In this document: positions 1 through 64,000 of the stretch, one piece after another | How positions within the stretch are numbered: position 1 is the stretch's first letter | How the letters are laid out: every line of letters starts with the position of its first letter | Source: Candidatus Thiodiazotropha sp. (ex Monitilora ramsayi) | GTDB lineage: Bacteria > Pseudomonadota > Gammaproteobacteria > Chromatiales > Chromatiaceae | DNA length: 64,000 bases | Assembly (NCBI GenBank): GCA_025655595.1 | Contig: JAHXIO010000005.1 | Location: forward strand, 310,001-374,000 | Direction: 5' to 3' | Program-made: the position numbers and the translations under genes | Notes under the pieces: model-generated | Seen by the model: only the letters and a program-made list of their open reading frames with translations | Told to the model about the DNA's origin: nothing | Databases searched by the model: none

Positions 1-398
1 AGGCGTTTAACGGCACGCTTTGCTTCGTCGCGAGTGAGTCCGGTATGCGCCATGACCTCTTCAAGACTCATGTCACCAAAGCCCAGTGTATCGAATGCGG
101 GATTGGCGCGATGGTCGATAAGAAAATCCCGAATCAGGTAGTAGCCCGGTGGTGCGATCTGCGTTGCCTCGCCTGGGTAGGCAATTACAGCACCATTCTC
201 AGCGATAACCGGTCCCTTGAGGTTTAGTTGCTGTCGGATATGTTTAAGCTCTTCGACTGTTTTACTCGAGACAGGTATGACTGGTATCCCCAGCGCACTG
301 AGTCGTCTGAGTGCCGGCAGGGCGGGGGTGTGATCATAGGTATGGTGGTCCAGCAGTGTACCGTCTAGATCGGTGAAAACTACCCAGCCTTTCGTCAT
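1..398 (-). CDS. Mannosyl-3-phosphoglycerate phosphatase-like HAD hydrolase (partial, C-terminus outside window)
   Basis: Reading the minus strand from ATG at 398 gives an open frame that runs off the left edge, about 132 codons. It begins MTKGWVVFTDLDGTLLD, the HAD motif I (DxDGT) with both nucleophile aspartates, and motif II lies in VIPVSSKTVEEL. The following segment (GPVIAENGAVIAYP) is typical of the HAD-IIB Cof/mannosyl-3-phosphoglycerate phosphatase family, which dephosphorylates sugar phosphoglycerates such as compatible-solute precursors. The substrate is inferred from family only. The catalytic C-terminal lysine and acidic motifs are not in the window, so completeness cannot be judged. 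It is divergent from the efflux genes. Confidence 0.75.
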   Translation of the reverse strand, partial: MTKGWVVFTDLDGTLLDHHTYDHTPALPALRRLSALGIPVIPVSSKTVEELKHIRQQLNLKGPVIAENGAVIAYPGEATQIAPPGYYLIRDFLIDHRANPAFDTLGFGDMSLEEVMAHTGLTRDEAKRAVKR

Positions 399-708
399 GA
401 CTACTACTCGATTCCGTCGTCATCTGTCTCTATGTATTTCAATAGGATACTGGTCTGAAGGAAAAAGTGAATGACCCAGATTGACGAATTTCCTCAACTT
501 CCAGTTTCAGGTCTGCTATATGAATGGCACGATCTGGGGTATTTAGCGTATCGTAGCGGGTAGAGGAGGGTAGGAACGGAAAACCTTTGTTCTGCTCTAA
601 TCCACATAAGCCGGGTGATTTAAGCGTAAAAACGTCTTAGATTTGAGAGGAAACTTGGATTGGTATCCATCTCCAAAACAACCATGTGGGATAAAAGGCT
701 CAATTGAT
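399..708. other. Intergenic region between divergent HAD phosphatase and RND efflux genes
   Basis: About 310 bases with no convincing gene. It must hold both divergent promoters. The reading frame of the adaptor gene extends upstream to 643, but those 22 codons look non-coding. No clear operator or hairpin was recognised. Confidence 0.5.
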
Positions 709-1803
709 ATGTGCAAAAAGCAGGGTCTCGTAGTATCTCTCCTGCTGATGCTGCTGTGGGTGGCATCGGATGTAATGGGGGCGGACAAGAGTGTGCCGCA
801 AGTGATAGTGGCGGAGGTGCATGAGACCGATTTTGTCGATCGTATCGAAGCTTTGGGTACGCTAAAAGCCAATGAGTCCGTGTTGTTGACAGTCAATGTG
901 ACGGAAACTGTCACGGCGATTCATTTCGATGACGGCCAGCGGGTTGATCGGGGTGAAGTGCTGGTGGAGATGACCAGCAGCGAGGAGCATGCACTATTGG
1001 AGGAGGCACGCGCCAATCTGGATGAGGCGAAACGCCAGTACAGAAGGGTCAAACGTCTGCAGTCTCAGGGTATAGAAGCGCAATCATTGCTGGATCAGCG
1101 TCTGCGAGAGATGGATACCGCACGGGCAAGGCTGTCCGCCATTGAGTCCCGACTGGCGGACCGTCTGATAAAAGCCCCCTTTTCCGGTGTTTTGGGTCTG
1201 CGCGATATCAGTATCGGTGCCCTGGTCGAGACTGGCGATACGATTACATCCCTGGATGACGATAGTGTCATGAAGCTGGAGTTTGCGGTGCCCTCAACCT
1301 ATCTGACCAGCCTGCACTCTGGCCTGTCGATTCGTGCACGGACACGCGCCTATGCGGATCGGATTTTCGACGGAGAGGTAAAGGTGGTCGGCAGCCGGGT
1401 CGACCCGGTCAACCGATCGGTACTGGTGCGCGCGGTGATTCCCAATCCGCAGAGGATCCTCAAGCCCGGCATGCTGATGACCGTAGAGTTGTTGCGTGAC
1501 CCGCGCAGGACCTTATTGATCCCGGAGTCCGCGCTGATGCCGAAGGGTAATGAGCAGTTTGTCTTCCGCGTCTCTGGTGACAAGAATCTGGTGGACAAAC
1601 GCCAGGTGGTGATAGGTTCACGCCGGCCCGGCGAGGTGGAAGTGACCCAGGGGCTGGCCGCCGGAGACCTGGTAATCACCCATGGCACGGATAAAGCGAG
1701 GGAGGGGCAGTCGGTGCGTATCAAAGGCAGGGAGAGTAGTGGTATGCCGATTTCGGAACTTCTCAAACCCTCTGAAAAAGAATCTCTTCAGGGCGGCACA
1801 TGA
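709..1803 (+). CDS. RND efflux periplasmic adaptor (membrane fusion protein)
   Basis: A 364-residue periplasmic adaptor that links an inner-membrane RND pump to an outer-membrane channel. The start at ATG 709 is chosen because it begins an export signal (MCKKQGLVVSLLLMLLWVAS..MGA) and has an AAAGG-type ribosome site about ten bases upstream; the frame is open to 643 but that extension spoils the signal peptide. After the signal come a biotinyl-lipoyl half (LGTLKANESVLLTVNVTE), a helical hairpin (about residues 95-150), the second lipoyl half (IKAPFSGVLGLRDIS), and the beta-barrel and membrane-proximal domains ending near VITHGTDKAREGQSV. Its stop overlaps the start of the pump gene by four bases (ATGA), so the two are translationally coupled. 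The substrate is unknown, and no outer-membrane TolC-type gene is adjacent. Confidence 0.9.
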   Translation: MCKKQGLVVSLLLMLLWVASDVMGADKSVPQVIVAEVHETDFVDRIEALGTLKANESVLLTVNVTETVTAIHFDDGQRVDRGEVLVEMTSSEEHALLEEARANLDEAKRQYRRVKRLQSQGIEAQSLLDQRLREMDTARARLSAIESRLADRLIKAPFSGVLGLRDISIGALVETGDTITSLDDDSVMKLEFAVPSTYLTSLHSGLSIRARTRAYADRIFDGEVKVVGSRVDPVNRSVLVRAVIPNPQRILKPGMLMTVELLRDPRRTLLIPESALMPKGNEQFVFRVSGDKNLVDKRQVVIGSRRPGEVEVTQGLAAGDLVITHGTDKAREGQSVRIKGRESSGMPISELLKPSEKESLQGGT

Positions 1804-4800
1804 TTCTCTCGGATATCTCAGTCAGGCGGCCGGTCTTCGCCTCGGTCATATCCCTGCTGCTGATCGCTTTTGGTCTGGTTGCTTTCGATCAGCTGCCGTT
1901 GCGGGAGTATCCCAATATCGATTCACCGGTGGTCTCGGTGAGGACCATCTATCCCGGTGCCGCCGCCAATGTGGTTGAGACGCGAATCACTCAGCTGATT
2001 GAGGACCGGATCTCCGGTGTCGAGGGTATCCGCTTTATCTCGTCTAAAAGCGAAGATGGTCGCTCGGTTGTCACCATCGAATTCAACGTGGAGCGAGATA
2101 TCGACGGCGCGGCCAATGACGTGCGGGATCGGGTCTCCGCCATTCTCGGTAATTTGCCGGTAGAGGCGGAGCCGCCGGAGATCAGGAAGGTCGATGACAA
2201 CGAGGATGTGATCATGTGGCTCAACCTGGTGAGCGACCGCATGACCGTACCCGAGTTGTCGGATTATGCACGCAGAAACCTGGTCGACCGCTTTTCGGTC
2301 ATTAACGGGGTTGCCCGCGTACGGGTGGGGGGCGGACAGACTTTTGCCATGCGGGTCTGGATCGATCGCCAGGCGCTGGCGGCGAGGGGCCTGACGGTTA
2401 CCGATGTGGAGCAGGCGTTGCGTGCCGGCAACCTGGAACTGCCCGCGGGCAGCATCGATTCCGATGAGCGTATCTTCACGGTCAGGGTCGATCGCAGCTT
2501 CCGCACGGTAGAGGATTTCAAACGCCTGGTACTGGCCAGGGGCGAGGACGGCTACCTGGTGCGACTCGGCGAAGTGGCGCGGGTGGAGAAGGGTGCTGAG
2601 GAGACGCGTACCTTTTTCCGCGGTAACGGGATACCGATGGTCGGCATCGGAATTATCAAGGTCTCCACCGCCAATACCCTGGAGGTGGCGTCTGCGGCTA
2701 AGGTGGAGATGGAGCGCGTCAACGATTCATTGCCGGAAGGGATGGAGATCAAACAGAGTTTCGACAGTTCGGTCTTCATAGAAGGGGCCATCGCCGAGGT
2801 TTACAAGACCCTCTTCATCGCCATCGCCATGGTGGTGACTGTGATCTTTCTCTTTCTCGGCAGCTTTCGCGCCATGATTGTGCCCGCAGTTGCCGTTCCG
2901 GTGTCGCTGATTGCGACCTTTCTGGTCCTGCTGGTGCTGGGATTTACCATCAATATCCTGACCCTGTTGGCGCTGGTATTAGCCATCGGTCTGGTGGTGG
3001 ACGACGCCATCGTGATGCTGGAGAACATCCATCGGCGCATGGAGGTCTATGGTGAGTCCCGGCTGGTGGCTGCCTTCAGGGGGGCGCGGCAGGTGGCGTT
3101 CGCCGTGGTCTCCACCACGGTGGTGCTGGTCTCGGTGTTCACACCGATCGCCTTCCTCGGCGGTGATATCGGGCGGCTCTTTGCTGAGTTTTCCCTGACG
3201 ATGGCGGCGGCGGTGGCGTTCTCCAGTCTGGTTGCGCTCTCACTCTCGCCGATGCTGGCCTCACAGATATTGCCGGCGCAAAGCGTGGATCGTGTCAGTC
3301 TCAGCCGAGGCGTGGACTGGCTGTTTGGCCATATACGCGATTTCTATCTCTGGACCCTGCGCGGCGCCATTCGTCACTATTGGCTGATGCTGCTGCTTTT
3401 TTTCGGCATCCTGGGTGCCGCCTGGTGGCTCTCTGAACAGATCCCTGATGAATATGCGCCGAAAGAGGACAGGGGTGCCTTCTATCTGATCGTGAGCGGG
3501 CCGGAGGGGGCCTCTTACGATTACATGAAGACCTATATGGATGAGGTAGAACGGCGCATGATGCCCTATGTGGAAGCGGGAGAGATCTCACGGCTGTTGG
3601 TCAGAGCACCGCGGACTTTTGGTAATTTCGCCATTTTCAATGGCGGTATCGTGATCAATGTGCTCAGCGACTGGAGTCAGCGGCGCTCCGCCTGGGTGAT
3701 TATGAAGGAGCTGCGTGAGAAGTTATCCGACTTGCCGGGCATTAAGGCATTTCCCGTCATGCGACAGGGATTCGGCAGGCGGATACAAAAACCGATCCAG
3801 TTCGTGCTGGGCGGGGGAACCTACGAAGAACTTGCCGAGTGGCGGGATATCGTGCTGCAGAAGATCGAAGAGAACAATCCCGGACTGCAGGGGATCAACT
3901 GGGACTATAAGGAGACCAAACCACAGCTCAAGGTCGATATCGACTACGACCGGGCAGCAGAGCTGGGTGTCACAGTGGAGAACATCGGGCGTACCCTTGA
4001 GACCATGTTCGGCTCGCGTAAGGTGACCACCTATATCGAAAGGGGTGAAGAGTATGACGTCATTCTTGAGGGAGAGCGTTCCGATCAGCAGACACCCTCC
4101 GATCTGAGTCATCTCTATGTACGGTCAGACACCAGTGGCGAACTGATACAGCTCTCCAATCTGGTCAATCTGCATGAAATGGCGGACTCCATCACGCTGA
4201 ATCGATACAACCGGGTGCGGGCAATCACGATCGAAGCCAACCTGAAGGACGGCTTGGCCCTGGGCGATGCCCTGGACTTCCTGGAAGATCTGGTGGGTGA
4301 GTATTTGCCTGAGCGAGCAATCATCGATTACAAGGGGCAGTCCCGCGACTACAAGATAGCCGGAGGCTCGGTTACTTTTGTCCTGTTGCTGGGCGTGGTG
4401 GTGGTCTACCTGGTACTGGCAGCCCAGTTCGAGAGTTGGATACATCCCTTCGTCATTATGCTGACAGTACCGCTGGCCATGGCGGGGGCGCTGCTGGGAC
4501 TCTATCTGACGGATCAGACGCTCAATATCTACAGCCAGATCGGGCTCATCATGCTGGTGGGGCTGGCAGCCAAGAACGGTATCCTCATCGTGGAGTTCGC
4601 CAACCAGTTAAGGGATGCGGGTAAAGCGTTCAGAGAAGCGCTGCTGGAGGCGGCCAGAGTTCGTTTCCGTCCGATCATCATGACAGGCATCACGACAGCG
4701 GCAGGCTCTATACCTTTACTACTCTCATCCGGTGCCGGCGCAGAGACCCGGACGGTGATCGGTACCGTGATTCTCTCCGGCGTCCTCGCCGCCACGCTGT

Positions 4801-4922
4801 TTACCCTCTATATCGTGCCGGTGGCATATCATCTGCTGGCACGCCACACGGGTTCCCCCAAACAGCTGACCAGGGTATTGGAGCGCGAGCTGAGCCTGCA
4901 GCAGAATGATTCGCGAGATTGA
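1800..4922 (+). CDS. RND family multidrug efflux pump (HAE1/AcrB-like)
   Basis: A 1040-residue inner-membrane proton-driven efflux transporter, the usual length for the hydrophobe/amphiphile efflux (HAE1) family. It shows the N-terminal membrane helix (RRPVFASVISLLLIAFGLVAF), two large periplasmic loops, and membrane helix 4 with the paired proton-relay aspartates (LVVDDAIVMLENIHRR, about residues 400-401). A second set of six helices follows near residues 860-1025, including GLAAKNGILIVEFAN and PIIMTGITTAAGSIPLL. It forms a two-gene operon with the adaptor upstream. Whether it moves drugs, dyes, bile-like amphiphiles or metals cannot be told from sequence; it lacks the methionine/acidic hallmarks I would expect of a CusA-type metal pump. 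Confidence 0.92.
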   Translation: MILSDISVRRPVFASVISLLLIAFGLVAFDQLPLREYPNIDSPVVSVRTIYPGAAANVVETRITQLIEDRISGVEGIRFISSKSEDGRSVVTIEFNVERDIDGAANDVRDRVSAILGNLPVEAEPPEIRKVDDNEDVIMWLNLVSDRMTVPELSDYARRNLVDRFSVINGVARVRVGGGQTFAMRVWIDRQALAARGLTVTDVEQALRAGNLELPAGSIDSDERIFTVRVDRSFRTVEDFKRLVLARGEDGYLVRLGEVARVEKGAEETRTFFRGNGIPMVGIGIIKVSTANTLEVASAAKVEMERVNDSLPEGMEIKQSFDSSVFIEGAIAEVYKTLFIAIAMVVTVIFLFLGSFRAMIVPAVAVPVSLIATFLVLLVLGFTINILTLLALVLAIGLVVDDAIVMLENIHRRMEVYGESRLVAAFRGARQVAFAVVSTTVVLVSVFTPIAFLGGDIGRLFAEFSLTMAAAVAFSSLVALSLSPMLASQILPAQSVDRVSLSRGVDWLFGHIRDFYLWTLRGAIRHYWLMLLLFFGILGAAWWLSEQIPDEYAPKEDRGAFYLIVSGPEGASYDYMKTYMDEVERRMMPYVEAGEISRLLVRAPRTFGNFAIFNGGIVINVLSDWSQRRSAWVIMKELREKLSDLPGIKAFPVMRQGFGRRIQKPIQFVLGGGTYEELAEWRDIVLQKIEENNPGLQGINWDYKETKPQLKVDIDYDRAAELGVTVENIGRTLETMFGSRKVTTYIERGEEYDVILEGERSDQQTPSDLSHLYVRSDTSGELIQLSNLVNLHEMADSITLNRYNRVRAITIEANLKDGLALGDALDFLEDLVGEYLPERAIIDYKGQSRDYKIAGGSVTFVLLLGVVVVYLVLAAQFESWIHPFVIMLTVPLAMAGALLGLYLTDQTLNIYSQIGLIMLVGLAAKNGILIVEFANQLRDAGKAFREALLEAARVRFRPIIMTGITTAAGSIPLLLSSGAGAETRTVIGTVILSGVLAATLFTLYIVPVAYHLLARHTGSPKQLTRVLERELSLQQNDSRD

Positions 4923-5099
4923 TGCGCTGAACGCCCATTTCCGGGATGGATGTGGGGCATTGGGAACAATCCAGTGAGGATGGCTATTTCTTCCCGATAA
5001 AATCCTTATTATCTTTCAGTTAATTGATGCTGGACCGAATGCGGGGTGTCTCCTACTGTTGTAGTTCGGAAATAATAAAATACCCCATGGGAGGATGTT

Positions 5100-5591
5100 A
5101 TGAGCAACAACAATGATGACGTTACCGGATACCACCTGACCCGCCGTGATCTGCTGATCGGCGCTGGCGCGGCAGCGACTCTGATGGCGAGCAGTGCCGC
5201 AACCTCGGCGGAACAGATGCATGGAGACCATGCGGGACATCGTCACGAAGACCATGCACCGAAACACGACGGGCTGCTGAATGATGTGAATCACTGTCTC
5301 GACAAGGGGCAGCGTTGCATCTCTCACTGCTTTGTGGCTTTCCGGGAGGGGGATCTCACTTTGGCGGAATGCGCGTCAAAGGCACAGGAGATGCTTGCGA
5401 TCTGCGAGGGTTTCTCCTACCTGGTCACCGCCAACTCAACCTATCTGAAGGATTACGCCAAGGTCTGTCGCACCGTCTGTGCCGACTGTGAGGATGAGTG
5501 CCGGAAACACGAAGACAAGCACATGGAGTGTAAGGACTGCGCCGAGGCCTGTGCCAAGGTCGTCAAATCGATCGATGCGGTGCTGGCGTAG
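5100..5591 (+). CDS. Tat-exported four-helix-bundle copper-storage protein (Csp1-like)
   Basis: A 163-residue protein with a twin-arginine signal (LTRRDLLIGAGAAATLMASSAATSA), then a His-rich stretch (HGDHAGHRHEDHAPKH), then a helical domain with twelve cysteines in CxxC/CxxxC-like spacing (NHC, QRC, SHC, VCRTVCADCEDEC, MECKDCAEAC). This matches the DUF326/Csp family, whose four-helix bundle is lined with Cys thiolates that bind many Cu(I) ions; the Tat signal points to the exported Csp1 type rather than cytosolic Csp3. Folding before export suits a metal-loaded or Cys-rich bundle. GGGAGG six bases before ATG is a strong ribosome site. It is a single gene; no copper regulator or CopA is adjacent. 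Confidence 0.85.
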   Translation: MSNNNDDVTGYHLTRRDLLIGAGAAATLMASSAATSAEQMHGDHAGHRHEDHAPKHDGLLNDVNHCLDKGQRCISHCFVAFREGDLTLAECASKAQEMLAICEGFSYLVTANSTYLKDYAKVCRTVCADCEDECRKHEDKHMECKDCAEACAKVVKSIDAVLA

Positions 5592-5605
5592 AGACCAGGA
5601 TAACG

Positions 5606-5630
5606 GAAGGCCTGGTCGATCCAGGCCTTC
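5606..5630. terminator. Hairpin between convergent genes
   Basis: A perfect 10-bp stem (GAAGGCCTGG / CCAGGCCTTC) with a 5-base loop sits between the copper protein and the convergent aldolase gene. It lacks a clean T-run on either strand, so it may be a shared, weak or structure-only terminator. Confidence 0.5.
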
Positions 5631-5642
5631 TGTCAGATTGGA

Positions 5643-6629
5643 TCAGGAGATTGTCCCGTCATCGAGCCGGGATGACTCCAGGAAGAAGTCGTAGCAAAGA
5701 TCCTTCATCTTTTTATCGCCTCGTACCTTCATGGCGGCTCGCGGGTGCTGGTTGAAGTGGCCGCCGATGCCGTAGATGTCGTTGAATCCCCACTCGATCT
5801 CTTTGCGCAGGGGCACGAACTGCTCCTGGATCACCTTGTAGATGGGGCGAACATCGAACTTGGGATTCTTGAGGAAGTTGAGCAACAGTTCCAGATTGCA
5901 GTTACCGGCACCGCGTCCGATACCGTTGACCGTGGCATCCAGCAGGTTGACGCCGTCGATGATCGCCTGCTGAGTGTTGGAGAAGGCGAGCTGCTGATTG
6001 TTGTGCGCATGAAAGCCGAGCTCTTTGCTAGGTGCGTATTTTTTGTAGAGGTTCAGGTAGTCGGTCACCTGCTCTGAGTAGAAGGCGCCATAGCTGTCGA
6101 CCAGATAGAGATAGTCGAGCTCCGGTGTCTCCTCCACTTCGTTCAGTGCTTCGATCAGATCGGTGCGGATAGCAGCGGAACAGGCCATGATGTTGATGGT
6201 GGTTTCGTATCCCAGATCCTTGGAACGCTTGACCAGATCGAGACCTTTGTCGATGTCGGGTACATAACAGGCGACCCGTGCCATGTCGAAGGGGCTCTGG
6301 TCTCTCGGTTTCAGGCTCTCGACGTCGACCCGCCCGATATCGAACATCACGGCGACCAGTGGTCGGTTCTCACATTCGTGGGAGTCGATGACCATCTTCA
6401 GATCGTCGTCATCGCAGAAGTTCCATTTGCCGTATTTGTCCCGGCTGTACTCTTCGCTGACCGACAGCCTTTTGCCCAGTTCGATGATGTCCACGCTGGC
6501 GTCGCACGCGGCGCGGTAGACCGCCTTCACGAAGTCGTCGGTGAAGTTGTAGTTGTTGATCAGTCCGCCGTCTCGAATGGTGCAGTCCAGGACTTTGAGC
6601 TCTTTACGAAACACGTTGGGTTTCCTCAT
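5643..6629 (-). CDS. DRE-TIM metallolyase family aldolase (HMG-CoA lyase-like)
   Basis: A 328-residue TIM-barrel lyase. The N-terminal LDCTIRDGG is the DRE motif (metal and catalytic Asp/Arg), and GFHAHNNQQLAFSN supplies the paired metal-binding histidines, as in HMG-CoA lyase, 4-hydroxy-2-oxovalerate aldolase and isopropylmalate synthase. The protein is shorter than the synthases and lacks the LeuA regulatory domain, which argues for an aldolase or lyase rather than a condensing enzyme. The C-terminal part is unlike DmpG, and no acylating acetaldehyde dehydrogenase partner lies beside it, so the usual meta-cleavage role is unlikely. It is a stand-alone gene with unknown substrate. Confidence 0.75.
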   Translation of the reverse strand: MRKPNVFRKELKVLDCTIRDGGLINNYNFTDDFVKAVYRAACDASVDIIELGKRLSVSEEYSRDKYGKWNFCDDDDLKMVIDSHECENRPLVAVMFDIGRVDVESLKPRDQSPFDMARVACYVPDIDKGLDLVKRSKDLGYETTINIMACSAAIRTDLIEALNEVEETPELDYLYLVDSYGAFYSEQVTDYLNLYKKYAPSKELGFHAHNNQQLAFSNTQQAIIDGVNLLDATVNGIGRGAGNCNLELLLNFLKNPKFDVRPIYKVIQEQFVPLRKEIEWGFNDIYGIGGHFNQHPRAAMKVRGDKKMKDLCYDFFLESSRLDDGTIS

Positions 6630-6783
6630 GACTTGGGTGATGTGGGTACCTGACAGGATTATCGTGAACGGAAATGGGTGTTTATGACCACGATGATTGC
6701 AGGTGCGGATGCCGCAGGAGCGACACCAGGCGACCTATACTAACTGATCGGGAATGACCCGGCCAGACGGCGATGTGCCTGAT

Positions 6784-7305
6784 TTAATAGCGGCCCGCAC
6801 CGATCAGGCGTTTTCGCCAGTAGGGGTTTTTCAATCCAGACAGGGTAACCTTTTTTTCGCTGGTTGAGGCGTGGATAAATTGCCCCTTGCCCACATAGAG
6901 ACCTACATGGGAAGGCTGCTTTCCTGCTATTTGGAAAAACAGAAGATCGCCCGGTTGTATCCGTTCTCTGCCAATGGGTTGCGAATGCCGGTACTGATCG
7001 AGGGAGGTGCGGGGAACAGGGATACCGCTGCGGGAGAAGGCGAAGTGGACCAGGCCGCTGCAGTCGAAGCCGGCAGGAGAGTTTCCACCGTAACGATAGG
7101 GTTTGCTCAGCTGTGCAAGCGCTATCTCTACGGCTGGGTGTCTTGTTTTTGCTGCGGCTGCAGGTGAGGTCGGTATGTGCCCGCTCATTGCGTGGGTGTC
7201 CGTATAGACGGCGGGTTGGCTGCTGCATCCCGCAAGAAACACCAGTATGAGATTGCTCAGAATCAACCGGATGACCGGCTTGTGCTGACTGTTTCGTGTT
7301 TGCAT
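6784..7305 (-). CDS. NlpC/P60 family peptidoglycan endopeptidase lipoprotein
   Basis: A cell-wall hydrolase of about 173 residues from the internal Met at 7305. That start gives a proper lipoprotein signal (LILSNLILVFLAGCSS, lipobox LAGC); the frame is open to 7335. The NlpC/P60 catalytic triad is visible: Cys in GFDCSGLVHFAF, His in PSHVGLYVG and the third polar residue in FIHASTS. Such enzymes cut the D-Glu/meso-DAP linkage in stem peptides. The length and layout match the Spr/MepS type, so it probably acts from the outer membrane in wall expansion. It is monocistronic. Confidence 0.88.
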   Translation of the reverse strand: MQTRNSQHKPVIRLILSNLILVFLAGCSSQPAVYTDTHAMSGHIPTSPAAAAKTRHPAVEIALAQLSKPYRYGGNSPAGFDCSGLVHFAFSRSGIPVPRTSLDQYRHSQPIGRERIQPGDLLFFQIAGKQPSHVGLYVGKGQFIHASTSEKKVTLSGLKNPYWRKRLIGAGRY

Positions 7306-7709
7306 ACCGTATGAGATCGACCTTACCAGTAACAACTATAGCAGTTGTCATAACTGTGCCTGGAGAATCTTGACGCCTTGGACCATTTAAGACTTATGCA
7401 AGTGCCTGGTGTTCAGGGAAAACAGTGATACAGGGCACGCTTTAGTATATTGATGCCAATTTATGGTGGGTTTCGTGTGTCACTACGCATCGGTCTTTAT
7501 GAATCTGCACTATAGTTTAATGCCCAGTCTTTAAAGCTCACGCATGGCTGGTGATTAAGAGAATATTCCGATTTGGCTTGTGAGCTGGAGAGCCCTCGGT
7601 TACCCGACTGGCCAGATATCGAATAATTATAAGCTGGCTGATTGATTTCTTAGGGCCAGGTTCCGGTGTCGTTATCAATGATCCTATTGCTCATAGGGAG
7701 AGTGGCAAA
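7306..7709. other. Intergenic region upstream of bacteriohemerythrin
   Basis: About 400 bases between divergent genes. It is AT-rich and should contain both promoters. I see no gene, convincing palindrome or known riboswitch. Confidence 0.45.
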
Positions 7710-8192
7710 ATGAAACCGTTTCTTTGTTGGCGTGATGATTGGCTGCTTGGGCTGAACGAGTTGGATACACAGCATTTGGCATTGGCCGGTCGATTGAATC
7801 AAATCCATAGTGTAATGGTTGCTGCAGGAGAGAAATCCGAATTCAATTCCGATGCCTATCGTCGTCTATTGGACTTTGCTGAGATGGCGAGAGAGCACTT
7901 TCGCGATGAAGAGTCAGTCATGCGTGACCGGGATTACCCGGGTCTCGGTGAGCATCATCGGGAACATGCGTTGCTGTTGGCTGAGCTGCAGGACCTGATT
8001 CGCCATATCGAAGAGGGCAAGCGCGACTTTAAACTGCAGACCCTGACCGCCCTCAAATATTGGCTGATAGATCATGCGTTGAACAGTGACAAGGAGTTTG
8101 CCGACTTTTGCCGGCGGCATACGGTATCAGTCGCGGGAGTGGCATCGGCTTCCCGGCACGCATCGTCGCAGATTCACCACCCTATCAGGTAG
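7710..8192 (+). CDS. Bacteriohemerythrin
   Basis: A 160-residue non-heme di-iron oxygen-binding protein. The N-terminal CWRDDWLLGLNELDTQH has the typical W..(x)..G...(I/L)D.QH signature with the first iron-ligand His. Further ligands are visible in REHFRDEE (His and Glu), GEHHREH (two His) and LIDHALNSDKEF (His and bridging Asp). The family stores or carries O2, and in some bacteria delivers it to oxidases or senses it; there is no fused MCP or GGDEF domain here. The C-terminal 25 residues are extra and low in conservation. A GGGAGAG ribosome site precedes the ATG. Confidence 0.9.
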   Translation: MKPFLCWRDDWLLGLNELDTQHLALAGRLNQIHSVMVAAGEKSEFNSDAYRRLLDFAEMAREHFRDEESVMRDRDYPGLGEHHREHALLLAELQDLIRHIEEGKRDFKLQTLTALKYWLIDHALNSDKEFADFCRRHTVSVAGVASASRHASSQIHHPIR

Positions 8193-8205
8193 CCATTATT
8201 TTTTG

Positions 8206-8237
8206 TGCGCAGTGGTCTCTTATGAAGCCACTGCGCA
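8206..8237. terminator. Inverted repeat between convergent genes
   Basis: A perfect 10-bp stem (TGCGCAGTGG / CCACTGCGCA) with a 12-base loop lies between the hemerythrin gene and the convergent metE. The T-rich run lies 5' of the hairpin on the plus strand, so it does not look like a classical factor-independent terminator for either gene; a role in ending both transcripts is inference. Confidence 0.4.
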
Positions 8238-8252
8238 GTCTATGTTGGTTAA

Positions 8253-10583
8253 CTAAGACCGGTTGGCGTCAGCCAGGATGCCAGTCCGTTCACCTCTGTT
8301 TGCTTCTGCATGGAGTGATTCACGTAGACTTTCTGCCGCCTCGACCATACGAGTGAGTGCCGGTACCACCTCTTCCCACTGCCGGGTCTTGAGGCCGCAA
8401 TCGGGATTGACCCATAGACGCTCCGGCGGAATACGCTTCATCGCCCGTTCCATCAGAGAGACCATCTCTGCTCTGTCGGGTATGTTGGGAGTGTGGATGT
8501 CGTAGACACCAGGTCCGATACCATTGGGGTAGTCAAAGGCCTCGAAGACATCCAGCAGTTCCATATCGGAGCGGGAGGTCTCGATGGTGATGACATCCGC
8601 ATCCATGGCGGCGATGGCCTGGATAATATCGTTGAACTCCGAATAGCACATATGGGTATGGATCTGTGTCTGATCCTTAACGCCATTGGCCATGAGCCGG
8701 AATGAGTCGATTGCCCAGTCAAGGTAGGCCTGCCACTCACGACGACGCAGGGGCAGTCCCTCGCGCAAAGCGGCCTCATCGATCTGGATGATTTGAACAC
8801 CGGCTTTTTCCAGCTCCAGGACCTCCTCACGCAGGGCAAGAGCCAACTGTTGACAGGTGTTGGCCCGGGATTGATCGTCACGAACAAATGACCAGTTGAG
8901 CATGGTAACCGGCCCGGTCAGCATGCCTTTCACCGGCTTATCTGTGAGTGACTGCGCATAGCCGATCCACTCGATAGTCATCGGGGCGGGTCTGGTGATA
9001 TCACCGTAGATGATCGGTGGCTTCACGCAGCGGGAACCGTAGGATTGGACCCAGCCTGCCTGGGTGATGGCATAGCCGTCGAGTTGATCTCCGAAGTACT
9101 CGACCATGTCGTTACGCTCCGGCTCCCCATGTACGAAAACATCGAGACCGATTGCGCGTTGTTGATCGATACAGTGCTGAATCTCCTGCCGCATGGCCGC
9201 ATGATATTCCGCTGTCGTGATATCCCCATTGCGGAAGCGAAATCGACATTGACGAATCGCCGCCGTTTGCGGAAAAGAGCCGATGGTGGTGGTGGGGAAG
9301 TCGGGCAACGACAGTTGCTGTTGTTGTAACCGGCTTCGGATCGGGTAGTCGCTTCTGCGCAGACCCATTGAATGGGTTACCTCCGTCTGGCGTTGATGGA
9401 CCTCCGTCTTATGTACCCGCTGAGACTGTTTCCGGCTGTTGATTGCGCCGGCGTTTTCCGCCAGCTGCGGCGCTACAGCCTCTCGCCCTTGCGCGAGTGC
9501 AGAGGCAATGATCTCCAGCTCATCCAGCTTTTGTATGGCGAAACTGAACCAGGATTTGATCTCTGGATCCAACCCGGTCTCCCGTTCCAGATCAACAGGC
9601 ACATGCAGCAGTGAGCAGGAGGGAGCAAGCCAGAGTCGATCACCCAGCCGGGCGTGAAGCGGCTCCAGCCAATCGAGCAGTCCGCTCAGATCGGATTTCC
9701 AGATATTGCGCCCGTCGATAATACCCAGTGAGAGAATCTTGTGGCTTGGCAGCCAGTCGATGACTTGAGCGGCCTCCTCCCGATGCTGGCTGACATCGAT
9801 ATGGATGCCGGCAACAGGGAGCTCGCAGGCCAGTATTAGATTCTCCGCCAGTTGCCCGAAGTAGGTAGTCAGCAAGAGCTTGAGTGGACAGTTCTGGAAT
9901 TGGAAGTAGGTCTTGCGCAGGGCGTGCTGCCATTCGGTGGTCAGCTCGGTGACAAGTATCGGCTCATCGATCTGCAGCCACTCGCAGCCGGCCTCGGATA
10001 ACCGGGTAAAGAGCTCATCATAGACCGGCAGCAGCCGATCCAGGAGGTCGAGTCGATTTCCCTCATCCTTCTGTTTGCCCAGCCAGAGGTAAGTCACCGG
10101 ACCCAGCACGACCGGTTTTACATGGTGGCCTTCACGCTTTGCTTCGGCGATTTGCGCCAGCAGGTTATCCGGGTTCAGGCTGAATGCCGTGTCCTGGTGG
10201 AATTCGGGCACGATGTAGTGATAGTTGGTATCGAACCACTTTGTCATCTCACCCGCGGTTTCTGGCGGAGTGTCTTTGCCGGAGCGACCGCGTGCAACGC
10301 GAAAATAGTTGTCCAGGGGGCTGATCTCTCCATGATGCTGGAAGCGGGGAGGCACATTTCCCAACAGGAAGCTGGTGTCGAGTACCTGGTCGTAGAGTGA
10401 GAAGTCCCCGATGGTCTGCCAGTCGAGCTGGTTTTGACACTGCAGGTGCGCACTACGTAACTCCCTGGCCGTCCGGGTCAATTCAGCCGGTCCGGTTTCG
10501 TCCTTCCAAAAGGCTTCCAGCGCGAATTTCAATTGACGCTGTGCGCCAATACGGGGGAATCCCAAAATATGTGTCGTAGCCAT
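8253..10583 (-). CDS. metE: Cobalamin-independent methionine synthase
   Basis: 5-methyltetrahydropteroyltriglutamate-homocysteine methyltransferase, about 776 residues, the family length. It catalyses the last step of methionine synthesis without B12. The N-terminal half opens with [23 protein letters not shown], and the C-terminal catalytic barrel has the zinc-site residues: His and Cys in [12 protein letters not shown], and Cys in NPDCGLKTR. The ATG at 10583 is preferred over 10589 because the AGGG ribosome site then sits seven bases away. The gene is divergent from metR with a 94- to 100-base shared control region, as in enteric bacteria. Confidence 0.97.
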
Positions 10584-10630
10584 ATGCATACCCTGTCAGG
10601 TGGAACAAAAACAGGGATTGTATTTCGTGG

Positions 10631-10651
10631 AATCATGAAAATATAATGATT
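10631..10651. promoter_or_regulatory. Candidate MetR (LysR-type) operator in the metE-metR intergenic region
   Basis: AATCAT and ATGATT form a perfect 6-bp dyad separated by nine bases, and the inner T and A fit the T-N11-A pattern of LysR-type operators. It does not match the enterobacterial TGAA-N5-TTCA consensus exactly. Its position between the divergent metE and metR supports a role for MetR; binding is inference. Confidence 0.45.
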
Positions 10652-10683
10652 AATATTGTAAAAACTATGAGTATTACTAATAG

Positions 10684-11601
10684 ATGATTGAGCTGTCCCA
10701 TCTCAAGATCGTCGCTTCACTGGAGCGTCACGGCACCCTGACGGCAGCCGCAAACGCCCTCTGTCTCAGCCAGTCGGCGCTCTCCCATCAGATACGCTAT
10801 CTGGAGAAGAAGCTGGGTATCACCATCTGGCAAAAGGAGGGTCGCAGATTGAGGCTGACCCGGGCAGGAAAGTCTCTGTTAGGCGCTGCGAAACAGATCC
10901 TCCCCCTGGTTGACCAGGCGGAACTGAAACTGCAGGCCATGGCCGACGGCAGGTTGGGTCAACTGCGAATCGGCGTGGAGTGTTATCCCTGCTACGAGTG
11001 GTTGACCGGTGTAATCGCGTCTTATCTGAGAGAGGAGCCGGACGTGGATGTGGATATTATTCACCAGTTTCAGTTCACCGGGCTCAATGGATTGCAGAAT
11101 CGTCATATTGACCTTCTGGTGACACCGGACAGGATCGCTCAGCCCGGTATCGCCTTCGAGATCCTGTTTGAATATGAGCTGGTGCTGCTGGTGTCGGAGA
11201 CCCATCGTCTGGCGGTGAACCACCATGTAGTGCCGGAGCAGATAGGGCAGGAGACCTTGATTACGTTTCCTGTGGCAGCGGAACGACTGGATATACTGAC
11301 CCGTTTTCTCTGGCCGGGTGATGTCCGGCCCCAATCACTGAAACCGATTGAGTCGATCGAGATTATGCTGCAACTGGTCTCATTTAACCGTGGGGTATGT
11401 GCACTGCCGCTGTGGTTGGCGGAGAGGGTCTGCCAACGCTTGCCGCTGAAGTGGCTGCATCTGGGAAAGAGGGGTGTGCACTCGGCGCTCTATGCGGCGT
11501 TTCGAGATGAAGACGCCGAGCTGGCCTATCTGCAACATTTCTTGCAAATGGGTCGTCACTTTGAAGCTGTAGGGTTGTCGGAGTCGTTAGAGTATTTGTG
11601 A
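10684..11601 (+). CDS. metR: LysR-type transcriptional activator MetR
   Basis: A 305-residue LysR-type regulator that activates metE and usually other methionine genes with homocysteine as coactivator. The N-terminal winged helix-turn-helix is clear (residues 2-60: LKIVASLERHGTLTAAAN.LCLSQSALSHQI), followed by the linker helix and a periplasmic-binding-like effector domain (about 90-300). The divergent position from metE is the classic arrangement and makes this assignment strong. It probably also represses its own promoter. Confidence 0.93.
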   Translation: MIELSHLKIVASLERHGTLTAAANALCLSQSALSHQIRYLEKKLGITIWQKEGRRLRLTRAGKSLLGAAKQILPLVDQAELKLQAMADGRLGQLRIGVECYPCYEWLTGVIASYLREEPDVDVDIIHQFQFTGLNGLQNRHIDLLVTPDRIAQPGIAFEILFEYELVLLVSETHRLAVNHHVVPEQIGQETLITFPVAAERLDILTRFLWPGDVRPQSLKPIESIEIMLQLVSFNRGVCALPLWLAERVCQRLPLKWLHLGKRGVHSALYAAFRDEDAELAYLQHFLQMGRHFEAVGLSESLEYL

Positions 11602-11723
11602 TACGCCACTTGCTGAAAGGATTGTCCAGTATGATCGGTTCAAACACTGATCTCTGTGGGTAATAGGTGAATCCTGTTTATGAGAGAGTGACCCTAAGAC
11701 GGAACAGTTAAAAGGTATGCAGC

Positions 11724-13100
11724 ATGGCTATCAGCGTATTCGATCTTTTTAAGGTTGGCATCGGGCCTTCCAGTTCTCATACCGTGGGACCGATGTTGGC
11801 TGCCGGCAGGTTTATGGAGCAGCTCTCAGCAGTAGATGCTCAACGAGAGTTATCGCGGGTTACTATCGAACTTTTCGGTTCACTTGGTGCGACCGGCAAA
11901 GGTCATGGTACGGACAAGGCGCTGATACTCGGCCTGATGGGGAAAAAACCGGAAACGGTGGAAGTATCGGCGGTGCCCGATCTTATCGACTCGGTTCGCA
12001 GCACCCATAAAATAGAGATCTCTCATGGGCACTTTCTCGATTTCGATCCTGATCGGGACCTGATCTTTCATCGCCAACAACAACTCGACTTCCATGCTAA
12101 TGGCATGGTGTTTGCCGCCAGAGACAGCAGTGAACACTTGCTGTTTCAACGTCGTTTCTATTCAGTGGGAGGTGGCTTTGTGGTGCAAGAGAATGCCCAG
12201 GGAGAACCTGTCATTGTTGAGGATCAGACTCTTCTGACATATCCGTTCGACTCTGGAGATGGACTGCTTGCCCTGTGTGAGGAGCATGGACTGTCAATCA
12301 GTCAGTTGATGCTGGAGAATGAAAAGGCTTGGCGAAGTGAATCAGAAACCAGGAATCACCTGTTAGAGATCTGGCGTGTCATGCAGCAGTGTGTCGATCG
12401 TGGTTGTGTTACAGAAGGTGTACTGCCAGGCGGGCTCAAGGTGAAACGCCGGGCACCGCGGCTGTTTCGACAGCTCAGTTGTGAGGCCGAGATCAATAAC
12501 GTCCCCCTGGGTACCATGGATTGGGTCAATCTGTTTGCACTTGCGGTTAATGAAGAGAATGCCGGTGGCGGTCGGGTGGTCACCGCTCCCACTAACGGGG
12601 CTGCCGGTGTTATTCCTTCAGTGTTGCACTACTACTGGCGCTTTTCGCCGGGTGCCAGTGAAGAGGGCGTGGTGCGCTTTCTGCTCTGTGCGGGCGCCAT
12701 CGGCATTCTCTATAAAATAAATGCTTCGATCTCTGGCGCCGAAGTCGGTTGCCAGGGTGAGGTGGGGGCGGCCTGCTCAATGGCGGCAGGGGCGTTGACT
12801 GAAGTGCTGGGCGGTACCCCCAGGCAGGTGGAAAATGCGGCTGAAATCGGTATGGAACACAACCTGGGACTGACATGCGATCCGGTCGGTGGCCTGGTGC
12901 AGGTTCCATGCATCGAGCGTAACGCCATGGGAGCGGTAAAGGCGATCAATGCTGCCCGTATGGCTCTGCGGGGAGACGGTTCCCATTTTGTCTCACTGGA
13001 CAAGGTGATCAAGACCATGCGGGAGACCGGGGCGGACATGCAGACAAAATACAAGGAGACCTCCAGGGGTGGGTTGGCGGTAAACCTTGTCGAGTGCTGA
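11724..13100 (+). CDS. sdaA: L-serine dehydratase, iron-sulfur type
   Basis: A 458-residue single-chain L-serine ammonia-lyase that deaminates L-serine to pyruvate. The N-terminal beta domain begins [21 protein letters not shown], the SDH signature. The alpha domain has the Fe-S cysteines in [17 protein letters not shown] and [19 protein letters not shown]. Full length is typical of the fused proteobacterial enzyme. It stands alone, with no serine transporter nearby. Placed beside the metE/metR locus it could tie serine/C1 supply to methionine metabolism, but no shared operator is seen. Confidence 0.95.
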
Positions 13101-13284
13101 TATGTTTACCAGCTTGGGGTCTTGGCGGTAACGATGGAATCAGTGTTGACAGCCTGAAAGGCGTGAAGCTGAAGAATAGGTATTTTCACTTATTTTTACA
13201 ACAGAACAACCCAACTAGAATGAGTAAAACTATAATAATGATCACTCAAGCAATAACAATGATGGATAGATAGGGATAATTGCC

Positions 13285-13998
13285 ATGTCTGATATGGTCA
13301 GGAATGAACGTTTCTTAACCTGGGGCGAGGCATGTCGCTATGTTGGGGATGAGCGCGTTCTCAACGAAACTGATGAGCTCTATTTTCAATACAACGGGTT
13401 CGCTTCCGTTGAGATGGGTGAAAAGTCTTACGATAGGGTACACGTCAATGGTTTTCTGCGTCTCTACCCTACCGATGTTAAGGACTTGAGAAACCATATG
13501 CCTGTGGGCTGCAACAGCGCTCTGGTCAATGGATTCATGGCAATCAACGGTAGTTTCACCAAGGATCTGTTGGAGAAGTTCATCGTTTTTGACGATGAAT
13601 TGACCATCGGTATAACGGGTGATGATTCACCGCATCATGATCTCGACTACCCTTCCAGTATCTACTTCCGTGAATCGGATCTTTTGAAAATCTGTGAACG
13701 CTTCGGCCTGAATCCAGCAGGTGCCGAGTCCGATTCGATCCCTCACTCACAGAAACTGGAGAGAGAAGAGGATCTGCTTCGTACGGTCGGAGCGCTCTCC
13801 TGTTTGCTGGCTAAGGAGCGGGGGGTTGATATCACCAATGAGTGGCACCACCTATCCGACTCTTTCATTGATGAGCTGTTCGATATCATGCGTGAAATGG
13901 GAATTTCCACCGAAGGTAAAAACAAGTTTGTCGTAGAACGGCTCATCTCCGAAGGTGTGAGGTTTGTTCATAATCGATCGATCGACGGGAAGATTTGA
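13285..13998 (+). CDS. Uncharacterised cytoplasmic protein
   Basis: A 237-residue protein I do not recognise. It has no signal peptide or membrane segment. The N-terminal third (FLTWGEACRYVGDERVLNE) looks helical. The middle part has a run DDSPHHDLDYPSSIYFRESDLLKICERFGL that suggests a compact alpha/beta domain. The C-terminal 80 residues are helical and charged. The ATG has an AGGG ribosome site 11 bases upstream, composition matches the neighbours, and no stop-prone stretch is seen, so it is very probably real. It is flanked by the serine dehydratase and the suf region without obvious operon linkage. Confidence 0.7.
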   Translation: MSDMVRNERFLTWGEACRYVGDERVLNETDELYFQYNGFASVEMGEKSYDRVHVNGFLRLYPTDVKDLRNHMPVGCNSALVNGFMAINGSFTKDLLEKFIVFDDELTIGITGDDSPHHDLDYPSSIYFRESDLLKICERFGLNPAGAESDSIPHSQKLEREEDLLRTVGALSCLLAKERGVDITNEWHHLSDSFIDELFDIMREMGISTEGKNKFVVERLISEGVRFVHNRSIDGKI

Positions 13999-14260
13999 TC
14001 GGATCAATACACGGGTCGTGCGGGTTCAATCTTGTGGGTATAACCGTCCCATATCCCTGTGACGCTAGCGGTAATAGGCAGGTGACAGTTGTCGACGTTG
14101 AATTAACTGCCTGATTACATAACCTATTATTTCTACTTCATTTATTGGTGTTTTTATCCCCTGTTTTTCGATTGGGTATAATCCTTGCAAATCACAATAC
14201 CTGACTATATTACTATGTTATTAGTTTTGTAGTGCCAGATCCGAATCGGGAGGTGACTTG

Positions 14261-14464
14261 ATGAAGGGGTATAAGCAGTTGTTTTCAAGCCGGTGTTGCG
14301 GTGGACCCATTCTTGCCATGGCTCTGTTATGCATAGGGTTTGGCATCATCTTCCAAATGATCTCTGCCGGCCTGCTGGGCTTGGTTTTTTTATCAGTGGG
14401 CCTATTCACAGAGATGTTCTGTCTCTATCTGGGACTCAGACGTTGTCCCGATCCTCACAGTTAA
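14261..14464 (+). CDS. Small two-helix membrane protein
   Basis: A 67-residue protein with two hydrophobic segments (PILAMALLCIGFGIIFQMI and GLLGLVFLSVGLFTEMF) and a cysteine pair near each end. An excellent ribosome site, GGGAGGTGA, lies five bases before the ATG and supports translation. It ends 60 bases before sufB and may be the first gene of the suf transcript, but its role is unknown and I know of no standard suf partner like it. Confidence 0.6.
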   Translation: MKGYKQLFSSRCCGGPILAMALLCIGFGIIFQMISAGLLGLVFLSVGLFTEMFCLYLGLRRCPDPHS

Positions 14465-14527
14465 GCCGATATCTCAAGGTATATCGAGCCAACACAAAAA
14501 AATGACCGGAAATTCGTGGAGTATTTT

Positions 14528-15973
14528 ATGGGTCTTCCCAACGCTGAGATGGATGATGTAGTCGGTAAGGAATACGCGCAGGGTTTCGTAACGGATATCG
14601 AATCCGATACGCTGCCGCCTGGACTTGACGAAGATGTCATCCGTGCTATTTCGGAACGCAAGTGCGAACCCTCATGGATGCTCGAAAGGCGCTTGTCCGC
14701 CTACCGCCATTGGCTGACGATGCAGGAACCGAATTGGTCATCGGTCAAGCATCCATCAATCGATTTTCAGGCCATATCCTACTATTCATCTCCCAAGCAA
14801 CGCCCTGAATTGGACAGTCTTGACCAAGTGGATCCTGAGCTGCTGTCGACTTATGAGAAGCTGGGTATTCCCATCGACGAGCAGAAGGCCTTGGCGGGCG
14901 TAGCGGTTGATGCGGTGTTCGATAGTGTCTCTGTGGCAACCACATTTCGGCACACGTTGGCCGAGGCCGGTGTCATCTTCTGTTCAATGTCGGAGGCAAT
15001 CCGCGAATATCCAGAGTTGATCAAGCAGTATCTGGGTTCAGTAGTGCCATACAAGGATAACTACTTCGCTGCACTCAACAGCGCAGTTTTCAGTGACGGT
15101 ACCTTTGTGTTTGTACCCAAAGGCGTGACCTGCCCGATGGAGCTATCTACCTACTTCCGCATCAACGAGGCCAAGACCGGTCAGTTTGAACGTACGCTGA
15201 TCGTCGCAGAAGAGAGGAGTCAGGTGAGTTACCTTGAAGGTTGCACTGCACCCATGCGTGATGAGAACCAGCTGCATGCAGCGGTAGTGGAGTTGGTGGC
15301 GCTGGAAGATGCCAGAATCAAGTACTCCACGGTACAGAACTGGTATCCGGGAGATGCCAAGGGACGCGGCGGTATTTACAACTTCGTCACTAAACGTGGA
15401 GACTGCCGGGGTGATCGATCCCATATCTCGTGGACACAAGTGGAGACTGGATCAGCGGTCACCTGGAAATATCCCAGTTGCATATTACGTGGTAGAGACT
15501 CGGTAGGCGAATTCTATTCGGTGGCTGTCACCAAAGGGCATCAGCAGGCGGATACCGGCACAAAAATGATTCACATCGGTGAGAACAGCCGCAGCACGAT
15601 TGTCTCCAAGGGTATCTCCGCTATGCGTGGAAGCAATGCCTACAGGGGATTGGTTCGAGTGGCGGCCAAAGCAGAGAACGCCCGTAATCACACACAGTGC
15701 GACTCGCTCTTAATCGGAGACCGTTGTGCCGCACATACTTTTCCCTATATCGAGGTGAAGAATCCGACAGCACAGGTTGAGCATGAGGCGACCACCTCCA
15801 AGGTGAGTGATGACCAGCTTTTCTATTGCAGGCAGCGAGGATTATCGGAAGAGGATGCCGTATCCATGATCATCAACGGATTCTGTAAAGAGGTATTCAA
15901 TGAGTTACCGATGGAGTTTGCTGTGGAGGCGCAGAAACTGCTTGCTGTCAGCCTGGAAGGGGCAGTTGGGTAA
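14528..15973 (+). CDS. sufB: Fe-S cluster assembly scaffold SufB
   Basis: A 481-residue SufB. With SufC and SufD it forms the SufBC2D scaffold on which Fe-S clusters are built in the cytosol. The family's C-terminal beta-helix and the conserved cysteine in [16 protein letters not shown] are present, and the last segment ([17 protein letters not shown]) is diagnostic. The ATG at 14528 is preferred because GGAG lies six bases upstream; a GTG at 14516 would make it four residues longer. It starts the suf cluster. No IscR- or SufR-type regulator precedes it in the window. Confidence 0.95.
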
Positions 15974-16007
15974 TGAATTACTTTAGTATTCAATGTGAGG
16001 TTTCAGG

Positions 16008-16760
16008 ATGTTAACAATCAAGAATCTGACCGCCAGTGTGGACGGTAAAGAGATACTCAAGGGAATAGATTTGACTGTTAGGGCTGGTGAGGTGCATGCC
16101 ATTATGGGCCCTAACGGATCAGGCAAAAGTACATTGGCGCATATCCTGTCAGGGCGGGACGGATATGAGGTAACAGGTGGTGAGATTGTCTACAAAGGTC
16201 AGGATCTATTGTCGCTTGAGACGGAAGTTCGAGCACAAGCGGGAATTTTTCTCGCCATGCAGTATCCGGTCGAATTGCCGGGTGTGAATAACATGACATT
16301 TCTGCGTGAGTCGATGAACGCAATCAGGCGTTCCCGTGGTGAGGATGAGATCGATGCGGTCAGCTTCATGAAGCAGGTGCGCAAGAAGGCGGCCCAGGTA
16401 AAGCTTGATCCAAAACTTTTGAAACGTTCAGTCAATGCGGGTTTCTCAGGTGGTGAAAAGAAACGTAACGAGATCCTGCAGATGGCTATGTTGGAACCCT
16501 ATCTGGCGATTCTGGACGAGACGGATTCAGGCCTCGATATCGATGCGTTACGTACAGTGGCCGATGGTGTGAATCTGTTGCGCTCACCGGAACGGTCGAT
16601 GATTGTGGTAACCCATTACCAGAGGCTCTTGGAATATATCGAGCCGGACCGTGTGCACGTGCTGGTCGGTGGTCGCATTATTCGCTCCGGCGGGAAGGAG
16701 TTGGCATTGGAGCTGGAAGCCAGGGGTTACAGTTGGTTGGTGGAGGAGGCAGCCGCATGA
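16008..16760 (+). CDS. sufC: Fe-S assembly ATPase SufC
   Basis: A 250-residue ABC-type ATPase of the SufBC2D complex, cytosolic and without membrane domains. Walker A is MGPNGSGKST, the signature loop is GFSGGEKKRNEI, and Walker B/D-loop is AILDETDSGLDIDAL. ATP-driven dimerisation of SufC remodels the SufB-SufD interface for cluster formation. It begins 34 bases after sufB and its stop overlaps the start of sufD by four bases. Confidence 0.96.
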   Translation: MLTIKNLTASVDGKEILKGIDLTVRAGEVHAIMGPNGSGKSTLAHILSGRDGYEVTGGEIVYKGQDLLSLETEVRAQAGIFLAMQYPVELPGVNNMTFLRESMNAIRRSRGEDEIDAVSFMKQVRKKAAQVKLDPKLLKRSVNAGFSGGEKKRNEILQMAMLEPYLAILDETDSGLDIDALRTVADGVNLLRSPERSMIVVTHYQRLLEYIEPDRVHVLVGGRIIRSGGKELALELEARGYSWLVEEAAA

Positions 16761-18058
16761 ACCAGCAGGTAGAGAGTTACGGGCAGGTGGTTAAACAATA
16801 TATAGGCAACCTGCCAAAGGGTGATGGTGACTGGCTATCTGAACTCCGTCAGAAGGCGGCAAAGAGATTTGCAGGTCTCGGGTTTCCTCATGCAAAACTT
16901 GAAACTTGGAAGTATACCGGTATCGATGGTCTGCTCAGTCAGGAGTTCGAGGTGGACGATACCTCGCCAGAATATGCCGAACACACTGTTCTGCAACAGT
17001 TCTTACAGGAGCCTGTGTCCGGTCGTCTGGTATTTGTCGATGGTGTCTATCAGGCAGATCTTTCTCACTGTGAATCGGCGGGTGTCAGTATCGGTAGCCT
17101 ACACGCTGCGATGGTCTTGGCAGACAGTACCGTTCTTAAAAAAACGGGTTCGCTATCCGGCGTGGGGGAACATGGGTTTGCTGCCATGAACCTCGCTACA
17201 GTTCACGATGGCGCTGTCATTCATATCGCGGCCGATACCGAGCTAAAGCGACCCATTGAGTTATTGCACGTCACGACCAGGGGTGCTGAAGGTAAAGCCT
17301 TACGGAGTCGTCATCTCATTGTGGTGGAAGCGGGTACATCAGCAAATCTGGTCGAGCGTTATGTGGCCCTGGACGATACCACCTATTTCAACAATACGGT
17401 GTGTGAGCTCTTTATTGAGGAAGGAGCAAAATTAACCCATCAGCGTGTGCAGCTCGAGAGTACTCAGGCCTATCATATGAGTGATCTCCATCTCGAGTTG
17501 AAGGCTAATGCCCACTACCACGGTATATACGCAGCAATCGGCGCGGCGTGGTCTCGCACAAGCGTGCATAACCGTTTTTCTGATCAGAATGCCAACTGTG
17601 AGTTGGATGGGCTCTATATGGCGGACAACGGGCAGCTGACGGATTTTCATCTCGATGTGGATCATGCAGTTCCTCACTGTGACAGCAGGGAGAATTTCAG
17701 AGGCGTACTGCACGGTGCCGGAAAGGCGGTATTCGATGGCTTGATTCAGGTGAGAGAGCAGGCACAAAAGAGTAATGCGAATCTGCACAATGCCAACCTG
17801 GTGCTATCGCGTAGAGCGGAGGTGGATACCAAGCCGCAACTGGTGATTCTTGCCGATGACGTGCAGTGCAGTCACGGCACAACAGTAGGGCAACTCGATC
17901 CCGAAGCTGTTTACTATCTTCGATCAAGAGGACTGAGCGAGCGAGAGGCGCGTCGCTTGTTATGCCTCGGTTTTGCCAGTGAGATTATTGATCGGTTTGA
18001 GAGTGAAACGCTGAGACTTCAGCTGACTGAAGTGATTCGGCAGCGGATTCAAGGCTAA
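16757..18058 (+). CDS. sufD: Fe-S cluster assembly protein SufD
   Basis: A 433-residue SufD, paralogue of SufB and partner in the scaffold, needed for iron entry. The ATG at 16757 overlaps the sufC stop as ATGA, so coupling is clear; the open frame upstream (from 16733) is inside sufC. The family C-terminus is well kept: DDVQCSHGTTVGQLDPEAVYYLRSRGL contains the histidine that corresponds to the functional His near residue 360 of the E. coli protein. The N-terminal region begins helical (GDWLSELRQKAAKRFAGLGFPH), as usual. Confidence 0.95.
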   Translation: MNQQVESYGQVVKQYIGNLPKGDGDWLSELRQKAAKRFAGLGFPHAKLETWKYTGIDGLLSQEFEVDDTSPEYAEHTVLQQFLQEPVSGRLVFVDGVYQADLSHCESAGVSIGSLHAAMVLADSTVLKKTGSLSGVGEHGFAAMNLATVHDGAVIHIAADTELKRPIELLHVTTRGAEGKALRSRHLIVVEAGTSANLVERYVALDDTTYFNNTVCELFIEEGAKLTHQRVQLESTQAYHMSDLHLELKANAHYHGIYAAIGAAWSRTSVHNRFSDQNANCELDGLYMADNGQLTDFHLDVDHAVPHCDSRENFRGVLHGAGKAVFDGLIQVREQAQKSNANLHNANLVLSRRAEVDTKPQLVILADDVQCSHGTTVGQLDPEAVYYLRSRGLSEREARRLLCLGFASEIIDRFESETLRLQLTEVIRQRIQG

Positions 18059-18075
18059 CTCGGAGGTATGGTGTC

Positions 18076-18378
18076 ATGCCGAATCAAGCGCAAATCATAG
18101 AGGCGTTGAGAACAGTCTACGATCCGGAGATACCGGTCAATATCTACGATCTGGGTCTGATCTACAGAATTGAAGTGGATGATGCCGGTACCGTAGAGGT
18201 GGACATGACGCTGACTGCTCCTGCCTGCCCTGTAGCGGGCACATTACCACATGAAGTAGGAAGGGTGATTGATGCAGTGCCTGGGGTCAGGGATGCCACT
18301 ATCAGGTTGGTTTGGAATCCTCCCTGGACACAGGAACGAATGAGCGAAGAGGCATTACTCCAGCTTGGGATGCTTTAG
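18076..18378 (+). CDS. sufT: SufT/MIP18-type (DUF59) Fe-S assembly factor
   Basis: A 100-residue DUF59 (MIP18-like) protein. The motif TVYDPEIPVNIYDLGLIYRI at residues 13-32 and the reactive-type cysteine in LTAPACPVAGTLP are the family marks. SufT proteins help mature Fe-S proteins under high demand and often sit in suf operons of non-enteric bacteria. It starts 17 bases after sufD with GGAGG in between, so it is co-transcribed. Confidence 0.9.
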   Translation: MPNQAQIIEALRTVYDPEIPVNIYDLGLIYRIEVDDAGTVEVDMTLTAPACPVAGTLPHEVGRVIDAVPGVRDATIRLVWNPPWTQERMSEEALLQLGML

Positions 18379-18482
18379 TCACTGTTAGGATTATAGGATT
18401 CGTGAAGATTTTGACTGTGTGGGTAGTTGATAGACGGTAAGAGATCTCAGTTAAATCTGTACCGGTAGTAGGAGGTGTTTTA

Positions 18483-18809
18483 ATGGCCATTGAGCTAACA
18501 GAAAGGGCCGCCAGTCATATTAAGAAAATGCTGACAAAAAGACCGCAGAGCGTCGGGTTTCGCATAGCGACGAAAAAGAGCGGTTGTAGCGGTTTTGCCT
18601 ATGAAGTGGATTATGCCGATAAAATCGTCCAAGAAGACATGGTGTTCGAAATACAAGGATTAGTGGTGGTGGTTGACAAGGCGAGCCTGCCCTTACTCGA
18701 TGGTATGACTGTCGACTTTGTAAAGAGTAGTCTCCTCAATGAGGGTTTTGAATTTATCAATCCAAATGTTAAGGAGATGTGCGGTTGCGGAGAGTCATTC
18801 AGTGTTTGA
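18483..18809 (+). CDS. sufA: A-type Fe-S carrier (SufA/IscA family)
   Basis: A 108-residue HesB/IscA-family carrier that passes Fe-S clusters to target proteins. The three conserved cysteines are present: one in KSGCSGFAYEVDY and two in CGCGESF at the C-terminus. AGGAGG seven bases before the ATG is a strong ribosome site. About 100 bases separate it from sufT, so an internal promoter is possible. The name sufA rests on its place in the cluster. Confidence 0.9.
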   Translation: MAIELTERAASHIKKMLTKRPQSVGFRIATKKSGCSGFAYEVDYADKIVQEDMVFEIQGLVVVVDKASLPLLDGMTVDFVKSSLLNEGFEFINPNVKEMCGCGESFSV

Positions 18810-18836
18810 TAGATGTAAAGCTCTCGGAGCAAAGAG

Positions 18837-19268
18837 ATGAGTGAGATTGATGAAATTGTAGATGCCTTTGAATTTCTCGATGACTGGGATGCGCGCTACG
18901 AGTATCTGATTTCTATTGGAGAAGATCTACCGTCAATGCCATCTGGACTGAAAACCCAGGAAAACTGGGTGAAACCCTGCATGAGTACAGTACATGTGGC
19001 CGCTCAACGAGTTCCCGAAGATCCTGTACTGATCCGCTTTGTCGGTGACTGTGATACGGCGATTATCAAGGGTGTGCTAGCGCTTTTGATCGATCTTCTC
19101 TCTTACCGTTCCATCGAAGAGATACGCAGGATTGATGTGGATAGTCTATTCAAGCGTCTGCACCTCGAAGAACACCTAAGTCCGAACCGACATGTTGGTA
19201 TCTATGCAATTGTCGATAAGATGCTCGAGAGAGCTTCGACGCTCGCATCACTCCAGGAGGCCGGTTAG
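18837..19268 (+). CDS. sufE: Cysteine desulfuration protein SufE
   Basis: A 143-residue SufE, which accepts persulfide sulfur from the cysteine desulfurase SufS and hands it to SufB. The acceptor cysteine is in TQENWVKPCMSTVHV (about residue 48). In most family members the residue before it is glycine and a tryptophan follows at VW, whereas this protein has Pro and His, a modest change near the active loop. It follows sufA by 27 bases. The expected partner sufS is not in this window. Confidence 0.9.
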   Translation: MSEIDEIVDAFEFLDDWDARYEYLISIGEDLPSMPSGLKTQENWVKPCMSTVHVAAQRVPEDPVLIRFVGDCDTAIIKGVLALLIDLLSYRSIEEIRRIDVDSLFKRLHLEEHLSPNRHVGIYAIVDKMLERASTLASLQEAG

Positions 19269-20158
19269 CCGGGCACTTTTATCTTGGAGGGGGGGTGAAA
19301 GTGGGTCATCACTTCCAGTGACTGCCTGAATCGGGCTCCTCGGCTTCGGCCAGTCCTTCCGGTTTGCGAAGAACTGTATACTTGCGCCTTATCTCAGTAG
19401 AGATCCAGTCTGTCCTTTCCCATCCGCCCATCTTGTGAGGTGCCATTGGGTGTGTCGCTTGTTCATGCGCTTACTAATGTGGAGTTATGACGGTCAATAC
19501 ATTCAGAAAAGTGAGAGGGCCGGACGTGATACCTGCCGTGTTAACAATTGCGTCAGAGGCGTCTATGGTGGTGACGTAGAACGCAACTCTGGTATGCATG
19601 CGGAGACATGGCTGGTATAAGGCATTCGTGGGGAGTGGCGCTACCCACTGCGTACCCTTTTCAGGCATTGAGTCTCGTTAGATGAGTGGCTGATCGCATA
19701 TCTGGTGGCAGCCATATTCGATGGTTGCTTCCTCGATCGTTTTTCTTACTTTTCATGGATGGTTGGTGAGATGTCGCTAAGTGCGTAAGTGGAGATGATT
19801 CCAATATTGGGTTTATTCTAGGTAAAGCTTGTGGTATTAAAAGATGTGATCAGAGGATTGGCTGTTTGCGTGATCCTGCCTGCCCATGAATAGACTTATA
19901 TTAATAATATCTCATGTACTTGCGTGTGGTGTTTTAGCTGGTTATGCACGATTGTAAAGTATCGGCTACTATCTGATTAACCAATAAAAAAATGAACCGG
20001 GCTAATTCTCATTGATGTATTCCTGGTATGAAAAAATGGGAGTTAAGTTGCGGAGTTTGGACGGATAGGCCTGTGTGTCGGGATTCGGCCATTGCAGTTA
20101 AATCCATGGTTAATCAGCATGAGTAGCATTTCAGTATTGAAGCCAATAGGAATCTCTG
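19269..20158. other. Long intergenic region between sufE and the PAS kinase
   Basis: About 890 bases. Short open frames exist (for example 19435-19620), but none has a ribosome site or recognisable product. No T-tailed hairpin, repeat array or known riboswitch was identified. It could contain an unannotated small RNA; nothing I can see supports a specific call. Confidence 0.4.
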
Positions 20159-23100
20159 ATGCCTGAGAGACTGTTTCACGATCAGGATGCTGAGATCTTA
20201 CTAAACACATTGCTTGGTGAGATTCCGGATGTTGGGTTAGTCACTTGGAGTGAAAAAGGCTTCATTACCTCGCTGAGTCTGAGTTGTATCCATCTTATGC
20301 AGCTGCCGAAGACGGCAACGGTTGGTGCGCCTATATCCATACTCCGAGAGTCGCCATGCAGAGATTTCATGGATGATTTGGATCGGTTTTATGAGGATAC
20401 CTCGAAAAAACGACTGGAGCAGGAGTTGCTCTTGATGCGTGACGGTTCGAAGTACTGGATCAGTCTAAATGTCCATCGCTGTCCGAAGGCCTGTGGAAGT
20501 GACTCGTCCTATATGATGATTGTGCGGGATGTGACGCAGTGGCGAAATGTCAAGACCTATGCAGATAGAGTTCAAGATCTTTTTGACGCAGTATTTCATG
20601 GTATTCCCGATGCCGCGCTATTTATCGATCCGGAAAGAAAAATCCTTAAGGTCAGCTCCGGTGTGGAGAAAGTGTTCGGTTATACAGTAAGTGAGTTGGT
20701 TGGGGCGAGTGTAGGAATGCTCTATGCCGACGATTCAGAATACGAGCACCAAAAGGAAACACGCTACAACGCGACAAAGGAGTCAGACTATTCTCCTCAA
20801 GTAAACGAATATTGCCGGAAAAATGGAGAGATATTTTCCGCAGCGGCTGTTGGTAGCCCATTGTATGACAGGCATGGAGAGTTGCTTGGGTATATAGAAG
20901 TGCTCAGGGATATCACCGATCAAATGAGTCTTGAGCGGGATTTGCGAGAGCAGAGCGAGATGTTGAACTCTATCTTTCGTCAACTGCCTTTCGCGCTCAG
21001 TGTGTCTGACAAGCAAAGAATGATCGTCCAGATGAGTGATGCAGCGCTGGATCTTTTTGGCTACGAACAGGAAGAGATGGTCGGCAGCTCGACACGTATG
21101 GTCTATCCCACTGATCATGCTTTCAATCGTTCCTGTGAAATTATCTACTCTTCACCGCCTGGGGAGAATGTGTTTGTTGATTTGATATCGAAAAGCGGTC
21201 GTGAATTCAAAGGGCGGATACAGGTCTCGCCGCTTTACGACGATGAAAATCAGCTCACTGGCTATTTAACTGCAATAGAAGATTATACCGAGCAGTTACG
21301 CGATATCGAAAAGTTGAGGCAGTATGAAAAGATAGTTTCAGCTAGCAGCGATGCGCTTGTTCTGCTCGATAATCAGCATCGGTACGTTGTAGTTAATGAT
21401 GCCTATCTGCAGTTATGGAAAAAAAGCAGGTATGAGTTGATAGGGCAGCATATATCGATGAATGTGGGTAAGAAGTTTTACAAATCGGTAACCGCCCCAT
21501 GTTTGGAGAGATGCCTGCAGGGAGAAGTAGTAAAGTTTGATGCAACACTTGTCAACTATCCTGGTAAGAGCATATACGCAGAGGCTAGGCATGATCCCTA
21601 TCGGGATGAATCAGGCAGAATTGTGGGGGTCTTGGTTACTGTTATTGATGTTTCAGAGAGCCATCTTGCCGAACAAGCGTTACGCTACAGTCAACAGAGG
21701 CTGATCGAGGCTGCCGAGTTTGCGGCATTTGCGCTGTGGGAAATTGATGTCGATGGTACAAATATTATTGAAGATAAGGTTCTTCGATCACTGCTGGGGT
21801 ATGGGCCTGCAGATAATCTGAAAACATTCGATGATTGGATGGCGATTATTCCTGAACCGGACCGCTCCACGACAGTGGAAATTTTTCAACAACTCTTCCG
21901 TCAAACCCGGACATTTGCCGAATGGCAACACGCTATTTTCACGAAAAAAGGTGAGTTGGTACATCTGGATGTATCAGCCAAGGTCGTGGAAAAGGCAGGT
22001 AAGTATAGGATTATGGGCCTCAGCCGAGATGTCACGGCGTCTGTGCTGGAGCAAGACAGGCTCAGGCTCTACACGGAAATTGTATCGACTATCGGTGACC
22101 CTCTGGGTTACGTCGGTTGCGATGGAGTTTTTAAGGTTGTCAATCAGGCTTATTGCGAATTGTGGCAGAAATCCCGCTCTGAAATCGAGGGGCATACCAT
22201 TGAGAAGATTTTCGGTTCAACATTTTATCAAAAAGAGGTTAAGCCGGTCTTTGACAAGTGTTGTGCCGGTGAGGTTGTCAAGCACAACTTAGAGGTTTTT
22301 CATCTGCCGGCAGGCTATCGCTTTATTGAGACTCTTTGGACGCCATTCAGAGATGAACAACAGGAGGTCAGAGGTGCGGTCATCAGCCTCAGGGATGCTA
22401 CTGAATTTCATGATACTACAAAAGCCTTACAAGAGAGTGAGGAGAAGTTTCGTGCGATATTTGACAATACTCAGATTGGTATCTGTATGTTGGATGCGCA
22501 GGATGTTTCGATATTGGATATCAATCAGGCTGCGCTGCAGATACACGGATATTCTTACGAAGAGGCGATGCATTTGCGCCCCTGGGATATTGTCGATGGT
22601 ATAACGCCTGACAATTTTCTCGAAAAATGGAAAAAGATCAGGAAGCCGAATGGCAGTGTTTTCGAGTCAAAACACCGCAGGAAGGATGGATCTCTTATTC
22701 ACGCATTAGTGAGTGCCAAGTTTATCGAGCTGAAGGGGCGTGAAGTTCTAATATCGTCTGTTACAGATGTGACGCGCCAGAAGCGTCTGGAGTCGTTAAT
22801 CAGGGAGCAGGAGCAACAGTACCGTACCCTTGTCGAGTCTACGTCCGCCATTCTTTTTTCTGCGGACCCAACGACCTTTGAGTTTACGTTTGTCAGTAAG
22901 GAGGCCGAGTCCATCCTTGGCTACCCTGTCAGCGAGTGGTTAAACAATGCTGAGTTTTGGCTGGATCATCTCCATCCTGACGATCGGAAGTGGGCGTATG
23001 ACTACTGCATCCAGTCAACGAGAGAAAAGCGTGATCACAGCTTTAGCTATCGAATGATTGCTGCAGATGGCAGAGAGGTCTGGCTCCATGACACCACTAG

Positions 23101-25456
23101 TGTGATTGTCGAAGACGACCGCGTTGTCAATCTTGTGGGTGTGATGGTCGATGTGACCGAACAGATGGAGGCTGTGAATGCACAGCAGCGCTTATCGGAT
23201 ATTGTGGAGCAGTCGACAGACGCCATACTTTTAACAGATAAGGAATTTCGAATTACCTATATCAATGAATCTTTTCATCAGTTGTATGGTTATACGCTGC
23301 AAGATCTTAAGGGTATGAGACCTGAGTTGCTCAATGGCGAACCCAATGCGGATGAGATTCATCCGCAGATTTACGGTCCCCTGCTAAAAGGGGAACGGGT
23401 GTTTCGTGAGATGTTGAATCGGAGAAAGGATGGCAGTCTTTTTGTCTGTCAGCACCACATCTCTCCGTTACGTGATGATAATGGTGATATTGTCGCCTAT
23501 ATGAGTTCCCAGCGTGATGTCAGTCTGCGTGTCAAGGCCCAGGCAGCATTAAAGGTCAGCGAAGAGCGGTGGCAGTACGCACTGGAAGGGGCTGGCGAGG
23601 GTGTATGGGACTGGAATATACAAACAAATGAGGTTTTCTACTCGAGACGTTGGAAAGAGATGCTGGGCTATGAGGAGAGCGAGATCGGCAATGTTTTCGA
23701 CGAGTGGGAGACTCGTGTGCACCCTGACGATATTACTCACTGTATTGAAGAGCTTCAAAGTCATATTAAGGGTGAGAAGAATGTTTATCTTGTAGAACAC
23801 AGACTGCGTCGTAAGGATGGCAGTTATATGTGGACACTCGCGCGTGGAATGGTGCGTGAATGGACGGATTCCGGAAAACCGCTCCGCCTGATCGGAACAC
23901 AACAAGATATCACCTGGCGGAAAAATGTTGAAACTGCATTGAGAAAAAGTGAAGAGCAGTATCGTCAAATAGTTGAAACTGCGCTCGAAGGTGTCTGGGT
24001 CATTGATGCTATCGGGACAACCACATTTGTCAATGCCAGTATAGCCAGGATGCTGGACTATCAGGAAGAGGAGATAGTGGGGAAGTCGTTTTTTGATTTC
24101 GTGAATGTTGAGGATCGAGAAAAGGTAGAAGAGAAGTTCGCAGAGCGTCTCTCCGTAAAATCGGAAGTTCACGAATTCAGGTTCAGACGTAGAGATGGCA
24201 GTGATCTTTGGGCCTATGTCTCAGCTACTCCACGCCGCAACGATAAAGGGGAAGTTATCGGTGCTATCGCAATGATCAGCGACAATACAGAGACACGCAA
24301 ATTTCAGGAAGCCTTGATCATATCTCAAAAGATGGAGGCGATAGGCCAGCTTACAGGTGGTGTCGCCCACGACTTCAACAATATATTAAGCAGCATACTG
24401 GGTTTTACTGAGTTGGCACAGGATCGGTTTGGCAAGCTAGATGAGAAACTAAGAAACTACCTTAGTCAGATTGAAATTGCCGGCGGCAGGGCGCGTGACC
24501 TTATCCGTCAGCTTCTGATCTTCAGTCGTGGAGAAAACGTCAAGTCTGCGGTACCGGTTCCATTGGTGCCACTTGTAAAAGAAATCGCAAAAATGCTCAT
24601 CCCAATGCTGCCCGCTACTGTTGAGATCCAAATGGATCTGCCGCAACAGTCGCCCAGTGTTAAAGTTAATCCTTTGCATATTCAGCAGCTATTGATGAAT
24701 CTCTGTATTAATGCAAGAGATGCAATTGAGGGATCAGGCCTGATTACCATCCGTATCAACACGCGAGCAGTTGATAAGGCCTGTTGTGACATATGTGGTA
24801 AACCCGTTGCGGGTGACTGGGTGAGTATCCTCGTGTCAGACACTGGACATGGTGTGCCGGAAAATATAAAGCACAATATATTTCAGCCTTTTATCACGAG
24901 TAAAGAAGTGGGTGAAGGCTCCGGTATGGGATTGGCTGTCGTGAGTGGAATCGTTAAGTCGTACGCAGGCCATATTCTGGTTGATTCCACACCGGGAAAG
25001 GGAGCCGGTTTTGAAATTCTTCTGCCATCTGCTGGAGTGTCTCCTCATCAGGCAGATAATATCGAGAATTCAGAAGATGCCACTTTCGAGCTCGTTGGGA
25101 GGACGATACTGGTGGTCGATGACGAACCGCAAGTCAGAGCCTATTTTGAAGCATTGCTTTCCGGTTGGGGAGCGAAAGCGGTCTGTTGCGACAATGGATA
25201 CCAGGCGCTGGGGCGTATCGCCATGACGCCCGATGGGTTTGATCTCTTAATCTGCGATCAGTCGATGCCTGGTATGAGTGGTAGTGAAATGGTGCAGCAG
25301 TTACGCGCGTTGGGTAATGCGATACCTGTGATATTCTGTACTGGCGACGATCAGTCACTCGAGGATGAATCGATCGCCTCGCTGAATATTGGAGGAATTC
25401 TCAGGAAACCAATGCAAAAGAGTGAAATGCTCTCAACTATTCGATCGTTGCTCTAA
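20159..25456 (+). CDS. Giant multi-PAS hybrid sensor histidine kinase
   Basis: A 1765-residue soluble kinase with no membrane segments. I count about 11 consecutive PAS domains (residues ~10-1385), each ending in a PAC-like stretch such as GYIEVLRDITDQ or GVMVDVTEQ. Then comes a HisKA domain with the phosphorylated His in GGVAHDFNNILSS (~1405), a HATPase domain (N-box LLMNLCINARDAIEG; G-boxes SDTGHGVP and GSGMGLAVVSG) with the CxxC-bearing loop CDICGKPVAGD, and a C-terminal receiver (VVDDEPQ, phospho-acceptor in LLICDQSMPG, Lys in LRKPMQ). There is no Hpt or DNA-binding output, so it must signal to another protein. PAS domains 4 and 6 resemble one another more than the rest, suggesting an internal duplication. 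Ligands are unknown. Confidence 0.9.
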   Translation: MPERLFHDQDAEILLNTLLGEIPDVGLVTWSEKGFITSLSLSCIHLMQLPKTATVGAPISILRESPCRDFMDDLDRFYEDTSKKRLEQELLLMRDGSKYWISLNVHRCPKACGSDSSYMMIVRDVTQWRNVKTYADRVQDLFDAVFHGIPDAALFIDPERKILKVSSGVEKVFGYTVSELVGASVGMLYADDSEYEHQKETRYNATKESDYSPQVNEYCRKNGEIFSAAAVGSPLYDRHGELLGYIEVLRDITDQMSLERDLREQSEMLNSIFRQLPFALSVSDKQRMIVQMSDAALDLFGYEQEEMVGSSTRMVYPTDHAFNRSCEIIYSSPPGENVFVDLISKSGREFKGRIQVSPLYDDENQLTGYLTAIEDYTEQLRDIEKLRQYEKIVSASSDALVLLDNQHRYVVVNDAYLQLWKKSRYELIGQHISMNVGKKFYKSVTAPCLERCLQGEVVKFDATLVNYPGKSIYAEARHDPYRDESGRIVGVLVTVIDVSESHLAEQALRYSQQRLIEAAEFAAFALWEIDVDGTNIIEDKVLRSLLGYGPADNLKTFDDWMAIIPEPDRSTTVEIFQQLFRQTRTFAEWQHAIFTKKGELVHLDVSAKVVEKAGKYRIMGLSRDVTASVLEQDRLRLYTEIVSTIGDPLGYVGCDGVFKVVNQAYCELWQKSRSEIEGHTIEKIFGSTFYQKEVKPVFDKCCAGEVVKHNLEVFHLPAGYRFIETLWTPFRDEQQEVRGAVISLRDATEFHDTTKALQESEEKFRAIFDNTQIGICMLDAQDVSILDINQAALQIHGYSYEEAMHLRPWDIVDGITPDNFLEKWKKIRKPNGSVFESKHRRKDGSLIHALVSAKFIELKGREVLISSVTDVTRQKRLESLIREQEQQYRTLVESTSAILFSADPTTFEFTFVSKEAESILGYPVSEWLNNAEFWLDHLHPDDRKWAYDYCIQSTREKRDHSFSYRMIAADGREVWLHDTTSVIVEDDRVVNLVGVMVDVTEQMEAVNAQQRLSDIVEQSTDAILLTDKEFRITYINESFHQLYGYTLQDLKGMRPELLNGEPNADEIHPQIYGPLLKGERVFREMLNRRKDGSLFVCQHHISPLRDDNGDIVAYMSSQRDVSLRVKAQAALKVSEERWQYALEGAGEGVWDWNIQTNEVFYSRRWKEMLGYEESEIGNVFDEWETRVHPDDITHCIEELQSHIKGEKNVYLVEHRLRRKDGSYMWTLARGMVREWTDSGKPLRLIGTQQDITWRKNVETALRKSEEQYRQIVETALEGVWVIDAIGTTTFVNASIARMLDYQEEEIVGKSFFDFVNVEDREKVEEKFAERLSVKSEVHEFRFRRRDGSDLWAYVSATPRRNDKGEVIGAIAMISDNTETRKFQEALIISQKMEAIGQLTGGVAHDFNNILSSILGFTELAQDRFGKLDEKLRNYLSQIEIAGGRARDLIRQLLIFSRGENVKSAVPVPLVPLVKEIAKMLIPMLPATVEIQMDLPQQSPSVKVNPLHIQQLLMNLCINARDAIEGSGLITIRINTRAVDKACCDICGKPVAGDWVSILVSDTGHGVPENIKHNIFQPFITSKEVGEGSGMGLAVVSGIVKSYAGHILVDSTPGKGAGFEILLPSAGVSPHQADNIENSEDATFELVGRTILVVDDEPQVRAYFEALLSGWGAKAVCCDNGYQALGRIAMTPDGFDLLICDQSMPGMSGSEMVQQLRALGNAIPVIFCTGDDQSLEDESIASLNIGGILRKPMQKSEMLSTIRSLL

Positions 25457-25480
25457 AGAACGTTCATCATCGATTGAGCA

Positions 25481-26185
25481 CTACTCAATCTGTAATTCGA
25501 TACGTCCGTTCACGTTCACTTGCAGGGTCTGGCTGCCAGCCTCCAGACTGGGTGCTGAAACTGCGCTCTCCATGGCCATCATACCGGCGCGCATTTTCCT
25601 CGGGTGAATCGGTCGTCCGGAGGTATTGATAGACATCTCCACCAGTCGATAGGTCTTGTGCCCCAATTTGCCGGTTACAAGTTCGGCTCTATGCTGGAAG
25701 GCGCTGATCGCCTCCCTGATCAGCGTTTCCTCTACGCTTTGTCTTCTTTCTGTGGAAATGGTGTAACTAATTGACTCCAAGGCCAAAGATTTCTGTAATT
25801 GGCTTAGGATCTGACTCAGCTTTTCGCCCTGCCGACTCTCCAGCCGGATCGACTGTTTGACGCGCCAACCCGCGAGGCGCTTCTGCTGATAGATGGGAGA
25901 AGTTTGATAGCCCAGTGTTTGTACTTTAATCCCATCGGTCTTTTTTACAGTGTCCAGTGCGGCGGATATCTGCCGATTGATGGTATCGGTGAGCAGGCTC
26001 ATCTCATCGCCCTCCTTTTGGGCATATAGCACGGCGATGAGTGTATCGTTATCCACCTCCATCGAAGCCTGTGCACTTAAGTTGACTTGATCATAGCGAA
26101 TCGGATCAGCTTCGGCATATAGCAGTGACGGCAGAATCAGGCAGATCAGGAGCAGTAGAGATCTCCGATAAGGTGTTGTAGGCAT
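25481..26185 (-). CDS. SIMPL (DUF541) domain periplasmic protein
   Basis: A 234-residue exported protein. A signal peptide is clear (RRSLLLLICLILPSLLYAEA), followed by one SIMPL/DUF541 domain (about 35-230) with the typical pattern of alternating strands and helices and the motif LGYQTSPIY. Family members form large oligomers in the periplasm and have been linked to oxidative or envelope stress, but their biochemical role is not settled. The gene converges with the PAS kinase, leaving 24 bases between stops. Confidence 0.8.
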   Translation of the reverse strand: MPTTPYRRSLLLLICLILPSLLYAEADPIRYDQVNLSAQASMEVDNDTLIAVLYAQKEGDEMSLLTDTINRQISAALDTVKKTDGIKVQTLGYQTSPIYQQKRLAGWRVKQSIRLESRQGEKLSQILSQLQKSLALESISYTISTERRQSVEETLIREAISAFQHRAELVTGKLGHKTYRLVEMSINTSGRPIHPRKMRAGMMAMESAVSAPSLEAGSQTLQVNVNGRIELQIE

Positions 26186-26598
26186 GGTGTTTTCCTCTAC
26201 GCTGAGAACGATACGGTGTTCCGCTCAGAATTCCGTTGAATATTGGAGTGTCTGACAAGTATAGCTTAGGCATTGATCAGAAAAACCTTGCTGGGATGTA
26301 AGCGAGTATCAGCAAAGACAGTTGAACAAGAACACTATCATCCAGTGGTCAGGAACAGGAATCTAAAGATTATTCAATTTGTGTCGATACAGTCTGAGTA
26401 AGCGTGAAAAGCTGTTGTAATTCATGCGCGGTACTTGAGGGGAGCCGAATCGTATCGAAGGAGATAGGCGAATGGCAGGTGTACGGCCATTGCGTCTGTA
26501 TCAACAGTTTATCGAGCTTGAGAAGGAGGACAAGCCCAAAGTATACAGTGGCATCACAGGAGTAACTGCTTACTGCACTGTTTAAAGGTTTGTAAAGA
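26186..26598. other. Intergenic region upstream of chemoreceptor operon
   Basis: About 410 bases between divergent genes. No gene or strong palindrome was recognised; it presumably carries promoters for the SIMPL gene and for the MCP/PAS pair. Confidence 0.4.
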
Positions 26599-28050
26599 AT
26601 GAAACGTCTATATCTGGCTACGCGATTACAGATCTACGTCGTGGCTTTTGTGCTGCTTAACCTGTTCAGTATTCTGTCGGTGTTGTTGGTGGATGGCTAC
26701 CGGCATTGGCTGTGGCTATTTCCACTGGCCGCAATCCTAGTTGCCGTTGTCATCTCCTATCGCATGAAGATGCCGTTCTATGTCATGAAACGGATCGACG
26801 AAGTGCTACAGGAGATGCTTGATGGGCAATTCACCTCCCGTGTGACCCAAGTACCCTGGATGGGGGAGGCGGGCCACATTGCCTGGAACCTGAATGAGAC
26901 ACTGGATCAGTTGGAGACATTCTTTCGTGAAGTCAAGACCAGTTTCGAGTGCGTCTCCCGGGGGCAGTACTACCGCCGGACGCTACCGACTGGCCTGCAT
27001 GGGGAGCTGGAAAAGACTCTTTCACGTATCAACAGCTCACTTGATGCTATGACTGAAAATGCGGCTTTCATCAAAAGGAATGAGATGGCGGCAGAGCTGC
27101 AGGAGCTCAATACCAATCAGACCATGAATAATCTGATATTGAGCCAGAACGACCTCACACGGATCACCAGTGAGATGCAGAAGGTTTCACAAATAGCGAC
27201 GGACAATATGCAGAAGGCTCAGGAGAGTCAGGGCGCCGTTTCACAAGTGGTCGACTCACAGACGAGAACACTGGGGATGATCAAGCAGAGTCACAAGACC
27301 ATGGCCCAGCTGAATGATATGAGTGACGAGATAACGGGAATCCTCGGAATGATCAGTGAAATCGCCGATAAAACCAACCTGCTGGCACTGAATGCCTCGA
27401 TCGAGGCCGCCCGGGCCGGTGAGCATGGCCGGGGCTTTGCGGTGGTTGCAGATGAAGTCAAGAAACTGGCGGAAAGCACGAAGAAAGCAACTGATGAGAT
27501 TCGTGAGGTAGTGACAACCTTTCAGGCAGAGACTGCTGTCATGCAGACCAGTTCCAATGAGATGCTGGAAATGGCTAACAGCGTGCAGGGTTCGGTTGAG
27601 GAGATGAACAGCAGCTTTAATATTTTTGCCGAGCAGGCGCAGATGACCTTCACCTCGGTCGATTTTGCCCACGATATCTGTTACGCCTCCCTGGTCAAAG
27701 TGGACCATATGATCTATAAGCAGAAGGCCTATAAGTCCTTCCATGCCGGCACACAGAATACAGACGCTGACGCTGTCAAAGTGAATCATCATAACTGCCG
27801 GCTCGGTAAATGGTACTACGACGGCCTTGGTAAAGAGGCCTTCGGTCATACGCAGGCCTTTCGGGATCTCGAAACTCCACATATGGAGGTCCATAACGCT
27901 GGGCATGCGGCACTTGAAATGCTCGATCTTGAATGGCAGAAGGATGATGAATTGCAGGGTAAGATACTGGCGACTTATGGTGAGATGGAGGATGCCAGTG
28001 ACCATGTAATGGATCGCATTAATGCGATGATTAACGAGAAACATGGTTAG
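26599..28050 (+). CDS. Methyl-accepting chemotaxis protein with C-terminal CZB zinc-binding domain
   Basis: A 483-residue chemoreceptor. Two N-terminal membrane helices (about 12-30 and 36-53) are separated by only a few residues, so there is no periplasmic sensor domain. A HAMP-like segment follows, then the cytoplasmic signalling hairpin with the tip motif ([24 protein letters not shown]; ~residues 253-276). The C-terminus is a chemoreceptor zinc-binding (CZB) domain with its His/Cys ligands in [22 protein letters not shown] and HNAGHAA. CZB domains bind zinc and can respond to hypochlorous acid or zinc. The next gene encodes a lone PAS protein, so the input may come from that partner. Confidence 0.9.
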
Positions 28051-28061
28051 GGGGTGATGCA

Positions 28062-28586
28062 ATGAAAAGTGGAATCACACCGACCAACCACGAAATCCTC
28101 ATGGATGATCACGACTTTATTGTGTCGAAAACGGATCTCAAGGGACGCATTACCTATGCCAATCGGGTCTTTATGAGGATTGCCGGCTATTCTGAGTCGG
28201 AACTACTGGGTGTGCAGCACAATATAATCCGTCATCCGGACATGCCCCGGGGTGTTTTTCGTCTGCTCTGGAACGTGATTGAGTCTGGGCAGGAGTGTTT
28301 TGCCTACGTGAAAAATATGGCTAAAAGCGGGGATTATTACTGGGTCTACGCCAATGTGACGGTGGACTATGATGCCAACAACCAGCCGATAGGTTATTTC
28401 TCCGTACGCCGCAAACCGAGCCGTGAGGGGATAGCGGCAGTCACGCCGGTCTATCAGGAGATGCTGCGTATCGAACAGCAGGCGGGAGCCCGGGAGGCAC
28501 CGGATGCGTCGGTCAGGTGGTTGACGGAATTGTTGCAAGAGAAGGGCACCACCTACGAAGAGTTTATCCATACACTGGGTCACTGA
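28062..28586 (+). CDS. Aer-type PAS domain protein (candidate partner of upstream chemoreceptor)
   Basis: A 174-residue protein with a single PAS domain near its N-terminus (residues ~12-125). The sequence DFIVSKTDLKGRITYANRVFMRIAGYSE.E and NIIRHPDMPRGVFRLLWN is characteristic of the FAD-binding PAS of the aerotaxis receptor Aer. The C-terminal 45 residues are helical. There is no HAMP or MCP domain, so it cannot signal alone. It starts 11 bases after the chemoreceptor with a GGGGG ribosome site, so the two are co-transcribed, as in the bipartite CetA/CetB energy-taxis system. FAD binding is inferred. Confidence 0.85.
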   Translation: MKSGITPTNHEILMDDHDFIVSKTDLKGRITYANRVFMRIAGYSESELLGVQHNIIRHPDMPRGVFRLLWNVIESGQECFAYVKNMAKSGDYYWVYANVTVDYDANNQPIGYFSVRRKPSREGIAAVTPVYQEMLRIEQQAGAREAPDASVRWLTELLQEKGTTYEEFIHTLGH

Positions 28587-28691
28587 GTGAAGTGAGATTG
28601 GCATTGTCGGGAGCGCGCTCAGAATAGTGGCGGACGCTCTCGGTAGGTAGTGAACACGGCGTATTACCCCCCATAAAATATGCGTAAAACG

Positions 28692-29567
28692 CTATGACAG
28701 ATGCTTGAGCTGCCGTTCCAATGCCTTCTCTCCCATATTGAGTGCCAGTCTCTGTAGCGGGTGCCGGTTGCCGCCCGGTCGCCAGGTTCGGTGGAGCCGG
28801 TTCATGTAGGCGTCGAACTGCTGGCCCCAGGGTGCGGGCAGTACCTTGCCTCTGCCAAGCAGAAGTTTAAGTACCTGAGTGGCTGCGAATCCGGCGCAAA
28901 GCTCACACCCCATAGCGGTGGAAGGTCCTTTCTTGCCAATGAGGTCGATCCTCTCCGGCAGTACCAGATAACCTGAGTGAAGCCTGGCTGGCGCCAGCCC
29001 GACCAGGAAGCGCAAATACTGTTGATACTCCCCGTGTCCCTCCAGCTGAAAGTAATCCTCGAACGATAGTCTGCCAGGTATAAAGTTGAGTAGTGCGGAT
29101 CCCATGCCTAAGGGGGCGGCGGTGACGGCAGGTATACCAAGCCGGTGACAGGCAGCAAAGACGGCACGCCTGGCTGGCAATGCAAAGAAGTCCAGACCGT
29201 CTAGATAGATATCGCACCCATTGAGGAACTGTTCGGCCTGTTCCGGTTTGACGCCGTCAGCAAAAGCCTCAATCTCCAACTCCGGATTAATCGCCAGTGC
29301 CATCTCAGTCAGGCATTCCAACTTGGATTGATCGACAGTATCAAGGTTGGCGCCTGCCTGGCGATTGAAGTTTTCCACCGCAAAAGTGTCAAAATCGGCC
29401 AGATTGAACCGGCCAACCCCCAGCCGGGTAAGGGTGAGAAGATGGCTGCCGCCCACCCCCCCCATACCGGCAATAGCCACGCGGGAGTTGCGTAGTCTGT
29501 TCTGTTCCTCCTCAGTCACCCAGCCAATATTGCGTGAGAAGGCGGTATGATAGTCAAAGGGATTCAT
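28692..29567 (-). CDS. ThiF/MoeB-family E1-like adenylyltransferase
   Basis: A 291-residue E1-like enzyme. The Rossmann nucleotide loop is VAIAGMGGVGGSHLLTL, followed by the acidic/Arg segment ADFDTFAVENFNRQ, as in ThiF, MoeB and HesA, which adenylate the C-terminus of a small protein or peptide. Only one CxxC (GCELC) is visible instead of the two that hold zinc in ThiF/MoeB. The start at 29567 (MNPFDYHTAF) is chosen because it overlaps the preceding gene by only 14 bases; the frame extends to 29618. No ubiquitin-like partner (ThiS/MoaD) is adjacent. It is coupled to the acyltransferase gene, so it may activate an acyl-amino-acid or peptide substrate; this is inference. Confidence 0.82.
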   Translation of the reverse strand: MNPFDYHTAFSRNIGWVTEEEQNRLRNSRVAIAGMGGVGGSHLLTLTRLGVGRFNLADFDTFAVENFNRQAGANLDTVDQSKLECLTEMALAINPELEIEAFADGVKPEQAEQFLNGCDIYLDGLDFFALPARRAVFAACHRLGIPAVTAAPLGMGSALLNFIPGRLSFEDYFQLEGHGEYQQYLRFLVGLAPARLHSGYLVLPERIDLIGKKGPSTAMGCELCAGFAATQVLKLLLGRGKVLPAPWGQQFDAYMNRLHRTWRPGGNRHPLQRLALNMGEKALERQLKHLS

Positions 29568-30318
29568 GGTTATTGATACTTTCCGATTGTCCACCCTGCC
29601 ACTGACTGGCCAGATCACGCCGGATGTGTCGGTAGAGTTCCAATAGCGGTAGGTCCATATTGATCGTCAATTCATTCCGGGGTAGTTCGAACAACGCCCG
29701 TTTACCTCTGAGATCGAAGGTCTCGCTGATCTGATGGAAAAACAGGCCATATCGATGAAGGACGCGCTGCAGACGTGGCTCCATGACAACCAGCGCCCGG
29801 TCCAGTTCACGCAGATCGACCATGGCGATGGCTGCGAGATAGAGGCCAATGGAGATATTGGGGAAATTTCGTCGCTCTTCTTCCGTGTAGATGGAGGTGC
29901 TGTTGTGATCTTCCAGGATAAAGGGCTTACCCGCTTCCTTGGCGCGGCGTCGAAAGCTAGAGGGAACCGCGAGACGCGAAATCTCCCCCACCTCCTCCGC
30001 TGAAAAGCGCAGTTGCTGTTCCTTATCCATGGGTATCTTGTGCAACTGGCAGGGCAGCTTCTTATCGGGTTTGTCGAGCGGAGGAATCACTAGGCGTACG
30101 CATCCGGCAATCTCTCCCGAACGCTTGTGCTCCAGCAGGCAGTGGATGGAATAATCGTCACACTCATCAAATTCCAGATGCGAATCGTTGAGTGGTTCCC
30201 AACCCAACTCTGCCGCATAGACCTGATAGCGGATGGCGTAGGCATAACGCTGCTGTTGCCGGGTTACTGCCAGGCCTACGCGAAAGTACTTAGAAAAGTT
30301 CTGCGCCAGTCTCTCCAT
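29554..30318 (-). CDS. PEP-CTERM/exosortase system-associated acyltransferase (FeeM-like GNAT fold)
   Basis: A 254-residue protein of the family found with PEP-CTERM/exosortase systems and related to N-acyl amino acid synthases and autoinducer synthases. The N-terminal part (FRVGLAVTRQQQRYAYAIRYQVYAAELGWEP) and SGEIAGCVRLVIPP are typical of the acyl-homoserine-lactone-synthase-like GNAT fold, and EVGEISRLAVPSSFRRR carries the conserved E.SRLAV motif. It probably moves a fatty acyl chain from acyl-ACP to an amine. AGGGAGGG just before the ATG is a strong ribosome site. The downstream ThiF gene overlaps it. No exosortase or PEP-CTERM protein is in the window. Confidence 0.85.
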   Translation of the reverse strand: MERLAQNFSKYFRVGLAVTRQQQRYAYAIRYQVYAAELGWEPLNDSHLEFDECDDYSIHCLLEHKRSGEIAGCVRLVIPPLDKPDKKLPCQLHKIPMDKEQQLRFSAEEVGEISRLAVPSSFRRRAKEAGKPFILEDHNSTSIYTEEERRNFPNISIGLYLAAIAMVDLRELDRALVVMEPRLQRVLHRYGLFFHQISETFDLRGKRALFELPRNELTINMDLPLLELYRHIRRDLASQWQGGQSESINNHESL

Positions 30319-30627
30319 GCGCCCTCCCTGTGAGACAACCTCTCCAACGGTTCCTTCAAGAACGTGTGCTGATGTATAAGGAATTTATCAATTTCTGCTG
30401 AATTCACAATTGATGGAACTCAACATACCCCTACTTTCGAAGGGTGACAAATACTCTTACTCCTTTTCTATCGTACATATTTGAGCTTTGCCTGTTTGTA
30501 TCCAGCTTACCGATGGGATATTCAAGCAAAATGTTTGATCTGTATCAGTTGAGTGAGACATTCAGTGCAGAATTCGTCATGAGAGTCGCTATATTGTTGC
30601 AGTCTGATATCGATCGGATACAAGGGA
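30319..30627. other. Intergenic region upstream of the diguanylate cyclase
   Basis: About 310 bases, AT-rich, between divergent genes. A short open frame (30444-30665) has no ribosome site or recognisable product. No regulatory motif was identified. Confidence 0.4.
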
Positions 30628-31818
30628 ATGAACTACTTGGAAAAAATGTATATAACGCTAAGTGAATCGCTAGGTATCTATACGGTGGATCAGCTCTACG
30701 AGTTGTTCACCAAACGGCATCACAGCATGCCGATCACCCGTCATCGTGCTGCTATCATGCAGAGCCGGGTCTTTTTCTTCTGCGTGGTGTTCGCAGTCAT
30801 TGTACCGACCTGGTCGGTGGTCGACCTGCTGTTCTTGCCGGGGGACCTATGGAGTGAATTGTTATCGATTCGACTGCTCTCAGCCGCTGCGTTCGCCCTG
30901 TTAGCCTGGCAGTCGCGTAAAGAGCCTGATCTCAAGCGTGCCCGGTTGCTGTTGGCGGGCATGCTGGCGGTGACACCGCTTTTCTATGTCGTTTCCGATC
31001 ACTGGATAAATGCCTATGAACTGAACGGAACCGAATTGGTTGTTGCGGAACTCTACGCCCTGCTGCCTTTTGTGATGGTCGCCGGACTGACATTGTTTCC
31101 CCTGACGCTGGTGGAATTTCTTGCCTATGCGATCCCCATGCTATTGGTGGCGGTGTTCACGGCAATCCCTGAAACCAATAGCGAGATTCCGCAGGCGGTT
31201 TCGACGATCTGGTTATTCATCCTGATTCTCGGTGTGGCGTTGTTCTCCTCCCTGAGCCAGTTACGGTACATGCTCTCTCAGGCGAGCCATGCCAGTTATG
31301 ATGTCCTCACGGGTATGCTGACTCGCAGGGCAGGCATTGAGATGCTTGATCTGCAGTTCCGCTTAGCGATGATGAGTGAGGGTTCCCTCTCTATTCTCTA
31401 TTTCGATCTGGACAACTTCAAAGCCGTCAATGATACCTACGGCCACGAGGCTGGAGACGCGGTACTGAAGTTCGCTTCGGAGCAGATCTGTATGGCGGTG
31501 AGAAAAGGGGACAGCGTTATCCGCTGGGGGGGAGAGGAGTTCATTGTGATCCTCCCGACGGCTGATCCGGATGAGGCCAACGATGTCATCACACGGATCA
31601 TGAGAGTTGGATTGGGGTCGCGCCCCGATGGCGCTCCGGTTACCGCCAGCATCGGCGTGGCGGAGGCTCAGGCTGATGCGATCAATGACTGGAAGTCGAT
31701 GGTGGAACTGGCGGATCATCGGATGTATACCGCAAAAACCAACGGTCGCGCACGCAGTATCGGTGTGAGTGGTGAACCACTGCTCTGGTTGGGAGAGGAA
31801 GAAACAGAGCTCGTTTAG
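30628..31818 (+). CDS. Membrane-bound diguanylate cyclase (GGDEF)
   Basis: A 396-residue protein that should make cyclic di-GMP. Five or six membrane helices (residues ~47-210) form the sensor half, followed by a GGDEF domain (~225-385). The active-site motif is RWGGEEF, an accepted active variant. Metal and GTP-binding residues lie in YFDLDNFKAVNDTYGHEAGDAVL. An RxxD inhibitory-site motif is not obvious five residues upstream of the GGEEF. ATG at 30628 gives full length; ATG at 30646 is an alternative start. It stands alone and nothing shows its signal. Confidence 0.88.
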   Translation: MNYLEKMYITLSESLGIYTVDQLYELFTKRHHSMPITRHRAAIMQSRVFFFCVVFAVIVPTWSVVDLLFLPGDLWSELLSIRLLSAAAFALLAWQSRKEPDLKRARLLLAGMLAVTPLFYVVSDHWINAYELNGTELVVAELYALLPFVMVAGLTLFPLTLVEFLAYAIPMLLVAVFTAIPETNSEIPQAVSTIWLFILILGVALFSSLSQLRYMLSQASHASYDVLTGMLTRRAGIEMLDLQFRLAMMSEGSLSILYFDLDNFKAVNDTYGHEAGDAVLKFASEQICMAVRKGDSVIRWGGEEFIVILPTADPDEANDVITRIMRVGLGSRPDGAPVTASIGVAEAQADAINDWKSMVELADHRMYTAKTNGRARSIGVSGEPLLWLGEEETELV

Positions 31819-31949
31819 GCGTCAGCAGAAATGCCCTTGTCAGTGACGCCGAAATGGGTGTCAGCAGTTTTAAAATGCGATGGCATAGATTGTGGAACTC
31901 TCACGGCATAGAAGATGGGCTTGAGCAGTTTTGCATATGTCCGAAGTGA

Positions 31950-33164
31950 CTATTCGGTCAACCTGGGTTCTATTGCGACGCCTTCACTGACCTTCCCGCT
32001 GGGATGTACGACGATGCGGTCACCCGCCGAAAGCCCTTCCAGTACCTCAGCCTCCAGGCCGGTGCGCTGGCCCATGCTTATCATCTGTTTGTTCGCCTTT
32101 CCTTCACGTTCAACGAACACGTTCCACTGATCTTCGTTTCTGAACAGTGCAGTCAGCGGAATTTTGAGGACCCCCTCGCCCTGCCAGAGGACGATGCGAA
32201 CGTCCACCTGGAAGCCGTGTGCGATGCGTGACCGGTCTTCGGTGGGATCGGTGAAGTCGATGATAACGTTGACCCGTTGCTCCTCGATGCCCAGTGCGGA
32301 AACCTTGGTGAAGCCGAAAGGTTCCACCCGTTTGACTATGCCCGCCAGGGGCTTGTCACCCCCCCAGTTCTCGATGATCACCCGCTGGCCCGGTTCCACC
32401 TTGACCGCGTCGGAGGAGAGCAGATCGGCGACGATCTCCAGTTCGGCGGGATCGCCAATCTCCACCAGGGGCTCACCGGCGGAGACGACGCCTTCGCTCT
32501 TGTGCAGGATTTTGAGGATGCGACCGTCCACCGGCGAACGGATGGGTACGCAGGGGCAATCGCTGGAGACCCTGCGGGCGTCCGTAGGTGAGATCAGCTC
32601 GGCACGTGCCCGCTCCAGCTCCGCCTGTCGTGCCTGCCGGTTGGCGACAGCCGTATCCAGGGTGGCCAGTCGCGTCTGGTAGGTTCTCTCTGCTGCCTCG
32701 AGCTCACGTGCTGAGATGACGGCATCCTTACGTAGGGCTCTTGCCCGCTTGAGTTCGCTCTCGGCGAAATCAAGCTCTACCTTCGCCTCTTTGATGGCGG
32801 CATCCGCGAGGATTCTGTTTGCCTCTGCGGCACGGATATCGGCTCTGGCCTGCGCCTCGCTGCGCGGGTCGAGCAGTGTCGGGTCGATGGGTTCGATCTC
32901 GGCCACCAGGGTATTCTCGGCGATGACTTCATCCCCCACCTCTGCGTCGATGCGCATGGCCCGCCCGCTGATCGGTGCCGAGAGTATGAAAATGTCTTTT
33001 ACCCGGGTCTCGCCCTCTTCGTCGACGGTCACGGTCATCTCACCGGGCTCCAGGGTCAGCAGGTCAACCGGAATCGGCTTGGGGATGAAGGCCCAGACCA
33101 GGGTGGCCGCCAGGATCAGGGTCAGGATGCTCCAGAGTAGGATACGTTTGGCTTGTGCACTCAT
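31950..33164 (-). CDS. HlyD-family periplasmic adaptor of ABC exporter
   Basis: A 404-residue adaptor anchored by one N-terminal membrane helix (RILLWSILTLILAATLVWAF). It has the lipoyl halves (GRAMRIDAEVGDEVIAENTLVAEI and RSPVDGRILKILHKSEGVVSAGEPLVEIG) around a long coiled-coil hairpin (about residues 95-185), then a beta-barrel domain. It is the last gene of a three-gene operon (ATPase, permease, adaptor). Together they should form a MacAB-like tripartite export or lipid-handling system spanning the periplasm. A pair of cysteines (DCPCVPIRSP) sits at the second lipoyl strand, an unusual feature. Confidence 0.9.
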   Translation of the reverse strand: MSAQAKRILLWSILTLILAATLVWAFIPKPIPVDLLTLEPGEMTVTVDEEGETRVKDIFILSAPISGRAMRIDAEVGDEVIAENTLVAEIEPIDPTLLDPRSEAQARADIRAAEANRILADAAIKEAKVELDFAESELKRARALRKDAVISARELEAAERTYQTRLATLDTAVANRQARQAELERARAELISPTDARRVSSDCPCVPIRSPVDGRILKILHKSEGVVSAGEPLVEIGDPAELEIVADLLSSDAVKVEPGQRVIIENWGGDKPLAGIVKRVEPFGFTKVSALGIEEQRVNVIIDFTDPTEDRSRIAHGFQVDVRIVLWQGEGVLKIPLTALFRNEDQWNVFVEREGKANKQMISMGQRTGLEAEVLEGLSAGDRIVVHPSGKVSEGVAIEPRLTE

Positions 33165-33188
33165 GTTATTAACTCTATGCCTTAATAG

Positions 33189-35552
33189 TCACTCACGGGT
33201 TTTCAATACAGCAATCAGGTCGAGATGGTCGAGCCGGTTGCGCACCACTGCCGCCGACAGCAGGGTGGCAGCCAGGGTCACCAGCACTGCGATTGCGTTG
33301 GTGGAGGCCTCTATTACCAGGGGGATGCGGTAGAGTTCCGAGTCCATGGCGCTGGTCATGAACCAGCCGAGCCCGGCACCCGCCAGGCAACCCAGAGGCA
33401 GGCCGAGCAGAATCAGAAGGCCGGACTCGCCCAGCAGGATGTAGGAGATCTCTCCGCGATGGAAACCAAGCACGCGCAGGGTGGAGAGTTCGCGACCGCG
33501 CTCTGAGAGTGCGATGCGGGTGCTGTTGTAGACCACACCGAAACCGAGCGCACAGGCAAAGGCGGCAAAGAACGAGATATAGATCAGGATGGTCTCGGCC
33601 ATGGTCTCATTGAACTCCTGCACCGCCGCGTCTTTCAGCGTCACCGAGGCCACCTTTGGCAGCGCCTTGAGCTCTTTATAGAGCGATGAGAGCTGATTGC
33701 TGTCCACCAGCAGGGTGACATATTCCAGGCTGCCGCGTTCACCCATGAGCCGGTTGAAAGCGTCGATATTCATGTAGGCGGTCATACCGATGTAGGTTTC
33801 GTAGAGATCGACCACCGGGATGCTGCGCTGCGGACGCCTGCCCTCCAATACTTCAACATCAATGACGTCGCCGATGTTTACGTTTAGTTTTTCCGCCAGG
33901 GCGGTCGAGAGTAGCAGGCCGTCAGGCGGCACTGGCACTACCCGGCCACCGGCGTCGTAGACCCGCTGCAGTTTTGGGTCGCCCGGTATGCCCTCGATGG
34001 CGCCTCGATGATAGTGGGTGCCGACGTGGAACTCGGCACTGGTAATGCGCATGGGTTCGGCGGCGAGCACCCCGGGCATGCGGCGGAACGACTGCAGGCT
34101 GGTGTCGGACTGGGTCTCCACCAGACCCACCATCATGTCCTGGCGTTGGGCATCGTGGAAGAAGACGTCAACGATCTTCTCGATGGAGTCGAGCCACTGC
34201 AGCGCCATGATCATCACCGCCACCGAACAGGCGATACCGAGACTGGTGAAGAGTGCCTTCGCCGGGGAGCGAACGATCTGGCGCAGGATGATACGGGTCG
34301 GCTGATCGAGCCAGAGGATGAAGCGGCTGCCGGAGATGCGGGTCTTGCGGTAGAGGGGTGGCGCCGGTGGCATCATGGCTTCCGCCGGGGGCAGTTTGGC
34401 GGCCTTGCGCACTGCCCCCAGGCTGCCTGCGAGGGCGGCGATCAGACTGACGATGGCGCCGATGGCGAAAACCCCGGGATCGGGACGGAAGATCAGCAAC
34501 GGAAAACGGTAGAACTCGGCATAGATCTCTGTGTTGACCCGCCCCAGCCAGGCCCCGCTGGCCCAGCCCAGGAGAATGCCGACACCGGCCATGGCCATCA
34601 CCAGCTTGGCGTAGTGCCAGCCCACCTGCCAGTTGCTGTAGCCGAAGGCCTTCATCAGGCCGATCTCGCTACGGTCGGTGGCGATCAGGCGGCTCAGCAC
34701 CATATTGCTGAGGAAGGCGGCCACCGCCAGGAAGATGGTCGGTAGAATGGTCGACATGGTCTTTTGCATGCGGATTTCGTTCATCAGGAACCAGTTGGAG
34801 ATCTGGTCGGCGCGCGGAATGGCGCCGGTGCCGCCATAACGCTCCAGCAGCCGGTCGAGGCGGTCGATCACATCCTGCGGATTGGTGCCGTGGAGCAGGC
34901 CGAGGCTGATTTCGTTGAAGGCGCCATCGAGATCGTAGGCCGCCTCCAGCGCCTCGCGGCCAAGCCACATCACCCCGAAGCGGTGATCGTCGGGCATCAA
35001 GGCGCCAGGCCCTATGGTGTAGACATACTCCGGTGAAAGGGCGATGCCGACGACGGTGAGGGTGCGCAGGTTACTGTTCATCAGCGCCTGGAAGGTGTCG
35101 CCCGGACGCATCCCGTGGGCCTCGGCGAAGGGTTCGCTCAATACCACCTCGTCCGGGTGGCCGGGGCTGACCAAACGGCCCGTGCGCAGCACCAGCTGAT
35201 TGAGGCGTGGCTGACCCTGCTCCGGGATGGAGACCAGCTGGCCGATCACCGGTTCCTCAAAGCCCTCGATGGAGAGCGTGGCAAGATGCTTGATACGGTC
35301 GTCGACCGAGCGTACGCCGGGGATGGTGCGGATCTGCTCCAGCAGCCGCTGGGGTGCGCGCTTGACGCTGGCGAAGACCTCGCCGAAGCGTTGCCGTTCG
35401 TAATAGGCATCGGTGGTCTCGGTCAGTGCGTCTAGGGCGGAGAGGGACATCACCAGCACGGCCACACCGGAGGCGATGACCACCGCGATGGCCAGCACCT
35501 GTCCCCTGAGTTTCCAGAGGTTACGCACCAGTTTTTTGTTCAGTGCTCTCAC
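33189..35552 (-). CDS. ABC transporter permease, FtsX/MacB family (two FtsX domains)
   Basis: A 787-residue inner-membrane protein with an N-terminal helix (~15-35), a large extracytoplasmic domain, three helices (~275-390) forming the first FtsX domain, a second N-type helix (~435-455), a second extracytoplasmic domain and a final three-helix FtsX domain (~660-780). This duplicated layout resembles the LolCE-like/DUF214 type rather than MacB, whose permease carries its own ATPase. These proteins are mechanotransmitters that work on substrates in the periplasm or outer leaflet. It is coupled to the ATPase upstream (4 bases) and the adaptor downstream (24 bases). Confidence 0.88.
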
Positions 35553-35556
35553 GGGG

Positions 35557-36279
35557 TCACCAACTCAGTCCACCGGCCGGTGAACGCGCTGCGTTGGTTT
35601 CGGTGCCGACCACATGGCCGTCGCCGAAGTGGATCACCCGATCGGCCATCTGGCCGATCACTGTGTTGTGGGTAATAACCGCCGTGGTGGTGCCGAGTTC
35701 CCGGTTGACCCGCTCTATCGCCTCCAGCACAAGGATGCCGGTTTGGCTGTCGAGGGCACCGGTGGGTTCGTCGCAGAGCAGGACGTCGGGGCGCTTGGCA
35801 ATGGCCCGGGCGATGGCCACCCGTTGCTGCTCACCGCCGGAAAGTTGGGCGGGAAAGTGATCCAGGCGCTGGCCCAGTCCGACCAGTTCCAGTGCTTCGG
35901 CCGGGGTCATGGGATCGCGGGCGATCTCCGTGACCAGGGAGACGTTCTCACGCGCAGTGAGACTCGGGATCAGGTTGTAGAATTGGAACACGAACCCCAC
36001 GTGGTCGCGGCGGTAGCGGGTGAGTATCGATTCGTCGCCGTCGGTGATCTCCAGGTCGCGAAAGCGGACATGCCCACTGGATGGCGTATCGAGACCGCCG
36101 AGGATGTTCAGCAGCGTCGACTTGCCGCTGCCTGAAGGGCCGAGCAGCACGATCAGCTCTCCTTCGAGCAGTTGCATATCGACACCGCGCAATGCCTGCA
36201 CCTCGATAGCGCCGGTGCGGTAGATCTTTGTCAGTGTATCGCCGACAAGGGTGGCCTTGCCCTTATCCGATTGAGACAC
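35557..36279 (-). CDS. ABC transporter ATP-binding protein (MacB/LolD type)
   Basis: A 240-residue ATPase. Walker A is [14 protein letters not shown], the Q-loop [13 protein letters not shown], the signature [14 protein letters not shown], Walker [12 protein letters not shown] and the switch His VITHNT. The phrase GFVFQ..NL.P.LTA.ENV is typical of the MacB/LolD/FtsE branch. GTG at 36279 is chosen as start because GGGAG lies about eight bases upstream; the frame continues to a TTG at 36315. It leads the operon with the permease and HlyD adaptor genes. Confidence 0.93.
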
Positions 36280-36502
36280 GTGCGACTCCCGTCCTTGATC
36301 GATGGACCCTGACAATCCGCTGCAAGGGGTTGGTAAGAGTGACAGCGGTTCAGCGTCGCGTGGGTTGTGCCAACTCCTCCATAATTATAGCTTTCCAGGA
36401 TCCGGGTATGGATGCGTGTTTCCTGCGCTAGATCAATGATTACAAGAATGATCGCGATAAATGGAACCGGCAGGCAGTGATCGACTGTCTATGCGCCGTC
36501 GA

Positions 36503-37039
36503 CTATTGCGGCAGACTGAGATCAATCTCTCCACTCTCGCTGAACGGCAGGCTGAATAGACTGTCGGTCCGGCTCAGGGTACCGCTGATACGATACTGGA
36601 AGGGCCTTTGCTGCATTTTATCCAACGACCTGACCTGGCGGATGATGCCGAACAGGGAACTGCTGACTTTCACCTCAATCACCGCCTCACCGAAGCCCGG
36701 CACCGTGACCGCGTTATTGCTCACGCCGGACGCGAAGTCCTTGCCGTTGAGTTCCAGGTCGAAGCTCATACCGTCGATCGACAAAGGCTGTCGCGAGCGG
36801 TTTTGTACTCTCAGCTTGACCAGGAAACGCTGTTCCATGATCGTCGATTCAAGAGGGCGAACATCGATCATGGTGACTTTGATTTGATCGCTCTTTGGCA
36901 TCAGTGAGGCGCATGCGCCGAGTGTCAGACTCATCGTCAGGATGATTAGGAGTCTAAGCAGGATATCCGCTGGTCCATGCACCCAATGAAAGCAAACCCC
37001 GTTACCCCCCCTGTTCTGATCTCTATTGTGTCTTTTCAT
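36503..37039 (-). CDS. LEA2-domain (LEA type 2-like) lipoprotein
   Basis: A protein of about 178 residues with a lipoprotein signal (LIILTMSLTLGACASL, lipobox LGAC) and one LEA2/WHy-type beta-sandwich (QRFLVKLRVQNRSRQPLSIDGMSFDLELNGKDFASGVS). LEA2 domains occur in desiccation and stress proteins and in bacterial envelope lipoproteins with unknown function. The start at ATG 37039 gives a long N-region before the hydrophobic core; a nearer alternative start cannot be excluded. It overlaps the end of the preceding small gene by 17 bases. Confidence 0.75.
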   Translation of the reverse strand: MKRHNRDQNRGGNGVCFHWVHGPADILLRLLIILTMSLTLGACASLMPKSDQIKVTMIDVRPLESTIMEQRFLVKLRVQNRSRQPLSIDGMSFDLELNGKDFASGVSNNAVTVPGFGEAVIEVKVSSSLFGIIRQVRSLDKMQQRPFQYRISGTLSRTDSLFSLPFSESGEIDLSLPQ

Positions 37040-37268
37040 TGTGGCGGTCTCGCGTCTCAGTCTCGAGTTGTGGCTTGTCTGGTTGTTTTTTACGCCAGAC
37101 ACCCAGCAAGAGTGCCAGGAGCCCAAGCAGGAGTTCATCAATGAATGGAATCATGTCGGGGATCAACAGGTCGAACACAAAGAGTCCCAGCGTGACAAGG
37201 AAAAGCTGGCGGAATCTCAGCTTCTCGGCGAATTTCAGTATGCGTGAAATCAGGGGTAGGTGGGTCAT
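37023..37268 (-). CDS. Small membrane protein, DUF6116 family
   Basis: An 81-residue protein starting MTHLPLISRILKFAEKLRF and holding two closely spaced hydrophobic helices (LFLVTLGLFVFDLLIPDMI and LLLGLLALLLGVW), then a charged tail. This matches small proteobacterial membrane proteins of the DUF6116 type. The start at 37268 is chosen over the upstream extension (to 37388), which has no family resemblance. It overlaps the LEA2 lipoprotein gene, implying one transcript. Confidence 0.7.
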   Translation of the reverse strand: MTHLPLISRILKFAEKLRFRQLFLVTLGLFVFDLLIPDMIPFIDELLLGLLALLLGVWRKKQPDKPQLETETRDRHNEKTQ

Positions 37269-37444
37269 GTTATGTAATCGCCGTTGCCCACTCCAGTCTA
37301 GAGCAATCCTCACTCTACCGGAACAGAACGGCCGGTATCGAATGTGAACTTTTATGTTAGATCTGAACGACTCATCATTTCCCTGCAAGGCGAATCGGCT
37401 GGGCCATACTTGAAGAGGAAGTGCTTGAGACCAGGGGGGAGTTT

Positions 37445-38113
37445 ATGTCCAGCCGGGAACAGATGATCCGCGATATCGAACGGGAGCTGGACGGCACACG
37501 CAATCTGGTCGGGCGTTCCGCTTTCAGTGAGCCTGTGATGAATGCACTGCAGGAGGTGCCGAGAGAGGCCTTCGTGCCACTAAGTGAACGGCGATTGGCT
37601 TACAACAACGGCCCGCTGCCGATCGGTTGCGGGCAGACGATATCGCAACCCTATATCGTCGCCTTGATGACCGACCTGCTTGATGTGGATGCAGAGAGTG
37701 TGGTGTTGGAAGTGGGAACAGGTTCCGGCTACCAGGCCGCCGTACTGTCGCGGGTGGTCAGTCAGGTTTACAGCATTGAGATTATCGAAGCACTCTCTCA
37801 ACGTGCCTCGGAAGTCCTACGCAGGTTGAGTTATGACAACGTAGTCTGCCGGTGTAGTGATGGCTATCTCGGATGGCCTGAACACGGACCTTATGATGGC
37901 ATTCTCGTCACTGCCGCCTGCCGTGAGATACCCCAACCGCTGGTGACTCAATTGAAACCGGGTGCGAGGATGGTAGTGCCCGTTGGTCCGGCATTCAGTT
38001 ATCAGGATTTGGTGCTGGTGGAAAAGAGCGATGAAGGGGAAGTGAGTGAGCGGAAAATTCTCGGTGTTGCTTTTGTTCCTTTGACAGGTGATCACGGTAG
38101 GGACTCTGTATGA
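37445..38113 (+). CDS. pcm: Protein-L-isoaspartate O-methyltransferase
   Basis: A 222-residue SAM-dependent methyltransferase that repairs isoaspartyl residues in aged proteins. SAM motif I is VVLEVGTGSGYQAAVLS, and the family substrate loop GCGQTISQPYIVALMTDLL lies just before it. Motif III is in LKPGARMVVPVG. ATG 37445 has GGGGGGAG at good spacing and is preferred over 37421. It is divergent from the DUF6116/LEA2 pair, so it is probably a single-gene unit; the usual surE/pcm/nlpD/rpoS order is not seen here. Confidence 0.92.
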   Translation: MSSREQMIRDIERELDGTRNLVGRSAFSEPVMNALQEVPREAFVPLSERRLAYNNGPLPIGCGQTISQPYIVALMTDLLDVDAESVVLEVGTGSGYQAAVLSRVVSQVYSIEIIEALSQRASEVLRRLSYDNVVCRCSDGYLGWPEHGPYDGILVTAACREIPQPLVTQLKPGARMVVPVGPAFSYQDLVLVEKSDEGEVSERKILGVAFVPLTGDHGRDSV

Positions 38114-38800
38114 GGCGAAATACCTTTTAGCTTGATAGGGTGGCTGTTGAGAATGGTTAGATAATAAAGCAGCGTATATAAGGTAGCCGAAAAAAGCGCA
38201 GGTTGTTCTTCTTATCGGTTTCAGTCTTGCATGAAGTACACGCTTGAAAGTGGGTATCGATCTCAAAAATAATCGAGTTTTGTCTACTCAATACCATCCT
38301 TTTCTGAAGCAATTCTGTTTTTCTGAACCAAGGGTTAACCCTAAAAAAGGTGGGGTATTGAACCCATAAAAAGTACAGTTTTCTTAAGGTATCCTTTCTG
38401 TGAAGTAAATCACAAAAATACCGGTGAGTGCGTAACGCCCATTTGGCAAGGCGCAGAGAGATGAACCGGTGATAAAACATAATGATGAAGGGTGGGGGAT
38501 TTTGCTGACCATGAGGGGATTCCATTCAGGTATTTGATCAAGGCTCGTAGAACAATGGTGAGGTATGTCCATCTGCTCCGACGACATCTTAATGGTGACT
38601 GTCGGATGAGATAAATACCGGCCGAAACGCTATAGACCTCCATTGAGTTCTTAAACAAGGCAGAGCCTAGACCCGCCTTCTTCACATGATTTTTACTGAT
38701 CTGTACGCCATTGGCGAGATGAGACGGATCTGTCGTGTAAATCTGTTGGCCATAACAATAAAAGCAACTTGGCCTAGTAAATTAAAAAGTGGAGTGGCAT
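38114..38800. other. Long gap between pcm and the cytochrome-porin gene
   Basis: About 690 bases. Open frames on the minus strand (38157-38525 and overlapping ones) look non-coding. The interval holds a perfect CRP-type palindrome near its middle, and a long leader or small RNA for the downstream cytochrome genes is possible. Confidence 0.45.
38399..38414. promoter_or_regulatory. CRP/Vfr-type binding site
   Basis: TGTGAAGTAAATCACA has both TGTGA/TCACA half-sites intact with a six-base spacer, the consensus of CRP-family activators. It lies about 390 bases upstream of the cytochrome-porin start, further than usual for direct activation, so it may control a distal promoter, a small RNA or a long leader. 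Confidence 0.55.
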
Positions 38801-40138
38801 ATGATTGATCGAGAATTCATGACGCGCTTTTCGGTGTTGGGCATGCTGATCTCTCTATTCAGCGTACTGATACCAATGGAAGCACAGGCAGTACCCGCAT
38901 TCGCCAGGCAGACAAGCATGCCCTGTACGGCCTGCCATTTTCAGAACTTTCCCACGTTGAATTCATTCGGACGCGCATTCAGGTCGGGTGGTTATACGCT
39001 CACCGGCGGACAGGGAATGATCGAAGGGGACGATATCTCTCTGCCGTTGATGTTGAATGCCTCCGTTATCACCAAACTTCGTTATGCAAAGACAAACGGA
39101 AACACCAATGAGGGTACCGATTTCGGTGAGATCCAATGGCCCGATGAGGCGGCTTTGCTGATCGGCGGTAAGTTAAGCAAGAATGCCGGTTTCCTCATGG
39201 AGCTGGGACTGCTTGGGGCAACGGAAGGGGATGTGGAAACAGACGTAACGGGAACCGCGGATCTAGGTACCGGAGCGGTCACCGGAACCGGAACAGGATC
39301 CAGTTCGGGTGAGAGCAACTCATTCCTGTCGACCAAGGTCCATTTCAATGTGGGGAAAGCGGGTAACACCCAGTTCAGCGTCATTCCCTTCTCAACCGAC
39401 GGCCTGGGTTCTGCCTATGGTTTTGAGCTCCTGAATACCGGTGCGCAGCGATCTCAAAGACCGATTGAGGATCGCAGGGGATTCAGCGCGGCTCAGACAC
39501 TTGGCTTGGGCAGTGGTGAGGCAACGGGTATCGCACTTGTGGCGTCCAGTCACAACTATTTCATTAACTATACGCCTTGGGTACCCGGATGGGGCGGCAC
39601 TAATATGAATGTCAAACCCTCCGGGCTTGCACACTATTTCCGTGCGGCCTATACCCCGTTCATCGGCAGCTGGGATACCGGCATCGGTGTACAGCTCTGG
39701 TCGGGTGATGCTGAAGTCGCCGACGGCGAAGGCGGAGAGACACGTTTGGTGACAGACGGCTGGATCATCGACGGTCAGCTGCAAGGCAGCGTCGGCAGCA
39801 TGCCTCTGGGTGTCTATGCCAGTTACGGCGAGTGTACTGCCGATCCCGATCATCATCTGGGTGATTGTGATAATGCAGAAGATGCCAAGGCCTTCGGCAT
39901 CCTGGGGCAGCTGGGTCTGGTGCCGAACAAGTTCAATGTCTTTGCCGCATACCGGGCCAAGGATGTAGGTACTGCAACCGAGTCCGATTTTGATTCCTCA
40001 ACTGTTGGAGGCAAGTACCTGCTGTCCCAGAATGTAGTACTTGAGCTTTTCTATGTGAAAGAGAGTGGTTCCGGTGTCGATGCGCGCACAAATGAGCGTG
40101 ACAGCACATGGATGTTGCAGTTATTTGCTGGCTACTAA
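38801..40138 (+). CDS. Cyc2-like outer-membrane cytochrome-porin fusion
   Basis: A 445-residue exported protein. After the signal peptide (residues 1-30) comes a short monoheme domain: VPAFARQTSMPCTACHF with the CxxCH heme site at 42-46, followed by PTLNSFGRAFRSGGYTL. The rest (about 75-445) alternates short amphipathic strands and ends in an aromatic residue (LFAGY), as in outer-membrane beta-barrels. A small N-terminal c-heme plug on a porin is the build of Cyc2, the iron oxidase of Fe(II)-oxidising bacteria, and the FARQT.M.C..CH/LN.FGR.F motif agrees. A Gly/Thr-rich insertion near residues 145-170 may be a surface loop. ATG 38801 is chosen for the GGAG six bases upstream. The electron donor is not known. 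Confidence 0.75.
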   Translation: MIDREFMTRFSVLGMLISLFSVLIPMEAQAVPAFARQTSMPCTACHFQNFPTLNSFGRAFRSGGYTLTGGQGMIEGDDISLPLMLNASVITKLRYAKTNGNTNEGTDFGEIQWPDEAALLIGGKLSKNAGFLMELGLLGATEGDVETDVTGTADLGTGAVTGTGTGSSSGESNSFLSTKVHFNVGKAGNTQFSVIPFSTDGLGSAYGFELLNTGAQRSQRPIEDRRGFSAAQTLGLGSGEATGIALVASSHNYFINYTPWVPGWGGTNMNVKPSGLAHYFRAAYTPFIGSWDTGIGVQLWSGDAEVADGEGGETRLVTDGWIIDGQLQGSVGSMPLGVYASYGECTADPDHHLGDCDNAEDAKAFGILGQLGLVPNKFNVFAAYRAKDVGTATESDFDSSTVGGKYLLSQNVVLELFYVKESGSGVDARTNERDSTWMLQLFAGY

Positions 40139-40225
40139 GATTGCCGGCAAGGCCTACGTAAAATTGACACTGTCACGGACAGCGATCCCGAAGGATCGCA
40201 GTGCGATCGAATTAAAGAGGGTTAT

Positions 40226-40888
40226 ATGATGAAGTCATATGAAAAAAACAGCGTGAAATTTCTTGCCGGTATCTGTCTGCTGGCATTGGTTTCATTCAGC
40301 GTACATGCCGGCAATACCTATGAGGGCTATATGCTCTATAACCAGACCTGTTATCTCTGTCATGGCGACAGCGGGAAAGGGGATGGGCCTTTGGCTGGCA
40401 AAATCGATATCAGCATCACCGATCTGACAGACGACAAATTGGTCAACGAGACTAGTGATCTGAAGCTGTTTCGTCTTATTCAGGGGACGATTAAACATGG
40501 ATCGGGTAACAATATGCCGCAGTGGGGATTGGCGCTGGCCGGACCGCAGATCGAATCCATTATCTCCTATGTCCGTTTTCTGCAACGCTCCAAACACTCA
40601 TTGCCGGGTGATCCGAGAATTGGCGAGCAGGTATACAGAGACAACTGTGTCGCCTGTCACGGCCGCTTGGGCAAAGGAGACGGGATTCTGACTACAGTGA
40701 TGAAAATGAATGCGGCCGATCACACCAGCAGCATGGAGATGAATAAACATCCCAACAGTCAATTGATCGAGATCGTGACTAACGGTACCCCGGGCAAATC
40801 GTTGATGCCAGGCTGGAAGGAGAAGTTGTCGAGTGATGAGATCGAGGGTGTGGTGGCTTATATTCGCCTGCTCTCCACTTACCGATAA
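40226..40888 (+). CDS. Diheme c-type cytochrome (periplasmic, c4-like)
   Basis: A 220-residue exported cytochrome. The signal peptide ends near residue 28 (VSFSVHA). Two class I heme domains follow, with CYLCHGDSGKGDGPL at ~42 and CVACHGRLGKGDG at ~141; candidate Met ligands are NNMPQWG and SLMPGWK. It begins 88 bases after the cytochrome-porin gene, and a strong terminator lies right after it, so the two form one transcription unit. It is the natural periplasmic acceptor for electrons entering through the porin-bound heme; this pairing is inference. Confidence 0.88.
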   Translation: MMKSYEKNSVKFLAGICLLALVSFSVHAGNTYEGYMLYNQTCYLCHGDSGKGDGPLAGKIDISITDLTDDKLVNETSDLKLFRLIQGTIKHGSGNNMPQWGLALAGPQIESIISYVRFLQRSKHSLPGDPRIGEQVYRDNCVACHGRLGKGDGILTTVMKMNAADHTSSMEMNKHPNSQLIEIVTNGTPGKSLMPGWKEKLSSDEIEGVVAYIRLLSTYR

Positions 40889-40922
40889 ACACAAACCGGC
40901 AGATTAATGAGACGGTTTCTTT

Positions 40923-40953
40923 ATCGCCACCATTTTTATGGTGGCGATTTTTT
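40923..40953 (+). terminator. Factor-independent terminator of the cytochrome operon
   Basis: A perfect 11-bp stem (ATCGCCACCAT / ATGGTGGCGAT) with a TTTT loop is followed directly by six T residues on the plus strand. It ends the cytochrome-porin/diheme transcript 35 bases after the stop codon. Confidence 0.9.
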
Positions 40954-41057
40954 ATATGGAAATATTTTGAGGATTACATTTATCCGGCCAGGATCTTTAG
41001 TCTGAATCAATGATCGGTATGGGGGAAGTGCCCACACACGCACATTGTCACGATCGC

Positions 41058-41618
41058 TTAAATGGCGTTCAGGATTTTACGGCGGATTGTTTGAAACTCT
41101 TCCGGGGTGATCAGGCCCTCGTCTTTCAGTTGATTTAACTCGATCAGACGATTTTTCACGCTTTTTTCACGCATGAGCTTGGTGGAGCCTTCATTGGTGA
41201 CTTGAGGGGAGACGGGTTCGCTCCGTACCTCATTTGTCGTAGGGGATTGGGCAGCCTGTACTGCCTCAGTCCTGGATGGGGTTTGTGAGTCGCCACACTC
41301 CAGCTCGGCATCGATGTTTTTGATCAGTTCACGGTAACCGATACGTCGACTGTAGTCCGTACACCCCGCCTTCCTGATCGAGACGACACCATATTGAGAC
41401 TGTTTGTCAGGGTCGTAGGTGTTGGGGTAGATCGTGGTTTGATCGATCTGCAAAGGGGTCTCACCGATTTTCTTATCCATGATAAAGACAGAAGCGCCAC
41501 TCGGGACGGAATTAACGGATAGGGTTTCGTCACCGGACATCGATGCGATACCCGTACAGCCGGTTACCAGTATCTGGCAGGTGACCAGTGTGGTGGTCAG
41601 CGCGAGTTTTGTTTTCAT
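41058..41618 (-). CDS. Lipoprotein with PEGA-like and SHOCT domains
   Basis: A 186-residue lipoprotein (lipobox LVTGC). A PEGA-like beta domain (SVPSGASVFIMDKKIGETPL) follows the anchor, then a low-complexity Pro/Thr/Ser linker, and a C-terminal SHOCT helix pair (LIELNQLKDEGLITPEEFQTIRRKILN). SHOCT motifs are short oligomerisation or anchoring elements found in many unrelated proteins. It resembles outer-membrane-linked lipoproteins but has no assigned role. Monocistronic, convergent with the cytochrome genes. Confidence 0.75.
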   Translation of the reverse strand: MKTKLALTTTLVTCQILVTGCTGIASMSGDETLSVNSVPSGASVFIMDKKIGETPLQIDQTTIYPNTYDPDKQSQYGVVSIRKAGCTDYSRRIGYRELIKNIDAELECGDSQTPSRTEAVQAAQSPTTNEVRSEPVSPQVTNEGSTKLMREKSVKNRLIELNQLKDEGLITPEEFQTIRRKILNAI

Positions 41619-42114
41619 ATCGGCAGCCTTCTTATTAGTTGGTGAACCCCTACATCTTCATTAATAAGGTAACACCCCCAAAACTTGCAGGCCAATCGGC
41701 TGACTGGAGATTGAAACTGGATGGGCGCATTCGCGTCCCGGTTGAGAGTTTTCAATTAATTGGCCAGGGTCGCTGCCTGATTCATATCGGGCGCTTCCAA
41801 TCCGGTCTGTCCATTCCCCCGTCGTTTCAATTGTCGCAATACGGTGGAAGCTTAAGGCGCGTTAAGAGCCTCAGCCTGGAAATTTAGGTCGCCAACTGCC
41901 GCTTACTCATTGATTGTAGGTGGATTTCTCAGGTGAAAATAGAGGAATGGGAGGATTGTGACGTGGAGCGGATTAATACTACGTTAATTAAAAAATGGGA
42001 AATAGTTCCCAAATTTTAATTGCTGGCCCTGTTATTCTTCCTGTGAAGATGCCGTAAGTATGGGCAATAACGATTAATTTTTACTTAGCGTAAGCGTCAA
42101 TCCGGAGAGAGATA
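41619..42114. other. Intergenic region between lipoprotein and secreted-protein genes
   Basis: About 500 bases between divergent genes. An open frame at 41639-41887 lacks a ribosome site and any recognisable domain. No hairpin or operator was identified. Confidence 0.4.
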
Positions 42115-42561
42115 ATGACTCATTCAACCTTTATTCGTGCACTCAGCACAATTCTGCTGGTTTTCGGCTTCGGTCAGAGTGTCAGCGCCGATACCACCCC
42201 TGACGGATTAAATCAGGATAGCCTGGTGATCGTGACACAGATCATCGGCGTTGATGAGCAGGGTCGTTCACAGACCCTGTATAATGGTGAGAGCGGACGC
42301 ATTTACCGACTGGATAATATCGATCAGGCGGTACATGACCTGAACGGCAAGGCGATCCGTGGAAAAGGTACTTATCGTCAGCTGCACGCGGTTCTGTCCG
42401 ATACCGCCTATGTGATGGACCGGAACAACACGCCGCATCCTGCCAAACTCTCGGATGCCGGTATCGAACGTAAGATTGAGCTATCCGTGGATAACGTGCG
42501 GGTGACTAAAGATCGCGTGATTGCCATCTATACAACCAACTGCCAGACAGCCAGCCTTTGA
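42115..42561 (+). CDS. Small exported protein of unknown function
   Basis: A 148-residue protein with a clear signal peptide (STILLVFGFGQSVSADT). The mature part is mostly predicted beta (SLVIVTQIIGVDEQGRSQTLYNG, IELSVDNVRVTKDRVIAIYTTN) with one cysteine near the end. I do not recognise the family. GGAGAGAG before the ATG is a good ribosome site and composition is like the neighbours, so it is probably real. A hairpin follows the stop. Confidence 0.7.
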   Translation: MTHSTFIRALSTILLVFGFGQSVSADTTPDGLNQDSLVIVTQIIGVDEQGRSQTLYNGESGRIYRLDNIDQAVHDLNGKAIRGKGTYRQLHAVLSDTAYVMDRNNTPHPAKLSDAGIERKIELSVDNVRVTKDRVIAIYTTNCQTASL

Positions 42562-42571
42562 CCCGCCTTCA

Positions 42572-42608
42572 CTGGATCTGTGGGAGATCTTTCATCCCGC
42601 AGATCCAG
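42572..42608 (+). terminator. Hairpin after the small exported protein
   Basis: A 14-bp stem (CTGGATCTGTGGGA / TCCCGCAGATCCAG, one T-G pair) with a nine-base loop lies 11 bases after the stop. No T-run follows, so termination is probable but not certain. Confidence 0.5.
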
Positions 42609-42771
42609 CTTCAGTTGAAAAGCTATAGGGCTAAATAGCCTCATAGCCCCGCCTTTGCACAAGTTACGCTTGTATTCAGCCGGAACCCTACCGGGTGACT
42701 GACTCAAACATCGACATAATTCTGCTTCGTCGCATTGAGAGCAGTACGGGCTTGGAGATGATCGAGGGAAT

Positions 42772-42848
42772 TGGCGCGCCCGACAGGATTTGAACCTGTG
42801 ACCCCCGCCTTCGGAGGGCGGTACTCTATCCAGCTGAGCTACGGGCGC
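42772..42848 (-). tRNA. tRNA-Arg (anticodon CCG)
   Basis: The minus strand folds as a complete 77-base tRNA with encoded CCA. The acceptor stem is GCGCCCG/CGGGCGC, the D arm GCTCAGCTGGATAGAG, the anticodon stem CCGCC/GGCGG around the loop CTCCGAA (anticodon CCG, reading CGG), and the T arm ACAGGTTCAAATCCTGT. All four stems pair. Confidence 0.97.
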
Positions 42849-42990
42849 AGAGAGGGAGGGCGTAGTTTAGCGGGAGCGATTGACGCCGTCCAACCCTGTT
42901 CGCTCTTTTCAACGCCTGCGGGTATAATCGCCGCATTTTGCACAGTTGCCCAGTGCCCATGGGCCGATTTGTTATTGAAAACGGAGGAAG

Positions 42991-43530
42991 ATGCCCGTGA
43001 AGATCAACGCATTATCCAAGCTCGGAACCCTCTCCCTGCTAGGCGGCGCAATCGTACTGATGAGCAGTCAGCTGGCTGCCGAAGAGCGACCGGAAGTCCT
43101 GGAGAGAATCGCACCCATCGGTAAGGTGGCTGTGGAAGGGAAGGCTGCACCTGCTGCGGCGCCTGAGGCGGCCAAGGCCGAAGAGGCAGCTGCCGCTCCT
43201 GCTGCGCCCGCTGAAGAGCAGATGGCTGCTGCACCTGCAGCCGCGCCTGCCGAAGCACCTGCTGCGGCCGCCCCGGCCGGTGGCGATCAGCTGGCATTGG
43301 CCACCACCTCAGGCTGCATGGCCTGCCATCAGGTGGGGACCAAGGTCGTTGGACCGGCATACACGGAGGTGGCAAGCAAGTACAAGGGTGATGCGGCCGC
43401 TCTGGATATGCTGGTTGCGAAGGTCAAAAACGGTGGCGTGGGAACCTGGGGCCAGGTGCCGATGCCGCCCAACCTGCATATCTCCGAAGACAACATCCGC
43501 GCCATCGTGGAGTGGATACTCTCTATGTGA
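42991..43530 (+). CDS. Monoheme cytochrome c with long Ala/Pro-rich tether
   Basis: A 179-residue exported or membrane-tethered cytochrome. The N-terminus has a signal/anchor ([17 protein letters not shown]), then a disordered Ala/Pro/Glu-rich linker (residues ~50-98), then a class I heme domain with CMACH at 109-113, KVVGPAY and the Met ligand in WGQVPMPPN (about 158). The domain is closest to the c5/c551 type, used as soluble electron carriers to oxidases or reductases. The flexible linker would let the heme reach partners from the membrane. GGAGG ahead of the ATG is strong. Confidence 0.88.
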
Positions 43531-43553
43531 GCTGAAAGGCCGTCCGGTCAAGC

Positions 43554-43637
43554 GTAGGGTGCGGCTTTGCCGCACCTTTGCGCGATTTCATTTCAATCAT
43601 TTGACCCGGATTGGTGCGGCAGGGCCGCACCCTGCGC
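43554..43637. repeat. Paired inverted hairpin repeat (REPIN-like), copy 1
   Basis: Two copies of a GTAGGGTGCGGC-NNN-GCCGCACC hairpin face each other across about 30 bases. Each copy is itself palindromic (GGTGCGGC / GCCGCACC). A similar pair lies at 45887-45966, on the other side of the rep gene. Confidence 0.7.
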
Positions 43638-43734
43638 TAGCCCCGTCAGATCAGGGTTAGCGGTCAGTGACGGTTGTGGCAATAAACGGGCATTTGGGTG
43701 AATCAGCGCCTGGTTGCGAACCGCTGACCCGGTG

Positions 43735-45765
43735 TTATTTCTCACTCGACAGCAACGATTTCAGATTGGCCAGATGGGCCGTTCCTCTCTCCTGTTTCTC
43801 CTCCGCGGACAATTTACTCTGCCGTCCTTCCCAGCGCATATCCTCTTCGGGTAGCTCCTGCAGGAAACGGCTCGGTTCGCAGGGGACCATCTCGCCGAAA
43901 CGCTTGCGCTTGGCCGCATAGGTCAGGGTCAGGCCCTGCTGGGCCCGGGTAATGCCCACATAGGCCAGGCGCCGCTCCTCCTCGATATTATCTTCCTCGA
44001 TACTACTGCGGTGGGGCAGCAGCTCCTCCTCCATGCCGACCAGGAAGACATGGGGAAACTCCAGCCCTTTGGCGGCGTGCAGTGTCATCAGGTGGACCTG
44101 GTCCTGTTCCGTCTCCTCATTTTGCCGCTCCAGCAGATCCATGAGGGTCAGGTGATTGACCATCTCCGCCAGGGTCTTTTCCTGCAGTTCTCCTTTTTGC
44201 AGCGCATTGAGCCAATCGAGCAGATCGGTGACGTTTTCCATGCGGCTGTCCGCGACCGCCTCGCTGCTGGCGTTCTCGCCCAGCCAGTCACGATAGTGGA
44301 TCTCATCCACCAGTTTCCTGACCGCCAGCGCCGGCTCACTCTCGGCTTCACGGCTGTAGTGGTGAATCAGTTGAGAGAAGGCATGCAGCCGTTTTTGTGC
44401 ACGGGTGTTGATTTGTGATTGAAAGCCGAGCTCTTCACTGGCGGCCAGCAGGGGGATCCCTCTCTGCTGGGCATAGTGGCCGAGTTTTTCCAGCGTACCA
44501 GGACCTATCTCACGCCGGGGTGTGTTGACGATGCGCAGAAAGGCGCTGTCGTCGTCCGGGTTGGCCAACAGGCGCAGATAGGCCATCACATCCTTGACTT
44601 CGGTGCGGGAGAAAAACGAGGTGCCACCGCTGAGAAAGTAGGGGATGTTGTGGGTCCTCAACGCCTTCTCAAAGATCCTCGCCTGGTGGTTACCCCGGTA
44701 GAGTATGGCGATGTCGCTGTGACTGACCTTGCCGGTGAACTTCAGGTGAATGATTTCCGAAACCACCTTTTCCGCCTCATGCTCCTCGTTGCGGCAGGCC
44801 AGTACCCGAATCTCCGCGCCCGGGCCCAGTTCGCTCCAGAGACGCTTTTCGAAGACATGCGGATTGTTGCCGATCAGCTGATTGGCCGCTTTCAGGATGC
44901 GTCGACTGGAACGGTAGTTCTGCTCCATTTTGACGATGTGTAAGCGCGCAAAGTCCTCTTTCAGGCGCGCCAGATTCTCCGGTCGGGCGCCACGCCAGGC
45001 ATAGATCGACTGGTCGTCGTCACCCACCACGGTAAAGGCGGCGCGCACGCCGACCAGGTGTTTGACCAGTTCGTATTGGGCCTGGTTGGTGTCCTGGTAC
45101 TCGTCCACCAGCAGGTAGCGGATCCGGTTCTGCCATCGCTCCAGCGCATCAGGGTATTCTCTTAATAGATTGACCGGCAGCAGGATCAGGTCGTCGAAAT
45201 CGACTGCGTTGTAGGCCTTGAGACTCCGCTGATAGGCGGCGTAGAGTCGGGCGACGTGGAGCTGCAGATCGTTCTCTGCCGATTGCATGGCCCGCTCAGG
45301 GGTGATCAGATCGTTCTTCCAGTCGGAGATCTGCCACTGAGCGGCATTGACCACCGACTCGTCACCACTGTTCTGCTTGCGCAGCAGATCCTTGAGTAGA
45401 GCGGCGGCGTCCTGCTGGTCGAAGATGGAGAAACCGGGTTTATAGCCCAGCAGTTTCAACTCCCGCCGCAGTATGTTGAGCCCCAGGTTGTGAAAGGTGG
45501 AGATGTTGGGATTTTCGCCGTTTTTCTTACCCAGGCTGGCGGAAACGCGAGCCTGCATCTCCCTCGCCGCCTTATTGGTGAAGGTGACCGCCGTAATCTG
45601 ATACGGGGCGATATCGCACTGTTTGATCAGATAGCCGATCTTGGCGGTGATGACCCGGGTCTTGCCGCTGCCCGCACCGGCCAGCACCAGCAGGGGGCCG
45701 TCGATATGGTGCACCGCTTCGCGCTGACGCGGGTTGAGATCGGACATTGGGGTTTGTGATTCCAT
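43735..45765 (-). CDS. rep: ATP-dependent DNA helicase Rep
   Basis: A 676-residue superfamily 1A 3'-5' helicase, the Rep length (E. coli about 673). It helps replication forks pass protein blocks. Walker A is VLAGAGSGKTRVIT; motif Ia TNKAAREM; motif II VDEYQDTN; motif III VVGDDDQSIYAWRGA; motif IV LEQNYRSS-like (MEQNYRSSRRIL); motif VI AYVGITRAQ. The sequence SWKNDLITPE-like (DWKNDLITPE) and FLRIVNTPRREIG follow Rep rather than UvrD. The start could be 45765 or the Met at 45747, which aligns better with the family start. It is monocistronic and flanked on both sides by hairpin repeats. Confidence 0.95.
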   Translation of the reverse strand: MESQTPMSDLNPRQREAVHHIDGPLLVLAGAGSGKTRVITAKIGYLIKQCDIAPYQITAVTFTNKAAREMQARVSASLGKKNGENPNISTFHNLGLNILRRELKLLGYKPGFSIFDQQDAAALLKDLLRKQNSGDESVVNAAQWQISDWKNDLITPERAMQSAENDLQLHVARLYAAYQRSLKAYNAVDFDDLILLPVNLLREYPDALERWQNRIRYLLVDEYQDTNQAQYELVKHLVGVRAAFTVVGDDDQSIYAWRGARPENLARLKEDFARLHIVKMEQNYRSSRRILKAANQLIGNNPHVFEKRLWSELGPGAEIRVLACRNEEHEAEKVVSEIIHLKFTGKVSHSDIAILYRGNHQARIFEKALRTHNIPYFLSGGTSFFSRTEVKDVMAYLRLLANPDDDSAFLRIVNTPRREIGPGTLEKLGHYAQQRGIPLLAASEELGFQSQINTRAQKRLHAFSQLIHHYSREAESEPALAVRKLVDEIHYRDWLGENASSEAVADSRMENVTDLLDWLNALQKGELQEKTLAEMVNHLTLMDLLERQNEETEQDQVHLMTLHAAKGLEFPHVFLVGMEEELLPHRSSIEEDNIEEERRLAYVGITRAQQGLTLTYAAKRKRFGEMVPCEPSRFLQELPEEDMRWEGRQSKLSAEEKQERGTAHLANLKSLLSSEK

Positions 45766-45886
45766 GGCGGGTGAAGGTGCCGAAGGTTACGCAGTGACGG
45801 CGTCTAATTCAACTGTCCGGATGGGGTGTTGTGACTTGGGTGTCCGGCGTAATTCAGCAGAATGTGCATGGGTGGCAGATTGTTCT

Positions 45887-45966
45887 GGTGCGGCAGGCCG
45901 CACCCGACCTGCTGGGATAAAGACAGGGATGTGAGTGATGTGTGTAGGATGCGGCCCTGCCGCACC
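45887..45966. repeat. Paired inverted hairpin repeat (REPIN-like), copy 2
   Basis: GGTGCGGC-AG-GCCGCACC at 45887-45904 faces GTAGGATGCGGC-CCT-GCCGCACC at 45944-45966, the same element as at 43554-43637. Together the two pairs bracket rep. The rest of the 365-base gap (45766-46130) shows no gene. Confidence 0.7.
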
Positions 45967-46130
45967 AAATACCCGCTAGATACAGGGGCGCATTTCCCAG
46001 CATGCCCTCATCTGATGAGAAAACCGGGCCAGCTTGCTATGATGCAGTTCCTGCTGTTATCAGCCCCCCATGCTGGGTTGCCGGGTTAATAGAGGCGGGC
46101 AGTCGAAAAACGAGAAAGAGTAGAGACCCG

Positions 46131-46853
46131 ATGGCACTTACCAAAGACAGGCGACACCAGCCCAGAGGGGGAAAGGACAAACATCTGACCCGTGAATCCT
46201 GGCGTGTTTTCCAGATTATGGCGGAGTTCGTCGAAGGGTTCGAACAGCTGTCCCAGATCAGTCCCTCAGTGAGTTTTTTCGGCTCCGCCCGCACCCCACG
46301 TGAACATCCCTACTACGCTCTGGCGGAAGAGATTGCCCGCCTGCTCTCCGATAGTGGTTTCTCTGTCGTCAGTGGCGGCGGTCCGGGTATCATGGAGGCC
46401 GCCAACAAGGGGGCCTTTGAAGGCAAGTCGACCAGTATCGGCCTGAACATCCAGCTGCCTATGGAGCAGTCAGGCAACCATTATCAGGATATCTCTCTTA
46501 ACTTCCGCCACTTCTTTGCCCGCAAGGTGATGTTTGTGAAACACGCCTCCGCCTATGTGGTGCTGCCCGGCGGTTTCGGTACGCTGGATGAGCTGGCTGA
46601 GATATTGACGCTTGTGCAGACAGGCAAGACCCGCAAGATTCCAATCGTCCTTGTGGGTAGCGACTTCTGGCAGGGTTTGCTGGACTGGTTCCGGAACAGC
46701 CTCTGCCCGGCGGGTACCATCGATGCGGAGGATCTCGATCTGGTGCAGGTCTGTAACCAGCCCCGTGAGGTGGTCGATGCCATCTTCGCTCACTACGAGA
46801 GCCGACGTTTCGAACCCTCGCCGGCCGAGCAGGAGATCCTGCTGGAACTTTAA
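46131..46853 (+). CDS. LOG family protein (TIGR00730 Rossmann-fold phosphoribohydrolase)
   Basis: A 240-residue LOG-family protein; several members remove ribose-5-phosphate from nucleoside monophosphates such as cytokinin ribotides or AMP. Motifs are GGGPGIMEAANKGAFEG and LPGGFGTLDELAEILTL, which hold the catalytic Arg/Glu region and the phosphate-binding PGGxGTxxE. ATG 46131 is chosen because the upstream frame (to 46002) has no family match and lies within the repeat-bearing gap. It is probably the first gene of a run reaching the phosphatidyltransferase. Confidence 0.9.
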   Translation: MALTKDRRHQPRGGKDKHLTRESWRVFQIMAEFVEGFEQLSQISPSVSFFGSARTPREHPYYALAEEIARLLSDSGFSVVSGGGPGIMEAANKGAFEGKSTSIGLNIQLPMEQSGNHYQDISLNFRHFFARKVMFVKHASAYVVLPGGFGTLDELAEILTLVQTGKTRKIPIVLVGSDFWQGLLDWFRNSLCPAGTIDAEDLDLVQVCNQPREVVDAIFAHYESRRFEPSPAEQEILLEL

Positions 46854-46885
46854 TCCATCCCGCTATCCGCTGGAGACTGAGAGAG

Positions 46886-47230
46886 ATGACTGTCTTGAAT
46901 AGATTGAAATATATCCCCCTGGCGGGATTAGCATTTGTCCTGGGAGTGGCCGCCGCCGAACAGGAGGCTGTGCCCGAGCCCCCGGAATTGCCGCTGCCCG
47001 ATGTGATCGTCGACGGTGAGGTGATCGAGCCGGAGGTCAAGATCATCAAAAGTGAAGAGGGCACCATCTATGAGTACCGGGTCAACGGTCAGCTCTATAT
47101 GGTGAAGGTGCAGCCGGTGAAGGGGCCTGCCTACTACATGGTCGATCGGGACGGTGATGGTGAGTTCGACTCCCGTTCCACTGACCCGACCAGTATCTCC
47201 GTACCGCAATGGATACTGATGCGTTGGTGA
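46886..47230 (+). CDS. DUF2782 exported protein
   Basis: A 114-residue protein with a signal peptide (IPLAGLAFVLGVAAA) and a compact DUF2782 domain: VKIIKSEEGTIYEYRVNGQLYMVKVQPVKGPAYYMVDRDGDG matches the family core, and it ends in PQWILMRW. The family is common beside polA in gammaproteobacteria and has no known function; here it sits between LOG and TRAP genes. Confidence 0.8.
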   Translation: MTVLNRLKYIPLAGLAFVLGVAAAEQEAVPEPPELPLPDVIVDGEVIEPEVKIIKSEEGTIYEYRVNGQLYMVKVQPVKGPAYYMVDRDGDGEFDSRSTDPTSISVPQWILMRW

Positions 47231-47246
47231 TATTCAAGCACGACCT

Positions 47247-47798
47247 ATGAACCACCCGGCGATGACCTTCCTGCAGCGACTGGCTGATCTTTTCGAGGCC
47301 GTCAATGAGTGGTTGGGCCGTGCCGTCTCCTGGTTAAGTCTGCTGATGGTGCTGGTCAGTGTGTTCGTGGTGGTCATGCGCTATGCCTTCGATCTGGGTT
47401 GGATCTGGCTGCAGGAATCGGTCACCTACATGCATGCGGCCCTATTCCTGGTCGGCGCCGCCTACACCCTCAAGCACGAAGGGCATGTGCGGGTCGATAT
47501 CTTCTACCGGGGTTTTCGGCCCGAGGTGAAGGCCTGGGTCGATCTCCTGGGCAGCTTCTTTCTGTTGCTGCCTGTCTGTCTCTTTATCTTTGCCGTCAGT
47601 TGGGATTATGTGGCTCAGTCCTGGTCCCTGCTGGAGGGGTCTCGTGAGGCGGGTGGCCTGGACGGGGTCTACCTGTTGAAGAGTCTGATTCTGGTCATGG
47701 CCGGTCTTCTGGTGCTGCAGGGGTTGGCCATCGCCATCCGCAAAATGCTAGACCTGATGAACACCCGGAACAGTGAAGGGGGGCAGGCAGAAGGGTGA
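47247..47798 (+). CDS. TRAP transporter small permease (DctQ)
   Basis: A 183-residue inner-membrane protein with four helices and the DctQ phrases VVMRYAFDLGWIWLQESVTYMHAALFLVGAAYTLKHEGHVRVD (RY...W.EE-like segment). It pairs with DctM in sodium-driven uptake of organic acids or sugars. It starts 16 bases after DUF2782 and its stop overlaps the next start as TGATG. The third component, the periplasmic binding protein DctP, is absent from the window. Confidence 0.9.
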   Translation: MNHPAMTFLQRLADLFEAVNEWLGRAVSWLSLLMVLVSVFVVVMRYAFDLGWIWLQESVTYMHAALFLVGAAYTLKHEGHVRVDIFYRGFRPEVKAWVDLLGSFFLLLPVCLFIFAVSWDYVAQSWSLLEGSREAGGLDGVYLLKSLILVMAGLLVLQGLAIAIRKMLDLMNTRNSEGGQAEG

Positions 47799-49180
47799 TG
47801 GTCGAATTTATCCCTCTGATACTCTTTCTGGTTGTCTGTCTGGTGCTGCTGCTGGGTTATCCGGTGGCATTCTCCCTCGGCGGTACGGCGCTTGCCTTCG
47901 CCTGGATCGGCGGTATGACCGGCTATTTCGACGATGCCTTCCTGCAGGCCCTGCCCAACCGGCTCTACGGCATCATGACCAATGAGACATTGATTGCAGT
48001 ACCGCTGTTTGTCTTCATGGGGGTGATGCTGGAGCGATCAAGAGTGGCGGAGAATCTGCTCGATACCATGGCGAGCCTGTTCGGTCCCCTGCGCGGCGGT
48101 TTGGGAATCTCGGTCACCCTGGTGGGCATGCTGCTGGCGGCGAGTACCGGCATCGTCGGTGCAACCGTGGTCACCATGGGGCTGCTCTCCCTGCCCACCA
48201 TGTTGAAGCGAAACTACGACCCCGGTTTCTCCACCGGCGTCATCTGCGCCTCCGGTACGCTGGGCCAGATCATTCCCCCTTCCATCATCCTGGTGCTATT
48301 GGGCGATGTACTCTCCGCCGCCTATCAGCAGGCGCAGCTCGATATGGGGATCTTCTCCCCCGATACGGTTTCGGTGGGCGATCTCTTCGTCGGCGCTTTC
48401 CTGCCGGGCCTGCTGTTGGTCCTGCTCTATCTCATTTATCAGGTCGGTGTGGCGTTTATCCGGCCGGCCTCGGTGCCGGCTATTCCCAAGGAGGAACGGG
48501 AGCAGGACTGGCGTCGTCTGATGGTTCGTGTGGTCAAGGTGCTGGTGCCGCCGCTGCTGTTGATCGTCGCCGTGCTCGGCTCCATTCTCGGCGGTCTCGC
48601 CACCCCCACGGAAGCGGCGTCAGTGGGCGCAATCGGCGCCATGTTTCTGGCGTTGTCGCAGCGTCAACTCAATCTGTCGACTTTGAAGGCTGTCGTCACC
48701 GGCACCACCAAGGTCACCAGTATGGTCTTCATGATCTTCATCGGGGCCTCGCTCTTCTCTCTGGTTTTCAGGGGGTTCGGCGGTGACGAGGTGGTGACGG
48801 ACCTGCTGACCGACCTGCCCGGTGGGGTGGTGGGTGCAATGATCGTGGTCATGCTGGTGATGTTCCTGCTCGGCTTCATCCTCGACTTTATCGAGATCAC
48901 CTTCGTGGTGGTGCCGATCGTTGGCCCAGTGCTTCTCTCCATGGGGTTGGATCCGGTCTGGTTGGGCGTGATGATCGCCATCAACCTGCAGACCTCTTTC
49001 CTTACGCCACCCTTCGGCTTCGCCCTTTTCTATCTGCGTGGCGTAGCACCCAGAGAGGTGACCACCGGCGCCATCTATCGCGGCGTCGCGCCCTTTATCG
49101 TGATTCAACTTCTGATGTTGGCACTGCTCGCCTATTGGCCGCAACTGGCGACCTGGCTGCCAGGCCTGGTCTACGGATGA
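47798..49180 (+). CDS. TRAP transporter large permease (DctM)
   Basis: A 460-residue inner-membrane protein with about 12 helices, the transport subunit of a TRAP system. Family landmarks are PLFVFMGVMLERS, GVICASGTLGQIIPPSIILVLLGDVL and LQTSFLTPPFGFALFYLRG. ATG 47798 overlaps the dctQ stop by one base (TGATG); a GTG at 47795 is the only alternative. The C-terminus overlaps the phosphatidyltransferase start by four bases. Substrate unknown. Confidence 0.93.
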   Translation: MVEFIPLILFLVVCLVLLLGYPVAFSLGGTALAFAWIGGMTGYFDDAFLQALPNRLYGIMTNETLIAVPLFVFMGVMLERSRVAENLLDTMASLFGPLRGGLGISVTLVGMLLAASTGIVGATVVTMGLLSLPTMLKRNYDPGFSTGVICASGTLGQIIPPSIILVLLGDVLSAAYQQAQLDMGIFSPDTVSVGDLFVGAFLPGLLLVLLYLIYQVGVAFIRPASVPAIPKEEREQDWRRLMVRVVKVLVPPLLLIVAVLGSILGGLATPTEAASVGAIGAMFLALSQRQLNLSTLKAVVTGTTKVTSMVFMIFIGASLFSLVFRGFGGDEVVTDLLTDLPGGVVGAMIVVMLVMFLLGFILDFIEITFVVVPIVGPVLLSMGLDPVWLGVMIAINLQTSFLTPPFGFALFYLRGVAPREVTTGAIYRGVAPFIVIQLLMLALLAYWPQLATWLPGLVYG

Positions 49181-49776
49181 TCAGGGGTCTAAGACGATTC
49201 AGCACCGTCCCGAACCTGCTCAGCCTGCTGCGTATTCTGCTGGCCCCTTTGATGCTGTGGTCAGCGATCGAGGGACAAAAGACACTCTTCTTGACACTCC
49301 TTACTATCGCCTGGCTGAGTGACTGGCTCGATGGTCTGCTGGCCCGTATGACCGATCAGGTCAGCAGTTTCGGTTCAAAACTGGATAGCCTGGGTGATTT
49401 GGTCATCTACATGACGCTGCCGGTTGGCATCTACCTGCTGTGGCCGGAAGTGATCGAGGATGAAGCCTATACGATTCTGGCTGCACTGTTTGCCTACCTC
49501 ACCGCCCATGCCGCGGCTTTGATCAAGTTCAGGCAATTGGCCGGCTATCATATGTGGTCGGCAAAGTTCACCGCAGCCTTGATGGCGGTTGGATTGCTGT
49601 TGATGTTGGGTATGGGTATCCACTGGCCTTTTCGCCTGGCAGTTGCCTGCCTTCTGCTTTCCGCATGTGAAAGTATTCTGATCACTTTGAAACTGGATGC
49701 GTTTAGGAATGATATTCCTACCGTGTTTCATCTAAAGCGTGAAAATCGAGCCCAGTCTCATATGACAGACGATTAG
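49177..49776 (+). CDS. CDP-alcohol phosphatidyltransferase
   Basis: A 199-residue inner-membrane enzyme that joins a CDP-diacylglycerol (or CDP-alcohol) to an alcohol to make a phospholipid. The family signature DG-x2-AR-x8-G-x3-D-x3-D is complete in DWLDGLLARMTDQVSSFGSKLDSLGD. Six hydrophobic helices are visible. The start overlaps the dctM stop as ATGA. It resembles PgsA-type proteins, but placement in a TRAP operon is odd and the alcohol substrate cannot be told from sequence. Confidence 0.88.
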   Translation: MIRGLRRFSTVPNLLSLLRILLAPLMLWSAIEGQKTLFLTLLTIAWLSDWLDGLLARMTDQVSSFGSKLDSLGDLVIYMTLPVGIYLLWPEVIEDEAYTILAALFAYLTAHAAALIKFRQLAGYHMWSAKFTAALMAVGLLLMLGMGIHWPFRLAVACLLLSACESILITLKLDAFRNDIPTVFHLKRENRAQSHMTDD

Positions 49777-49894
49777 ATCCGCTTCGACATCCCTCAACAT
49801 CAAGCTGTTTATTCCCCGATGATCTATTGCAACTCAATGCACCTGTGCTATTGCTTCAAGTAGGCATCATAAAAAATATAGGCCGGAGGATGTC

Positions 49895-50833
49895 ATGTCA
49901 CAACGTCGTCTATTGTGTTTCGGACTCTATTTTTCACTCTTGCTGCTGATCGTTGCGGTGATCCCGATCGGTTGTAATGGCGGCGGTGGAGGCGGCTCAA
50001 TCGGTATCAGCAGTACCGGTGTGGTTACGGTAAACACAGGAGCTGTTGGTAAAAATATTGTGTTGAATGATGGTGTGCCCAAGCAGATCATCAAGCAGCT
50101 CAATTTCACGGTGGGGAACTTCGGCGGCCCCTATGAGGGATTGACCGTCGATCTTTCCGCGCACATTCCCTGGGTGACGGTAACGCCTGCAGGACCCCGT
50201 GCCGCACCGGCATCGAATACCGCATCAAAACTTCTGACCACCCCCAGTGCCACCATGGATATCTATCTCGCCAGGGAGGAGGATGTCGATACGGTTTGTA
50301 CAACGGGCATTCACTACGGGCCATTTGAGATATTCACGGACGATACGGATTCTCAGGTTGGCGATGTACAGCCGGCGTCGATAACCGCCACCGAAGCAAC
50401 CGTCGATATCATCAACGCCGGGTCACTGGTGATCTGCATGATCGTCACGCCTGTCATAGACGCCACCGTGGATCTCGACAGTGTGTCGTTCGATCTGGAC
50501 GAGTGCACCACGCCTCCTGCAGATATAGCGGGTTCGTGGCAAGGTACCTATTTTTGTACGGGTACCTGTCCGGAAAGTGGCAATGTGTCTCTGACAGTCA
50601 CGCAGGACCCGGCAAACATGTCCCGTGCGAGTTACACAGATGACAGCGGCGCGAGCTATCAAGGGAGTGTCTGCGGCAATAAATTCAGCTACACGGGCGG
50701 TGTGCCCGGCAACTACGACGAGAGCGGCACCTTTATTCTCGACAGTCCAGGCTCGGCATCCAAGACCTCGACCTTCAGGGATATCTCCGGTTTCTGTTCC
50801 GGTACCTGTACCGACGTGTTGACGAAAAACTGA
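49895..50833 (+). CDS. Lipoprotein of unknown function with Gly-rich linker
   Basis: A 312-residue lipoprotein (lipobox PIGC) followed by a run of glycines and two beta-rich regions. Residues ~60-190 look like an all-beta domain. The last ~100 residues (ITGSWQGTY-like: IAGSWQGTYFCTGTCPESGNVSLTVTQ) resemble small lipocalin-like or exported barrels with four or more cysteines. I cannot name the family. GGAGG before the ATG supports translation. Monocistronic. Confidence 0.72.
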   Translation: MSQRRLLCFGLYFSLLLLIVAVIPIGCNGGGGGGSIGISSTGVVTVNTGAVGKNIVLNDGVPKQIIKQLNFTVGNFGGPYEGLTVDLSAHIPWVTVTPAGPRAAPASNTASKLLTTPSATMDIYLAREEDVDTVCTTGIHYGPFEIFTDDTDSQVGDVQPASITATEATVDIINAGSLVICMIVTPVIDATVDLDSVSFDLDECTTPPADIAGSWQGTYFCTGTCPESGNVSLTVTQDPANMSRASYTDDSGASYQGSVCGNKFSYTGGVPGNYDESGTFILDSPGSASKTSTFRDISGFCSGTCTDVLTKN

Positions 50834-50908
50834 AAGCCGTAATGTGCTTGGCTCTCAAATGCCGTGCCATTAAAAGATGCGTGATAAGGAGGTCTGCTCA
50901 GTTGAGTG

Positions 50909-51475
50909 TCATTTGGGTTTGAACTCGAACTTCTGCCCGCCGATGGAGGCCTCATACATCAAGCCGCCCTTCGCCACGGTGAATACAGCCATGCCTTTAT
51001 GGTAGTTACCGACGGTATTGGCATCGTGTTTACCTCCGCTGGCCCCGGCGGAACTGCCGGTGGTAGTGGCGGCTGCTGAAGCGCCCGCGGTGATGGCGAC
51101 CGCGGTGGCCTGAGCGCCGAATTCGAAATTACCGCCTGTGAACTCCTCATAGGCCCGCTTATCCTGAAAGAAGATAATCTGGCTATAGGCCTGCCCGCCG
51201 AGTTGAAAGCCGAGGGTGACCTGCGTCATGCTGGTTTCACCTGTTATCTGTCCGCCCACATAGACTTGGCCCTTGCCGTAAGCGCCGCCCACTCCGATAC
51301 CTGCTTTGCCAATGGTTGGAAAGAGGGCGTATCCATAAGCGTTATTAAAGAAATTTCCGCTCTCACCGGCTTCTCTGAACACCTTCTGCGCCTCTTTATA
51401 AGCATCCGCCTGCGCACTGGCAAAGGGGAGTGCGAAGAGCAGCAAGACTATGGTCATGGGAATGGCTTTGTTCAT
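50909..51475 (-). CDS. SYLF/YSC84-domain exported protein
   Basis: A 188-residue protein with a signal peptide (IVLLLFALPFASAQA) and a SYLF-like domain (FNNAYGYALFPTIGKAGIGVGGAYGKGQVYVGG and VTLGFQLGGQAYSQIIFFQDKRAYEEF). In eukaryotes the related domain binds phosphoinositides and membranes; bacterial members are periplasmic and uncharacterised. A Gly/Ala/Ser-rich insertion lies at ~130-150. GGAGAAT precedes the ATG. Convergent with the lipoprotein gene. Confidence 0.8.
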   Translation of the reverse strand: MNKAIPMTIVLLLFALPFASAQADAYKEAQKVFREAGESGNFFNNAYGYALFPTIGKAGIGVGGAYGKGQVYVGGQITGETSMTQVTLGFQLGGQAYSQIIFFQDKRAYEEFTGGNFEFGAQATAVAITAGASAAATTTGSSAGASGGKHDANTVGNYHKGMAVFTVAKGGLMYEASIGGQKFEFKPK

Positions 51476-51703
51476 TTTATTCTCCTGTTGGGGCGTGCCG
51501 GTGGGAAGGATCGGCCACTAGTTCCGACAGCGATTCGGGATGACGGTTCCTACCGAGTAAAGCAACTAGAGGAGATGCTGTGATAAAGCGCGGTAGCTTA
51601 TTGACGATTGGTGAATGCGTGGAGAAAGGTCGGGTTCACAGGCTGTCGTGTGTAGAGGTCTCAAGCCATCCATGGCGGTGAACCCGACTGAAGCAGCCGA
51701 TAT

Positions 51704-51901
51704 TTATTTTTGTTGAGAGATATAGAGAGCGGTTGCAGCGTCCACCTTTGCAGTAGCAGACTGGCGAAGCGCCTGATTGGTTTTGTCTTCCATACTGTCG
51801 AGACGGGCAGTGAGTTTCGCCATCTCTTCGTTATTGGCACAGCCACTCAATGCGGTGAGAGAGATCAGACCCGCAAGGGCCGCCAGGACGCTTTTCTTCA
51901 T
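51704..51901 (-). CDS. Small Lpp/OprI-type alanine-zipper lipoprotein
   Basis: A 65-residue lipoprotein: MKKSVLAALAGLISLTALSGCANN with lipobox LSGC, then a short coiled coil (MAKLTARLDSMEDKTNQALRQSATAKVDAATALYISQQ) with Ala/hydrophobic heptads and a C-terminal basic residue (QQK). This is the build of murein lipoprotein Lpp/OprI, whose C-terminal Lys is linked to peptidoglycan. The frame extends upstream to 52063, but that part lacks the signal layout; GGAAAT-type ribosome sites and the lipobox fix the start at 51901. Confidence 0.82.
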   Translation of the reverse strand: MKKSVLAALAGLISLTALSGCANNEEMAKLTARLDSMEDKTNQALRQSATAKVDAATALYISQQK

Positions 51902-52073
51902 GTGAGATTTCCTCTTGATTGCGACATCAGCATTTATCGAACAGAACGATGAGGTAATACTTTGAAGCGTCGATCTTTGCATTCCGGTATGACAGGCGGA
52001 TGCCGGAAAGGTGACGATTGTCTTACCGGTTTGAGTAGAGCGTTGAAGGGGTCCGGTGATCACCGGCCCGAAC

Positions 52074-52682
52074 TTATTGAGAGAGCGCCTGTAGCAGTTT
52101 CTGCAGTGCCTGGCCCCGATGACTGAGACTGTTTTTGACCTCGGGTGGCAGCTCCGCCGAGCTGCAACCGTGTGTAGGGACGAAGAAGATGGGGTCGTAG
52201 CCGAAGCCGTTCTCCCCCTGGGGTTGATGCAGCAGCCGTCCTTCCCAGGTGCCCTGGCAGATAATCGGAGTCGGATCTTCCGCGTGTCGCATATACACCA
52301 TCAGGCATTGGAAACGGGCGGTTCGCTGATCGCCAGGTATATCCTTCACAATTTCCAGCAGTTTCTCCAGGTTCGCCTGGTCGGAAGCGCCTTCGCCGGC
52401 GAAGCGGGCGGAGTAGATGCCGGGTGCTCCGCTGAGGGCGTCCACCTCGATGCCCGAATCGTCGGCGATGGCCGGAAGACCGCTGAGGCTGGAAGCATGC
52501 CGTGCCTTCTTGATGGCGTTCTCCACAAAGCTCAGGCCGTCCTCCACTGCATCGGGGATATCAAACTCCCTCTGCGGTACGACCTGGATCTGCGCGCTTG
52601 CCAGCAGTTGATTGATCTCTCGAACCTTGCCCGCATTGTTGCTGGCCAGTACGATCTTTTCGCCGGTGTGGTGAACTGTCAT
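52074..52682 (-). CDS. rdgB: dITP/XTP pyrophosphatase (RdgB/HAM1)
   Basis: A 202-residue house-cleaning NTPase that hydrolyses dITP, ITP and XTP to monophosphates, keeping deaminated purines out of DNA. Family motifs are [37 protein letters not shown] and LSHRGQALQ. It lies 120 bases downstream of rph on the same strand, the conserved rph-rdgB order in gammaproteobacteria. Confidence 0.95.
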
Positions 52683-52745
52683 CTGTTAACTTCCTTTTCT
52701 ACTTGTTGCGCTATTTTGCGGGGCTGAGTCCGACCCGGGATTTCG

Positions 52746-52780
52746 CCCCTCTCCCTCAGAGAGGGAATTAGGGTGAGAGG
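52746..52780. repeat. Small palindromic intergenic repeat
   Basis: CCCCTCTCCCTCAGAGAGGG followed by AATTAGGGTGAGAGG resembles a widespread gammaproteobacterial intergenic palindrome. It sits between rph and rdgB and may affect the message there. The family assignment is from memory, not search. Confidence 0.45.
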
Positions 52781-52804
52781 TTCTAAGCTGACACCAATAT
52801 TGTA

Positions 52805-53521
52805 TCAAGCTCCCAGGGTATCACGCTGAATCTTCACGATCTGATCGATACCCTGTCCCGCCAGATCGAGCATGGCATTGAGTTCGTCACGGCTATAGGC
52901 AGCCCCTTCGGCGGTACCCTGCACCTCGATGAAACCGCCCTGGTCGTTCATCACCACGTTCATGTCGGTTTCGGCGTTGGAGTCCTCGGCGTAGTCCAGA
53001 TCGAGTACCGGTGTGCCGTTGAAGACGCCCACCGAGACCGAGGCGACCATGCCGATCATGGGATCACTGTCCAGCAGTCCCAGCTCCTGCGTGTGCCTGA
53101 TGGCATCGGCCAGAGCCACACAGGCACCGGAGATGGAGGCGGTACGGGTACCACCGTCCGCCTGGATCACATCGCAGTCGAGGGTGATGGTGCGCTCGCC
53201 CAAAGCCTTCAGATCCACCGCCGCACGCAGTGAGCGGCCGATCAGGCGTTGGATCTCAAGGGTGCGCCCCCCCTGCTTGCCACGGGCCGCCTCACGCCCC
53301 ATGCGGTCGGTAGTGGAGCGGGGCAGCATGCCGTATTCCGCCGTGATCCAACCCTGTCCGGCGCCGTTGAGAAAACGGGGTACCCGCTCCTCCACCGTGG
53401 CGGTGCAGATCACCTGAGTGTCGCCAAAACAGACAAGCACCGAACCTTCGGCATGCTTGGTATATCGGCGGGTAATCTTAATTTGGCGCAGTTCGTCGGG
53501 TCGACGTCCGGATGGTCTCAT
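52805..53521 (-). CDS. rph: Ribonuclease PH
   Basis: A 238-residue phosphorolytic 3'-5' exoribonuclease that trims tRNA precursors and structured RNA ends. Conserved parts include [55 protein letters not shown] and [19 protein letters not shown] (metal aspartates). It heads the rph-rdgB pair. The frame beyond 53521 upstream is not part of the gene. Confidence 0.96.
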
Positions 53522-53836
53522 GGGGTAGCTCCTGGGTCGTTTGTAATATTTCGGGCCCGCTTCCTGCCGACCTCGATAGCTTTATGGGGGCCGTATTATG
53601 GGTGAATGTCGTGTCGATGTCAGCCATTGGGCGTGGTTGGTGCCTCTGATAGAGCGGTCGTAGACCCGCCGTGATAAGAAAGGACGCCAATGCCCATTGC
53701 CTTCGCCATATCGCCCATAAGACTTGCAATAAGTTCTGGCGGAGCATTAAAAAGCTTGCCGTTCGACGACAGGAGCTGCGAATACGAAAATAAAAGCCCT
53801 ATGCAACACACTTCACAATATATCAGTGAGGTTATC
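53522..53836. other. Intergenic region upstream of rph
   Basis: About 315 bases before the tandem repeat array. No recognised gene lies here; the rph promoter should be within it. Short frames on both strands (for example 53690-53935 plus) merge into the repeats. Confidence 0.4.
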
Positions 53837-54286
53837 AGCTCCCTGGTTGAAGCAAATAACATGAAGAGCGAAGCTATTTGCCTCGCAGGTGGAGCAAATA
53901 GCTTCGATAACGACAATAATAACAGCGGTTGTTGAGTAAAAAGCATCGTTAACTGAGCTATTAGCTTCATGAGAGGAGCAAAAAGCATCGTTAACGAAGT
54001 TAATAGCTTCGTTTATGAAGTAAAAAACCTCGTTCATGGAGTCAATTGCTTCGTTGACGGAGTCGAAACTATCGTTAGCGGAGCCAATCGCTTCGCTCGC
54101 GGAGCTAAAAGCATCGTTTACGGTGAAAATAGCATCGATCATGACAAAAATAACAGGGTCAATGATATTAAATGCATCGATGACGAAGGTGAATGCTTCG
54201 TGCTTGACGACAAAAGCAGGGATGTCGAAGGAAACCGATGCGATAGCGGGCTTGTCCTCTTCTCTAACATGCGGCATGCCGTCCAT
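53813..54286 (-). CDS. Possible heptad-repeat protein encoded by the 21-bp array
   Basis: The minus strand is open for 157 codons from ATG 54286. Translation is a chain of seven-residue units close to [FI]-x-[SF]-[VA]-N-[DE]-A, for example INFVNDA and FDSVNEA, which could form an amphipathic helix or coiled coil. The plus strand has two in-frame stops in the same register, so the minus strand is the more likely coding strand. Against this, there is no good ribosome site and no domain outside the repeats. It might be a small repeat protein or a decayed fragment. Confidence 0.35.
   Translation of the reverse strand: MDGMPHVREEDKPAIASVSFDIPAFVVKHEAFTFVIDAFNIIDPVIFVMIDAIFTVNDAFSSASEAIGSANDSFDSVNEAIDSMNEVFYFINEAINFVNDAFCSSHEANSSVNDAFYSTTAVIIVVIEAICSTCEANSFALHVICFNQGADNLTDIL
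53837..54235. repeat. Degenerate 21-bp tandem repeat array (19 units)
   Basis: Nineteen consecutive 21-base units keep exact register with no insertions or deletions. A typical unit is AGC-ATC-GTT-AAC-GAA-GTT-AAT, and the first three bases are most often AGC or TGC. Units carry internal symmetry (CTTCGTTNNCGAAG-like), so both strands give similar motifs. Neighbouring units alternate between TTC and ATC forms on the plus strand, hinting at a 42-base higher-order unit. Sequence divergence is high while length is constant. Confidence 0.85.
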
Positions 54287-54848
54287 CAAGCAAACTCAGA
54301 TATCTCGTGTCTCAGAGATAATCGCCCCACCGGAATGGAACGCAGGTGTGGTTGAGAAAAGCCCCAGGCCTCTACTACACAGAAAAAAAGAGGGGGGCTG
54401 CACAAACCTTTTGAGCGAGTCACCGAAAACCGAAATCCCTGACATTTACCAAAGCCAGCGGCGAAAAAAGCGGTACCTACCCATACCGAGTAGGAGTATG
54501 TGAGTAGTTGTACCGGCGGGCAGCCAGGTCCACTGCATTCATACGTTCTGACCAATCAACAGTCGGGTTCCAACATGATAGGAACAAGCCAATAGGATCG
54601 GATAAGCGGTATTCCACTTGCAGGGTGGTGTAGGAAAATGCCTACAGACAACCATTATTCGATATGTCATCTTTGTTTGAGAGGGGGATTAATCCTCATC
54701 TAATCAAAAGCATGTGGCGATAAATCATGACAGGTGCTGGATCATGGGGGGTGGCGGATTGCAGTCATGCTGAGAACATATTTGCAATATATCGCAATAT
54801 CAGTGTGCGCTATATATTCCAATATCACTGCGTGCAAGATAATACGCT
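54287..54848. other. Non-coding stretch leading into the cassette array
   Basis: About 560 bases with no convincing gene and no integrase fragment I can recognise. Near the right end two related AT-rich segments (CAATATCAGTG and CAATATCACTG) are repeated 31 bases apart, directly before a GTTAGGG core. Confidence 0.4.
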
Positions 54849-54861
54849 GTTAGGGGTTTAA

Positions 54862-55332
54862 GTGAATACCATCGATAAATGGGCCGAGCGCGTTTACTCC
54901 GAAACTGATTTCGGTCGCAGTGTCGCGACCTCAGTAGCGGGCGTTATTGGGCTCGCCGTGTATCTGGTATTCGGTGATTGGGTCATAGCTGCCTTCGCCT
55001 CAATCATTACTTTCCCAATCGTCCGTCTAATCGCTGCCGGGTTTCACGAAAAGGCTACCCGACATGCGAAACGCCGTATCGAGCGCGAGGAAGCGGAACA
55101 GATTTACGATAGATTGAGTAAGGGAGAGAAGGAAGTGGTTCAGGCATTCGTCAAGGCGGGTGGCACCGCCCTCACTTGGTCACAGGTCAATAGTCTATCA
55201 TTGCCTGCGCCCGCCGTTGAGTCACTAATTCAAAGGGAGATTTTGTGGACCTCTATGACAGCAGATGGAATGCGAGAAACCTTTGCCCTTGATTCCGCGG
55301 TATTTGATGTTGGTCAGGACAAGGCTGAATAA
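54862..55332 (+). CDS. Membrane protein, possibly SieB-like (cassette 1)
   Basis: A 156-residue protein starting at GTG, seven bases after the GTTAGGG core. A hydrophobic region at ~22-60 forms two membrane helices, followed by a charged helix (KATRHAKRRIEREEAEQIYDRLS) and a C-terminal domain (KGEKEVVQAFVKAGGTALTWSQVNSLSLPAPAVESLI) that looks like a small winged helix. The order (two helices, LSxxEK..V..F, short wing domain) recalls the superinfection-exclusion SieB family, but I see this only as a general resemblance. Unknown function; phage exclusion is a guess. Confidence 0.6.
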   Translation: MNTIDKWAERVYSETDFGRSVATSVAGVIGLAVYLVFGDWVIAAFASIITFPIVRLIAAGFHEKATRHAKRRIEREEAEQIYDRLSKGEKEVVQAFVKAGGTALTWSQVNSLSLPAPAVESLIQREILWTSMTADGMRETFALDSAVFDVGQDKAE

Positions 55333-55341
55333 CATGGATGC

Positions 55342-55407
55342 CCCTAACCAATCGCTCAAGCCTGGACCGCGCAAACAGCGCGCGGCCAATTAGCTCAGCC
55401 GTTAGGT
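55342..55407 (+). repeat. attC site 1
   Basis: Starts with inverse core CCCTAAC and ends with core GTTAGGT (55401-55407), which pair. The centre CTGGACCGCGC-AAACA-GCGCGCGGCC forms an imperfect stem. It lies between the stop of cassette 1 and the start of cassette 2, nine bases downstream of the stop. Confidence 0.75.
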
Positions 55408-55416
55408 GTAAATGGA

Positions 55417-55866
55417 ATGAGAAAAATATCAGGATCGACATTCTATTTTAAGAAACTATTTCCAGCGTTGTGGTTCGGATTCTTAGCAGTATTATTTGTT
55501 ACATCGTTCTCTTCTGGTGCGGAAGACGAATCGATCATGTTCTTAGCTATGCCCATATTATTGGCCGTTTTCGGTTATGTGCTATTCAAGAAAATGGTGT
55601 GGGATTTGGCTGATGAAGTATACGATCATGGAGATATGCTTGAATTTCGTAAGAGTGGAAAAACTCAACGCGTTAATCTAAAAGATATTATCAATATTGA
55701 TTATACTCACATGAGCTCTCCAGAAAGAGTCGTAGTCCATACTAAGAAAGAAGGGGAAATTGGTAACGAACTACCATTCAGCCTCCCAATGCGTTTCAAT
55801 CCCTTTGTTAAAAACCCGCTGGTTCGAGAGCTAATAGAGCGAGTAGATGATGCAAAAAACACCTAA
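55417..55866 (+). CDS. Membrane protein with PH-like C-terminal domain (cassette 2)
   Basis: A 149-residue protein with two membrane helices (LFPALWFGFLAVLFVTSF and IMFLAMPILLAVFGYVLF) and a C-terminal beta-rich part (ADEVYDHGDMLEFRKSGKTQRVNLKDIINIDYTHM) like the bacterial PH-like domains found in small membrane proteins. The stop codon TAA is part of the inverse core of the next attC (ACCTAAC), as is common in cassettes. Function unknown. Confidence 0.75.
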   Translation: MRKISGSTFYFKKLFPALWFGFLAVLFVTSFSSGAEDESIMFLAMPILLAVFGYVLFKKMVWDLADEVYDHGDMLEFRKSGKTQRVNLKDIINIDYTHMSSPERVVVHTKKEGEIGNELPFSLPMRFNPFVKNPLVRELIERVDDAKNT

Positions 55867-55946
55867 CAACTGCATCAAAATCGCCCTAAAAGGCGCGGGC
55901 TGGGACCGCGTAAACAGCGCGCGGCCCTTTATGCAAACCGTTATGT
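55861..55946 (+). repeat. attC site 2
   Basis: Inverse core ACCTAAC at the left end fits RYYYAAC exactly, and GTTATGT at 55940-55946 is the core. TGCAT and ATGCA pair further in. Its centre (CTGGGACCGCGTAAACAGCG) is nearly the same as in attC 1. Confidence 0.75.
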
Positions 55947-55962
55947 TTGAAAGGAGAATTCA

Positions 55963-57063
55963 TTGAAAGGTCAATGGATAGGTAAATATATAGGAGACCA
56001 TAAAGGTGAAATCATCATTAATATTGATGAGTTATCTAATAATTATGGTGGCGTCGCATATCTAATTCCTGAAGATCGAAAGATACCTACAGTTGCAGGT
56101 TTATTTAATACTTTAGATAAATCTAATAATTTCACTTTAAAAACCTACGTCATAATGCCTATTAATCCGCAAACAGGAGTTGCAATTAACTGGAAACAAA
56201 TTAGAAGCGCATATCCTGGCTATGAAATACCATTAGAAGCTATTGGAAACGGAGAATTTACAGAAACCAAACTAACACTAGAGATTAATACTAGTCTGAA
56301 AAGTAAATTCGAATGCTCATTAAAAAAGAAGAAAAGCAACTTTAAATCCACACTAAAAAGTGAAGCAAAAACATGGGAAGAATATAAAGAAATTGTATCT
56401 AAATATACAGAGAACAGTTTTATTTATAGAGGCCAAAGAAAAACGTGGCGACTAAGAACAGCTTTTCACCGTCATGGCCGCTACGATTTAACACGCTTCC
56501 TAACTTTAGATATTCCAACATTACATAAAAATCTTAGTGCAAAGACCAAACATATATTTAATTTAGAAATTCCTAGTGAAAATGGAGCATTTTTTAATTT
56601 AGTCCAACATCACGGATACCCAACTCCACTACTTGACTGGACTCATTCACCTTATGTGGCTGCATTTTTTGCTTTTCACAAATTACCTAAAGAAACAACT
56701 TCTAAAGATGGTAGAGTGAGAATTCTAATATTTGATAAAGAGCTCTGGGAAAACCATTGGAAACAATTACAAGTATTAAATACAGCTGGACTACATCTTT
56801 CTATTAACGAGTTTTTAGCAATAGAAAACGACAGGCTAGTTCCTCAACAAGCAGTAACTACTATTACTAATATTGACGATATTGAAAGCTATATACAAAA
56901 TAAAGAAAAAATAAGAAAATGCCAATACTTACGAGCTATTGATATAGATGCAACGGAAAGAAACAAAGTACTTAAAGAATTAGCACATATGGGTATTACA
57001 GCGGGTTCACTTTTTCCAGGTTTAGATGGTGCATGTAGCGAACTAAGAGAAAAACATTTTTAA
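55963..57063 (+). CDS. FRG-domain protein (cassette 3)
   Basis: A 366-residue protein on very AT-rich DNA, clearly foreign to the neighbours. The start is a TTG at 55963, supported by AAGGAG six bases upstream. An FRG domain spans about residues 130-260: it begins FIYRGQRKTWRLRTAFHR and carries LVQHHGYPTPLLDWTHSPYVAAFF, the family hallmark (RGQ, QHxGxPTPLLDWT). The N-terminal 120 residues are a separate beta-rich region (GQWIGKYIGDHKGEIIINIDE). FRG domains occur in many mobile or defence-like contexts, but their chemistry is unproven. No signal peptide. Confidence 0.85.
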   Translation: MKGQWIGKYIGDHKGEIIINIDELSNNYGGVAYLIPEDRKIPTVAGLFNTLDKSNNFTLKTYVIMPINPQTGVAINWKQIRSAYPGYEIPLEAIGNGEFTETKLTLEINTSLKSKFECSLKKKKSNFKSTLKSEAKTWEEYKEIVSKYTENSFIYRGQRKTWRLRTAFHRHGRYDLTRFLTLDIPTLHKNLSAKTKHIFNLEIPSENGAFFNLVQHHGYPTPLLDWTHSPYVAAFFAFHKLPKETTSKDGRVRILIFDKELWENHWKQLQVLNTAGLHLSINEFLAIENDRLVPQQAVTTITNIDDIESYIQNKEKIRKCQYLRAIDIDATERNKVLKELAHMGITAGSLFPGLDGACSELREKHF

Positions 57064-57066
57064 AAA

Positions 57067-57131
57067 ATAACAAATCGTTCGGGAGGGGCCAAGCAAAAAG
57101 CGTGTTTGGTCCCTCAACTCAAACGTTAGCC
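57067..57131 (+). repeat. attC site 3
   Basis: Begins near ATAACAAATCG, ends with GTTAGCC (57125-57131), and folds through GAGGGGCCAA / TTGGTCCCTC with unpaired bases, the usual attC shape. It starts three bases after the stop of the FRG gene and ends 18 bases before the next ATG. Confidence 0.7.
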
Positions 57132-57148
57132 AACAAGCAGGAGAGAAA

Positions 57149-57667
57149 ATGGGGATTTCGATAAACCCTGCCGCTTTTCTTGATTTCTTAGTAAAAAGAA
57201 AATTTGAGAATAAAAGGAAGGCTGCTGAGTATCTGGAAACAATTACAGAAGATGCCGAGCATTTAGTAGGAGTCTGGAGGAACATTGTTGACCAGCTATG
57301 TTCTGGCAAGCAGTCATGCCAATTGAGTCCAGAACAGCTTCTCAAAATCGAAGAACACTCATACGATAACGCGCCCTATTACTCAAGATTAATGGAATTT
57401 TACAGGTATTTATCGGTTGCGCTTGATGGAAAAGTGGAAGAAAGATGGCGGGAAGACTTAATATCTACCATATCCAGTTTGATAAGACATCGTGAAATTA
57501 CCACCAAAGACTACGAAAAAGCAGTAAAAGAAATCCAAAGAGACTCTGTCTTTATTGATGAAGACAATAACATGTCCAATTTGAGTTCCTTGATAGAGTC
57601 TGTGGCAGTTCTAGAAAAAGAGGTGGCGTCTTTGCGCGTACTAGTGGCTACAATCAAGGCGCTATAA
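57149..57667 (+). CDS. Uncharacterised helical protein (cassette 4)
   Basis: A 172-residue cytoplasmic protein, almost wholly helical, with a C-terminal coiled coil (SSLIESVAVLEKEVASLRVLVATIKAL). The middle part has conserved-looking aromatic/charged helices (YYSRLMEFYRYLSVALDGKVEERWREDL). I do not recognise the family. GGAGAG seven bases before the ATG is a good ribosome site. Confidence 0.75.
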   Translation: MGISINPAAFLDFLVKRKFENKRKAAEYLETITEDAEHLVGVWRNIVDQLCSGKQSCQLSPEQLLKIEEHSYDNAPYYSRLMEFYRYLSVALDGKVEERWREDLISTISSLIRHREITTKDYEKAVKEIQRDSVFIDEDNNMSNLSSLIESVAVLEKEVASLRVLVATIKAL

Positions 57668-57677
57668 TAATTAGTAA

Positions 57678-57737
57678 AAAAGGGGTCGGTGACAAATGAT
57701 AATCTTTTGTGTTATTTATCTGTCACCGACCCCTTTT
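57678..57737. repeat. Perfect 17-bp inverted repeat with 26-base loop
   Basis: AAAAGGGGTCGGTGACA and its complement TGTCACCGACCCCTTTT frame an AT-rich loop. The right arm ends in TTTTGTTG, so it could terminate transcription from cassette 4. The arm sequence resembles a dispersed palindrome seen in other gammaproteobacteria. It sits before the weak attC site 4. Confidence 0.7.
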
Positions 57738-57779
57738 GTTGTAACGAGACAAAGGGTCTCGTTAATGTGATTGTTATGC
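57738..57779 (+). repeat. Candidate attC site 4 (weak)
   Basis: TTGTAAC at the left, a short stem (AACGAGA / TCTCGTT), and GTTATGC (57773-57779) as right core. It is shorter than usual attC sites. Position before the next ATG supports it. Confidence 0.45.
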
Positions 57780-57800
57780 ACCTTATAAAACGAGAGTATC

Positions 57801-58208
57801 ATGGAAGTGTCGATAAATGTTATTGATTCAGTATCAGAAGATGAAGTAATCGGTATATATAAGGCAAATGATTGGTCATCTGCTGATAAGCCTAAGGAGT
57901 TATTGGCTGCACTGAATCAATCTCATACTTTAGTCACCGCTCGAATTGCAGGAAAGCTCGTCGGTCTGGGTAACGCAATATCAGATGGCCACTTGGTTGT
58001 CTACTATCCGCATATGCTCGTTCATCCGGATTATCAAGGCATGGGTATAGGTCGTAAAATGATGGAGGCTATGCAATCTATTTATGGCGGTTTCCATCAA
58101 CAGATGCTTACTGCTGATGGAGAGGTGGTTGGTTTTTATAAGGCATTAGGTTTTGAGCGCGCAGGAAAAACAGAACCAATGTGGATTTATTCGGGCAAGG
58201 AGCATTAG
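57801..58208 (+). CDS. GNAT acetyltransferase (cassette 5)
   Basis: A 135-residue N-acetyltransferase. Acetyl-CoA motif A is MLVHPDYQGMGIGRKMMEAM, with Q/RxxGxG/A intact (YQGMGIG), and motif B holds VVGFYKALGFERAGKTEPMWIY. Single GNAT domain, cytoplasmic, substrate unknown. GNAT genes are frequent in integron cassettes. AT-rich relative to the core genes around the array. Confidence 0.85.
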   Translation: MEVSINVIDSVSEDEVIGIYKANDWSSADKPKELLAALNQSHTLVTARIAGKLVGLGNAISDGHLVVYYPHMLVHPDYQGMGIGRKMMEAMQSIYGGFHQQMLTADGEVVGFYKALGFERAGKTEPMWIYSGKEH

Positions 58209-58216
58209 ATCAAATA

Positions 58217-58268
58217 TCGACTTTCAGGGTGGACTCGGGTCTCTCACCAGTAAAGTCGGACATTAAGT
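58217..58268 (+). repeat. Candidate attC site 5 (degenerate)
   Basis: CGACTTT and AAAGTCG form an outer stem, with GGTG/CACC pairing inside. The right end ATTAAGT (58262-58268) resembles a core with G to A at the first base. The following bases, GTAAG, echo the GTAAA after attC 1. Confidence 0.4.
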
Positions 58269-58274
58269 GTAAGT

Positions 58275-58694
58275 ATGAAAAAAGCATACAAAGTGCGTAT
58301 AGGTCTTGATGAATTAGTCGTGCCGGTGGGTGAGCTCGATAGTGTTCAGCTTTGTGTGGATTGCGGAAGAGACGGGGGAGTGCCACAAATTACTATCGGT
58401 GGTTACAATTCTATTCAAAGCGATAGGAGTATGGAAACCAAGATATGGCTGATTAAAGAATTGGAAGTTGGAGATTCATTCAACTTTGAGTTTACCGAAT
58501 CAGAAGAATTTACACCGCCAGAAAAGGAAGAAGTGGAGGGGCCTTTTGAAGAAAGGTGCAATTTTTGTGGTAAATCAAAAAAGAATGTGGATGTGCTTCT
58601 GGAGGGGAGTGCATATATTGCGGTATATATTTGTAATTCGTGCGTTACGGATTGCAGTAAAAAAATAATTGCAGAGAGAGCGAATCGCTCTTAA
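58275..58694 (+). CDS. Protein with ClpX-type C4 zinc finger (cassette 6)
   Basis: A 139-residue protein. Residues ~93-130 form a ClpX-like C4 zinc finger: RCNFCGKSKKNVDVLLEGSAYIAVYICNSCVTDC has the CxxC-x(n)-CxxC layout with FCGKS and a YIC..C pattern as in ClpX. The first 90 residues form a separate unknown domain, with a second cysteine pair (LCVDCGRDGG). No AAA+ motor is present. It might act as a substrate or adaptor-like piece in protein binding; that is inference. Confidence 0.75.
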   Translation: MKKAYKVRIGLDELVVPVGELDSVQLCVDCGRDGGVPQITIGGYNSIQSDRSMETKIWLIKELEVGDSFNFEFTESEEFTPPEKEEVEGPFEERCNFCGKSKKNVDVLLEGSAYIAVYICNSCVTDCSKKIIAERANRS

Positions 58695-58712
58695 CAAGAG
58701 AAGCAAATCCAA

Positions 58713-59159
58713 ATGAACCTGAAATGGCATATAAGAGAAGCCGTCCCTGAGGATGCCGATAATCTAAAGAAGTGCATGGAGTCTGCGTATCTTACATACC
58801 AAGAGCGAATGGGTGGAGTGCGTCTTCCGCCGATGGATGTAGACTACTTATCCGAGATCATTAACTATCCTGTCTGGGTTGTCGATTCAAAAGGAGATAT
58901 CCTTGGTGGGTTAATCATGTCGTTTGAGAATGAGCAAGCCTCAATAGCAAATATTGCTGTTGATCCGAAGTGCCAGGGACAAGGTATTGGCGGCGCCATG
59001 ATGGGGTTTGCAGAATCAAGGGCAAGAGAAAACAATTTCTCTGAATTGCATCTCACTACCCACGTATTGCTTCATGAGAACTTATCGTTTTATCAACACC
59101 TGGGATGGCAAGAGACAGGTAGAGATGAGACCAAAGTCTTTATGAAGAAAGAAATATGA
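58713..59159 (+). CDS. GNAT acetyltransferase (cassette region)
   Basis: A 148-residue N-acetyltransferase beginning MNLKWHIREAVPEDADNLKKCMESAY. Motif A is IAVDPKCQGQGIGGAMMGFAESRARENN with the QGQGIG loop, and motif B is FYQHLGWQETGRDE. It begins 18 bases after the preceding gene with no attC-like site between them, so they may share one cassette. Confidence 0.85.
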   Translation: MNLKWHIREAVPEDADNLKKCMESAYLTYQERMGGVRLPPMDVDYLSEIINYPVWVVDSKGDILGGLIMSFENEQASIANIAVDPKCQGQGIGGAMMGFAESRARENNFSELHLTTHVLLHENLSFYQHLGWQETGRDETKVFMKKEI

Positions 59160-59250
59160 GACGCTCAAAAAGAAATTACCATGGATCGACTGACAAGCGC
59201 ATGCTGCCGGACTAAAGTGCCTGCTGATGCAGCGTGATAGACTCATAAAG

Positions 59251-59607
59251 ATGGTTATATGTCATAAATATTTAGCATTAGGAATTGTCATGTCATTATT
59301 ATCGGCATGCAATCATGATGATCCGTCTCAGCCTTACATTAAAGTGTATAAATATGAAGGTTCTATCCAGTGTGACAACGCAGGAGTAGAGCTGGATACG
59401 ATGGCGTTAGAGTTAATAAATATCGGAATAGATGTTGTATGTTCTCAGAAGGGGCATGATGGGATGGTACGGGCTACAGTATGTGGTGGAGATACTGGAA
59501 ATGTCAATATCTTTAAGATAAATAGAGTGAATTTTCCTGATGCCGAATCTATTGGTTTTGAGTCTGTGAGCACTCTTGGTGAATATCAAGATCAAAAGTG
59601 TGAATAG
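59251..59607 (+). CDS. Small lipoprotein (cassette region)
   Basis: A protein of about 118 residues with a lipoprotein signal (YLALGIVMSLLSACNH, lipobox LSAC). The mature part has three further cysteines and looks beta-rich (YKYEGSIQCDNAGVELDTMALELINIGIDVVCSQ). The start at 59251 is chosen for the signal; ATG 59227 is open too, and neither has a strong ribosome site. AT-rich. Unknown function. Confidence 0.65.
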   Translation: MVICHKYLALGIVMSLLSACNHDDPSQPYIKVYKYEGSIQCDNAGVELDTMALELINIGIDVVCSQKGHDGMVRATVCGGDTGNVNIFKINRVNFPDAESIGFESVSTLGEYQDQKCE

Positions 59608-59766
59608 CCAAACAAAGATATAAATATTTACTTACTATTGCTCGTTGGACGCTCGACTTGAAATGACTGGATTTATGTTTAGGTTGTCAATGGATTATTC
59701 ATGGGTGGGTATGAGATTATCGTCAGTATTTTTTAGACTGTGTTCTAGTTTGTTTTCAATAAAACT

Positions 59767-60075
59767 ATGAGTTTCATGTGCCCTGTTTGTGGGGGTTCGA
59801 TTGCGAAATGGCTGACAAATGACGAGCATTTTGAATGCCCGAACTGTAATTTGCCGTTAACCTCAAATAGAAAAAAGACGCTAAAGCAGAGTTTCGCAGT
59901 GGCGCTGATGGTCTGGCTTCTGGTCTTAATCGGTGTGCAGTACTACAGTGGTTCTTGGGGTTACGCAGCCGTGGTTTCCATTGAAGCAGGCGGTATACTG
60001 GCTGCTATGTTCGCAGTGCTCTATTATCGCCTTGTTATCAAGATCTATAGAGCAAACAGAACAACCGCTAAATAA
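59767..60075 (+). CDS. Zinc-ribbon membrane protein (cassette region)
   Basis: A 102-residue protein with an N-terminal zinc ribbon (FMCPVCGGSIAKWLTNDEHFECPNCNLPL, two CPxC pairs) and two membrane helices (VALMVWLLVLIGVQYYSG and AAVVSIEAGGILAAMFAVLYY), ending basic. Similar small proteins are common and unassigned. Separated from neighbours by 160-200 bases without clear attC sites. Confidence 0.7.
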   Translation: MSFMCPVCGGSIAKWLTNDEHFECPNCNLPLTSNRKKTLKQSFAVALMVWLLVLIGVQYYSGSWGYAAVVSIEAGGILAAMFAVLYYRLVIKIYRANRTTAK

Positions 60076-60281
60076 GTTGAAGATACAAAAGTGTTTGCGA
60101 ACAAACAAATACAGGGTGACCAAAAGAGATGGAGGAGGTAGGAGAGGACTGTTTGGGCTGGTTGCAAAATGCTGTAAGAGACTATCTTGAATATGCTTGA
60201 AAACGTCCTCTGATAAGTAATATTGTCGCCTGTTTTGCGCGACAAAAAGCAGAGTTATCTGCATAGTAATTCAGCAATGAA

Positions 60282-61172
60282 ATGAGAAAAATACTTGAAT
60301 TGGCGGAATCGCTGACAGCTACGCGTAGTAACCAGAACGGTAAAGCGCCCGTTCAGCATCTTGGTTTCATATCATGTGGAAATCGGGTTCATATTCGACA
60401 CGTACCGTTCTATGAGCCTTGTATCATCATGGTTCTATCGGGTCGAAAATTAGTTTTCGATGAACAAAGACCCATCACCTGTGAGGCAGGCAACATAATT
60501 ACAGTGCCAGCGCCCTCTAGCTACGATCTGCGCAATGAGCCAGATGGGCTGCGGAATCGATATAGGGCATTAGTGATTCCGTTTAAACACAAGCATCTTG
60601 AACATCTGCGCGATATGCATGGCATTAGCCATGAGGAGCATCATAATCAAATAAAAGTGCTTAAATATGAGTCAGACGAGATACTGCTCGCAACCGTGCA
60701 GCATTACCTTGAGTGTCCGGATGATGCCCGAATCCTGAAACATAGATTAACTGAAATTTTACTCATATTAATGGAACAGGATAATCGATTAATGTCCTAC
60801 GCTATCGCCGGGGATAGCTGGAGCCTGCGTGTTCGTTCAATTTTATCTGGTGATCTTGTCCACGAATGGAAGATCGGAGAAGTCAGCGAACGTCTTGCAA
60901 CAAGCGAAACCACGTTGCGACGCAAGCTCCGTGAAGAGGACGCCAGTTTTAGGGAGATATTGTTTGAACTGCGTCTTGCAAGTGGTTTGATGCAGTTATT
61001 ACAAACCTCCATGCCAGTGTACCAGGTTGCTTTCGATTGTGGTTATCAGTCAGTCTCTCGTTTCACGAGTAATTTTCGTAAGCGTTTCGGGCTATCCCCC
61101 ACCGAGTTGCGTGGCTCAGTGGGCGAAAAGGGACAGAAATTGCCCGCTTTCGAACAACCCGAGACTTCTTAG
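60282..61172 (+). CDS. AraC-family transcriptional regulator
   Basis: A 296-residue regulator. The N-terminal half is a cupin-type effector domain (HLGFISCGNRVHIRHVPFYEPCIIMVLSGRK), and the C-terminal 100 residues hold the two helix-turn-helix units: WKIGEVSERLATSETTLRRKLREEDASF and PVYQVAFDCGYQSVSRFTSNFRKRFGLSPTELR. The FDCGYQSVSRF.. motif is diagnostic. It may control the next gene, only 52 bases downstream on the same strand. Its ligand is unknown. Confidence 0.9.
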   Translation: MRKILELAESLTATRSNQNGKAPVQHLGFISCGNRVHIRHVPFYEPCIIMVLSGRKLVFDEQRPITCEAGNIITVPAPSSYDLRNEPDGLRNRYRALVIPFKHKHLEHLRDMHGISHEEHHNQIKVLKYESDEILLATVQHYLECPDDARILKHRLTEILLILMEQDNRLMSYAIAGDSWSLRVRSILSGDLVHEWKIGEVSERLATSETTLRRKLREEDASFREILFELRLASGLMQLLQTSMPVYQVAFDCGYQSVSRFTSNFRKRFGLSPTELRGSVGEKGQKLPAFEQPETS

Positions 61173-61224
61173 TCCTTCATCATGTCTCCGTCATCCTGAC
61201 AAATACAAACTAATGGAGACTACG

Positions 61225-61776
61225 ATGAATAAACTTGGATTATTAACGCTGATATATCTATCTTCAACGGCAATGGTATCTGCTAGCGAATTCTTGGTTA
61301 CGAGTCCGCAGATAAAGGCAGGGGATAACATTGTCAACGAGCAGGTGTTCAACGGCTTTGGCTGTCAGGGAGGTAATATCTCACCGTCGTTACACTGGAA
61401 AAACCCACCGACCGGAACGAAAAGCTTTGCCGTTACTGTCTACGATCCAGACGCACCAACAGGTAGTGGGTGGTGGCATTGGGTCGCCTTTAATATACCG
61501 GCGGATGTTAGAAGCCTACCTGAGGGTGCGGGAAGCTCTGAAAACAAGCGTATGCCGATGGGTAGTATTCAGAGCCGAACCGATTTCGGTAAGCCAGGTT
61601 ACGGTGGCCCGTGTCCACCTGCGGGCGATGAGGCTCATCGCTACAAATTCACAGTGTACGCGCTCAAGACGGATCAGCTTCCATTGGATGAAAGCGCCCC
61701 GGCAGCGATGGTGGGTTTTTACTTGCACCAGAACATGTTAGAAAAAGCCGTGTTAGAGGCTAAATACGGGCGCTAA
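61225..61776 (+). CDS. YbhB/YbcL-family PEBP-like exported protein
   Basis: A 183-residue protein with a signal peptide (LGLLTLIYLSSTAMVSASE) and a phosphatidylethanolamine-binding/Raf kinase inhibitor-like fold. Conserved parts are FGCQGGNISPSLHWKNPPTGTKSFAVTVYDPDAP, the ligand-site segment GWWHWVAFNIP, and GYGGPCPPAGDEAHRY. The bacterial function is not known. ATG 61225 is fixed by GGAG six bases upstream; the open frame continues to 61027 inside the AraC gene. Probably co-transcribed with the AraC regulator. Confidence 0.88.
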   Translation: MNKLGLLTLIYLSSTAMVSASEFLVTSPQIKAGDNIVNEQVFNGFGCQGGNISPSLHWKNPPTGTKSFAVTVYDPDAPTGSGWWHWVAFNIPADVRSLPEGAGSSENKRMPMGSIQSRTDFGKPGYGGPCPPAGDEAHRYKFTVYALKTDQLPLDESAPAAMVGFYLHQNMLEKAVLEAKYGR

Positions 61777-61798
61777 GTCGCGGCAGTTGTAATAGTTT

Positions 61799-61864
61799 GG
61801 ATAACAAGGCCTTCCAGAAGAGACAGTCGCTAATGCGCCTGCCCCTCTGGAGGCAATGTTATCA
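61799..61864 (+). repeat. Candidate distal attC site 6
   Basis: GGATAAC at the left and GTTATCA at the right (61858-61864) pair as GATAACA/TGTTATC. The inner stem GCCTTCCAGAAGAG / CCTCTGGAGGC has unpaired bases like an attC. It overlaps the last codon of the convergent HerA-like gene, so it may instead be a shared terminator structure. Confidence 0.5.
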
Positions 61865-63343
61865 CTTGCCGCCAATTATCGACCCAAGAATACCGCGTAC
61901 AATCTGCCTTCCCAATCTGGAGCCGATGGCCCTGGCCACCGATTTGACAAAGGCCTCCCCAACGCCTTGACGACGTGATCCGCCCCGGCTGCCGCTACTA
62001 CGTTTCGACTCTTTCTCCGCGGCCTCTGCTTTCGCCTGCGCTTCACGGCGTTTGATCAACTCCTCCTCGCGTTTTTTCAGCAGTTCGTAAGCCGACTCCC
62101 GGTCGACTTCCTGATCGTAGGTTGTGCGTAGCGGTGAGCGGTCGATAATCCGCTTTCTCTCCTTTTCGTCCACTGGGCCGAATTGGGATCTCGGAGGCGA
62201 CATCAGTGTCCGCTCGACCATGCTTGGCACGCCTTTTTCGTCCAGGGTGGAGATCAGTGCCTCGCCAACGCCCAGGTTGCCGATCACATCGACAGTGTCG
62301 AAGGCGGGATTGGGTCGGAAAGTTTCAGCGGCAGCCTTGACGCTTTTTTTGTCTTTTGGAGTGAAGGCCCGGAGGGCGTGCTGGATACGGTTGCCGAGCT
62401 GACCGATAACCTCGTCGGGTACGTCGTTGGGATATTGGGTGATGAAAAAGACGCCGACGCCTTTAGAGCGGATCAGACGGACTACCTGGGTGATTTTTTC
62501 CAGCAGGGCCTTGGGTGCTTTACTGAAAAGGAGATGTGCCTCGTCAAAGAAGAAGACCAGCTTGGGCAGGTCGGCATCTCCCCTTTCCGGTAACTCTTCC
62601 ATTAATTCAGAGAGTAGCCACAGGAGGAAAGTGGCATAGATCCGAGGTGAGTGGTAGAGGGTAGTTGCGTCGAGAAGACCGATTACACCCCGGCCGGAGA
62701 AGTCGGTCTGCATCAGGTGCTCAATGCGGATAGCAGGTTCGCCGAAGAAGACTTCGCCACCGGCCTCTTCGAGAACCAGCAGCCTGCGAAGAATTGCCGT
62801 GACGCTCTGCTTGGAGACTCTGCCGTACTCCCGTTCAAGATCCTTGGCATTGTCCGCCACCCAGTTGAGCATGGCGCGCAAGTCTTTAAGATCAAGCAGC
62901 AGCAGGCCTTCGTCATCGGCCAAGCTGAAAGCAATCTGTAACACGCCCTCTTGGGTTTCGTTAAGCTCCAACAGGTTGGCCAGCAGAGTGGGCCCCATCT
63001 CGGAGACAGTGGTGCGTACCGAATGGCCTTTTTCTCCAAAGACATCCCAGAACAGCACCGGCGAGGGTTCGAAGCTGTGATCTCCTATCTGGATGTATTC
63101 GAGCCGTTCCGTGATCTTGGGGTGGGCCTTGCCGCTACCGGCAAGGCCCGAGAGATCGCCTTTGACATCGGCAGTGAAGACCGGCACGCCAAGGCGGGAG
63201 AAGGACTCGGCCAGTACCTGCAGGGTCACCGTCTTGCCGGTACCGGTGGCGCCGGTGATCAGTCCATGGCGGTTGGCCATACCGGCGTTGAGCCTGATCT
63301 GCTTTTCGCCGTTGCCGCCAAGCAGGATCTGGTTGTCTGTCAT
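61862..63343 (-). CDS. HerA-like ATPase, DUF853 family (YjgR)
   Basis: A protein of about 493 residues related to the HerA/FtsK ATPases. Walker A is [17 protein letters not shown], Walker [17 protein letters not shown], and an Arg-containing segment [22 protein letters not shown] follows; the C-terminus is a Lys/Glu-rich helix then a Gly/Ser region. It matches the E. coli YjgR type, whose role is not known. The Met at 63343 is chosen because GGGGAGAG lies just upstream; the frame extends to 63388. It is convergent with the cassette array. Confidence 0.9.
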
Positions 63344-63560
63344 CTCGCTCTCCCCTAAAGCCCCGGTGTGGTCAGGGCTAATTGACAATGGTTTACGTTT
63401 TACACTGGTGCTGATCGTTCCGTGGGTTAGACTCAGCCTTGTTATATCGAGTTAACGGAGAGCGCTCACTATCGGCTGATGGTTACGCCTGTGCAGGGTC
63501 TGCATGCCGTTAACCGCCAGGCGCGAGCCGTGGGATCCGCAACACAACGAGGGTTTTAAC

Positions 63561-63950
63561 ATGATGGAACTGGTACAACAATTGGTGACAAGTGCAGGCG
63601 TCAGTCAATCTCAGGCGGAGGGCGGTGCCGGTCTCCTGTTTGGACTGGTAAAGGATCAGCTCTCCAGCGGCGATTTCTCCCAGGTGGCTTCAGCGGTGCC
63701 GGGTATCGAGAGTCTCATCGACAAAGCGCCCGACAGTGGCGGCGGTCTCGGCGGCTTGTTGGGTGGCGTGGCTTCGGCATTGGGCGGCAGCGAGTTGGGC
63801 AATCTGGCTTCTCTGGCCAGCGGTTTCAGCAAGCTTGATCTCGATGCGGGCATGATCGGTAAGTTTGTGCCTGTCGTGCTCTCTTTTCTTCAGTCTCAGG
63901 GTGGTGAAGGTGTTGCCTCCATGGTCGGTCGTGTGCTTCAGGGTGACTAG
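63561..63950 (+). CDS. DUF2780 protein
   Basis: A protein of about 129 residues: MMELVQQLVTSAGVSQSQAEGGAGLLFGLVKDQL followed by Gly-rich segments (SGGGLGGLLGGVASALGG) and a helical end (VPVVLSFLQSQGGEGVASMVGRVL). This matches the DUF2780 (VcgC/VcgE-like) family, of unknown function. ATG 63561 has GAGG seven bases upstream; the upstream extension to 63504 looks non-coding. Confidence 0.82.
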   Translation: MMELVQQLVTSAGVSQSQAEGGAGLLFGLVKDQLSSGDFSQVASAVPGIESLIDKAPDSGGGLGGLLGGVASALGGSELGNLASLASGFSKLDLDAGMIGKFVPVVLSFLQSQGGEGVASMVGRVLQGD

Positions 63951-63958
63951 GGGAACAT

Positions 63959-64000
63959 ATGCGTTGGCGGAATCGTCGTAGAAGTCAAAATGTCGAGGAC
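63959..64000 (+). CDS. Neutral zinc metallopeptidase, YpfJ family (partial, N-terminus only)
   Basis: Fourteen codons are visible: MRWRNRRRSQNVED. This start (MRW..RR.S.NVED) is characteristic of the YpfJ/neutral zinc metallopeptidase family. AGGGG precedes the ATG. The catalytic region is outside the window, so only the family is suggested. Confidence 0.6.
   Translation, partial: MRWRNRRRSQNVED

Follow-up and report, generated by a model that had tools for sequence, protein, structure and literature searches.

Integrons are usually described as a single platform that consists of intI, attI, and a cassette array. Clusters of attC sites lacking an integron-integrase are referred to as CALINs (PMC12444791, PMC8618304). 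Xanthomonas has been reported to carry arrays at ilvD as well as CALINs at seven further loci (PMC12444791). The window analyzed here, namely, the whole stretch of 64 kb from genome G000, contains an array with an attI at its head, followed by attC cassettes in one direction and without intI (Table 1).

An attI site heads the array

A search with nhmmer, using a model of the attI beside intI genes, returned a sole window match (54773-54853, E 1.3e-10), and the same site was obtained genome-wide with model R3 (E 2.6e-10). We consider the identity of 54771-54853 as attI near certain. The limits proposed by a sequence-only reading of this DNA (54849..61864) proved accurate, with 54849 being the G of the attI crossover and 61864 closing the last attC.

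The palindrome of the preceding head was found by motif search and resembles a response-regulator box. Head positions 54628-54730 are homologous to the same locus of G014 (78.6%), and many integrase-less ("satellite") integrons have a common start about 225 bp upstream of the attI end. A sigma-70 scan produced 20 promoter-like sites versus 17.4 expected, which is no excess, and none was on the + strand inside the head.

Table 1. Features of the array and its flanks (window coordinates)
Feature	Position	Strand	Basis or remark
RNase PH gene, left host flank, which we take to be rph	52805..53521	-	ORF; match in 21/22 genus genomes
Degenerate 21/42-bp tandem repeats upstream of head	53935..54137	.	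TRF, 70% matches
Satellite head: palindrome TGTAGG-N6-CCTACA and following sequence	54628..54770	+	Occupies intI-start position
attI	54771..54853	+	Crossover between G54849 and TT54850-54851
Cassette 1 gene, SieB-like membrane protein	54862..55332	+	Pfam SieB E 3.6e-6, 27.1 bits, cut-off 26
attC 1	55342..55407	+	R2 25.0 bits, E 1.6e-4
Cassette 2 gene	55417..55866	+	ORF; no Pfam match
attC 2	55861..55946	+	R2 22.3 bits, E 9e-4; absent from unfiltered R2 list (53.5-62.5 kb)
Cassette 3 gene, FRG-domain protein	55963..57063	+	Pfam FRG E 5.8e-19; PADLOC PDC-S15 E 1e-42
attC 3, weak	57067..57131	+	Unfiltered R2 57068-57128, 9.8 bits, E 0.42
Cassette 4 gene	57149..57667	+	No Pfam match
REP/MITE-like hairpin (57679-57737), then 3' part of attC 4 (core GTTATGC)	57679..57779	+	Sequence
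Cassette 5 gene, GNAT acetyltransferase	57801..58208	+	Pfam
Decayed attC 5 (inferred)	58204..58270	+	Fold z -3.2; missed by R2
ClpX-type zinc finger gene	58275..58694	+	Pfam E 1.3e-9; no attC after it
Second GNAT gene	58713..59159	+	Pfam E 8.8e-14
Small gene, lipoprotein-like by eye	59227..59607	+	No Pfam match
Small zinc-ribbon-like membrane protein gene	59767..60075	+	Weak Pfam matches under cut-off
AraC-family regulator gene	60282..61172	+	Pfam HTH_18 E 4.8e-18
PEBP-family gene	61225..61776	+	Pfam PBP E 4.4e-44
Last attC	61799..61864	+	R2 19.9 bits, E 0.004; fold z -5.7
ATPase gene, right host flank, presumably DUF853-like	61862..63388	-	Match in 20/22 genus genomes

attC sites and genes of the array

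The attC sites were searched with a covariance model (R2) based on 35 attC from relatives and none from G000 itself. As seeds, 35 of 36 candidate sites were kept (L046:2006-2083 was dropped), seven of them were flipped to the opposite strand according to the bulged-base position and the intI direction, and L052:1437 was additionally flipped at the alignment stage; the remaining hits of an earlier model (R1, 11 sites), comprising short 48-base sites, one duplicate, and weak ones, were excluded. On the 64 kb, R2 gave three attC with E<1, all inside the array and in the same orientation, which confirms the array noted from sequence alone, and a fourth, last-listed match at 13390 (E 2.8). An unfiltered R2 run covered 53.5-62.5 kb. 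In the whole-genome search with R2, 61799 was the sole window site (E 0.3) among the 150 of 1,293 candidates scored, and the window matches of R1 were just 55861 (E 0.04) and 61799 (E 0.14). Rfam matched neither attC nor any other RNA within the array, and a strict consensus scan found zero sites; a loose scan yielded mostly noise, and the covariance models were used instead. Since the individual attC are weak, the case is built on clustering, shared orientation, and context. By R2, two attC are close together (55342 and 55861), and 61799 lies 5.9 kb beyond; under the 4-kb clustering rule for CALINs, the latter would stand alone.

The sequence-only reading had named three best hairpins, of which R2 supports those at 55342-55407 and 55861-55946, with 57067-57131 being weaker. 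Its description of the site ends as RYYYAAC and GTTRRRY is not letter-perfect everywhere (CCCTAAC at 55342, GTTATGT at 55940), and the folding of the hairpin middles that it noted is modest for three of the four attC (bottom-strand z of -2.1, -1.5, -1.8, and -5.7). It correctly placed a stop codon in an inverse core (TAA of the cassette 2 ORF, within ACCTAAC at 55861-55867). The core of the last attC shares bases with the stop codon of the adjoining host gene.

All 11 array genes are on the + strand, and their GC content ranges from 0.32 to 0.52 (window, 0.52), consistent with the GC shifts reported earlier. The cassette 3 protein is a candidate for phage defence. The cassette 5 gene shares 81% and 72% nucleotide identity with genes of G007 and G015, respectively, each in an attI-headed array at a different locus. 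From 57.7 to 61.8 kb, attC sites have decayed, carry interruptions, or are missing, so that some genes there are no intact cassettes. The hairpin at 57679-57737 has dispersed copies, and 57742-57793 matches integron locus L040 of G003 at 84.6%. About five genes in 57.8-61.8 kb are without a recognizable attC, which is a sign of decay.

Integrases encoded elsewhere in the genome

The TIGR02249 search gave two matches above the cut-off in G000, both on contigs outside the window, which bears out the earlier statement that the 64 kb encode no IntI-type integrase and answers its suggestion to look for a distant intI. These integron integrases (contig C14, 462 amino acids; contig C2, 464 amino acids) are full-length open frames with aligned conserved residues; by length and residues they appear intact and are presumed functional. 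Both intI-linked integrons have attI, and both contigs terminate in one identical 91-bp piece. On C14, intI starts about 123 bp before the crossover. No intI relic was detected by tblastn in the window region 53522-54870 (best E 5.9), nor beside any attI of G000. The window attI is identical at 69 of 85 positions to the attI of the G014 intI and at 54 of 85 to that of C14; being nearer to the former, it may not have its best partner in the present IntI.

Dispersed attI sites in the genome and genus

Fifteen attI of G000 are not linked to intI, and 13 of these have attC within 5 kb. Across the 22 genomes of the genus there were 95 unlinked and 10 intI-linked attI; for the complete one-contig genomes, the unlinked fraction was 3/3 in G006 and 4/5 in G009. 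All 85 attC near attI (E<=0.1) were downstream and in the expected orientation (65/65 and 20/20); the 65 were derived from the 90 of 115 rows with E<=0.1 after leaving out 25 on loci without an attI hit. Among attC with E>0.1, a few departed from this pattern in side or strand (L198:86, L214:2020, L216:7253 minus). R2 found no attC at 12 of 48 attI loci, in some cases because the contig ends there.

An all-against-all comparison of the ORFs upstream of satellites revealed nothing common to most besides intI and orthologous host genes, and a right-end repeat was not seen at three loci inspected. For genome contigs, a one-protein search returned no relative, and the alignment search did. In G014, two intI-linked and two integrase-less sites, each at a contig end, have the same sequence after the crossover (100% identity over 36-89 nt). 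These identical stretches are short.

Cassette content of the locus in relatives

Relatives were compared for cassette turnover, as the sequence-only reading had proposed, and the unchanged gene order that it named as refuting was not found. At the same locus, G014 has the same flanks, an attI (E 1.5e-13), and wholly different cassettes, and 17 of 19 testable genomes have neither attI nor attC. In G015, attI lies outside the assembled parts of the locus. No tblastx match (E<=1e-3) was obtained between the window array and either the G014 array or the assembled G015 array; homology to both genomes restarts at 61859. G014 and G015 have their distal 1.85 kb in common (92%) and differ over the proximal 1.95 kb. 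The locus exists in empty, G000, G014, and G015 states. Content is species specific from the attI crossover onward: in orthologous pairs, homology runs to the crossover and ends there, most clearly in L185/L206 and L188/L208. Since the head in the intI-start position is common to G014, intI was probably already gone in the shared ancestor.

Origin of the array

We consider it likely that the array represents an integron that has an attI of its own but no integrase gene and is loaded in trans by integrases encoded elsewhere. The C14 or C2 integrase would serve the window attI by inserting cassettes there and would excise them at attC. The head of about 225 bp that replaces intI probably holds the promoter of the first cassettes. 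At least 15 platforms of this kind, the window array among them, exist in G000.

Given attC, cassette-like genes, and no nearby intI, an annotation program would class the left part at least as a CALIN, as did the sequence-only reading; that label is right on these three points and misses the attI at the head and the two intI elsewhere. Off-target cassette insertion at a non-attI site (attG) is a published route to CALINs (PMC12444791), and the last attC adjoins a host stop codon. We considered this origin and discarded it because the left boundary of the array is formed by an attI, which has paralogues at 15 unlinked places; this origin now seems extremely improbable. A complete integron that lost its intI here and then froze or decayed, with species differences being older or due to random loss, is unlikely, though less so. 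Decay of intI does occur, as fragments were present at the expected place beside attI at 8 of 53 searched loci (L200, L214, L215, L305, L307, L309, L312, L314), and several window attC are decayed. However, G000 retains no relic beside any attI, the cassettes all differ from those of G014 despite the common head at the intI position, and G014 and G015 share just the distal part. The relics in relatives show that some attI copies derive from full integrons with decayed intI.

Satellites might also swap content by homologous recombination or gene conversion instead of IntI. Some have long upstream homology within a genome (L178/L183), and the attI subtypes differ at the orthologous L202/L211 with flanks 95-96% identical, but in the clearest pairs the attI crossover marks where divergence begins, and arrays at separate loci are mostly unrelated, which makes such exchange rather improbable. 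The ancestral array may have been larger, with differential loss contributing to the species differences.

Beyond the trans-loading of this array, we tentatively propose, with slightly more doubt than confidence, a distributed integron, in which one or two integrases would serve more than 12 attI platforms chromosome-wide, each with its own cassettes; in this clade a shared regulatory head would have replaced intI, and attI plus head would multiply independently of intI. If many intI-less attI stay usable, one integrase could run many expression sites simultaneously, an array would no longer die with the loss of its intI, and tools limited to intI and attC would list such loci as CALINs and overlook the platform. 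The old question of whether CALINs are dead remnants or working stores becomes testable, with the window locus as a ready test case.

Comparison with known systems

Like CALINs, which are known to be mobilizable by IntI in trans, the window array consists of attC cassettes without a nearby intI; unlike them, it has attI and a conserved head, and many such platforms exist per genome. With sedentary chromosomal integrons it shares the chromosomal location, the attI at the head, and mostly unknown genes, whereas the window locus has no intI and G000 has many platforms. The likeness to Xanthomonas is that the genus has several arrays without an integrase at conserved positions, with intI lost in some, but in the accessible part of that report the CALINs outside ilvD are not described with attI (PMC12444791). 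Delta-attI-type gene cassettes, as far as the accessible text describes them, likewise have an attI away from its own intI as a functional recombination site; there, attI is at the end of single mobile-integron cassettes (PMC12901181), whereas in the window a whole attI heads an array.

Conservation of the window locus

The cassette array lies between two genes that we take to be rph and a DUF853-like ATPase gene, which share a contig in 19 genomes. The gap between both genes spanned 159 to 884 bp in 17 of these genomes, and these short sites gave neither an attI match nor an attC match at E <= 5. The gap amounted to 8.3 kb in the source genome (G000) and 4.8 kb in the relative G014; in another relative, G015, the locus was split over two contigs, one of which opened with the end of an IS110-type element, and a cassette start came next. 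A tblastx comparison (E <= 1e-3) of the window array with those of G014 and G015 revealed nothing in common. The latter two arrays shared their distal 1.85 kb at 92%, whereas the proximal 1.95 kb were without any match, a pattern consistent with the polarity that insertion at attI would produce.

The 83 bases preceding the first cassette resemble attI sites that adjoin intI genes of the genus. A hidden Markov model made from eight intI-adjoining sites produced a single match in the window and a single match at the same locus of G014 (E 1.5e-13), and none in the 19 other sequences of that search, all 17 short sites included. In G015, attI was missing from the assembled parts of the locus. No intI relic was found in the window array region.

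For attC detection, a covariance model was seeded with 35 attC, all from arrays of other species in the genus. Three window sites matched at E < 1. All three lay on the bottom strand, the array itself being on the plus strand; the sole other window match listed (E 2.8) was outside the array. With filters off (9 kb searched), a further site was matched, and the site at 55861 was absent from the matches listed. Between 57.7 and 61.8 kb the attC were decayed, broken by a REP-like hairpin or missing, and the array thus looks partly decayed.

Features of the window array and its surroundings
Feature	Position	Remarks
Degenerate 21/42-bp tandem repeats	53935-54137	Upstream of head
attI	54773-54853	Single model match, E 1.3e-10
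attC	55342-55407	E < 1
attC	55861-55946	E < 1
attC	57067-57131	Matched only with filters off, E 0.42
REP/MITE-like hairpin	57679-57737	Within degraded attC 4; related copies at loci L212, L208, L187, L060
attC	61799-61864	E < 1
FRG-domain protein		PADLOC candidate PDC-S15, E 1e-42
SieB-like protein		Pfam, barely above cut-off
Other array genes		Two GNATs, ClpX-type zinc finger, AraC-PEBP pair, unknowns

A head shared by satellites

Many satellites (attI-headed arrays without intI) of G000, G014 and G015 have a common head, which begins with TGTAGG-N6-CYTACAGACA some 225 bp ahead of the attI end. When at most one mismatch was allowed, this motif, which presumably resembles response-regulator boxes, occurred 9, 11 and 6 times in these genomes, respectively, and was not found in the relatives G006, G009 and G001; the reversed-pattern control gave 0 to 1 occurrences. 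An attI was detected within about 140 bp downstream of 22 of the 26 motifs (8/9 in G000, 10/11 in G014, 4/6 in G015) by R3, a sequence-only model from seven intI-linked attI. The window head, homologous to that of G014 over 103 bp (78.6%), occupies the position of the intI start on C14, a contig of the source genome, about 123 bp before the crossover. The regions upstream of four satellites (L177, L180, L186, L189) matched one another in many different registers, which is how degenerate repeats would behave.

Abundance of attI without intI

R3 matched in all 22 genus genomes searched at E <= 0.01 (17 matches in G000, 21 in G014, 12 in G015). At E <= 1e-5 there were 106 matches, namely, 10 linked to intI (<3 kb), 95 unlinked (no TIGR02249 match at E <= 1e-60 within 3 kb) and one undecidable at a contig start; the whole-genome searches scored best candidates only, so that these counts are lower bounds. 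G000 contained 1 linked and at least 15 unlinked attI. Since unlinked attI also occur in two complete genomes of a single contig each, G006 (3, with none linked) and G009 (4, with 1 linked), assembly fragmentation is not the cause. An intI fragment was observed by tblastn beside attI at 8 of 53 loci, none of them in G000, where one locus (L192) had such a fragment and no attI match. Family-wide, 19 of 116 genomes had attI matches (E <= 1e-6), and 15 of these genomes belong to other genera; one complete genome (G127) had three and no integrase above the cut-off.

Among the attI loci retrieved, attached attC were present at 27/36 of one set and 9/12 of another. The distinct attC within reach of attI (E <= 0.1) numbered 65 and 20, respectively, and all lay downstream and in the expected orientation. 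Of the 15 unlinked attI in G000, 13 had attC within 5 kb.

Exchange of attI and possible loading in trans

Two pairs of orthologous satellite loci (L185/L206, L188/L208) were 86 to 88% identical for about 1.2 kb as far as the crossover, where identity was lost, and right-flank homology resumed in L188/L208 and L177/L201. The L202/L211 comparison was interrupted by a contig end, and L187/L212 and L186/L205 were less clean, homology stopping before attI. Subtypes differed at orthologous satellite places, and attI themselves are therefore exchanged. At the orthologous L202 and L211, the flanks were 95 to 96% identical and the attI block 74%, of a different subtype, which shows attI modules to be replaced as units. 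Two satellites of the source genome, L178 (C4) and L183 (C9), had some 900 bp upstream of attI in common (91% and 76%), which is evidence that a satellite was duplicated along with its flank. An element assigned by eye to the IS110/IS1111-like family was located exactly at the attI crossover in three places (G000:C1:156838, L186:1914-3300; G015:C31; G015:C18, adjoining intI); it was seen at L186, L211, L037 and the start of L108, and a G015 contig at the window locus starts with its right end.

Several sequence identities may be signs of recent activity in trans. In G014, one sequence, 100% identical over 36 to 89 nt, followed the crossover at four places, all contig ends: next to the short-type intI on C9, next to the extended intI on C1, and at integrase-less attI on C5 and C7. 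Both intI contigs of G000 terminate in the same 91 bp, and a GNAT gene of the window has relatives in an array of the genome G007 (81%) and in G015 (72%), both at other loci. Against loading of the window array in trans stand the window attI, closer to the intI-linked attI of G014 (69/85) than to that of G000 (54/85), the apparent decay of part of the array, and the unlike attI subtypes at orthologous places.

Relation to known integrons

In the open-access literature searched, we found no description of a genome with numerous attI that lack intI. The window covers C1:310001-374000 of the source genome (4.68 Mb, 46 contigs). Among named relatives, the best match to its C14 integrase belongs to Ca. 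T. endoloripes (71% identity); the host genus is therefore probably Candidatus Thiodiazotropha, sulfur-oxidising symbionts of clams. Integron integrases of about 460 amino acids with an N-terminal extension of roughly 130 to 140 residues were encoded in many gammaproteobacterial and some deltaproteobacterial genomes (L001, L002, L217-L255).
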